A stretch of DNA of 32,583 nucleotides, from the NCBI GenBank assembly GCA_016795345.1, contig JAEUHO010000426.1:1-32583 (forward strand). Direction: 5' to 3'. The first letter of the stretch is position 1, and every line of letters begins with the position of its first letter. Positions 1 through 32,583 of this stretch are shown here, in pieces. The stretch comes from Planctomycetia bacterium (GTDB lineage: Bacteria; Planctomycetota; PLA2; JAEUHO01). Both the position numbers and the translations under genes were made by a program. The notes below the pieces were generated by a model. That model made no database searches, had not been told where the DNA came from, and saw only the letters and a program-made list of their open reading frames with translations.

Positions 1-1
1 C

Positions 2-118
2 ACGCGGTTCGCGCAGTGGGAGCACATCCTCGCCGCGTCCGGCGCGGTCGAGCGCCCGAAGGACGCGGCGACGCCGGCCCCGAAGTCCCCGACCGGCCCG
101 AAGGCGCCGCCGCGCTGA
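2..118 (+). CDS. C-terminal fragment of an unidentified protein
   Basis: The frame starting at base 2 is open from the window edge to a TGA at 116-118 and encodes 38 residues. It begins TRFAQWEHILAASGAVERP and ends in a Pro/Lys/Ala-rich tail. The first part looks like the closing amphipathic helix of a folded domain, and the tail looks disordered. The start and most of the protein lie outside the window, so no family can be named. It converges with the minus-strand gene ending at 147; the 28-bp gap holds the palindrome CCCCGCGGGG. Confidence 0.5.
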   Translation, partial: TRFAQWEHILAASGAVERPKDAATPAPKSPTGPKAPPR

Positions 119-146
119 CGGCGTCGCGCCCCGCGGGGGGCCGCGT

Positions 147-548
147 TCAGGCCGGCGGCCGGAGCGCGGCCTTCCACGCCTTGCCGGCCGCGCGGCCCTC
201 GCCGATGTCGCGGAGTTTCTCGTGCGCGGTGAGGAGGGCGAGCGCGCCGCCCGCGACGTCGGCGGTCCCGTCGACGAGGCGCGCGGGGACGTCGTCGGCG
301 CCGTTCGGCCGCACGAACGAGAGGCGGTGCCGCGTGCCCGCGACCGTCAGCTTCATGCCGCCGCCGAAGTAGAACCACGGGAAGGCGACGTCGGTCACGT
401 CGGCGAGCGCCGCCTCGAACACGCGGCCCTCCGTCGTCGTGAACGCGAGCCGGCCGCCCGCGAGCTCCAGGACGCCGGGGCGGTTGCCGGTGAGGCCGAC
501 GAGCTGCCAGGCGGGGGTCCGGAGCGAGGCGTGCGCGCGGGGGTCCAT
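147..548 (-). CDS. PH/GRAM-like small protein, function unknown
   Basis: This encodes 133 residues starting MDPRAHASLRTPAW. The ATG at 548 is chosen because a GAGG sits 8 nt upstream and because the open frame further upstream is low-complexity Gly/Pro/Ala sequence. The middle has alternating short strands (PGVLELAGGRLAFTT, GRVFEAALADVTDVAFPW, GGGMKLTVAGTRHRLSFVRP) followed by a C-terminal helix (LTAHEKLRDIGEGRAAGKAWKAAL). A strand-rich barrel followed by one helix is the layout of bacterial PH or GRAM domains; this is an inference from pattern, not a firm match. There is no signal peptide or membrane helix. It is divergent from the SRPBCC gene at 661. Confidence 0.65.
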   Translation of the reverse strand: MDPRAHASLRTPAWQLVGLTGNRPGVLELAGGRLAFTTTEGRVFEAALADVTDVAFPWFYFGGGMKLTVAGTRHRLSFVRPNGADDVPARLVDGTADVAGGALALLTAHEKLRDIGEGRAAGKAWKAALRPPA

Positions 549-581
549 GGCGCCATCCTCGCCTGGGCCGGGGCCCGGCGA

Positions 582-601
582 CCCGGGACGCGCGTCCCGG
601 G
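582..601. repeat. Perfect 20-bp palindrome between divergent genes
   Basis: CCCGGGACGCGCGTCCCGGG is fully self-complementary. It is flanked by a further imperfect arm pair (GGGGCCCGGCG before, CGCCGGGCCC after). It lies between the divergent starts at 548 and 661, just upstream of the TATCTT box. It shares the CGGGACGCG end of the dispersed repeat but lacks the AGGCCC core, so it may be an operator, a cruciform or a distant relative of that repeat. Confidence 0.6.
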
Positions 602-631
602 CCCCGGCGCCGCCGGGCCCGGACGCCGAGG

Positions 632-637
632 TATCTT
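632..637 (+). promoter_or_regulatory. -10-like box for the SRPBCC gene
   Basis: TATCTT lies 23 nt before the proposed CTG start at 661, leaving room for a short leader carrying AGGGAG (648-653). No clear -35 is seen. If real, transcription starts near 644, which rules out any start codon further upstream. Confidence 0.4.
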
Positions 638-660
638 CCGGCGCCCGAGGGAGCCCCCCC

Positions 661-1116
661 CTGACCGCGCCCGCCACGAACACGATCCGTCTCCACCGCG
701 TGCTGAAGGCGCCGCCCGAGCGCGTCTACCGCGCGTTCCTCGACCCGAAGGCCATGGTCAAGTGGCTGCCGCCCCACGGCTTCACCGGCGAGGTCCACCA
801 CCTCGACGCGCGCGTCGGCGGCACGTACCGCATGTCGTTCACGAACTTCGCGGCGGGCCAGGCGCACTCGTTCGGCGGCACGTACCTCGAGCTGAAGCCG
901 CACGAGAAGATCCGCTACAACGACCGCTTCGACGACCCGAACCTGCCGGGCGAGATGACCGCGACGATCACGTTCCGTCCCGTGGCGTGCGGCACCGAGC
1001 TGAACGTCGTGCAGGAGGGCGTGCCCGCGGTGATCCCGCCGGAGATGTGCTACCTCGGCTGGCAGGAGTCGCTCGCCATGCTGGCGGCGCTCGTCGAGCC
1101 CGAGATCCCGGGGTAG
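661..1116 (+). CDS. SRPBCC / AHSA1-family protein, probable CTG start
   Basis: About 151 residues of the AHSA1-like branch of the START/SRPBCC superfamily, small helix-grip proteins that bind hydrophobic ligands or client proteins. The family pattern is complete: strand 1 and helix (TIRLHRVLKAPPERVYRAFLDPKAMVKWLPP), then GGTYRMSF, a central sheet with TATITFRPVACGTELNVVQEGVP, and the C-terminal helix GWQESLAMLAALVE. Length is typical. No ATG, GTG or TTG fits the N-terminus: the next ATG (754) would delete strand 1 and the first helix. A CTG at 661 follows GGGAG by 7 C residues, the same context as ATG starts elsewhere here, so I use it. The GTG near 700 is a poorer alternative. Stop is TAG. 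Confidence 0.85.
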   Translation: MTAPATNTIRLHRVLKAPPERVYRAFLDPKAMVKWLPPHGFTGEVHHLDARVGGTYRMSFTNFAAGQAHSFGGTYLELKPHEKIRYNDRFDDPNLPGEMTATITFRPVACGTELNVVQEGVPAVIPPEMCYLGWQESLAMLAALVEPEIPG

Positions 1117-1128
1117 CCGCCCCCTCTC

Positions 1129-1170
1129 CGGGACGGCGAGGCCCGGCGGCCCGCGGGCCTCGCGGTCCCG
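1129..1170. repeat. Dispersed palindromic repeat, complete copy
   Basis: Two 17-bp arms (1129-1145 CGGGACGGCGAGGCCCG and 1154-1170 CGGGCCTCGCGGTCCCG) pair with one mismatch around an 8-nt loop, GCGGCCCG. It begins 12 bp after the TAG of the SRPBCC gene. Confidence 0.85.
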
Positions 1171-1236
1171 TCGCCACCGGCCGCGTCCTGCCCAGGCCGA
1201 TCCCCCGTGCGCTCCGTCGGGCTCGGCACGCGGTGG

Positions 1237-1242
1237 CACAAT
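1237..1242 (+). promoter_or_regulatory. -10-like box 6 nt before ATG (leaderless candidate)
   Basis: CACAAT is followed by CCCGGC and then the ATG at 1249, so transcription would begin on or next to the start codon. No Shine-Dalgarno is present, which fits a leaderless mRNA. The hexamer is one step from TAnnnT and no -35 is evident. Confidence 0.3.
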
Positions 1243-1248
1243 CCCGGC

Positions 1249-1905
1249 ATGGCGAAGTGGATGCCCCGCGCCGTGGCCGTCGCCGTGGCCCTCCTCGTCG
1301 CGATGACGGTCGCGCAATGCGCACTCGCGCCGACGGGGTTCGGGACCTCGTGCGACGTCTACCGCGTGAGGGGCCGTCTCGTGGACGCGGCGACGGGGCA
1401 GCCGATCGCGGGGATGTGGGTGTGCCCGCGCCCGGAGGCGCCGGGGACGCGGCCGGACGCGAGCGCGTGGGCACCCGTCGTGCAGGAGATCGCTGCGAGC
1501 GACGACGCGCAGCGGGCCTACGAGGCGCTCCCGCCGTCGCAACGACCGGCGCCCCACCCGGACGGCGAGGCCCTCGGGTTCCGGTTCGGCGAGGTGGCGC
1601 GCACCGGGCCCGACGGCTCGTTCGAGGCGTGGATCGTCGTCAGGGGTTGCGACGCGGTCGGCGGGCTGTTCCCGGACCCTCCGCGCGCCTCGACGCCACC
1701 GCCGCTCCGCTCGTTGTGGGTGGCGCGAGCGGAACGGCTCGTCGCGACCGTGCCGATCGCCGGCTCGTGGCGGCGGACCTCGACTCCGGAGCGGCTCCGC
1801 GATCCGACCGAGTCGATGGACCTCGGCGACGTGCGGGTGACGCTCACCGCACCCGACGCGGACGGAGCGGCCGCGCCCGCGTCGCCGGCCGCCGGACCCC
1901 GCTGA
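1249..1905 (+). CDS. Small exported carboxypeptidase-regulatory-like protein
   Basis: This encodes 218 residues. The N-terminus has basic residues, a hydrophobic stretch (AVAVAVALLVAMTVAQ) and a possible cleavage after ALA, so it is probably exported; the Cys in TVAQC does not sit in a good lipobox. The mature part opens with CDVYRVRGRLVDAATGQPIAGMWVCPRP, the signature of a carboxypeptidase-regulatory-like beta-sandwich, and continues with TGPDGSFEAWIVVRGCDAVGG. Three or four Cys could form disulfides. The tail is Ala/Pro-rich. It lacks an SD and carries a -10-like box 6 nt before ATG. It converges with the osmC-like gene 9 bp away; both stops lie in TGACCGCGCCGGTCA. The ligand or partner is unknown. 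Confidence 0.75.
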   Translation: MAKWMPRAVAVAVALLVAMTVAQCALAPTGFGTSCDVYRVRGRLVDAATGQPIAGMWVCPRPEAPGTRPDASAWAPVVQEIAASDDAQRAYEALPPSQRPAPHPDGEALGFRFGEVARTGPDGSFEAWIVVRGCDAVGGLFPDPPRASTPPPLRSLWVARAERLVATVPIAGSWRRTSTPERLRDPTESMDLGDVRVTLTAPDADGAAAPASPAAGPR

Positions 1906-1914
1906 CCGCGCCGG

Positions 1915-2385
1915 TCACGCGCGGCGGACGGGCTCGACGTCGACCTGCGTGGTGACGGAGTTCGCGATGTAGCAGATCGCGTGCGCCTCGTGGTGCAGCG
2001 CGTCGAGCTCGTCGTCGGTCGGCGGGCGCGGCCCCGCGCAGCGCACGCGCGGGCGCAGCACGACGCGCGTGACGCCCTCGCGGCCCGCGGCGTTCTTCCC
2101 CATCGTGCCCACGGCGTCGTCGTCGTAGGCGTCGACGACGACCCCGCGTTGCGCGGCGAGCCAGAGGAACGACAGCATGTGACAGCTCGAGAGCGCGGCG
2201 ACGAAGGCCTCCTCGGGGTCCACGCACCGCGCGTCGGAGTACGGCGCGGGGACCGCGTGGGGCGACGCCGACGCGGGCACGACCACGCCGCCGTCGAAGC
2301 GCCACTCGTGCCGGCGGCTGTACCGGCGGTCCACGAACGCCGCGCCGTCGCGCCGCCAGCCGACGCTGCACACGTGCTCGCCCAT
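1915..2385 (-). CDS. OsmC-family peroxide-detoxifying protein
   Basis: This encodes 156 residues. OsmC/Ohr proteins reduce organic hydroperoxides with a pair of thiols in the cytoplasm. The reactive region DPEEAFVAALSSCHMLSFL carries the first Cys (about residue 68) with the helix-starting Glu/Glu pair, and the second Cys (about 138) is in HAICYIANSV; both spacings match the family. Length is typical. Start ATG at 2385 is preceded by GGGAGG. A TACGCT -10-like box lies about 45 bp upstream. The gene is divergent from the GyrI-like gene at 2588. It is a single-gene unit, and no regulator of the OhrR/OxyR type is adjacent. Which hydroperoxide it prefers cannot be told. Confidence 0.93.
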   Translation of the reverse strand: MGEHVCSVGWRRDGAAFVDRRYSRRHEWRFDGGVVVPASASPHAVPAPYSDARCVDPEEAFVAALSSCHMLSFLWLAAQRGVVVDAYDDDAVGTMGKNAAGREGVTRVVLRPRVRCAGPRPPTDDELDALHHEAHAICYIANSVTTQVDVEPVRRA

Positions 2386-2430
2386 GGGGAGACCTCCCGA
2401 CCCGCGGCGCCCGCCCGCGCCGGAGGGGAG

Positions 2431-2436
2431 AGCGTA
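2431..2436 (-). promoter_or_regulatory. -10-like box for the osmC-like gene
   Basis: On the minus strand this reads TACGCT followed by CTCCCC. The same TACGCTCTC string precedes cls and the ABC ATPase gene. No good -35 is seen. Confidence 0.4.
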
Positions 2437-2480
2437 CCGACCCGTCGGGCGGCGTGTGTCCCGGGCCCCGTCGGCCCCAC

Positions 2481-2496
2481 GGGACGCGAGGCCCGG
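2481..2496 (+). repeat. Dispersed repeat, single arm
   Basis: GGGACGCGAGGCCCGG lies in the divergent gap between the osmC-like and GyrI-like genes. The second arm is decayed. It is one of two copies not placed at a gene's 3' side. Confidence 0.75.
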
Positions 2497-2529
2497 TCGC
2501 CGTCGTGCCCGCGCGGCCGGCGCGCGGGG

Positions 2530-2559
2530 TTGCCCGGCCCGGTCGCCCCGCGGTACGGT
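2530..2559 (+). promoter_or_regulatory. Sigma-70-like promoter for the GyrI-like gene
   Basis: TTGCCC, an 18-nt spacer and TACGGT. Transcription would start near 2566, giving a leader of about 22 nt that contains the GGGGAG ribosome-binding site. Confidence 0.5.
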
Positions 2560-2587
2560 GCGGGGCCGCACCGGCCGGGGAGCCCCC

Positions 2588-3055
2588 ATGAAGCCCACGA
2601 TCGTCGACCGCCCCGCGTTCCACCTCGTCGGGGTCCAGCGCACCTTCACCCCCGCGACCATGGCGATGATCCCCGGCGTGTGGGACCTGTTCGTGCCGCG
2701 GATCGAGGAGATCGAGAACGCGTGCGGCGACCTCACGTACGGCGTGTGCGAGGAGGCCGTCGACGGCAAGGGGACGTTCGCCTACACCGCCGCGATCGAG
2801 GTCGAGGACCTCTCGTGCGTGCCCGAGGGGATGGTGGGCTTCACCGTCCCCGCGGGCGCGTGGGCCGTCTTCACGCACCGCGGCCACATCTCGAAGATCG
2901 TCGAGACGTTCGACGCGATCGCGGGCGGCTGGCTCGCCGCGGCGAACCTCGCGCGCCGCGACGCGAAGGACCTCGAGGTGTACGACGAGTCCTGGGACCC
3001 CGCGACGGGCCTCGGCGACGTCGGCATCCACATCCCCGTCCACGCGCCGCGCTGA
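2588..3055 (+). CDS. GyrI-like / AraC effector-binding domain protein
   Basis: This encodes 155 residues forming a single GyrI-like small-molecule-binding domain, related to the effector domain of AraC/BmrR regulators but without any DNA-binding part. Diagnostic stretches are FHLVGVQRTFTP at the first strand, the helix LFVPRIEEIENAC, TYGVCEEAVDGKGTFAYTAAIEVED, then GMVGFTVPAGAWAVFTHRGHISKI and the acidic end YDESWDPATG. Stand-alone proteins of this type bind or hydrolyse small hydrophobic compounds, or shield gyrase; none of these is shown here. The start ATG follows GGGGAG by 5 nt. It has its own promoter and a repeat arm 21 bp after its stop. Confidence 0.85.
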   Translation: MKPTIVDRPAFHLVGVQRTFTPATMAMIPGVWDLFVPRIEEIENACGDLTYGVCEEAVDGKGTFAYTAAIEVEDLSCVPEGMVGFTVPAGAWAVFTHRGHISKIVETFDAIAGGWLAAANLARRDAKDLEVYDESWDPATGLGDVGIHIPVHAPR

Positions 3056-3076
3056 CCCGTCGGCCCGCGACGGCCG

Positions 3077-3095
3077 CCGGGCCTCGCGGTCCCGG
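3077..3095 (-). repeat. Dispersed repeat, one intact arm
   Basis: On minus this reads CCGGGACCGCGAGGCCCGG and continues through CGGCCG, the loop of the complete copy; the partner arm is degenerate. It sits between the stop at 3055 and the start at 3110. Confidence 0.8.
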
Positions 3096-3109
3096 ACCCT
3101 GGAGTGCCC

Positions 3110-4003
3110 ATGCCCCGTCCGCTGCTCGCGGCTTCCCTCCTGTGCGTGCTCGTCGTCGCGCTCGCGGGACGTCCGGCGAAGGCCGCCGACGCGCCGCCCG
3201 ACCTCACGGGCGCGTGGGCGTTCGCGGAGGACCTCACCGGCGGCGACGCGGCGAACCCGCCCGCGATGGGCCGCGCGTTCGAGGTCGTGCGCGACGGCGC
3301 GGCGACGGTGGTGCGGTGGACGCACCCCCACCCGCGGACGCACCGGTTCGCCGACGACGGCGCGGAGGAGGTGACGAAGGACGGCGCGACGACCTCGCGG
3401 CACCGCGGCCGGCTCGACGGCGCGACGCTGACGCTCGAGGCGACGGACGAGACGACGACCGCGACCGGGACGGTGACGACGGTGACCCGTCGCGTGCTCG
3501 TGCGCGACGGCGATGCGCTGCGGGTCGAGCTGACGGTGACCGCGCCGACGGCGCGCACGATCCGCTCGAGGTACGTCCGGCCCGAGGCGCTGCCGAAGCC
3601 GACGGCGGCGAAGGCCGACCTCGCGGCGGTCGCGTGGCTCGCGGGCACGTGGACGGGGACGCTCGGGCGCGCGTCGATCGAGGAGCGCTGGGGGCCGGCG
3701 ACCGGCGGCGCGATGCTCGCGACCTCGAAGACGGTCGCGGGCGGGCGGATGGTCGAGTTCGAGTACCTGCGGATCGTGGAGCGCGACGGCGGCCTCGTCT
3801 ACGTGGCGCAGCCGGGCGGGCGGCCGCCGACGGAGTTCGTCGCGACGGCGGTGGACGCGACCTCGGCGACGTTCGAGAACCCGTCCCACGACTTCCCGCA
3901 GCGCATCCGCTACGCCCTCGGGGCGGACGGCGTCCTGACGGCCGAGATCGGCGACCTCGCGGGGAAGCGTCGGATGGCGTTCACGTTCCGCAAGGCCGAG
4001 TGA
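3110..4003 (+). CDS. Exported protein with C-terminal DUF6265 domain
   Basis: This encodes 297 residues. A signal peptide (PRPLLAASLLCVLVVALAG, likely cut after KAADA) directs it out of the cytoplasm. Residues from about 30 to 165 are a strand-rich domain (DLTGAWAFAEDL, then long Thr-rich strands), possibly lipocalin-like. The last 125 residues match DUF6265: LAAVAWLAGTWTG, EERWGPATGGAMLATSKTV, EFEYLRIVERDGGLVYVAQP and FENPSHDFPQRIRY. The function of that family is not known; a ligand-binding barrel is plausible. ATG at 3110 is chosen over the GTG at 3104, because that GTG overlaps the GGAG at 3101-3104 which serves the ATG. Confidence 0.85.
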   Translation: MPRPLLAASLLCVLVVALAGRPAKAADAPPDLTGAWAFAEDLTGGDAANPPAMGRAFEVVRDGAATVVRWTHPHPRTHRFADDGAEEVTKDGATTSRHRGRLDGATLTLEATDETTTATGTVTTVTRRVLVRDGDALRVELTVTAPTARTIRSRYVRPEALPKPTAAKADLAAVAWLAGTWTGTLGRASIEERWGPATGGAMLATSKTVAGGRMVEFEYLRIVERDGGLVYVAQPGGRPPTEFVATAVDATSATFENPSHDFPQRIRYALGADGVLTAEIGDLAGKRRMAFTFRKAE

Positions 4004-4023
4004 CGCGACCCGCGATCCTCGCC

Positions 4024-4036
4024 GACGCGAGGCCCG
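4024..4036 (+). repeat. Dispersed repeat, partial arm
   Basis: GACGCGAGGCCCG begins 20 bp after the stop of the DUF6265 gene, in the sense orientation. The second arm is replaced by the hairpin at 4035-4056. Confidence 0.7.
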
Positions 4037-4056
4037 CCGGCCGACCGCGGCCGGCG
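4035..4056. terminator. Hairpin between convergent genes
   Basis: CGCCGGCC, loop GACCGC, GGCCGGCG: a perfect 8-bp stem in the 85-bp gap between the stops at 4003 and 4089. It has no T-run, so any intrinsic termination would be of the GC-stem-only kind. Confidence 0.4.
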
Positions 4057-4088
4057 ACGCGGCGCGCCGGGAAACACGATCCACGCGG

Positions 4089-5339
4089 TCAGCGCGCCCG
4101 GTCCCGCGCATCCCCCCACGGGCTGGGCAGAGGCGGTCGCAACGGGGCCCCGCCGAGCGGCGCGGCGTCGGTCGGAGGCACTCCCCGCGGAGGCTGAGGC
4201 CGGAGCACCGAGGCGATCGCGATCCCGGCGACCACCTGCCAGATCGCCGCCGCGCCGAGGCTGAGGAACGGCGCCGCGACGAACGAGAGCAGGGTCGCGC
4301 CGAGGACCGCGCCGGCGATCGGGCCGAACGCCTCGGCGAAGCGGACCTCCGGCTCGACCAGCACCACGCCGGCGACCAGCACCGGCGCGCCGAGCAGCGC
4401 CGCGAGACCGAAGCACGCCCAGAGCACCCACCCCGTCCCGGGGGTCTCGGTCCCGATCCAGACCGCGAGCCACGGGGCGACGAAGACCGTCCCCCATGTG
4501 AGGCCCACGAGGACGCACCAGGCCGGGACGAGATGGGCCCGCCCCGGCCGGCGGATCGCGAGCGCCAGCCCGACGCACCCGGCGAAGGCGACGACCCCGG
4601 GCCACCGCTGCAGGACGAGGGGGCCCCGCAGCGTGTCCTCGTCGTCGGGCTTCGCCGCGAACCACGCCACGGCGGCGACCGCCGCGACGACGCCCGCGGC
4701 CGCCACCCAGCCCCGGCCGCAACGGATCGGCGCCGGCGCGGGTGCGCGCACCGCCGCGACCACGAACGCGGCCGTGGCCGCCGGCGCCACGCCGAACGCG
4801 AACGGCCCGACGCCGAAGTGGTCGAGGAGGACCGCGAGGACGTTCACGCCGGCAACGCCGACGAACCGCTCGAGGAACACCCGCCCGACGGGGCCCGGCG
4901 TCACCACCTGGATCAACGCCACCCCGAACAGGCTCGCGACCGTCAACGCCATCCACCCGGGCGACATCGACGCGGTCAGCGCGGTCGTCCACAACCGGGG
5001 CAACACGAGGCCCGCCACGAGGCCGAACAGCGCGACGCCGACGGCCCGGGCCCGCCCGACCTCGGACACGATCCCGACGGCCGTCGCGACCGAGGCGACC
5101 GCGAACCCCACGCTCGGCGTCCACCACCTCGCGCCGTGCAGCCGAGGATCGCCGAGACGTCCGATGCGTCGCGCGAGGTCGAGGAGGGCGGGGTCGCCCA
5201 TCGCGGCCGACCACTGCGGACGCAGGGACGCGTCGATGCCGAGCACCACGACGACGACGCCCAGGACGTCGAGGGCCGTCCGGCGCCCGGGGCCGGCGGC
5301 CGGCTCGACGAGGGGCCCGACGTCGTGCGGGGTGCCCAT
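4089..5339 (-). CDS. Polytopic membrane protein, unknown
   Basis: This encodes 416 residues dominated by hydrophobic segments. I see about 10 to 11 likely membrane helices, for example TALDVLGVVVVVLGI, AVGVALFGLVAGLVL, AAAGVVAAVAAVAWF, VVAFAGCVGLALAI, AALLGAPVLVAGVVLV and IWQVVAGIAIASVL. The C-terminus is a Pro-rich cytoplasmic-looking tail. I recognise no family motif; a conserved-hypothetical membrane protein is the safest call. The ATG at 5339 lies 8 bp after the DinB-like gene's stop, so the two are likely cotranscribed. The longer open frame upstream belongs to the shadow of the DinB-like gene. Confidence 0.75.
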   Translation of the reverse strand: MGTPHDVGPLVEPAAGPGRRTALDVLGVVVVVLGIDASLRPQWSAAMGDPALLDLARRIGRLGDPRLHGARWWTPSVGFAVASVATAVGIVSEVGRARAVGVALFGLVAGLVLPRLWTTALTASMSPGWMALTVASLFGVALIQVVTPGPVGRVFLERFVGVAGVNVLAVLLDHFGVGPFAFGVAPAATAAFVVAAVRAPAPAPIRCGRGWVAAAGVVAAVAAVAWFAAKPDDEDTLRGPLVLQRWPGVVAFAGCVGLALAIRRPGRAHLVPAWCVLVGLTWGTVFVAPWLAVWIGTETPGTGWVLWACFGLAALLGAPVLVAGVVLVEPEVRFAEAFGPIAGAVLGATLLSFVAAPFLSLGAAAIWQVVAGIAIASVLRPQPPRGVPPTDAAPLGGAPLRPPLPSPWGDARDRAR

Positions 5340-5347
5340 GACCGCGG

Positions 5348-5872
5348 TCAGGCGACGCCGTAGCGTTCGCGGAGGACCGCGAGGTGGTGGAGCGTGTGGC
5401 CCGCCGCGATCCAGGCCAGCGCGCGCACGCTGATGGTGTGGTCGTTGGCCACGCCCCGGCGGAGCAGCGCGTCGTCGTGGAGCCCGCGGAAGAGCGAGAG
5501 GGTCGCCGCGCGGACCGTGTCCCACTCCGCGACGAGGTCCGCGAGCGGGCGGCGGTCGAAGTTCCCGGCCGGGACCCACGCGTCCTCGTCGAACCCCGGG
5601 AGCGCCGTCGCGTCGTGCCGCGCGAACCGCAGCGCGCGGTAGCCGTAGACCCGCTCGGCATCGGCGAGGTGGCCCACGATCTCCTTCACGCTCCACTTGC
5701 CGGGCGCGTAGCGGAAGAGCGCGCGCGCCTCGGGCAGCGCGGCCAGCGCCCGCACCTCCGCACGCTGCGCCTCGAGGACGGCCAGCGCGTCGTCCCCGGG
5801 CACGCGCGCGATGTACCGCCCGGTGTCCTCGCCGTGCTCCCCCTCGCGGGGACGTGTGACCGCGACGCCCAT
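5348..5872 (-). CDS. DinB-like four-helix metalloprotein
   Basis: This encodes 174 residues of the DinB/YfiT-like fold, a four-helix bundle holding one divalent metal through three His. The expected sites are present: WSVKEIVGHLADAERVYGYR (first His) and the C-terminal helix AWIAAGHTLHHLAVLRERYG (His pair). Family members act as thiol-dependent transferases or are DNA-damage induced; the reaction here is unknown. ATG at 5872 is preferred over the GTG two codons earlier because GGAGG lies 5 nt before it. A TAGACT box at 5910-5915 would drive it and the downstream membrane gene. Confidence 0.88.
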   Translation of the reverse strand: MGVAVTRPREGEHGEDTGRYIARVPGDDALAVLEAQRAEVRALAALPEARALFRYAPGKWSVKEIVGHLADAERVYGYRALRFARHDATALPGFDEDAWVPAGNFDRRPLADLVAEWDTVRAATLSLFRGLHDDALLRRGVANDHTISVRALAWIAAGHTLHHLAVLRERYGVA

Positions 5873-5909
5873 CGACACCTCCGGCGCCCCGCGCGAGGGC
5901 GAGTCGGCC

Positions 5910-5915
5910 AGTCTA
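5910..5915 (-). promoter_or_regulatory. -10-like box for the dinB-like operon
   Basis: This reads TAGACT on minus, about 38 nt before the ATG. Its -35 position falls inside a dispersed repeat arm (5931-5949), so the repeat may influence this promoter. Confidence 0.4.
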
Positions 5916-5930
5916 CCGACCTGCCGGCCG

Positions 5931-5949
5931 CCGGGCCTCGCGGTCCCGG
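5931..5949 (-). repeat. Dispersed repeat, one intact arm
   Basis: On minus this reads CCGGGACCGCGAGGCCCGG, then CGGCCGGCAGG, so the loop and the start of the second arm are kept. It lies 32 bp downstream of the cls stop. Confidence 0.8.
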
Positions 5950-5980
5950 AAGCCCGTCCGCCGCCCCGTCGGTGCCGCGC

Positions 5981-7396
5981 CTACTGGATCGGCGCGGTCA
6001 GCCGCGCGGCGCGCATGGCGAAGCGGAACCACAACGGCTTGCGCGCGAACGACGTGGGGTCGATGGGGTCGGCGCGCGCGAAGTCGGCCTCGAGCATCGC
6101 GGCCACGCGGTGGCAGAACTCGGCGTCGTGCACGACCGCGCTGATCTCGAAGTTGAGGAGGAAGGAGCGGTTGTCGAAGTTGTGGGTGCCGATGGTCGCC
6201 AACGCGTCGTCCACGAGGAGCACCTTCTGGTGCATGAAGCCCTCGCGGAAGGCGAGGAACTTGATCCCCATGCCCGCGAGGTCCTCCATGTAGAAGTACG
6301 ACGCGTAGCGGACGAGCTCCTTGTCGTTGTTGGCGGGCACGAGGACCCGGACGTCGACGCCGCGGAGGGCCGCGAGCCGGAGCGCGCTGATCAGCGCCGG
6401 CTCGGGGATGAAGTAGGGCGTGGCGAGCCAGACGCGCTTGCGCGCGGCGTTGAGCTGGTGCGTGTAGACGAGTTTGGCGATCTCGATCCGGTCGGCGGGC
6501 CCGGTGGCGAAGATCAGCGCCTGGCGGTCGGCTGTGCGCGCGACCTCGGAGCTCCAGTCGAGCTCCAGGAGGTCGCCGGTGGCCCAGCACCAGTCGAGGA
6601 GGAAGGCCGCCTGCGCGCCGAGCACGGCCGGCCCGGCGATGCGCACGTGCGTGTCGCGCCACGGGCCGATGGACCGGGAGAGGCCGAGGTACTCGTCGCC
6701 GACGTTGTGCCCGCCGACCCACGTCTCGAGCCCGTCCACCACGACGATCTTCCGGTGGTTGCGGAAGTTGAGCTGGAAGAAGTTGCTCCAGCCGCGGCGG
6801 GTGCCGAAGGGCCACGCCTGGACACCGGCGGCGCGCAGGTCGTGGAGGTAGGCCCGCGGCAGCCCCTTGCTGCCGATCTCGTCGTAGAGGAAGTGGACCT
6901 TCACGCCCCGGGCCGCGGCGGCGATCATGCGGTCCTTGAGGCGGCGGCCGAGGCCGTCGTCGCGGACGATGAAGAACTCGACGAGGACGTAGAGCCTCGC
7001 GCGGTCGATCCCCGCGGCGATGTCGGCGAACGTCGCCTCGCCGTCGACGAGGAGGTCCACGTCGTTGCCCTGGGTGAGCGGCCACGCGGCGAGGGCCTTG
7101 AGCGCCTCGTAGTCCGGGATGCGTCGCTCGACGTGCACCGCGTGGGCCGCGGCGTCGGCCCGCGCCTGGCGGACGAGCTCGTCCACGCGGTCGCGACGGT
7201 CGGCCCAGCGCTCGTAGTAGCCGGCAAACCGGCGGCGGCCGAACACCCACCACAGGGGGACCGTGACGTACGGCAGCGTGACGAGGGCGACGGCCCACGC
7301 GATCGCGCCCTGCGCGGTGCGGGTGTGGAGCACCGCCGAGATCGCCGACACGATGCCCAGGACGTGGAACGCGGCGGCGAGGACGGCCCAGACCAT
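5981..7396 (-). CDS. cls: Cardiolipin synthase
   Basis: This encodes 471 residues, the usual length for ClsA-type enzymes, which join two phosphatidylglycerols into cardiolipin and glycerol at the inner membrane. Two N-terminal helices (VWAVLAAAFHVLGIVSAISAV and AIAWAVALVTLPYVTVPLWWVF) anchor it. Both phospholipase-D HKD motifs are intact: NHRKIVVVD (His214, Lys216, Asp221) with GGHNVGDEY, and MHQKVLLVD (His389, Lys391, Asp396) with GTHNFDNRS. The ATG at 7396 is chosen because it begins the first helix and has a TTGGGG-17-TACGCT promoter just upstream. GGGAG lies 9 nt before it. It is a single-gene unit ending in TAG. Confidence 0.95.
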   Translation of the reverse strand: MVWAVLAAAFHVLGIVSAISAVLHTRTAQGAIAWAVALVTLPYVTVPLWWVFGRRRFAGYYERWADRRDRVDELVRQARADAAAHAVHVERRIPDYEALKALAAWPLTQGNDVDLLVDGEATFADIAAGIDRARLYVLVEFFIVRDDGLGRRLKDRMIAAAARGVKVHFLYDEIGSKGLPRAYLHDLRAAGVQAWPFGTRRGWSNFFQLNFRNHRKIVVVDGLETWVGGHNVGDEYLGLSRSIGPWRDTHVRIAGPAVLGAQAAFLLDWCWATGDLLELDWSSEVARTADRQALIFATGPADRIEIAKLVYTHQLNAARKRVWLATPYFIPEPALISALRLAALRGVDVRVLVPANNDKELVRYASYFYMEDLAGMGIKFLAFREGFMHQKVLLVDDALATIGTHNFDNRSFLLNFEISAVVHDAEFCHRVAAMLEADFARADPIDPTSFARKPLWFRFAMRAARLTAPIQ

Positions 7397-7425
7397 GCGC
7401 GGCGGCTCCCGGACGCGGTCCCGAG

Positions 7426-7454
7426 AGCGTAGCCGCCGCGCGCCACGACCCCAA
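7426..7454 (-). promoter_or_regulatory. Sigma-70-like promoter for cls
   Basis: On minus: TTGGGG (7454-7449), a 17-nt spacer and TACGCT (7431-7426). The predicted leader is about 23 nt. Confidence 0.5.
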
Positions 7455-7499
7455 CCGGCCGCCGTCGGGCCGGAGCGGAGTCCCGTCGATCGGGCGTGG

Positions 7500-10400
7500 T
7501 CAGCGAGCGCGTTCGTCGACCGGCAGCGGCAGGTCGACCGCGACGCGGCCCGCCGACGGGACGACCTCCCGCTCCTGCGTCGGATACGACGGCGCCGTCG
7601 GCGCGAAGCGACCCGCGAAGATCCGGTATCGCTCGGCGGCGAGCAGCATCGCGCGCGCCGACCCGTCGGCGCCGGTCTCGAACGAGCCGACGTGGATCCA
7701 CCGGCCGTCGCGCCATCCGAGCGCGCTCCCACGCGCGTTCGGCAGGGGCGCCGAGGTCGCGGCGTCCGTCACGCGCACGGAGAGCTCGACGGTCGGCGTC
7801 TCGGCGCCGTCGCCGCGCAGGCGCGGGAGCGCGAAGTCGACGACCGCCTCCGCCCCGCGTTCGAGGTCCACATCGACCTGCGCCGACGAGAACGGGCTGC
7901 CCGCGTCCGCGGTCCGGTCCGGCCGCGCCCCCCCGCTGACGATCACCCGGTGGAGCCCCGCGGCGAGCCCCGCGACGTCGTACCGTCCGTCGGCGTCGGT
8001 GACCACGGTCGCCACCCGTCCTCGCTCCGGCCGCGCGAGGTCAATCACGCTCACGGGTCGACCGCCGACGGGGGCGCCGCCCCTGGCCTCGACGACGCGT
8101 CCCCGCAGCGTCGCGCCGACGCCGGGCACGGCGAACTCGACGACGGGCCGCGCGGTCATCGGGACGTTCACGCGGACCTCGGTGGTCGCCGTGCCGTCGA
8201 CGAGACGACACGATCCGTACGGCCCCGGGAACAGCGAGGCCGTGGCCCGTCCGTCCGCGTCGGTCACCAGGTCGAGCCCGGCGACACGGGACGGCTCGTC
8301 CTCGCGCGGAGGCAGCGTCATCGCCCACCCGCCACCGGTGAGACGGACCCGCACGCCGGGACGTGGTGCGCCCCCGTCGTCGCGGACGACGAACGTCACC
8401 GGGACGCGCGCGGGCACCGGCACCTCGACCCGAGTCGCCTCGCCCGCGCGGAGCACGACCGGCCGGCTCCACGGTGCGTACACCGACCACGGGATCACAC
8501 GGCCGGCGTCGCGCCAGGACGCGCCCGGCACCACCCGCACCGCCCCCGCGGGCAATGCGCGCACGGTCGCGACCCCGGCACCGTCGGCCCGCGCGGTCCA
8601 CACGGTCCGTGCCTCCTCCGAGATCACCGAGAACGGGGTGCCGGGCGCGGGCTCGCCGCCCGGCCCGACGCCGACGATCTCGAGCCGGGCCTCCGGGGCC
8701 ATCGACAGCTCGACCGCGGGCTCGGGTGCGTCCACGTTCACGCCCGTGCGCGCGAAACCCTCCGCTTCCGCCACGAGGCGGTAGCGCCCGGGCGGGAGAC
8801 CCGCGACCGCGAAGGCCCCGTCGGGGCCGGACGCGACCGAGGCCAGCGCGGCGCGCACGTCGTCGAACGCGTCGGCCTCGGGGCCGCTCGCCAGCACGTG
8901 GACGACGGCACCCGTGGGCCCCGTCACGCGCCCCGCGATCACGGGCGCGGCCGCGCCGCGCGTCAACGACAGCCGCAGGTGCGGCGGCGGCGCCGTCGGG
9001 ACGCGCACGTCGTGGGTCACCGGCGTGTAGCCCGGCGCGAACACGTGCAGCCTCGCGGCGATCGACGTCGGGGCCGCATCGCCCAGGTCGAGCCACCCGA
9101 GGATCAGCCGGCCGGGGCGCGTGGTGACGCCGACCATCGCGACGACCGGCCGCAGCACCGCAAGGACCCGCCCGTCGTCGAGCGCGACGAGCACCGCGCG
9201 TGCGTCGCCGAGCGGCGCCCCGGACGCCGCGTCGATCACGTCCACCACCCACGAGGTTCGGGACAACCGCACCTCGATGCGATCCGAGCCCGGGACCACA
9301 TCCACGAATCGGTGCGCGTACCCGAACGCACTGACGGCTACGGCCGTCGTATCGGCGGGGAGGTGCTCGAAGCGGAACACCCCGTCCGCGTCCGTGAACG
9401 TCCGCATCGGCACCGACCGTCCCGCGACGAACGGCCGCGCGTAGCTCACGTTCGCCCCCGCGATCGGCGCGCCCTCGTCGTCCCGCACCGTCCCTTCGAG
9501 CGTCCGCCCCGCCGTGACGACGATCCGGAGGTCGTGCGGTGATCGCTCGTTCCCCATCGCGTGCTCGACCACCCCGAACCCCCGCTTGGTGAACACGAGC
9601 GCCAGGAGCCCGTCCGGCGCGCCCCGCACCGTGAACCGCCCCGCGTCGTCCGTGACCGCGAGCGCGACGCCGCCGGGCGGCACCTCGAATGCAAGGTCGC
9701 GCCGGAGGTCGTCGTCGAGCCCGTCCGCGTCGCGCCCGACGAGTCGCCGGACCCGAGGGCGCACCTCGACGCCGGCGACGGGTCGCCCCTGTTCGTCCAC
9801 GACGATCCCGTCCGCCAACGGCTCGGCCTCGCTCGAAACAGGCGCCCGGTCCCCTCCCCGGGACGCGAGGCCCGGCCCGACCGGCGCCAACGGCGGCGCG
9901 GCTGCGGTGGCCGCCTCGCTCGGCACGGCGGCGACCGGCGTGGGACGGGCGCCGTGGATCGAGTCGTCGGCCCGCTCACGGGCGACGAGCCACACGCCAC
10001 CGCCGAGCACGATCAGGGCGGTCGCGGCCACGACCAGGGCCTTCGCCACGCCCCCGCCTGTCACCGCTGCGACGACGTCGGCGGTGGCCCCGTCACCGAG
10101 CAGCGGCCCCAACGCGCCCGCCCACGCATCGCGACGACCCTCGTGGTGTGCGTCGAGGTCCTCGCGAAGGCGGACCAGGGCCCGCTGGAGACGAGACCGA
10201 ACGGTGTCGATCGGGACGTCCATCAACGCCGCGATCTCCGCCACCGACTTCCCCGCGTAGTAACGCCAGAGCACGACGGTGCGATACGGACCGTCCAGCC
10301 GCGCGACGGCTTCGACCAGGCTGCGCCGCGCCTCCTCGCGGACGAGCAATTCGGTCACGTCGGGAAGCGCCTCCGCGTGCGCCGCGACTCGCTCCCGCCG

Positions 10401-10634
10401 CGCTCGCCGGCCGTCGGATCGGAGCCGATCGAGCGCCAGGCGGCGCGCGATCGTCGCCAGCCAGGCGCGGAGGGATCCGGCGCGGCGAGGCTGTCGATCC
10501 TGCGCGATGACGAACGTGTCCTGAAGCACATCCTCGACGTCGCGATCCCGTCCGAGCACGCCGCGCGCGACCGCGCGGACGAATGCCGCGTGGGCGTGCG
10601 CGGCATTGGGGAGGTCGGGTGCCGGGTTCGGCAT
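7500..10634 (-). CDS. ECF sigma factor fused to a membrane helix and large beta-sandwich region
   Basis: This encodes 1,044 residues in one unbroken frame. Residues 10-80 are sigma-70 region 2 (HAAFVRAVARGVLGRDRDVE, then SLRAWLATIARRLALDRLR). Residues 100-160 are region 4 with its helix-turn-helix (LDGPYRTVVLWRYYAGKSVA, IAALMDVPIDTVRSRLQRA). A single membrane helix follows at about 198-217 (KALVVAATALIVLGGGVWLV). The remaining 800 residues, presumably outside the membrane, hold repeated carboxypeptidase-regulatory-like sandwiches: GRPVAGVEVRPR, GAPIAGANVSYARP, DADGVFRFEHLPADT, GPDGAFAVAGLPPGRYRLVAE, DADGRYDVAGLAAGLHRVIV. A repeat copy is read in frame just after the helix. Such fusions suggest a surface-sensing regulator released by proteolysis, which is inference. 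The ATG at 10634 has no SD but a TATGTT 6 nt away. Confidence 0.9.
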   Translation of the reverse strand: MPNPAPDLPNAAHAHAAFVRAVARGVLGRDRDVEDVLQDTFVIAQDRQPRRAGSLRAWLATIARRLALDRLRSDGRRARRERVAAHAEALPDVTELLVREEARRSLVEAVARLDGPYRTVVLWRYYAGKSVAEIAALMDVPIDTVRSRLQRALVRLREDLDAHHEGRRDAWAGALGPLLGDGATADVVAAVTGGGVAKALVVAATALIVLGGGVWLVARERADDSIHGARPTPVAAVPSEAATAAAPPLAPVGPGLASRGGDRAPVSSEAEPLADGIVVDEQGRPVAGVEVRPRVRRLVGRDADGLDDDLRRDLAFEVPPGGVALAVTDDAGRFTVRGAPDGLLALVFTKRGFGVVEHAMGNERSPHDLRIVVTAGRTLEGTVRDDEGAPIAGANVSYARPFVAGRSVPMRTFTDADGVFRFEHLPADTTAVAVSAFGYAHRFVDVVPGSDRIEVRLSRTSWVVDVIDAASGAPLGDARAVLVALDDGRVLAVLRPVVAMVGVTTRPGRLILGWLDLGDAAPTSIAARLHVFAPGYTPVTHDVRVPTAPPPHLRLSLTRGAAAPVIAGRVTGPTGAVVHVLASGPEADAFDDVRAALASVASGPDGAFAVAGLPPGRYRLVAEAEGFARTGVNVDAPEPAVELSMAPEARLEIVGVGPGGEPAPGTPFSVISEEARTVWTARADGAGVATVRALPAGAVRVVPGASWRDAGRVIPWSVYAPWSRPVVLRAGEATRVEVPVPARVPVTFVVRDDGGAPRPGVRVRLTGGGWAMTLPPREDEPSRVAGLDLVTDADGRATASLFPGPYGSCRLVDGTATTEVRVNVPMTARPVVEFAVPGVGATLRGRVVEARGGAPVGGRPVSVIDLARPERGRVATVVTDADGRYDVAGLAAGLHRVIVSGGARPDRTADAGSPFSSAQVDVDLERGAEAVVDFALPRLRGDGAETPTVELSVRVTDAATSAPLPNARGSALGWRDGRWIHVGSFETGADGSARAMLLAAERYRIFAGRFAPTAPSYPTQEREVVPSAGRVAVDLPLPVDERAR
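9859..9875 (+). repeat. Dispersed repeat arm inside the sigma-fusion gene
   Basis: CGGGACGCGAGGCCCGG lies within the minus-strand gene, where it is read as PGLASR in the low-complexity linker after the membrane helix. The match is as long as in intergenic copies. Confidence 0.7.
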
Positions 10635-10640
10635 GGCTGC

Positions 10641-10646
10641 AACATA
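10641..10646 (-). promoter_or_regulatory. -10-like box 6 nt before ATG (leaderless candidate)
   Basis: On minus: TATGTT, GCAGCC, ATG (10634). No SD lies in between, so a leaderless transcript is likely. No -35 match to the housekeeping consensus is seen. Autoregulation by the encoded sigma factor is possible. Confidence 0.4.
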
Positions 10647-10784
10647 GACGCCGCCGCGGTGCCTCGCGGATGCACCGGGACGTGCGAGGACACGTGCACC
10701 GGGGGGGCCACCGCCGAACGGCCACGGGAACCGGCTCGAGGCCGTCATGGCAGGCCGACGGGCGGAAGCCGAGATCGACGCCCG

Positions 10785-10815
10785 CGTCAGGCAGAGCGCG
10801 CGGGTGGGCCTGACG
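10785..10815 (-). terminator. Possible terminator hairpin of the glycan operon
   Basis: CGTCAGGC and GCCTGACG form a perfect 8-bp inverted repeat with a 15-nt spacer, 29 bp downstream of the stop at 10844. There is no T-run. It could instead be an operator for the sigma-fusion gene, whose start is 150 bp further on. Confidence 0.3.
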
Positions 10816-10830
10816 TGGCGCTGACGGCGG

Positions 10831-10846
10831 CCGGGCCTCGCGGTCA
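10831..10846 (-). repeat. Dispersed repeat arm fused to a stop codon
   Basis: On minus: TGACCGCGAGGCCCGG, where TGA is the stop of the DUF707 gene. Confidence 0.75.
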
Positions 10847-11740
10847 GGCGAGCGGGTCGCCGCGCCAGCGGGCCCAGAGACGGGCGAGCGGGCCGCGGGC
10901 CGCGCGCACCGGCGCCGAGCGGAGCCACGCCGCCGCGTCGAGGTGCTGGTCGTACAGCAGGCGCTCGCGGAGGTGCGGCCGCTCCTCGAAGAGCCACGCC
11001 CAGCCGCCAAGCAGCGCGTCGAGGAAGCCGGGCGAGGCCTCGGTGAGCGTCGCGCCGGCGAGGTCGACGCCGCCGAGCGTCTTGCGGAGCGACCGCGCGT
11101 CGTAGCGGCGGTGCATCGCGCGCATCTCGGCGCGCAGGACGCGGTCGTCGGCCCGCGTGCGCCGCGAGCCCACCGGCCGGTCGTGGCGCACCGTGACGTC
11201 GTCCATGACGTAGAGGCCGCGGTAGTCGAGCAGACGCCCCCACGCGTCGTCGAGGCCCCAGCCGTGGCCGGTCGGGCCCGCGGAGAACGTCGGGAGCAGC
11301 GCCTCGAGCACGTCGCGACGGAAACACGGCGCCATGATCTCGACGAACGTCGTCGCGCGGGCGCGGAAGGCGCGGTTGCGCAGCGTCGTCACGTGGGAGA
11401 ACTGCGCGTCCTCGGCGAGCGCGGGCGCCGCGAGCGCGGCGTCGTGCGCGACGCAGGCGGCGAGGAAGCGGTCGATCGTCGCGGCGTCGGCGCCGAGGTC
11501 GTCGTCGGGGAGCCAGACGTGGTCGTAGGCACGCCAGGCCCGTTCGTCGGCGAGGAGGCGCGCGAGCCCCGCCCACTTCCCGCCCGGCAGCGTGCGCGCG
11601 AGCGAGGGGAGGTCGTCGGCCGCGGGCGCGTCGGCGTAGGGGCAGCGCCAGAGGTCGAAGGTGCGGGGCGCGTCGCCCGCGACCCACGTGGGGTGGAGCG
11701 AGGCGGGCCCGCAGCGCACGACGACGAGGTGGCGCCTCAT
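10844..11740 (-). CDS. DUF707-like glycosyltransferase-fold protein
   Basis: This encodes 298 residues resembling DUF707 proteins, which have a glycosyltransferase-like layout. It starts with strand RRHLVVVRCG, has an acidic DDD at residues 79-81 (YDHVWLPDDDLGADAATIDRFL) in the place of the nucleotide-sugar metal site, then FVEIMAPCFRRDVLEALLPTF and GHGWGLDDAWGRLL, typical of the family. No membrane helix. Its ATG overlaps the stop of glf by 4 bp (ATGA), so translation is coupled. Together with glf and the next gene it probably adds or modifies sugars, perhaps galactofuranose, on a surface glycan. Catalytic activity of the family is not firmly established. Confidence 0.82.
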   Translation of the reverse strand: MRRHLVVVRCGPASLHPTWVAGDAPRTFDLWRCPYADAPAADDLPSLARTLPGGKWAGLARLLADERAWRAYDHVWLPDDDLGADAATIDRFLAACVAHDAALAAPALAEDAQFSHVTTLRNRAFRARATTFVEIMAPCFRRDVLEALLPTFSAGPTGHGWGLDDAWGRLLDYRGLYVMDDVTVRHDRPVGSRRTRADDRVLRAEMRAMHRRYDARSLRKTLGGVDLAGATLTEASPGFLDALLGGWAWLFEERPHLRERLLYDQHLDAAAWLRSAPVRAARGPLARLWARWRGDPLA

Positions 11741-12903
11741 GTCGCGGCGCCCTCGGCCGGCGGCGCGTCGCCCGCGAGCCACGCCTCGGCGCTCCCGATG
11801 GACTGCGCGACCACCTGGTCCATGTTGAGGTACCGGTAGGTGCCGCAGCGGCCCACGAAGCGCACCTTCGGCTCGCCCGCGGCGAGCGCGCGGTAGCGGG
11901 CGTACAGCGCGGCGTTGCGGCCGTCGCCGTCGGGGACGGGGTAGTAGCGCTCGCCCCCGTTGTCGCGCGCGTCGCAGGGCTCCTCGGTCGTGACGGTGCG
12001 CGATCCCGTCGCGCGGACGACGTGGGCGGGCAGCCGCGCCCAGTCCGAGAGGCGGGTGTGCGGCGAGGCGTCGGCGAGGTTCACCTGCGCCGTCGGGCCG
12101 ACGACCTCGTCCGACGGGACGGCGGCGTGGTGGAAGCGGATCGAGCGGTACGGGAGCGGGCCGTACACCTCGCCGAAGTACGCGTCGATGGAGAGGCTCG
12201 CGAAGCAGACGTCGTGGCCCGCGAGCATCGAGCGGTCGAACGCGACGCCGGTCGAGACGCGGACGAGCGGGTGGTCGAGCATGCGGGCCACGAGGTCGGT
12301 GTAGCCGTCGCGCGGCAGCGCCTGGAAGCGGTCGTCGGGGAAGTAGCGGTCCTCGTCGTCGTGGCGCACGGGGATCCGGCGGACCACGGCGGCGTCGAGG
12401 GCCTCGAGCTCGACGCCCCACATCTTCCGCGAGTAGGGCCGGTAGAGGAGGTCGGCGAGGCGGACGCCGACGCGCGCGTTCAGCCACTCGGCCGCGTTGC
12501 GGGGCGAAAGGTTCGGGACGACCACCGTCGCGAGGAACGCCCGCGCGGCCTCCGCGTCGGGGAGGTCCACGTCGAAGACGCGCGCGACGGTCGTGCGGTT
12601 GACGGGCAACGGCACGAAGCCGCGGCCGTCGGGCCGGCGCACCGTCACGCGGTGCTCGTACGGCACGAACGCCGCGAACCGCCGCAGGAAGTCCATGACC
12701 CGTGGGCTGTTCGTGTGGAAGAGGTGCGGCCCGTAGGCGTGGCGGCGCACGCCGGTCGCGTCGACCTCGTCGAACACGTTCCCCGCGACGTGGGGCCGGC
12801 GCTCGACCACCTCGACGCGCACGCCGCGGTCGGCGAGCACGCGGGCGTGCGTCGCGCCGGCGAGGCCGGCGCCGACCACGAGCGCGGAGCGGGACGGGGG
12901 CAT
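11737..12903 (-). CDS. glf: UDP-galactopyranose mutase
   Basis: This encodes 388 residues. The flavoenzyme converts UDP-galactopyranose to UDP-galactofuranose in the cytoplasm, feeding surface polysaccharides. The FAD-binding start SALVVGAGLAGATHARVLA and the acidic end of the second strand (VEVVERRPHVAGNVFDE) are clear, followed by GPHLFHTNSPRVMDFL, the substrate-region RPYSRKMWGVE, FPDDRFQALPRDGYTDL and the C-terminal EPKVRFVGRCGTYRYLNMDQVV. Length is normal. ATG at 12903 lies 15 bp after the stop of the preceding gene, with a weak SD. It is the middle gene of a three-gene operon. Confidence 0.95.
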   Translation of the reverse strand: MPPSRSALVVGAGLAGATHARVLADRGVRVEVVERRPHVAGNVFDEVDATGVRRHAYGPHLFHTNSPRVMDFLRRFAAFVPYEHRVTVRRPDGRGFVPLPVNRTTVARVFDVDLPDAEAARAFLATVVVPNLSPRNAAEWLNARVGVRLADLLYRPYSRKMWGVELEALDAAVVRRIPVRHDDEDRYFPDDRFQALPRDGYTDLVARMLDHPLVRVSTGVAFDRSMLAGHDVCFASLSIDAYFGEVYGPLPYRSIRFHHAAVPSDEVVGPTAQVNLADASPHTRLSDWARLPAHVVRATGSRTVTTEEPCDARDNGGERYYPVPDGDGRNAALYARYRALAAGEPKVRFVGRCGTYRYLNMDQVVAQSIGSAEAWLAGDAPPAEGAAT

Positions 12904-12918
12904 CGCGCGTCGTCCCGT

Positions 12919-13908
12919 TCAGAGGTTCGGGCCGGGGCGCAGCGTCACGCGCGGCCGGCGGCGACGCTTCGGGAACCAGCGACGCAGCCGGAACCACCGC
13001 TTGACCGGCAGCGGGGGCCAGCCCCAGGTGGCGCCGTCATCGAGGGCCTGCGCGCGGTCGTGGGCGCCGGCCACCGCGTCGAGGAGCGGGACGAGCGCGG
13101 GCCGCGCGCGGAGCAGGGCCTCGTAGGCCGCGAGCACGTCCGTCGTGTCGAGGAGCTCCCGCTGGGAGTAGAAGGCGAAGTGCGCCGCGACTGTGTCGGT
13201 CACGAAGCAGTTGCGCCGCCGCAGCCGCGTCGCCATCGTCGCGCTCAGCTCCTCCTCCTCGTCGGTCCCGACGACGCCGCCGGCGAGCGCCATGTCGCGG
13301 CCGAACCACGAGATGCAGTTGATCGAGAAGCGGTTGAGCGCGATCTCGACCGGGCCGCAGTGGAGCCGCGCCGCCTCGCCCCGGCGGAACAGGTCGAGCC
13401 CGAGGCGGTGCAGGGCCAGCGCGAAGTCGGGGTCGCGCCAGCCGACCTTGCAGAGGCAGGTCGTGGTGACCGGGCGCGACGCCACGATCTTCCCGAACGC
13501 CTGGAGGATGTTCGAGCAGACCGCGTTGTTGAGCACCAGCGGGCTGACCATGAAGTACGCGGGGTTCGCCACGCGGAAGGCGAGGAGCGTCTCGAAGAAG
13601 CCGGGCTCGAGCCACACGACGTCGTCGTCGAGGCGCACGTAGACGGTGTCGTCGTCCATGGCGAGCCGGCTGAACGCCCCGATGGCCTCGACCGACGGCT
13701 TCGCGCCCTCTGGGTGCGGCACGAGGCGCACCCGCGGGTCGAGCCGGGCGACCTCGTCGAAGAACGCGAGGTCCGCCGGCACGGCGGTGTTCACCCAGAG
13801 GTCGTAGCGGTCCACGAGGCCCGACGCGAGCACCTGCGGCACGAGGAGCCGCAGGTAGCGCCGCCGCCCCGCCGGGGTCACGCACACGACCTTGTGGGTT
13901 CCGAACAC
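12919..13908 (-). CDS. Putative glycosyltransferase, first gene of glycan operon
   Basis: This encodes 329 residues. The start KVVCVTPAGRRRYLRLLVPQ and YDLWVNTAVPADLAFFDEV resemble the N-terminal Rossmann-like half of a GT-A enzyme, and VYVRLDDDVVWLEPGFFETLL has an Asp triplet (94-96) placed like the metal-binding DxD. Six Cys are spread through the middle. The C-terminus is strongly basic (KRWFRLRRWFPKRRRRPR) and could sit on the membrane surface. I cannot assign a CAZy family. GTG at 13908 is preceded by GAGGAG at 7 nt. Its neighbour glf suggests galactofuranose as donor, by context only. Confidence 0.78.
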   Translation of the reverse strand: MFGTHKVVCVTPAGRRRYLRLLVPQVLASGLVDRYDLWVNTAVPADLAFFDEVARLDPRVRLVPHPEGAKPSVEAIGAFSRLAMDDDTVYVRLDDDVVWLEPGFFETLLAFRVANPAYFMVSPLVLNNAVCSNILQAFGKIVASRPVTTTCLCKVGWRDPDFALALHRLGLDLFRRGEAARLHCGPVEIALNRFSINCISWFGRDMALAGGVVGTDEEEELSATMATRLRRRNCFVTDTVAAHFAFYSQRELLDTTDVLAAYEALLRARPALVPLLDAVAGAHDRAQALDDGATWGWPPLPVKRWFRLRRWFPKRRRRPRVTLRPGPNL

Positions 13909-13945
13909 GCGTCGCTCCTCGGGGCACCCGCCCGACCGGGGAGGC

Positions 13946-13951
13946 AGGGTA
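13946..13951 (-). promoter_or_regulatory. -10-like box for the glycan operon
   Basis: This reads TACCCT on minus, 37 nt before the GTG at 13908. No clear -35. Confidence 0.35.
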
Positions 13952-13969
13952 CCCGCGCCCGCGGCCGGG

Positions 13970-13985
13970 CGGGCCTCGCGTCCCG
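13970..13985 (-). repeat. Dispersed repeat arm
   Basis: On minus: CGGGACGCGAGGCCCG, 19 bp downstream of the VOC gene stop and just upstream of the glycan operon's -10-like box. Confidence 0.78.
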
Positions 13986-14004
13986 CACCCCCCGACCGCG
14001 CCCG

Positions 14005-14358
14005 TCAGCGGGGCGGGACGGGCTCGTGGAACAGCTCGATCTCGTTCCCCTCGGGGTCGACGATCCGGGTCGTCGCGTACGCGTCGTCGCCCTCGACCGG
14101 CGGCACGGCGACCCCGCGCGCCCGCAGCCGATCGACCCACCCGTCGAGGTCGGCCCTCGACGCGAGGCGGCAGCCGATGTGGAGGTCGCCCGACGGGAAC
14201 GGGTCGCCGCGGGAGAACACCAGCAACGTCCCGGCGCTCCAGAGGAACGGCCCGCGGCGCTGGAACCCGAGCACGGCCTCGTACCAGCGCCCGAGCGCCT
14301 CCGGGTCGCGTGCGCGCAGGTTGACGTGGTTGACGGCGAGCGGCGGGAGCGCGTCCAC
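14005..14358 (-). CDS. VOC-family (glyoxalase-fold) protein
   Basis: This encodes 117 residues forming one vicinal-oxygen-chelate domain of two beta-alpha-beta3 modules. Expected metal ligands are present: His11 (VNHVNLRARD), His60 (GDLHIGCRL) and a Glu near 106-108 (DPEGNEIELFHEP). RWYEAVLGF and the DPEGNEIELF ending are hallmarks of the family. These proteins isomerise, cleave or sequester small molecules; the substrate cannot be inferred. GTG at 14358 follows AGGAAGGGGGC. It stands alone, divergent from transaldolase. Confidence 0.9.
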   Translation of the reverse strand: MDALPPLAVNHVNLRARDPEALGRWYEAVLGFQRRGPFLWSAGTLLVFSRGDPFPSGDLHIGCRLASRADLDGWVDRLRARGVAVPPVEGDDAYATTRIVDPEGNEIELFHEPVPPR

Positions 14359-14485
14359 GCCCCCTTCCTACGCGACCCCGTCCGACGGCGCCAGCGTCGG
14401 GCCCCCGCGGCGCGCGGCGGCGAGGGCCGGGGGGGCGCCCGTCGACGGGCCCCGTCCGGCGCGTCGGGACGCGGGCCCCGACGGG

Positions 14486-14491
14486 TAGAGT
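14486..14491 (+). promoter_or_regulatory. -10-like box for tal-pgi
   Basis: TAGAGT lies 44 nt before the tal ATG, in a G+C-rich divergent region (14359-14535) that also holds several GGGCCCC-type inverted repeats. Confidence 0.4.
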
Positions 14492-14535
14492 CGGGCGGTC
14501 CCGGGCGGCCGTCCCCGCCCGCGACGAGGCGGACC

Positions 14536-15621
14536 ATGAAGCCCACGCACGCGATGCACGACCTCGGCCAGAGCCTCTGGCTCGACAACATCACCCGCGA
14601 CCTGCTCGACGACGGCACGCTGCGCCGCTACGTGGACGAGTGGTCGGTGACGGGCCTCACGTCGAACCCGACGATCTTCGAGCAGGCGCTCAAGAACAGC
14701 CGCGCGTACGACGCGTCCATCGCGACCCGCGTCGCCCGCGGCGAGCGCGGCGAGGCGCTCTTCTTCGCCCTCGCGATCGAGGACCTCGCGCGCGCGGCGG
14801 ACGTGTTCGCGCCGGTCCACCAGCGCACGGCGGGCGTCGACGGCTACGTCTCGCTCGAGGTCTCGCCCCTGCTCGCGTACGACACGAAGGCGACGATCGA
14901 CGCGGCCCGCGCGCTCCACGCGCAGGCGGGCCGGCGCAACCTCATGATCAAGATCCCGGGCACGCGCGAGGGGCTCCCGGCGATCGAGGAGGCGATCTTC
15001 GCGGGCGTCCCGGTCAACGTGACGCTCCTCTTCTCGCGCGAGCACTACCTCGCGGCCGCCGAGGCGTGGCTGCGCGGCGTCGAGCGCCGCATCGCCGCGG
15101 GCCAGAACCCCGACGTGGCGTCGGTGGCGTCGGTGTTCGTGAGCCGCTGGGACGGCGCGGTGGCGGCGCAGGTGCCGCCGGAGCTCAAGAACCGCCTCGG
15201 CATCGCCGTCGCGAAGCGGACGTTCGCCGCGGCGTGCGCGCTCTTCGCGTCGCCGCGCTGGCAGCGCGCGTTCAACGCCGGCGCCCGGCCGCAACGCGTC
15301 CTGTGGGCCAGCACGGGCACCAAGGACCCCGCCGCGTCGGACGTCCTCTACGTCGAGGCGCTGGCCGCGCCGCTGACGGTCGACACCGTGCCCGAGGCGA
15401 CGCTCAAGGCATTCGCGGACCACGGGAAGGTGGACGCGCCGCTGCCGCGGGACGGCGGCGACGCCGAGGCGGTCCTCGCGCGGTTCGCGGCGGCGGGCGT
15501 CGACGTCGCGGCGCTCGCGACGAAGCTCCAGGACGACGGCGCGAAGGCGTTCGTGAAGTCGTGGAACGAGCTGATCGCCCGGCTCGCCACGAAGGTGGGC
15601 GCGGTCACCGGCGTCGCCTGA
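14536..15621 (+). CDS. tal: Transaldolase
   Basis: This encodes 361 residues, the length of the longer bacterial transaldolase subfamily. It transfers a dihydroxyacetone unit from sedoheptulose-7-P or fructose-6-P in the non-oxidative pentose phosphate pathway. The Schiff-base lysine is Lys139 in NLMIKIPGT. Other family stretches are [65 protein letters not shown] and [19 protein letters not shown] at 14536 has GAGGCGGA nearby; the second Met six residues on is an alternative. The pgi gene follows 37 bp later, so both sugar-phosphate enzymes are probably cotranscribed. The stop TGA is part of a dispersed repeat arm. Confidence 0.96.
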
Positions 15622-15633
15622 CGCGAGGCCCGG
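15619..15633 (+). repeat. Dispersed repeat arm fused to the tal stop codon
   Basis: TGACGCGAGGCCCGG, where TGA is the tal stop; the same 15 bases overlap the stop of the ABC permease gene (22762-22776). Confidence 0.75.
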
Positions 15634-15658
15634 CCGGCCCCAGACCCCGGAGGCTCCC

Positions 15659-17296
15659 ATGGCCGTCCCCCCGCTGCGCGCCCGGCCCGCGTTCGCCGCG
15701 CTCGCCGCCCACCACGCGGCGGCCGGCGGCCGCACGCTCCGCGAGCTGTTCGCGGCCGACCCGGGCCGCGGTGAGCGCCTGACGGCGGAGGGCGCGGGCG
15801 TCTTCCTCGACTACGCGAAGCAGCGCGTCACCGACGAGACGATGGCCCTGCTGCTGCGGCTCGCGGACGAGAGCGGCCTCGCCGCCCGGACCGCGGCGAT
15901 GTTCGCGGGCGAGCGCATCAACACGACGGAGGGCCGCGCGGTCCTCCACGTGGCGCTGCGCGCGCCGCGCGGCGCGCGGATCGTCGTGGACGGCGAGGAC
16001 GTCGTGCCGAAGGTGCACGAGGTGCTCGACCGCATGGCCGCGTTCGCCGACCGCGTGCGCGACGGCGCGTGGGCGGGGCACACGGGGAAGCGGATCCGCG
16101 CCGTCGTCAACGTCGGGATCGGCGGGAGCGACCTCGGGCCGGTGATGGCCCACCGCGCGCTGCGCCCCTGGGCCGACCCGTCGCTCGTGTTCCGCTTCGT
16201 CTCGAACGTGGACGCGACGGACCTCGTCGAGGCGACCCGCGGCCTCGACCCGGCCGAGACGCTGTTCGTCGTCGCGTCGAAGACCTTCACGACGCAGGAG
16301 ACCATGACGAACGCGGAGAGCGCGCGCGCCTGGCTGCTGCGCGGCCTCGGCGGCGACGCCCGCGCGGTGGCGCGCCACTTCGTCGCCGTCTCGACCGACG
16401 CGGCGCGCGTCAAGGCGTTCGGCATCGACCCCGCGAACATGTTCGGCTTCTGGGACTGGGTCGGCGGCCGCTACTCCATGGACTCGGCCATCGGCCTCTC
16501 GACGATGATCGCCGTGGGCCCGGCGCGCTTCCGCGAGCTGCTCGCGGGCTTCCACGCCATGGACGAGCACTTCCGCACCGCGCCGCCCGCGCGCAACCTG
16601 CCGGTGCTGAAGGCGCTGCTGTCGGTCTGGAACGTGAACTTCCTCGGGGCGACCTCGACGGCGGTCCTGCCGTACGACCAGTACCTCGAGCGGTTCCCCG
16701 CCTACCTGCAGCAGCTCGCGATGGAGAGCAACGGCAAACGCGTCCGGCTCGACGGCACCGCCGTCGACCACGACACCTGCCCCGTGTGGTGGGGCGAGCC
16801 CGGCACGAACGGCCAGCACTCCTTCTACCAGCTGCTCCACCAGGGCACGCGCGTCGTGCCCGTGGACTTCCTCGCGTGCGAACGGCCGGTCCACGACGTC
16901 GGCCGCCACCACGCGATGCTCCTCGCGAACGTCGTCGCGCAGGGCGAGGCCCTCGCGTTCGGGCGCACGGCGGCCGAGGTCCGCGCCGAGGGCACGCCCG
17001 AGGCCCTCGTCCCCCACCGCGTGTTCGAGGGCAACCGCCCGTCGAGCACGCTCCTCCTCGAGCGCCTCTCGCCCCACGCCCTCGGCGCGCTCGTCGCGCT
17101 CTACGAGCACCAGGTGTTCGTCGAGGGCACGCTGTGGGGCGTCAACTCGTTCGACCAATGGGGCGTCGAGCTCGGCAAGGTGCTCGCGTCGCGCGTCCTC
17201 GCGGAGCTCGAGGCCGACGCGCCGCCGGCCCCCGCCCACGACGGCTCGACGAACGCGCTGATCCGCCGGCTGCGCCGCGCGCGCGGCGCGCGCTGA
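15659..17296 (+). CDS. pgi: Glucose-6-phosphate isomerase
   Basis: This encodes 545 residues, normal for the E. coli-type enzyme that interconverts glucose-6-P and fructose-6-P. Visible signatures: [30 protein letters not shown] (phosphate-binding loop), [15 protein letters not shown], the catalytic Glu in MESNGKRV, His in [15 protein letters not shown], and the C-terminal [13 protein letters not shown] with the catalytic Lys. ATG at 15659 follows GGAG by 6 nt (GCTCCC). It is second in the tal-pgi operon and converges with the ROK kinase gene 6 bp away; both stops lie in the palindrome TGACCGCGGTCA. Pairing with tal suggests coordinated fructose-6-P handling. Confidence 0.97.
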
Positions 17297-17302
17297 CCGC
17301 GG

Positions 17303-18001
17303 TCACGCCGGCCGGGAGCGGCGGGTCCGCGGTCGCGCGGCGGGCCGGGCCTCGCCGTCCCAGAGCCTCGCGCCGCCCTCGATCGCCGCGTCCTCGGGGG
17401 CCCGCGTCGCGCCCGCGGGGAGCGTCCGCAGCCCGCGCGTCGCGCCGCCGCCGAGCACCACGTCGCGCACCTGCAGCGCCGCCCGCAGCCGGGCCACGAC
17501 GTCCGCGACGTCGGCCCGCCATCGCGCGGCGCCCTGCCGCACGCGCCCGCGGTGCCCGACGCAGTCCTCGAACGTGTACCGGCCGCGATACGGCAGGTGC
17601 CCGAGTTCCATCGGCACGAGCACGCCGTCCACCACGAGCGTCGAGCCGAGGCCGGTCCCGAGGCCGAGGAAGAGCATCGTCCCGCCGCGGTACGCGCCGA
17701 GCGCCTGCATCGCGGCGTCGTTGACGATCCGCACGGGCCGGTCGAACGCCTTCTCGAAGTCGAAGCCGACCCAGCCCGGGCCGAGGTTCACGGGCTCCTT
17801 CGCGATCCGCCCGTCGACCACGGGGCCGGGATAGCCGAGCGCGACGCGGTCGATCGTCCGCGCGCCGAGGGCGGCGCGCACGCGCGCGACCATCACCGCG
17901 GCGGACAGGCGCGGCCCCGAACGGACGCGCGCGCGCCAGCCCGTGCCCGTGATCGCGAGCTTCACGCTCGAGCCGCCGACGTCCACGACGAGGATCCGCA
18001 T
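17303..18001 (-). CDS. ROK-family glucokinase (polyphosphate-glucokinase-like)
   Basis: This encodes 232 residues of the ROK sugar-kinase fold. The N-terminal phosphate loop RILVVDVGGSSVKLAI, VALGYPGPVVDGRI, the catalytic Asp in VRIVNDAAMQALGAY, the second phosphate loop LFLGLGTGLGSTLVVDG and VPMELGHLPY are as in polyphosphate/ATP glucokinases; the zinc cluster of many ROK proteins is absent. It would make glucose-6-P, the substrate of Pgi next door. The last 20 residues (GEARPAARPR and basic tail) are encoded by a dispersed repeat arm and look like an acquired extension. ATG at 18001 follows GGAGG. Donor (polyphosphate or ATP) is not provable from sequence alone. Confidence 0.88.
   Translation of the reverse strand: MRILVVDVGGSSVKLAITGTGWRARVRSGPRLSAAVMVARVRAALGARTIDRVALGYPGPVVDGRIAKEPVNLGPGWVGFDFEKAFDRPVRIVNDAAMQALGAYRGGTMLFLGLGTGLGSTLVVDGVLVPMELGHLPYRGRYTFEDCVGHRGRVRQGAARWRADVADVVARLRAALQVRDVVLGGGATRGLRTLPAGATRAPEDAAIEGGARLWDGEARPAARPRTRRSRPA
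17345..17361 (-). repeat. Dispersed repeat arm inside the 3' end of the ROK gene
   Basis: On minus: GGGACGGCGAGGCCCGG. From GCGAGGCCC onward 22 bp are identical to the copy in the beta-propeller gene at 26233. Translated as DGEARP. Confidence 0.7.
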
Positions 18002-18087
18002 CACGCCTCCGGCCGCGTGGCCACCGGCCACCCCGCGAGTCTGGCATGCCCCGTGGGTCGGGCCCGACCCCGGGTCGCGGCCGCCCT

Positions 18088-18133
18088 CCCGGGACCGCGA
18101 GGCCCGGTGGCCGGCGGGCCTCGCGGTCCCGGG
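18088..18133. repeat. Dispersed palindromic repeat, perfect complete copy
   Basis: Arms of 19 bp (18088-18106 CCCGGGACCGCGAGGCCCG and 18115-18133) are exact reverse complements around the 8-nt loop GTGGCCGG. It lies 34 bp downstream of the rtcB stop. Bases 18086-18120 are identical to 20125-20159. Confidence 0.95.
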
Positions 18134-18166
18134 AAGAGGATCGGCGCGGCGCGGGACCGTGCCACG

Positions 18167-19312
18167 TCAGGTGCCCTTGTGGACGAGCATCGGCCGGAGC
18201 CGGCGCACGACCCGCACGAGGTCGGCCTGCGCGCGCAGGACGGCCCCGATCTCGCGGTAGGCCGAGGGCGCCTCCTCGACGAGGTCGCGCGCGCGGCGCG
18301 CGTCGAACGCGACGTCGCCCATCTCGCGACGCAGCGTGGCGACCGAGACGCGGCGGCGCGCCTCCCCGCGCGAGAGAACGCGGCCGGCGCCGTGCGAGCA
18401 CGACGCCATCGCGGCGGCGGCCCCGCGGCCCTCGGTGTGGAACGACCACGTGCCCATGGAGCCCGGGACGATCCCGCGCTCGCCGGCCGCCGCGCTCACG
18501 GCGCCCTTGCGGTGCACGAGGAGCGCCTCCCCCGCGTGCGTCTCGCGACGCACGTGGTTGTGGAGGCAGCCGAAGCGCGAGCCCGGCACCGGACGCGCGC
18601 CGAGGACGTCGGCGAGGACGCCCGCGGTCGCGTCGAGCATGGCCGCGCGGCTCGCCTCGGCGTAGGCGAGCGCCCACGCGAGGTCGCCGAGGTAGGCGCG
18701 GCCGTCGTCGCCGTCGGCCGGGAGGCCGGGGAGACCGACGTCGGCGCGGCGCGCGCGGGCGTGGTGGAACGCGTGGATCGCGGGCCCCACGGCGCGCGAG
18801 CCGCTGTGCACCATGGCCCACAGCCGGTCGTCGGCGTCGGCCTGGAGCTCGAGGAATTGGTTGCCGCGACCGAGCGTCGCGAACTCCACGCGGCCGTCGC
18901 GCGCGGCCACCGTCGCGAGGGACGGGGCCGAGAGCGCGTCGGGGTCGAGTGGCGGCGGGAGCGCGACACGCGACGCGGGCCCGCCGCGGCGCACCGGTGG
19001 GACGGCGCGGCCGAGGCCGTCGAGGATCGTGCGCGCCACCGACGGTTCGCGGAGCGGGGCCGCGGGGACGTCGAACGCCTCCGCGGCCATCCCGCAGCCG
19101 ATGTCGCGGCCGACCGCGTCGGGGAAGACGCGGTCGGTCGCGCCGGTCACGACGCCGACGCACACGCCGTCGGCGAAGTGGACGTCGGGGAGGACCACGA
19201 CGCGCACGACGCCGGGCGTGCGCGCGAGGAGGTCGAGGGGGCCGCGCACCTCGCGCGGGAGCGCGCCCGCGAGCCAGGTCCGCACCGACGCGCGCGGGAC
19301 GTCGGCGCTCAT
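18167..19312 (-). CDS. rtcB: RtcB RNA ligase (3'-phosphate/5'-OH)
   Basis: This encodes 381 residues, close to the shorter bacterial RtcB enzymes, which join RNA 2',3'-cyclic or 3'-phosphate to 5'-OH ends using GTP and Mn2+. Family sites: LPDVHFADGVCVG, VGRDIGCGMAA (metal ligands Asp70, Cys73), LGRGNQFLELQ, VHSGSRAVGP (His169), HNHVRRETHAGEALLVHRKGA (His251), GIVPGSMGTWSF, and SHGAGRVLSRGEA with His307, the expected guanylylated residue. Position 152 is Gln where family members usually have the metal-binding His. The ATG at 19312 overlaps the stop of the RbfA-like gene by 4 bp. No archease gene is seen. Confidence 0.94.
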   Translation of the reverse strand: MSADVPRASVRTWLAGALPREVRGPLDLLARTPGVVRVVVLPDVHFADGVCVGVVTGATDRVFPDAVGRDIGCGMAAEAFDVPAAPLREPSVARTILDGLGRAVPPVRRGGPASRVALPPPLDPDALSAPSLATVAARDGRVEFATLGRGNQFLELQADADDRLWAMVHSGSRAVGPAIHAFHHARARRADVGLPGLPADGDDGRAYLGDLAWALAYAEASRAAMLDATAGVLADVLGARPVPGSRFGCLHNHVRRETHAGEALLVHRKGAVSAAAGERGIVPGSMGTWSFHTEGRGAAAAMASCSHGAGRVLSRGEARRRVSVATLRREMGDVAFDARRARDLVEEAPSAYREIGAVLRAQADLVRVVRRLRPMLVHKGT

Positions 19313-19722
19313 GCCGAGCCCCCTTCCCGCGCGACGGCGAAGACGAGGTCCGGGACGCGTCGGCGGCGGAGGCCCGCGGCGAGCTCCGCGCGCAGCCGGG
19401 GCCGGACGGCCTCGAGCCACGCGAGGAGGGACGACGGGACCGCGCCGGCGTCGAACGGCGCGACGACGACCCGGAGACGTGACGCGTCGGGCGCGGGCCC
19501 GACGGCGACGACGTGGCAGGAAGGGAGCGCCTCGTCGGCCGAGAGGCCGGCGAGCGCGAGGGTCAGGAGGCGGGCCACCTGACCGCAGAGACGATCGGTC
19601 GCGTGCGTGCCGTCGGGAGGACGGCCGGCGCGACGGAGGAGACGGGGATCGACCCCGTCGTCCTCGTGGAGGACGTGACAGGGCGGGGGCGACGTGCGCC
19701 TCCCGCGGCGGTGCTTCGACAT
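19309..19722 (-). CDS. RbfA-like KH-domain protein coupled to rtcB
   Basis: This encodes 137 residues. From about residue 45 the pattern follows ribosome-binding factor A, a small KH-fold protein that binds 16S rRNA during 30S maturation: TDRLCGQVARLLTLALAG (helix 1), CHVVAVGPAPDASRLRVVVAP (strands, with D-x-S-x-L/A-x-V), LLAWLEAVRPRLRAELAAGL and RRRVPDLVFAVA (the R-x-V-P-x-L-x-F closing strand). The first 45 residues are an unusual Arg/Pro/His-rich extension. The start at 19722 is the nearest ATG upstream; GAGG lies a few bases before it. The open frame extends further as low-complexity sequence. It may be a paralogue rather than the housekeeping RbfA. The ATGA overlap couples it to RtcB. 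Confidence 0.75.
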   Translation of the reverse strand: MSKHRRGRRTSPPPCHVLHEDDGVDPRLLRRAGRPPDGTHATDRLCGQVARLLTLALAGLSADEALPSCHVVAVGPAPDASRLRVVVAPFDAGAVPSSLLAWLEAVRPRLRAELAAGLRRRRVPDLVFAVAREGGSA

Positions 19723-20052
19723 GGACCTCGGGCCGAGCCGCGCGATGGGCGCGCTCGGGGCGTTCCCCGCCTCGGGCGGTGGACGACGGTCGGGCTCCCC
19801 GGGGATCCGCGACGACGGGCCCCATCGACCCGTGACCGTGCCGGCCCGAGGGCCGTTCACTCACGAGGCGTGCGGACTCACGTCGCCGACGATCGGCGGA
19901 CGGCGGGGAAAGGGCGATCCGGCGGGTGAGGAGAACCTACGCCCGCGACGCCGGGAGGCTCGACGAGTGATCACGGAACGTCGGTGCAATCGGGTCCACG
20001 TCGGCCTCCTTCCCGCGACCGTGGCGAGGGCCTCGCCAGAGTTCGCACATGG
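19723..20052 (-). other. Structured leader or small RNA region, no credible gene
   Basis: This gene-free stretch lies between a good minus-strand promoter (20081-20053) and the RbfA-like start. It has perfect small hairpins: 20022-20038 (7-bp stem, 3-nt loop), 19884-19898 (6-bp stem) and CGGCCC-TC-GGGCCG near 19850. It also holds more A/T than its surroundings near the promoter. I see no T-loop consensus of a tRNA and no conserved SRP, RNase P or tmRNA segment. The short open frames in it are low-complexity. Confidence 0.4.
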
Positions 20053-20081
20053 ATCATAGCCTCAGCGCGCGTGCCGGGCAA
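20053..20081 (-). promoter_or_regulatory. Sigma-70-like promoter upstream of rbfA-like/rtcB
   Basis: On minus: TTGCCC (20081-20076), exactly 17 nt, TATGAT (20058-20053). This is the best housekeeping-type promoter in the window. Transcription would start near 20046, about 325 nt before the first gene. Confidence 0.6.
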
Positions 20082-20126
20082 GGCGCCACACGCGCTCGCG
20101 TCGCCGAAGTCGGCGGCGGTCGTGCT

Positions 20127-20160
20127 CCCGGGACCGCGAGGCCCGGTGGCCGGCGGGCCC
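20127..20160 (+). repeat. Dispersed palindromic repeat, left arm plus loop
   Basis: Left arm CCCGGGACCGCGAGGCCCG, loop GTGGCCGG and the first bases of the right arm are identical to the copy at 18088; the right arm then diverges. It lies 43 bp downstream of the stop at 20203 and upstream of the rtcB promoter. Confidence 0.9.
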
Positions 20161-20202
20161 TCCGGACGATCGGGCATTCGCGCTTCCGCCCGCGAAGCGT
20201 CG

Positions 20203-21594
20203 TCAGCGCGGCAGATGGACGACGACGACCTCGTCGCCGTGGGATCCGGCATCGTCCGGATCGTCGCTCGGGGCACCCTCGTCATCCACGCGATCGGGAC
20301 CGACGGACCACACGCGCGCCGGAGACCCCGCGGCGTACCGGAGCGGCCGACCCGTCCACGGATCCGTCGACACCGCCGGCAGGAACGCGGGGACCAGCGC
20401 GTCGAGGCGATCCGGGAACCGCCCGTGCGTGTCGGCGTGGAGCCGCAGCGCGAGCGCCGTGCGGGCGAGTCGCCAAGAGGTCGACAAGCGCAGGGCCTGT
20501 CGCAGCACCATCGGCACCGTGATCAGGTGCATCCCGGCGATCTTGTTCTCGACGCCGTCGGTGAGGACGATGGCCGCCTCGCGGGCGGCGTGCAGATCCG
20601 CGTCGCTCCCCACCTCGAGCGCGGCAACGCGGCTCCACGCGGCATCCCCTTCCTCGAGCGCGGCGGCACGGAAGACCCGCAGCGACCACAGGTGACGCCA
20701 CCCGGTGTTGACGAACGCGTCCCCGTCGAGGTTACGAGCCGACCAGAGCCCGAAGAACGTCGTACGCTCCACGTCCACGTAGTCGGACCAGGGCAGCCGC
20801 GCTGCCTCCAGTCGGTCGAGGACGTCCGCGAGCTCGCGCGCCGCATCGACGGGCAGGGGTCCCGAAGCGGAGACCTCCGCGAAGCGTAGGAGACCGGCCC
20901 GCATCGGGGTCACACCCAGGAATCGTGGCAGCGCTCCGCCCGTCCGCTCGAGATCCGCGCCCAGCGCGATGAGCGCGGTGATCACGCGCAGCGCGGGGCC
21001 ACGCTCGCCGCGCGCGACGTGCCGACGAACGACCGCTTCGGCCCAGAACGTGCCGCGACCCCGGCGCACCATCGGATCCAGCTCCGTTTTCCGGGCGACG
21101 CGATCGACGATTGGGGCAGGGGGACGGCTCGGCGCGCGAAGGACCGCGAGCAGCGCCTCGATCGGCTCGGGGTGGGCGGCGATGACCTGGTCCTGATGCT
21201 CCGGGGAGGCGTCGACCGGCGGATCGCCACGGGAGTGATCGACGTCCTCCGGGTCGCGGAGCGCGTCCTGGTCCCGCGGCGGCACGCGGTCGATCGCAGC
21301 GACAAAGCGGTCCGCCGCGTCCTCGGCCGAGGCCGATCCGTCGGCGGCGAGGAGCGCCGGCCGCCCGCGATCCCGCGTCTCCACCGAACCCCGCTCGCGC
21401 TCGAAGCGCGCGCGATAGGCCTCGATCGTCCGCACCGCTCGCGTGTGCACGACCGCGACGGTCGCGCCGGCCGCGAGCACCAGGGCGCCGAGCCCCCACG
21501 CGACGACGCGCACCACGCGGTGCCGGCGGCGCGCGGGCGTGGGGTCGAGCATCGGGTCGCCGGCTTCCGGTGGATCGTCGGAACCCGAGGTCAT
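20203..21594 (-). CDS. Membrane-anchored protein with pseudopilin-like C-terminus
   Basis: This encodes 463 residues. A short basic N-terminus precedes one membrane helix (VVAWGLGALVLAAGATVAVV), so most of the protein is outside the membrane. The long middle is helical and rich in Arg, Glu and Ala. Near residue 370 comes STSWRLARTALALRLHADTH, then GRFPDRLDALVPAFLP and DPWTGRPLRYAAG, a segment that in planctomycete-type proteins resembles the tail of type II secretion pseudopilins. Function is unknown. ATG at 21594 follows GGGAGG; a TAGCAT box lies at 21613-21618. A single-gene unit. Confidence 0.8.
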   Translation of the reverse strand: MTSGSDDPPEAGDPMLDPTPARRRHRVVRVVAWGLGALVLAAGATVAVVHTRAVRTIEAYRARFERERGSVETRDRGRPALLAADGSASAEDAADRFVAAIDRVPPRDQDALRDPEDVDHSRGDPPVDASPEHQDQVIAAHPEPIEALLAVLRAPSRPPAPIVDRVARKTELDPMVRRGRGTFWAEAVVRRHVARGERGPALRVITALIALGADLERTGGALPRFLGVTPMRAGLLRFAEVSASGPLPVDAARELADVLDRLEAARLPWSDYVDVERTTFFGLWSARNLDGDAFVNTGWRHLWSLRVFRAAALEEGDAAWSRVAALEVGSDADLHAAREAAIVLTDGVENKIAGMHLITVPMVLRQALRLSTSWRLARTALALRLHADTHGRFPDRLDALVPAFLPAVSTDPWTGRPLRYAAGSPARVWSVGPDRVDDEGAPSDDPDDAGSHGDEVVVVHLPR

Positions 21595-21612
21595 CGCAAC
21601 CCTCCCCCGACG

Positions 21613-21618
21613 ATGCTA
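21613..21618 (-). promoter_or_regulatory. -10-like box for the 20203-21594 gene
   Basis: This reads TAGCAT on minus, 18 nt before the ATG, leaving room for the GGGAGG ribosome site. No -35 is evident. Confidence 0.35.
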
Positions 21619-21692
21619 CCGGGCCGCGGGGATGCGGCGCGCCCCCGCCGGTTCGGCCCCCCCAACGGCTCCGATCGCCCGGCGCGCGGGGC

Positions 21693-22721
21693 CTATCGCC
21701 GGTCGCCGACCGGGAGGTCCTCGCGGAGCCGCAGGGGCAGCGTGCCGGGGATGCGCCCGCCCATCGACGCGACCCAGCGGCGCTGGCGCTGCGCGGGCGT
21801 CCTCCCGTCGTCCGGGCCGTCCGCCATCGACACGAGGACGTCGCGCTCGACGGGGGTGGACCACACCACCGTCCGCTCCACCATCCCATTCACGACCACC
21901 GCGATCGGCAGCCCGAGGTTGCGCGTCGAGAACGCACGGAACCCGCCTCGGTACTCGGGCTTGATCTCGAAGACCACCGCCTCGACCCCGGCCGCATCCC
22001 GCGCCGGCCGCACGTCGGATAGCGCCGCGCCGGAGAGGAGCTCGGCCCCTTCCGCGGGCAACTCGAGCACGGCGAAGTGCTCGGGCGACGTCGGCGGCTC
22101 GGCGGCTTCCCCGCGCCAGCGGCCCGCGAGGACGTAGCGCGGGTCGGACGGCACGTACCGCTCGCCGCTCTCCCGCGCGGCCGCGAAACGACCGACCTCG
22201 TGGACCTTGAAGGCCTCGAAGCCGTCCGCCGTGGCGGGGAACGCCACGCCCCCCGCGGCGGACGCGCCCGCCCAGGGGATCTCACGCGCGCGCCCGCCGT
22301 CGCGCGGCGGAGACGACGGGAGGACCTCCACGCGGAAGTCGAGCGAGCCCATGGGCTCCGACGTGCTCAGCCCCGCGACGGCCGCGCGGACGCGCTCGAC
22401 GTCGCGGGGGTCCCTCAGCCCGATCTCGATCGCCGGCGTCTCCGGCACGACCGACACGCTCGCGCCGGTGACGCCGAGCTCCGCCAACCGGATCCCGATC
22501 ACGTCGCGGGCGCGCTCGAACCGCGCCAGGTCGGACCCGCGGACCCCGCGGGCCGCGATGTACGGCTCGAGGACCCTCACGTACCGCAGGCGCGCCGGCC
22601 ACACGGGCGCGACGCGCTCGCGCTCGCGCCGTGCGTCGCCGGCCACGACGACAGCGATGACCGCGGCCGCCGCGAGCGCGGCGAGCAGCATCCACAGGCT
22701 CGCGGTCCGGCGCGGGGTCAC
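21693..22721 (-). CDS. Membrane-anchored SecD-periplasmic-domain-like protein
   Basis: This encodes 342 residues. One N-terminal helix (SLWMLLAALAAAAVIAVVVA) anchors it. The rest recalls the periplasmic P1 region of SecD: RDVIGIRLAELGVTGASVSVV matches the 'R-ALGV-x-E' ferredoxin-like repeat, and VVFEIKPEYRGGFRAFSTRNLGLPIAVVVNGMVERTVVWSTP matches 'F-F-T-N-G-x-LAIVLDG-V-SAPV' in the P1 head. None of the later SecD transmembrane helices is present, so it cannot be a full translocation motor. It may be an orphan P1 protein with its own partner. GTG at 22721 follows GGAGGAG. Upstream TATCCT at 22751-22746. Confidence 0.75.
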   Translation of the reverse strand: MTPRRTASLWMLLAALAAAAVIAVVVAGDARRERERVAPVWPARLRYVRVLEPYIAARGVRGSDLARFERARDVIGIRLAELGVTGASVSVVPETPAIEIGLRDPRDVERVRAAVAGLSTSEPMGSLDFRVEVLPSSPPRDGGRAREIPWAGASAAGGVAFPATADGFEAFKVHEVGRFAAARESGERYVPSDPRYVLAGRWRGEAAEPPTSPEHFAVLELPAEGAELLSGAALSDVRPARDAAGVEAVVFEIKPEYRGGFRAFSTRNLGLPIAVVVNGMVERTVVWSTPVERDVLVSMADGPDDGRTPAQRQRRWVASMGGRIPGTLPLRLREDLPVGDRR

Positions 22722-22745
22722 CGTGCGTCTCCTCCGGAGGCCGCG

Positions 22746-22751
22746 AGGATA
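22746..22751 (-). promoter_or_regulatory. -10-like box for the SecD-like gene
   Basis: This reads TATCCT on minus, 24 nt before the GTG. The expected -35 position falls in the dispersed repeat arm at 22762-22776. Confidence 0.35.
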
Positions 22752-22761
22752 ACGCCGGCCA

Positions 22762-22776
22762 CCGGGCCTCGCGTCA
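22762..22776 (-). repeat. Dispersed repeat arm fused to the ABC permease stop
   Basis: On minus: TGACGCGAGGCCCGG, then TGGCCGGCG, the loop and arm start of the complete copies. TGA is the permease stop codon. Confidence 0.78.
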
Positions 22777-24348
22777 CGGGGGGGCGTCTTCCGCCGCGTC
22801 CACCGAGCCGAAGGCGATCCCGAGCAACGCGACCATCCCGACGAGCACGCCCGACTGCACGAGGACGAGCACGGCGGTCACCGCCCCGGGCCCGCCGCCC
22901 ACGGCGCGGACGACGCCGACGACCATGGCGAGCAGGACGGCGTTCGCGGCGTAGAAGAGGAGGTGGAGCAACAACACGCCCATCCCCCTCGAGCCCGCGA
23001 GGGTCGCGATGTTCGTCGCGGCGATCATCGACGCCGTGAGCGGCACGAGGGCGATCCAGCCCAGGAGGACCCACCCGAACGCGACGCCGCCCGCGATCGC
23101 GATCGCGAGGCCGTAGATCGCCTGGAACCCCAGCACGATCGCGGTCGGCACCACGATCTCGGCGGCGGCCACGGCCCAGCGCGGGAGCGGCAGCGCCTTG
23201 AGGGCGGCGAAGTGGCCCGTCTCGCCGCGGAAGTCGAAGGGGAGGGAGCCGGCGAGGAACAACGGGAACAGCGCGCCCATCATCAGCGGGAGCGCCGGGG
23301 ACGCGTCGGCGGTCACGAGGCCGGGCACGAAGAGGATCAGCAGCATGACCGCCGCGAAGAAGATCGTGCGCGTGGAGCGCCGCGCCATGAGGGCGTTCTT
23401 CCAGGCGATGGCGCCCGCGCCGCGCCAGAGGCGCGCGGTCGGGGCGCGCGCCGCGCGGACCCTCCGGTCGCTGCCCACCGCCGCGGCCGCCGCGACCCCG
23501 CGCCCCCGCTGGAGGCGTTGGCGGATCTCGGCGGCCTTCGCGCTCAAGGTGATCGACGCCTCGAGGAACCCCACCTGCAGGAGCAGCGGCGGCACCAGCG
23601 ACGCGAGCGCGACCGCGAGCAAGCCGAGGACGGGGCCCGCGACGCCGCCCGGCGCGTCGGGGGTCGCGAGGTCGCCGACGACGACGGCCGGCCAGAGGAG
23701 GATCCGCGCCACGGGCGCGTCCGAGGCCCCCGCGAGGACCCCTCGCAGCCCGCCGTGGTCGGTCACCATGGAGGCGAGCACGGCGACGAGCACGAGCGCC
23801 CCGACCACGGACACGAAGCGGACGGGGCCGCGCAGCCGCCGGTAGAGCGGCTCCCCGACGTGCAGCGCGAACAACGACGCGGTGACGCGGAGGTGCTGCG
23901 CGATCAGGCTGACGAGCGCGCAGCCGAGCCACACGATCCCCGGACGCGGGACGCGGCCCCCGAGGAGCAGGAGCGGCAGCGCCGCGCCGAACATCAGCGC
24001 CGGAAGGGCGCGGGCGAGGTGGTAGAGCACGAGCGACCGCGCGCGGAACGGCCCGGGGAACAGGAAGTCCACCTCGGCGAGCGAGAACGTGAGCCCCCGC
24101 TCGGCGAACCCCGACAGCGGCGCGAGCACGAGCATCAGGCCGAAGTACGCGCGGAGGACGGCGGCCGGGTCCACGGTCGCGTCCGCGAAGCCGCTCGACT
24201 CGCGCGTCGCCCCGAACGCGACGAACGCGACGAACCCCAGCGTGACGACGAGCGCCACGAGCCGCCGCGGCTGCCGGAGGCGCGCGAAGAACCGCCGGAC
24301 GCCGTTGCGCGCCGTCGTGACGTACAGGTAGACGAGCGGGTGCGTCAC
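22774..24348 (-). CDS. ABC exporter membrane subunit
   Basis: This encodes 524 residues with about 11 to 12 membrane segments in two halves (for example LVALVVTLGFVAFVAFG, FVSVVGALVLVAVLASMV, TIFFAAVMLLILFVPGLV, AIYGLAIAIAGGVAFGWVLL and GVLVGMVALLGIAFG), separated by a basic cytoplasmic stretch (EIRQRLQRGRG, SDRRVRAARAPTARLWRG). This is the plan of the 'putative ABC exporter' permeases that pair with one CcmA-type ATPase. The GTG at 24348 overlaps the ATPase stop (GTGA), so the pair is translationally coupled. The substrate is unknown; no nearby gene identifies it. Confidence 0.88.
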   Translation of the reverse strand: MTHPLVYLYVTTARNGVRRFFARLRQPRRLVALVVTLGFVAFVAFGATRESSGFADATVDPAAVLRAYFGLMLVLAPLSGFAERGLTFSLAEVDFLFPGPFRARSLVLYHLARALPALMFGAALPLLLLGGRVPRPGIVWLGCALVSLIAQHLRVTASLFALHVGEPLYRRLRGPVRFVSVVGALVLVAVLASMVTDHGGLRGVLAGASDAPVARILLWPAVVVGDLATPDAPGGVAGPVLGLLAVALASLVPPLLLQVGFLEASITLSAKAAEIRQRLQRGRGVAAAAAVGSDRRVRAARAPTARLWRGAGAIAWKNALMARRSTRTIFFAAVMLLILFVPGLVTADASPALPLMMGALFPLFLAGSLPFDFRGETGHFAALKALPLPRWAVAAAEIVVPTAIVLGFQAIYGLAIAIAGGVAFGWVLLGWIALVPLTASMIAATNIATLAGSRGMGVLLLHLLFYAANAVLLAMVVGVVRAVGGGPGAVTAVLVLVQSGVLVGMVALLGIAFGSVDAAEDAPP

Positions 24349-25109
24349 GACGGCTTCGCGTCCGGGGACGGCGCGTCCGGGGCCTGGCGGGCCGGGTCGG
24401 TGACGGCGAGGAAGACCTCCTCGAGCGACGCGCTCCCCTCCGCCGCGACGGCGGCGCGGATCTCCTCGAGGGTGCCGAACGCCAGCCGTCGCCCGCGGTG
24501 GAGGATCAGCACGCGGTCGCACAGCCGCTCCACCAGCTCGAGCAGGTGCGACGACAGCAGCACCGCCGCGCCCGCCCGCGCGCGCGCGACGATCGACGCG
24601 CGCATGTCGCGGATCGCGCGCGGGTCGAGGCCCGTCAGCGGCTCGTCGAGCAGCACCGCCTTCGGCGCGTGGAGGAACGCGCACGCGATCGCCAGCTTCT
24701 GCTGCATCCCGCGCGACAGCGTCGAGCCGAGGTCGTCGCGCTTCTCGAACAGCTCCATCTCGCGCAGCAGCGCCTCGATTCGCGCCTCGTCCACCTCCAC
24801 GCGGTACGCGAGCGCCGCGAACCGCAGGTGCTCCGTCACCGTGAGGAGGTCGAACGGGTGCGGCGTGTCGGGCACGTAGGCGAGCTCGCGCTTCGCCGCG
24901 ACCGCGTCGCGCACGACGTCGTGGCCCGCGACGCGCAGCGTCCCGGCCTCGGGCTTCAGGATCCCGGCGATCGCGCGGAGCGTGCTCGTCTTGCCGGCGC
25001 CGTTCGGGCCCACGAGCCCGACGATCTCGCCGGGCCGCACCTCGAACGACAGGTCGGTGACCGCCGCGGTGTCGCCGTAGGACTTCGAGAACCCCGCGAC
25101 CTCGATCAT
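24345..25109 (-). CDS. ABC exporter ATP-binding subunit
   Basis: This encodes 254 residues of the CcmA-like ABC ATPase type. All motifs are intact: Walker A GPNGAGKTST (about 34-43), Q/D-loop region YVPDTPHPFDLLTVTEHLRF, signature LSRGMQQKLAIA, Walker B AVLLDEPLTGLD and the switch His in VLLSSHLLELVE. MIEVAGFSKSYGDTAAV is a canonical start. ATG at 25109 follows GGGAGG. A C-terminal acidic/Pro-rich tail of about 15 residues follows the fold. First gene of a two-gene exporter operon, divergent from the beta-propeller gene. Confidence 0.95.
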   Translation of the reverse strand: MIEVAGFSKSYGDTAAVTDLSFEVRPGEIVGLVGPNGAGKTSTLRAIAGILKPEAGTLRVAGHDVVRDAVAAKRELAYVPDTPHPFDLLTVTEHLRFAALAYRVEVDEARIEALLREMELFEKRDDLGSTLSRGMQQKLAIACAFLHAPKAVLLDEPLTGLDPRAIRDMRASIVARARAGAAVLLSSHLLELVERLCDRVLILHRGRRLAFGTLEEIRAAVAAEGSASLEEVFLAVTDPARQAPDAPSPDAKPS

Positions 25110-25149
25110 CGTGGCCCTCCCGGACCCGCCGCGCGGCGCGCCCCGGGAG

Positions 25150-25155
25150 AGCGTA
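25150..25155 (-). promoter_or_regulatory. -10-like box for the ABC operon
   Basis: On minus: TACGCT followed by CTCCC, the same string as upstream of the osmC-like gene. It is 40 nt before the ATG and no -35 is clear. Confidence 0.4.
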
Positions 25156-25193
25156 CGGGGGCGTCCCGCCCCCCGCCACGGGGGTGCGTCCCC

Positions 25194-25216
25194 CTCCCGG
25201 GACCGCGGGGCCCGGC
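25194..25216 (+). repeat. Dispersed repeat, variant single arm
   Basis: CTCCCGGGACCGCGGGGCCC shows the usual arm with GAGG changed to GGGG. It lies in the divergent gap 25110-25280. Confidence 0.65.
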
Positions 25217-25227
25217 CGCCGCCGTCG

Positions 25228-25233
25228 TAACGT
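25228..25233 (+). promoter_or_regulatory. -10-like box for the beta-propeller gene
   Basis: TAACGT lies 47 nt before the ATG. The repeat arm at 25194-25216 occupies the -35 position. Confidence 0.35.
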
Positions 25234-25280
25234 TCCCGCAAGGTCGGGGGGCGAGGCTCGGGCGTCCCCTGGAGTCCCCC

Positions 25281-27269
25281 ATGCGCCGCTGCCGCCGGAC
25301 GGGCCTCGCGGTCCTCGCGCTGACGATCGCCTCCTTCGCCCCGCCGACGCCGCGCGACGTCGCCGTGGCCGGCCCCGGCGGCGAGCCGACCGCCGGCCCG
25401 TGGGTGCACCGCGTCGTGAGCGCGAGCAGCGCCGACGGCCTGACGTGGACCCGTGACGAGGGCGTGCGTTGGGCCCATGCGTCGGTGCCGTGCGCCGTCG
25501 CCGACGGCGACCGCGTCCTCCTCTACGCCGTGGACGCCGACCGCGGGCCGGGCCTCCGCGAGTCGACGGGGTTGCGCGTCTCGACGGACGGCCTCGCGTT
25601 CGCGCCGGCGCCGTTCACGATCGAGGGCCTGCCGGCCGCGAAGGCGCTCGACCCGTGCGTCGTGCGCACGGGCCCCGGCGCGTTCCGCCTCTACTACCTC
25701 GCGTCGGACGCGGACGGCGACCCGGCCGCGACGCGCGGCGACCACGAGATCCACGTGGCGCGCTCGACCGACGGCGTGCGGTTCGAGGAGGCCGGCGTCG
25801 CGCTGCGGCGGCCGGGCCTCGTCGACCCCGACGTCTTCCGCGTCGGCGACCGGTGGCTCTGCTACGCGTTCGCGCGCGGTCGCACCGAGATCGCGACCTC
25901 GGCCGACGGGCTCGTGTTCACGTACGAACGCGACCTCGACCTCGGGGGGTACGGCACCGTCGCGCCCGTCCCGCTCGACGACGGGCGGCTGCGGCTGTAC
26001 GCGTTCGAGCAGGGGAAGGCCGGCGGCAACGCGATCGTGTCGTTCGTGTCGTCGGACGGGCTCGCGTGGACGCGGGAGGCCGGCGTGCGGCTCCAGGCGG
26101 CCGACGACGAGCAGCTGACCGACCCGTGGGTGGTCCGCTGGCAGGGCGGCTGGCGGATGTACCTGAAGACCGAGCCCCGCCGCGCCGAGCGTCGCGACCC
26201 GCGGGGACCGCGGGACGGCGGCCCGCCGCGGGGGGACGCGAGGCCCGGCCCGCCGCGCGGCGACGCGCCGCCGTTCGACGGCGCGGGACGCCCGAACCGC
26301 GACCGGACGGGCCCGTGGGACCACGACGTCGCGGTCGTGCGCGTGACGCCCGACGGGGCCGTCGCGCCCCTCGGCTCGTTCCCGCGCGCGGGGGTTGCGT
26401 CGCTCGCGCGCCTCTCGGACGGGCGGATCCTCGCGGCGCACCAGCACTTCCCCGAGGACGACGACGCCGCGTTCGACAAGGTCGCCGTGCGCACGTCGAC
26501 CGACGACGGCGCGACGTTCTCCGCGCCGACCGTGATCCGCGTCGAGGGCCTGCCCGAGGGGATGCGCTTCCCCTTCGACCCGACGCTCGTGCCGCTGCCC
26601 GACGGCCGCGTGCGCCTCTACTTCACGTCGGTGCCCCTGCGGCCGCGGCCGGGCGCCGTGACACCGCCGGCCATCCACAGCGCCGTCTCGAAGGACGGCG
26701 TGGCGTACGTCGTCGAGCCGGGCGTGCGGTTCGCGGTCGAGGGCCGCGCCGTGGTGGACTGCGCCGTGGTGCTGCACCGCGGCGTGTTCCACCTCTACGC
26801 GCCCGACAGCGGGACCGGCGCGCCGCCGCGCGGCGGCGCGATGCCGCCGGAGGCCGACCGGCCGCGGCCCGGCGTGGGCTACCACGCGACGAGCGCGGAC
26901 GGCCTCGCGTTCACGCGGCAGGCCGACGTGTCGGTCGCGGGCCGCGGGCGCTGGCTCGGCAACGCGCAGTCCGACGGCACGACGATCACGTTCCTCGGGA
27001 CGGGCGAGCGCGGCCTCTGGGCCGCGACCAGCGCGGACGGCGCCACCTGGTCGGCGCCGACGGCATGGAGCGACGTCGGCGTGGCCGACCCCGGCCTCGT
27101 GCGCCGCCGCGACGGCGCGTGGCTCGTCGCGGGCACGGGCCCGCCGCGCCGCGGGTCCGCGACGCCGCCGAACGGCCGGGGCGGTCCCGCGCGGCCGCCG
27201 ACGCCGGTCCCCGACGACGGCCCGGATGCCCCGGACGCGCCGGGCGAGCCCGCGCGCCCGCCGCGCTGA
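25281..27269 (+). CDS. Secreted Asp-box (BNR-like) beta-propeller protein
   Basis: This encodes 662 residues. A signal peptide (RRCRRTGLAVLALTIASFAP) leads to a protein with about nine Asp-box-like turns: SSADGLTWT, STDGLAFAP, STDGVRFEE, SADGLVFTY, SSDGLAWTR, STDDGATFS, SKDGVAYVV, SADGLAFTR, SADGATWSA. Each follows a strand ending in 'RLYY/LYAF', as in sialidase-like or GH43-like propellers. No catalytic Arg triad or Asp/Tyr set can be assigned, so binding or an unknown hydrolase are both possible. The halves are split by a Pro/Gly/Arg-rich insert encoded partly by a dispersed repeat (26233). Two more low-complexity segments occur near residue 520 and at the C-terminus. ATG follows GGAG by 6 nt. 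Confidence 0.85.
   Translation: MRRCRRTGLAVLALTIASFAPPTPRDVAVAGPGGEPTAGPWVHRVVSASSADGLTWTRDEGVRWAHASVPCAVADGDRVLLYAVDADRGPGLRESTGLRVSTDGLAFAPAPFTIEGLPAAKALDPCVVRTGPGAFRLYYLASDADGDPAATRGDHEIHVARSTDGVRFEEAGVALRRPGLVDPDVFRVGDRWLCYAFARGRTEIATSADGLVFTYERDLDLGGYGTVAPVPLDDGRLRLYAFEQGKAGGNAIVSFVSSDGLAWTREAGVRLQAADDEQLTDPWVVRWQGGWRMYLKTEPRRAERRDPRGPRDGGPPRGDARPGPPRGDAPPFDGAGRPNRDRTGPWDHDVAVVRVTPDGAVAPLGSFPRAGVASLARLSDGRILAAHQHFPEDDDAAFDKVAVRTSTDDGATFSAPTVIRVEGLPEGMRFPFDPTLVPLPDGRVRLYFTSVPLRPRPGAVTPPAIHSAVSKDGVAYVVEPGVRFAVEGRAVVDCAVVLHRGVFHLYAPDSGTGAPPRGGAMPPEADRPRPGVGYHATSADGLAFTRQADVSVAGRGRWLGNAQSDGTTITFLGTGERGLWAATSADGATWSAPTAWSDVGVADPGLVRRRDGAWLVAGTGPPRRGSATPPNGRGGPARPPTPVPDDGPDAPDAPGEPARPPR
26233..26248 (+). 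repeat. Dispersed repeat arm inside the beta-propeller gene
   Basis: GGGACGCGAGGCCCGG is read in frame as part of RGDARPG, within a stretch (26195-26290) of Pro/Gly/Arg-rich sequence between propeller halves. From GCGAGGCCC the next 22 bp equal the copy in the ROK gene. Confidence 0.7.
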
Positions 27270-27279
27270 CGCCGCGTCG

Positions 27280-29100
27280 TCAGCGCCGCCAGCGCAGCGT
27301 CCACGTCGTGACGCGGCCCGCGCGCACGACGAGGGTCGTGGGCGGCAGCGGCACGGCCCCGAGACGCGCCTCGAGCACCACCTCGCCCGGCGGGAACGGC
27401 CCGAGCATGGTGCCCGGCCGGACGCCGACGGTGAACGCCGCGGTCGGGGCCGCGCCCTCGTTCGGGTTGGGCTCGGGGCGGCCGCTCGGCCGCGAGCCGC
27501 CCACGGAGAGCAGCGGCAGGCCGTCGGCGCGGCGGACGGCGAGGGCGCCGAGGCCGCTCTCGGGGTTCGGGTCCGGCACCACGGCGATGTAGCCGCCGCG
27601 CTCGACCTCGGGCCTCCAGTCCCCCGCGGACGGCGGCGGGCCGGGCCGGCTCACGAAATCGCCGGCGACGAGCCACACGCCCGCGGCGCGCCGCCAGCCG
27701 GGCCCGAGCAGGTCCCGCGGCGGCTTCGGCGTCTCCTGTCGCACCTCGGGACCGCCGTCGGACGCACGCGGGTCACCGCCCTCGGCGAGGAACCCCGCGC
27801 CCCCCCACGCGACCGCGAGGAGCGACCCCGCGCCCGCGGGCACGCGCGCGAGGTCGAGCGGCAACCCGCCCTCGTCGCCGGCGGACGGGTCGTGACGGAG
27901 CACGATCGTCGTCTCGACGGTGCTCCCGGGACCGCCCACCGTCGCCGTCGCCTCGCCGGGCACGAGGCCCGGGCCCGACCACGAGACCCGCGCGAGCCCG
28001 GGCGTGCACCGCTGCTGCGAGGCCGGCAGGCCGCCGCCCGCGAGGTCCACGTCGAGGTCCTCGTCGCGCGCGCCGCGGCGGCCCGGCAGCGTGAAGCGCA
28101 GGCGCGCGCGCAACCGTGCCGCGGGCCACGGCGTGGGCTCGAGGCGGAACGTGAGGTCCCACGCGCCGAGCACCTCGCGCACGAGCCGCACCTCGCCGCC
28201 ACCGCGCACGGTCGCCGGCGTCGGCACGAACCGCTCGTCGCCCGCGCCCATCATCATCGTGGCCTTCGACCCGCCGAAGTCCATCTCGATGAGGTGGTAG
28301 ACGTCGCCCTCGACGTCGTACGACGCGTTCGTCGGCAGCGGTGGCGACGTGGCGCGGCCCGGCACGCTGTCGAGCGAGGCCTCGACGACGTCCCACGGCC
28401 GCTCGCCGCGCCCCGGGAACGAGCGGGCCGGGCCGTCGCCGCGCGGCACGAAGCGCAGCCCGCCCCGCAACCCCGACGCGGCGCCGTCGGCCGCGCCGGG
28501 CTCGCCCTCGGCGATCACCGTGATCGGCGCGCACGGCGGCAGCGCGACGTCCACGCGCGTCGGCGCGCCGCCGTCCACGCGCACCCCCTCGACGAGCACG
28601 AACGCGCCGGGCCACGTGACGCCGACGTCGTAGCGACCCACGGCGGGCACGCGCAGCCGCGCGGGCACGCCCGCGGCGACCACGACGTGCGCGACGCCGA
28701 GCTCGGCGTCGGCGCCGGACGCGCCCGCGGGCAGCGCGTAGGCGGTGCCCTTCCAGTCGTCGGGCACGCCGGCCGCGCCGCGCACGAGCACCTCGACGAC
28801 GGGCAGCTCGTCGCCGAGCGCGCCGCCGTCCGGGTCGACGACGGCCCGGCCCTCGGGGACGTCGCCGGCGCGCGTCGCGGCCTCGCGCAACGGGGCGTCA
28901 CCCGACGCGCGGCCCCGTCCCCGGGACGCGAGGCCCGGTGCCTCGGCGTCGCGCGCGGCGGGCCGGGCCTCGCGTGCCTCGCGCGCGACCGCGTCGTCGG
29001 ACGGCGCGACGTCGCCGGGCGCGCGCACGACGAACCACGTCACGAGGGCGCCGAACACGGCGCCGACGGCGAAGGCGAGGGGCACGGCACGAGCGGGCAT
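27280..29100 (-). CDS. Membrane-anchored strand-rich protein, unknown
   Basis: This encodes 606 residues. One N-terminal helix (PLAFAVGAVFGALVTWFVV) is followed by a charged, low-complexity linker (residues 27-95) that contains a dispersed repeat read as PGLASRG. The rest is strand-rich with many Gly and Pro, for example ELPVVEVLVRGAAGVP, GRYDVGVTWPGAFVLVEGVRV, APITVIAEGEPGAADG, VWLVAGDFVSRPG and GEVVLEARLGAVPLPPTTLVV; this resembles carboxypeptidase-regulatory or Ig-like sandwiches as in the sigma-fusion protein, but no family is certain. There is no SD; TACGCT lies 6 nt before ATG. It converges with the propeller gene 10 bp away. Confidence 0.78.
   Translation of the reverse strand: MPARAVPLAFAVGAVFGALVTWFVVRAPGDVAPSDDAVAREAREARPAARDAEAPGLASRGRGRASGDAPLREAATRAGDVPEGRAVVDPDGGALGDELPVVEVLVRGAAGVPDDWKGTAYALPAGASGADAELGVAHVVVAAGVPARLRVPAVGRYDVGVTWPGAFVLVEGVRVDGGAPTRVDVALPPCAPITVIAEGEPGAADGAASGLRGGLRFVPRGDGPARSFPGRGERPWDVVEASLDSVPGRATSPPLPTNASYDVEGDVYHLIEMDFGGSKATMMMGAGDERFVPTPATVRGGGEVRLVREVLGAWDLTFRLEPTPWPAARLRARLRFTLPGRRGARDEDLDVDLAGGGLPASQQRCTPGLARVSWSGPGLVPGEATATVGGPGSTVETTIVLRHDPSAGDEGGLPLDLARVPAGAGSLLAVAWGGAGFLAEGGDPRASDGGPEVRQETPKPPRDLLGPGWRRAAGVWLVAGDFVSRPGPPPSAGDWRPEVERGGYIAVVPDPNPESGLGALAVRRADGLPLLSVGGSRPSGRPEPNPNEGAAPTAAFTVGVRPGTMLGPFPPGEVVLEARLGAVPLPPTTLVVRAGRVTTWTLRWRR
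28921..28975. repeat. Dispersed palindromic repeat, two-armed copy inside a gene
   Basis: Left arm CCGGGACGCGAGGCCCGG (28921-28938) and right arm CCGGGCCTCGCGT (28963-28975) are separated by 24 nt. Both arms are translated, in frame, in the linker after the membrane helix of the minus-strand gene. Confidence 0.75.
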
Positions 29101-29106
29101 CCCCGC

Positions 29107-29112
29107 AGCGTA
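29107..29112 (-). promoter_or_regulatory. -10-like box 6 nt before ATG (leaderless candidate)
   Basis: On minus: TACGCT, GCGGGG, ATG (29100). The box-to-ATG spacing equals that at 1249 and 10634, and no SD fits. Confidence 0.4.
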
Positions 29113-29212
29113 CGAGGAAGGGCGGCCCGGCGTCGGCCGGCGCCGCGGACGGGGGTCCGTCCGATGTGCGCGGATCTCATCCGGGACTCACGGGGGTCTC
29201 ACGGCGCAGGGC

Positions 29213-29218
29213 TAGGGT
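29213..29218 (+). promoter_or_regulatory. -10-like box for the MauG-like gene
   Basis: TAGGGT lies 91 nt before the ATG in the 209-bp gap 29101-29309. The direct repeat GACTCACGGGGGTCTCACGG just before it (CTCACGG twice, 11 bp apart) could be an activator site. Confidence 0.3.
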
Positions 29219-29309
29219 GCCCCGCGGTCACGACGAAAGCGTCGAGGCCCCGACGGTGGGTCCGAGGAGCGGACGCCGGCGCGGTCGCGACGCGCAACGG
29301 AGGTCCGCC

Positions 29310-30776
29310 ATGTCCATCCGCGTCCGTTCGAAGTGCCTGTTCCCCGCGCTGCTGCTCGCCGGCGCCCCCTGGCTCTCGGCGTGCGGCGGCGGCGGCGCCA
29401 CGGCCGAGGCGGCCGTCACGCCGGTCGAGGAGACGCCCGTCGAGGAGGTGCCGCCGGTCGAGGAGCCGCCGCCGGTCGTGGACTCGCCGCTCGACACCCA
29501 GCTCGCCGGGCTCGCCGCGCAGGCGGGCGCCGCGCCCATGGCGGCGCCGGTCGCGCAGGACCCCGACCTCGTGGCGCTCGGCCAGGCGCTGTTCTTCGAT
29601 CGCGTGCTGTCCGGCAACCGCGACATCAGCTGCTACACCTGCCACGACGTCGACTTCGGGACCGGCGACGGCCTGTCGGTGTCCATCGGGACCGGCGGGT
29701 TCGGCAAGGGCGCGGACCGCGTCGTCGACCGCGGCCGGCTCATCGCGCGGAACGCGCCGTCGCTGCTCCGCATCGCGGGCCAGCCCACGATGTTCTGGGA
29801 CAGCCGGGTGCTGCGCCGGCCCGACGGCACGCTCGGGACGCCGTCGGCGGTGCTGAACGGCCCGACCCCGACGGCGGCGACGATCGCGTCGCGGCTCGGC
29901 AGCGCGCTGGCGGCGCAGGCGCTCTTCCCGCTGCTCTCGCACGACGAGATGCGCGGGCAGCCCGGCGAGAACGAGCTCGCCGACGCGCCGACCGACCTCG
30001 AGGCGTGGGCGCGGGTGATGCGGCGCCTCGTCGGGACCGACGACGGCGCCGAGCCGGGCATCGCCGGCTACCGGCAGCTGTTCGCGCTCGCGTTCCCGGA
30101 GGTCGTGCGCTGGAGCGACTACGACGTCGGGCACGTGGCGCAGGCGATCGCGGCGTTCGAGGTCGCGGCGTTCGACACCCGCGGCGCGCCGTTCGACGCG
30201 TTCCTCGCCGGGACCCGCGCCGCGATGACCGACGCGGAGAAGCGGGGCGGCGTCCTCTTCTTCGGGCGCGCGGGATGCGCCGCGTGCCACCGCGGGCCCG
30301 CGCTGACCGACGGGCAGCACCACGCCATCGGCGTGCCGCAGGTCGGGCCCGGGCACGACTTCGCGCTCGAGGACACCGGCCGCGCGTTCGTCACCGGCGA
30401 CCCCGCGGACGTGTACCGCTTCCGCACGCCGGGCCTGCGCAACGTCGCGCTCACCGGCCCGTGGATGCACGACGGCGCGTACACGACCCTCGGCGCGGCG
30501 ATCCGGCACTACCGCAACCCGCGGCAGAGCCTGTTCGCGTACGACGCCCGCCAGCTCGCGCCGGCCCTGCGCACGCTGGTGGACACCGACCCGCTGCGCC
30601 AGGACGCCCGCGCCCGGGCCATCGACGCGCGGGTCCGCGGCGGCGTGCGCCTCGACGACGCCGAGGTGGCCGACCTCGAGGCCTTCCTCGGCAGCCTGAC
30701 CGACGCCGCGGCCGTCGACCTGTCGGCCGCGGAACCGGAGACCGTCCCGAGCGGCCTCCCCATCGACGACGCGTGA
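29310..30776 (+). CDS. MauG / cytochrome-c-peroxidase-type dihaem lipoprotein
   Basis: This encodes 488 residues. A lipobox (WLSAC, Cys25) makes it a lipoprotein tethered by an acidic Pro/Val/Glu linker of about 30 residues. The body is a CcpA/MauG dihaem peroxidase: first haem site CYTCH (108-112), RNAPSLLRIAGQPTMFWDSR, LLSHDEMRGQPGENELAD, second haem site CAACH (323-327), and FRTPGLRNVALTGPWMHDGAYTTL. Such proteins use or make high-valent haem in the cell envelope, reducing peroxide or oxidising a partner protein. The partner is unknown. ATG follows GGAGG. The C-terminal 20 residues are acidic and unstructured. It ends at a strong hairpin shared with the convergent gene. Confidence 0.93.
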   Translation: MSIRVRSKCLFPALLLAGAPWLSACGGGGATAEAAVTPVEETPVEEVPPVEEPPPVVDSPLDTQLAGLAAQAGAAPMAAPVAQDPDLVALGQALFFDRVLSGNRDISCYTCHDVDFGTGDGLSVSIGTGGFGKGADRVVDRGRLIARNAPSLLRIAGQPTMFWDSRVLRRPDGTLGTPSAVLNGPTPTAATIASRLGSALAAQALFPLLSHDEMRGQPGENELADAPTDLEAWARVMRRLVGTDDGAEPGIAGYRQLFALAFPEVVRWSDYDVGHVAQAIAAFEVAAFDTRGAPFDAFLAGTRAAMTDAEKRGGVLFFGRAGCAACHRGPALTDGQHHAIGVPQVGPGHDFALEDTGRAFVTGDPADVYRFRTPGLRNVALTGPWMHDGAYTTLGAAIRHYRNPRQSLFAYDARQLAPALRTLVDTDPLRQDARARAIDARVRGGVRLDDAEVADLEAFLGSLTDAAAVDLSAAEPETVPSGLPIDDA

Positions 30777-30804
30777 CGCCGACGCGGGACGTCGTCCGCC
30801 CCGT

Positions 30805-30829
30805 GGGCCCGGGCCGCGCGCCCGGGCCC
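30805..30829. terminator. Bidirectional terminator hairpin
   Basis: GGGCCCGGGC, loop CGCGC, GCCCGGGCCC: a perfect 10-bp stem (12 with flanking pairs) in the 65-bp gap between the stops at 30776 and 30842. No T-run on either side. Confidence 0.6.
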
Positions 30830-30841
30830 GCGGGGGCCCGC

Positions 30842-32491
30842 TCACCTCATCACGGAGCGGAGCAGGAGCCGGTGCGGCGGGACGGGGTCCTTCGGCGCGT
30901 CCATCGGGACCGCGGAGCGCTCGTCGCCGGCCTGGTGGTCGATCCAGAGGTCCACGGGGCGGATCACCGCGCGCGCGTCGTCCCACCCGACGATCAGTTG
31001 CACCTGCAGGCGGGACCGGTCGACGCGGTACCAGGTGTTGCCCTGACGGCGCCACATCGTCTCGCGGCGCCACGCGCTCGACGGGATCCGCGTCGCGAGC
31101 ACGACGGCGTCGGGCTGGAGGCGCTTCCACGCCGCGGCGGCCTCGGCCTCGAGCGCGGCGCGGTCGGCCCCCGCGTACGCGTCCGGCGGGAGGACGTTGG
31201 CCTCGACGATCTTCGCGGCGAGCGACGCCTGCGTGGTCGCGAGGTCGGCCTTCGCCTTCGCGAGCCGCTCCGCGGCGGCCGCGCCCGCCTTCGCGTCGAG
31301 GGCCGACAGGAGGACCACCTCGCCCTCGACCACGTCCACCTGCTGCGGGATGCCGCCGCCGAAGAACGCGGGCTTCTCCTCCTTCACCGCGGTCTCGACG
31401 AGGCGCCCGAGGGCCGCGAACGCCGCGTCCACGGCCGCGGGCGCCGCCGCGCGCTGCGCGTCCGTCGCGGCGCCGAACCTCGCGAGCGCCTCGCCGCAGA
31501 ACCGCGCCGCGCCCTCGACCCGGCGCCCGTCGTCGGTCCGCTGCCGGACGAGCGCGGCGTACGCCTTCACGAGCCGCTCGTGCTCCGCGACCGCCGCGGG
31601 CAGCTCCGCCACCAGCGCGGCCGCGCGGCGGCGGTCGCCGCCGAACGTGTTCGCGGGGTCGCCGTAGGCCTGCCCGAGCTCCTGCAGGCGGCGGACGTCC
31701 GCGTCGAGCGTCGGATGGGTCGCGGGATCCACGAGCACCTGCAGGCGCTCATGGAGCGGCTTCAGCTTCGCCTCGGAGGTCGCGAGCGACGCGAGGCCCG
31801 CCGCGAGCTCGTCGCGCGCGGCCTTCACGCCCGCGCCGTCGGCGGGCAGCGGGTCGAGGTGCGCGCGGGCCTGCGCCGCGCGTTCGCGCGCCTTCGCGAC
31901 GGTGTTCAGGGCGGCGGCGATGCGGCGGTGATCGAGCGCGTCCGGGTCGGCGGCGGCCGCGGCCTCCTTCGCGACCTCGTCCACCGCGGCCGCGAGCCCG
32001 ACCACCTCGCGGACGTGGAACGTCCCGTCGGCGAGCGCCTTCGCCTGGACGTGGTCGAGCTTCGTGCCCGCCCCCGTCGCGGGGGCGGCGGGCGCCGCGC
32101 CCATGCGGGCCTCGAGGGCCGCGATCGAGGCCGCCGCGGCGTCGAGGCGCCCGACCAGCGCCGCGACGTCGGCGTGGTCGGCGGGCAACGCGCGCAGGGC
32201 CTCGCGTGCCTGGGGCACCAGGCTCGCCGGCGAAGCGAGGCGCGTCTGGACGAGCCGCGCCTTCGCGGGCGGGATGCGGCCGTCGCCCGGGCCCGCGGCC
32301 TGCTGCGCGAGCGTGACGTTCGTCTCGATCTGCTTCACCGACGCGGCGAGCGCGGCGAGCCGCTGCTGCTGCGCCGCGTCGAGGTCGCCGGCGACGGCCG
32401 AGGGCGCGGCGACCGCGGCGACGACGGCGAGCACCGCCACGGCGAGGGCCGCGGCACGACGGGGACGACGGGAACGGGCCTCGGGAGCCAT
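30842..32491 (-). CDS. Exported long alpha-helical protein, unknown
   Basis: This encodes 549 residues. A signal peptide (RPRRAAALAVAVLAVVAAVA, cleaved near AVAG) is followed by about 420 residues of Ala/Leu/Arg/Glu-rich helix likely to form coiled coils (DAAQQQRLAALAASVKQIETNV, AALVGRLDAAAASIAALEARM, ERLAKAKADLATTQASLAAKI). The last 100 residues change character: IPSSAWRRETMWRRQGNTWYRVDRSRLQVQLIVGWDDARAVIRPVDLWIDHQAG, a compact strand-rich end that may be the active or binding part. No known family is recognised. ATG at 32491 follows GAGGTGACC. A promoter TTGTCG-18-TATCGT precedes it. Confidence 0.82.
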   Translation of the reverse strand: MAPEARSRRPRRAAALAVAVLAVVAAVAAPSAVAGDLDAAQQQRLAALAASVKQIETNVTLAQQAAGPGDGRIPPAKARLVQTRLASPASLVPQAREALRALPADHADVAALVGRLDAAAASIAALEARMGAAPAAPATGAGTKLDHVQAKALADGTFHVREVVGLAAAVDEVAKEAAAAADPDALDHRRIAAALNTVAKARERAAQARAHLDPLPADGAGVKAARDELAAGLASLATSEAKLKPLHERLQVLVDPATHPTLDADVRRLQELGQAYGDPANTFGGDRRRAAALVAELPAAVAEHERLVKAYAALVRQRTDDGRRVEGAARFCGEALARFGAATDAQRAAAPAAVDAAFAALGRLVETAVKEEKPAFFGGGIPQQVDVVEGEVVLLSALDAKAGAAAAERLAKAKADLATTQASLAAKIVEANVLPPDAYAGADRAALEAEAAAAWKRLQPDAVVLATRIPSSAWRRETMWRRQGNTWYRVDRSRLQVQLIVGWDDARAVIRPVDLWIDHQAGDERSAVPMDAPKDPVPPHRLLLRSVMR

Positions 32492-32508
32492 GGTCACCTC
32501 GGCCCGCG

Positions 32509-32538
32509 ACGATACCGGGCACGCGGCGATCCCGACAA
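32509..32538 (-). promoter_or_regulatory. Sigma-70-like promoter for the helical exported protein
   Basis: On minus: TTGTCG (32538-32533), an 18-nt spacer and TATCGT (32514-32509), 17 nt before the ATG. Nothing else is seen from here to the window end. Confidence 0.45.
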
Positions 32539-32583
32539 CCTCCCCACCGCGCACGGCGACCCGCGCGCCACGCGTCGGTCGCG

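Follow-up and report, generated by a model that had tools for sequence, protein, structure and literature searches.

Sigma factors are usually restrained by a separate anti-sigma protein. The nearest characterised protein to the one described here is IutY of Pseudomonas putida (ECF243), a sigma/anti-sigma hybrid of cell-surface signalling from which Prc and RseP release a sigma fragment of ~23 kDa (PMC5411451, PMC8999054). The ECF52 (SCO4117 of Streptomyces coelicolor), ECF48 and ECF53 factors have a C-terminal transmembrane (TM) segment and a carbohydrate-binding or proline-rich external part; they are positively autoregulated, and their release by proteolysis has been proposed (PMC5826349, PMC8999054). 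In planctomycetes, the WD40-ECF factors form a lineage-specific expansion with long C-terminal extensions (PMC8567305). In the RsgI/SigI systems of Clostridium thermocellum, a family of paralogous transmembrane regulators combines a single cytoplasmic module with varied external sensor domains, and RseP releases RsgI (PMC12203970).

The window analysed here is a stretch of 32,583 nucleotides from a planctomycete draft genome (4.9 Mb, 614 contigs, 88% complete). This genome holds a planctomycete-type PSD1 family that is absent from 14 control genomes, as would fit Planctomycetota; its 16S was not found, a genome-contig scan returned only a Streptomyces ECF gene and a plasmid search gave no match. 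The gene of interest is a single open frame with no internal stop (Table 1), and its chosen ATG matches the aligned start of its relatives. Both sigma domains are complete in Pfam, with Sigma70_r2 matched over profile positions 3-70 of 71 (6e-12) and Sigma70_r4_2 over positions 2-54 of 54 (2e-13), and the first 160 residues belong to the sigma70-ECF superfamily of NCBIfam (TIGR02937, 74.1 bits against a cut-off of 42.9). With regions 2 and 4 complete and no region 3, this is an ECF (sigma-70 group 4) factor. AlphaFold, run on residues 1-239 with 75 relatives, gave a mean pLDDT of 85.6 for the sigma part, which resembles ECF sigma structures in Foldseek; the model contains a juxtamembrane helix (168-175) and a helix at 195-225. 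With a 19-residue hydropathy scale only one segment exceeds 1.6, at residues 199-217 (mean 2.37), and 827 residues lie beyond it. These external residues form domains of the CarboxypepD_reg or prealbumin-like type, with six CarboxypepD_reg stretches in Pfam (7e-46). The external part is all-beta, with most blocks at pLDDT 70-92, and residues 174-271 fall below 50 (AlphaFold, six full-length relatives); its Foldseek matches are pilins, SpaA and Cna B repeats, all strings of sandwich domains. The linker at 220-271 is a candidate site-1 cleavage region.

Table 1. Features of the tethered sigma gene and its neighbours, in window positions
Feature	Position	Strand	Basis or remark
Whole gene	7500..10634	-	1044 aa; ATG 10632-10634, stop 7500-7502
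ECF sigma region 2, residues 13-76	10407..10598	-	Pfam PF04542 and whole-genome match
ECF sigma region 4, residues 104-156	10167..10325	-	Pfam PF08281; Foldseek to ECF sigma structures
Conserved juxtamembrane helix, residues 168-179	10098..10133	-	column conservation; no Pfam match
GTG codon 196, aligned with the family internal start	10047..10049	-	weak Shine-Dalgarno here
TM helix, residues 199-217	9984..10040	-	hydropathy; helix 195-225 in model
External linker, low-complexity, predicted disordered, residues 220-271	9822..9977	-	pLDDT
External part, about eight tandem beta-sandwich domains, residues 272-1044	7503..9821	-	Pfam, AlphaFold, Foldseek
-35-type motif, weak match CGAGCCGGTTCCCG	10725..10738	-	104 nt upstream of ATG
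Cardiolipin synthase-like PLD, DUF707, UDP-galactopyranose mutase, phosphoglucose isomerase	5981..7732, 10844..12997, 11737..12903, 15659..17296	-, -, -, +	

The sigma-TM-sandwich fusion is therefore real, as an initial annotation made from the DNA letters had observed: its intact regions 2 and 4, single helix at about 198-217 and roughly 800 external residues of sandwich domains were all recovered, and helix 199-217 supports an architecture in which the sigma part would be anchored at the membrane. Domain order, the unbroken frame and their conservation across the family are established at the level of sequence. The orientation of the protein we infer, with the sigma part inside because sigma function requires it; the charges flanking the helix are balanced in the window protein (0/0), and the family is positive-inside on average (+0.96 in, -0.56 out, 158 genes).

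Like IutY, the window protein combines an ECF sigma factor, a single TM helix and an extracytoplasmic domain in one chain. However, the outside of IutY is a FecR-like anti-sigma domain, whereas the window protein has ~800 aa of CarboxypepD_reg type outside, matched to sandwich families only, and many paralogues; no such anti-sigma domain was found among 62 members. The gene for IutY adjoins a TonB-dependent receptor gene, whereas the window frames tested include no TonB-dependent or other receptor gene. Here the same strand carries a PLD/cardiolipin-synthase gene on the downstream side, and upstream of the sigma gene are those for DUF707 and UDP-galactopyranose mutase (GLF); together with the phosphoglucose isomerase gene on the opposite strand they perhaps make up a cell-surface polysaccharide region. 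In ECF52, ECF48 and ECF53 the sigma part and the TM are separated by a zinc-finger anti-sigma domain, which none of 75 N-terminal parts of our family has, and ECF52 is described as exclusive to Actinobacteria. In place of the WD40 domains of the WD40-ECF factors there are beta-sandwich domains and one TM helix. RsgI acts as a separate anti-sigma factor, whereas here the sigma itself is tethered. Membership of the IutY group, of ECF52 and of the WD40-ECF factors fails on the features tested; the large family to which the protein belongs has three further features that make it testable, a promoter motif, a conserved internal start signal and the joining of one external module to two sigma lineages. 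In agreement with the initial annotation, which had noted no adjacent anti-sigma gene, Pfam detected no anti-sigma domain in the window protein or in the neighbouring frames tested. A fused anti-sigma domain was likewise rejected for the family, since no anti-sigma family was matched in the 75 N-terminal parts including the linker or in the 62 external parts. Scans for sigma-70 promoters and terminators were empty.

Family loci were assembled by fetching similar sigma genes from 40 related genomes. Tethering with a single TM near residue 200 was found in 93 of the 116 sigma frames in the sampled loci, and complete external parts have a median length of 795 aa (range 282-1237). In the 119 genomes searched from this phylum, the sigma, linker and TM unit has its strong matches concentrated in some families, which often hold more than 10 per genome; in the window's own genome ~12 of 41 sigma region-2 matches have a TM after the sigma part. 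The linker from region 4 to the TM helix is about 40 aa long, with the consensus LD..HGGDRRAW..ALLPLA followed by a Gly-rich spacer and M[ST]xKxK. The window protein belongs to the family that we define as Class A, as it has both the sigma clade (24 rows, 99% SH-aLRT in the sigma tree) and the linker signature (RRAW..ALLPLA, then TM), although its own linker reads W171 and ALGPLL against the family RRAWxxALLPLA. CarboxypepD_reg was matched in 52 of the 62 external parts, SBP_bac_5 in one and an FGE-sulfatase-like domain in two. Such varied domains would suit a sensor role, in line with the earlier suggestion that sensor and anchor share one chain. A large family that does without an anti-sigma protein would place sensor, anchor and transcription factor in a single polypeptide.

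Several individual members of the family are worth recording. The tethered sigma at L098:3117-5330 (+) bears the SBP_bac_5 match (7e-47), and its external part looks like an oligopeptide or nickel receptor; L103:3106-5220 (+) has one of the two FGE-sulfatase-like external domains. A short tethered sigma at L125:1752-2918 (+) ends in DQTVTDVIKTLSIQTGNNLLIS..., which is secretin/STN-like by eye and has no Pfam match at 1e-6. Tethered sigma genes are often adjacent, in tandem or divergent (L118, L120, L113, L083, L097, L110), as where L118:4629-7142 (-) adjoins L118:7952-11113 (+), and a third sigma lineage occurs among the paired genes (the second genes of L118 and L113). Positions 6189-9000 on the reverse complement of L088 encode an apparent TM-anchored CarboxypepD_reg protein without sigma, at a locus shared with a tethered sigma, and this stand-alone protein may be a natural sigma-less counterpart.

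The external module of the window protein is not confined to one type of sigma factor. It is homologous over its full length to those of L119, L120, L121 and L062 (30-33% identity), and the external parts of L119-L121 are comparably related to one another (33-35%). The sigma parts of these four proteins are 47-71% identical mutually, against 31-33% to the window, and a long branch separates the two sigma lineages in the sigma tree. The homology of the external parts, together with the differing sigma lineages, therefore indicates that the external module has been joined to different sigma factors; a six-row tree of that module fits a single change of sigma type rather than several. The L119, L120, L121 and L062 genes also carry the internal Shine-Dalgarno (SD) element described below, and the TM-plus-outside unit may thus have moved together with its own start. 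One external module on two unrelated sigma lineages shows that receptors and sigma factors are interchangeable.

A motif ahead of its own gene typically signals an autoregulated ECF factor. Among 163 family genes, 53 have TGAACC in their upstream region, where 5.1 would be expected. The 40 mapped occurrences read TGAACCG(A/G)TT(C/T)C, followed by a CGGC element ~20 nt from the motif start. In 30 of them the distance to the start codon is 39-45 nt, and across the family the motif usually stands 35-45 nt ahead of the ATG. The strict motif is rare in whole genomes: of its 25 matches, 7 stand 27-42 nt before a tethered sigma gene and most are not in front of sigma genes, and the window's own genome has 7 matches against 0 for the reversed pattern. 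The motif is present in the family, implying that tethered sigma genes may be auto- or cross-activated, and its use by these sigma factors is plausible. A promoter shared by this gene and others, for which the initial annotation had proposed a motif search, therefore exists for the family as TGAACCG-N-TTC, but the window gene has only the weak match listed in Table 1, with a p of ~0.02 for one 150-nt region that is unconvincing alone. Its nearest relative, L118, has a moderate match 41 nt upstream. The shared motif offers a ready reporter with which the scheme set out below could be tested. Four contigs of one genome (C34, C366, C367 and C599 of G000; L250, L252, L253 and L256) carry the near-identical sequence TGAACCGATTTCGGGCGAGCG(C/T)CCGGGAGGCGCATCGCGAGGA; two of the four copies are at contig ends and none is ahead of a sigma gene, and they look like a repeat element.

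Our preferred reading, to which we give a probability of roughly 0.55, is that the protein is a transmembrane receptor in one piece that frees its sigma part, most likely by regulated intramembrane proteolysis. In this scheme the N-terminal ECF sigma would be cytoplasmic. A short conserved linker and a single helix would connect it to some eight sandwich domains that form a stalk beyond the inner membrane, and this tethering would keep the sigma part from acting effectively. A periplasmic location and a ligand are assumed. A signal on the external part would make the disordered stretch next to the membrane accessible to a periplasmic protease; a site-2 protease of the RseP type would then cut the helix, and a sigma fragment of ~20 kDa would bind RNA polymerase, each of these steps by analogy with IutY; the freed sigma would transcribe from promoters of the TGAACCG-N-TTC/CGGC type, including those of the family's own genes. 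This reading is favoured by the intact sigma regions, the single TM helix and a full-length collinear relative, by a large family with the same domain order, sensor-like variable outside parts and no anti-sigma domain, and by the family promoter motif. The genome also encodes RseP-like M50 (S2P) and Prc-like S41 proteases, but their presence says little because both were near-universal in control genomes. Against it stand the weak and oddly placed motif of the window gene, the preponderance of strict motif matches away from sigma genes and the balanced charges around the helix of the window copy. The initial annotation held that the way in which such tethered ECF factors are released is not established; this does not wholly stand, since IutY provides a precedent (PMC5411451, PMC8999054).

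Compatible with the one-piece receptor, and given about even odds for the family, is a gene with two nested products, the sigma-bearing receptor and a more abundant sigma-less one. Most relatives have an ATG or GTG preceded by GGAG(G) exactly at the junction of sigma and TM. Using the anti-SD of relatives' 16S, whose tails end in the standard sequence, we obtained a mean SD energy of -8.2 at the junction in 74 genes, compared with -3.9 at the actual gene starts and -2.9 over 4319 in-frame start-like codons elsewhere, and upstream glycine codons are GGA in 48% against 12%. Synonymous recoding of the junction gave -6.0 on average (P 3.5e-11, uncorrected for shared ancestry, although synonymous sites should be saturated at these distances). 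As recoded sequences are weaker than the real ones, nucleotides are conserved here beyond what the amino acids alone require. A further set of 67 genes, most of them from other families, showed the signal again (-5.7 against -2.8; recoded -4.6, P 1.5e-4, likewise uncorrected; GGA 52% against 17%), and the direction of the signal was the same whether the nearest, first or last ATG/GTG was taken. In the pooled sets, GGAG/AGGA/GAGG peaks at -12 (47% against 1.5% at 1222 other in-frame ATGs), a lysine follows the junction ATG within 5 residues in 83% against 10%, the downstream codons are A-rich and the second residues small. No such signal was seen in serine/threonine kinases with an internal TM (n=15), and genes of the other sigma lineage share the SD.

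The conserved SD and start therefore predict a second, sigma-less protein in most members, which should consist of the helix and the external part and would compete for ligand, partners or protease; by diluting each receptor, such a twin would offer a simple means to set a signalling threshold. The signal could instead be a relic of gene fusion, against which weighs the saturation of synonymous sites at 35-40% protein identity. For the window copy two products are improbable: the SD of its GTG codon 196 is no better than the synonymous expectation (dG -6.0 against -6.9), and an internal start is not supported by its sequence. An internal start between the sigma and sandwich parts had been named beforehand as a finding that would overturn the fusion; the signal holds in most relatives and not in the window copy, and even where present it would add a second product and leave the fusion standing because there is no stop codon there. 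Together with the exchange of modules, these patterns suggest, more tentatively, a whole class with dozens of sigma receptors per genome, in which nested products, cross-activation of one receptor gene by another through closely similar promoters and the swapping of external modules between sigma lineages would be combined.

It is unlikely, in our estimate, that the sigma part acts while still tethered, as do the membrane-bound one-component regulators CadC and ToxR, with the signal altering its exposure or oligomeric state and polymerase being recruited at the membrane. A cleavage motif cannot be shown, and the conserved helix beside the membrane (W171, ALLPLA) might act as a switch within the chain. 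However, a sigma factor has to reach distant promoters together with polymerase, the disordered linker that follows the TM helix looks cleavable, and IutY, the only sigma-TM-periplasm protein studied experimentally, is activated by regulated intramembrane proteolysis (PMC5411451).

Much less probable still is that the internal SD-like element is a programmed +1 frameshift site freeing the sigma part, or a pause that serves membrane targeting. Of 74 genes, 52 have a +1-frame stop close to this element, but such stops accompany other ATGs in 59% of cases, and most of the excess comes from ATGA overlap; we therefore rejected the frameshift, as +1 stops are otherwise barely denser than at other ATGs. 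The SD spacing is that of initiation, which speaks against both forms, and the pause was rejected since kinases of the same topology lack the element, albeit in a sample of only 15.

Finally, that the fusion is an artefact of assembly or frameshift, or a gene in decay, is negligible even for a draft genome in 614 contigs: a relative from another genus aligns collinearly to query 8-1038 (37% identity) and so excludes an assembly chimera, collinear relatives occur in several genera, and third-position GC stays at 0.83-0.98 along the whole gene, so that no frameshift of the kind the initial annotation had asked about is visible between the sigma and sandwich parts. The fusion is in frame in every complete family member examined except L124:2071-6161 (+), whose external part is off-frame from its sigma and which is either a broken gene or a sequencing error.
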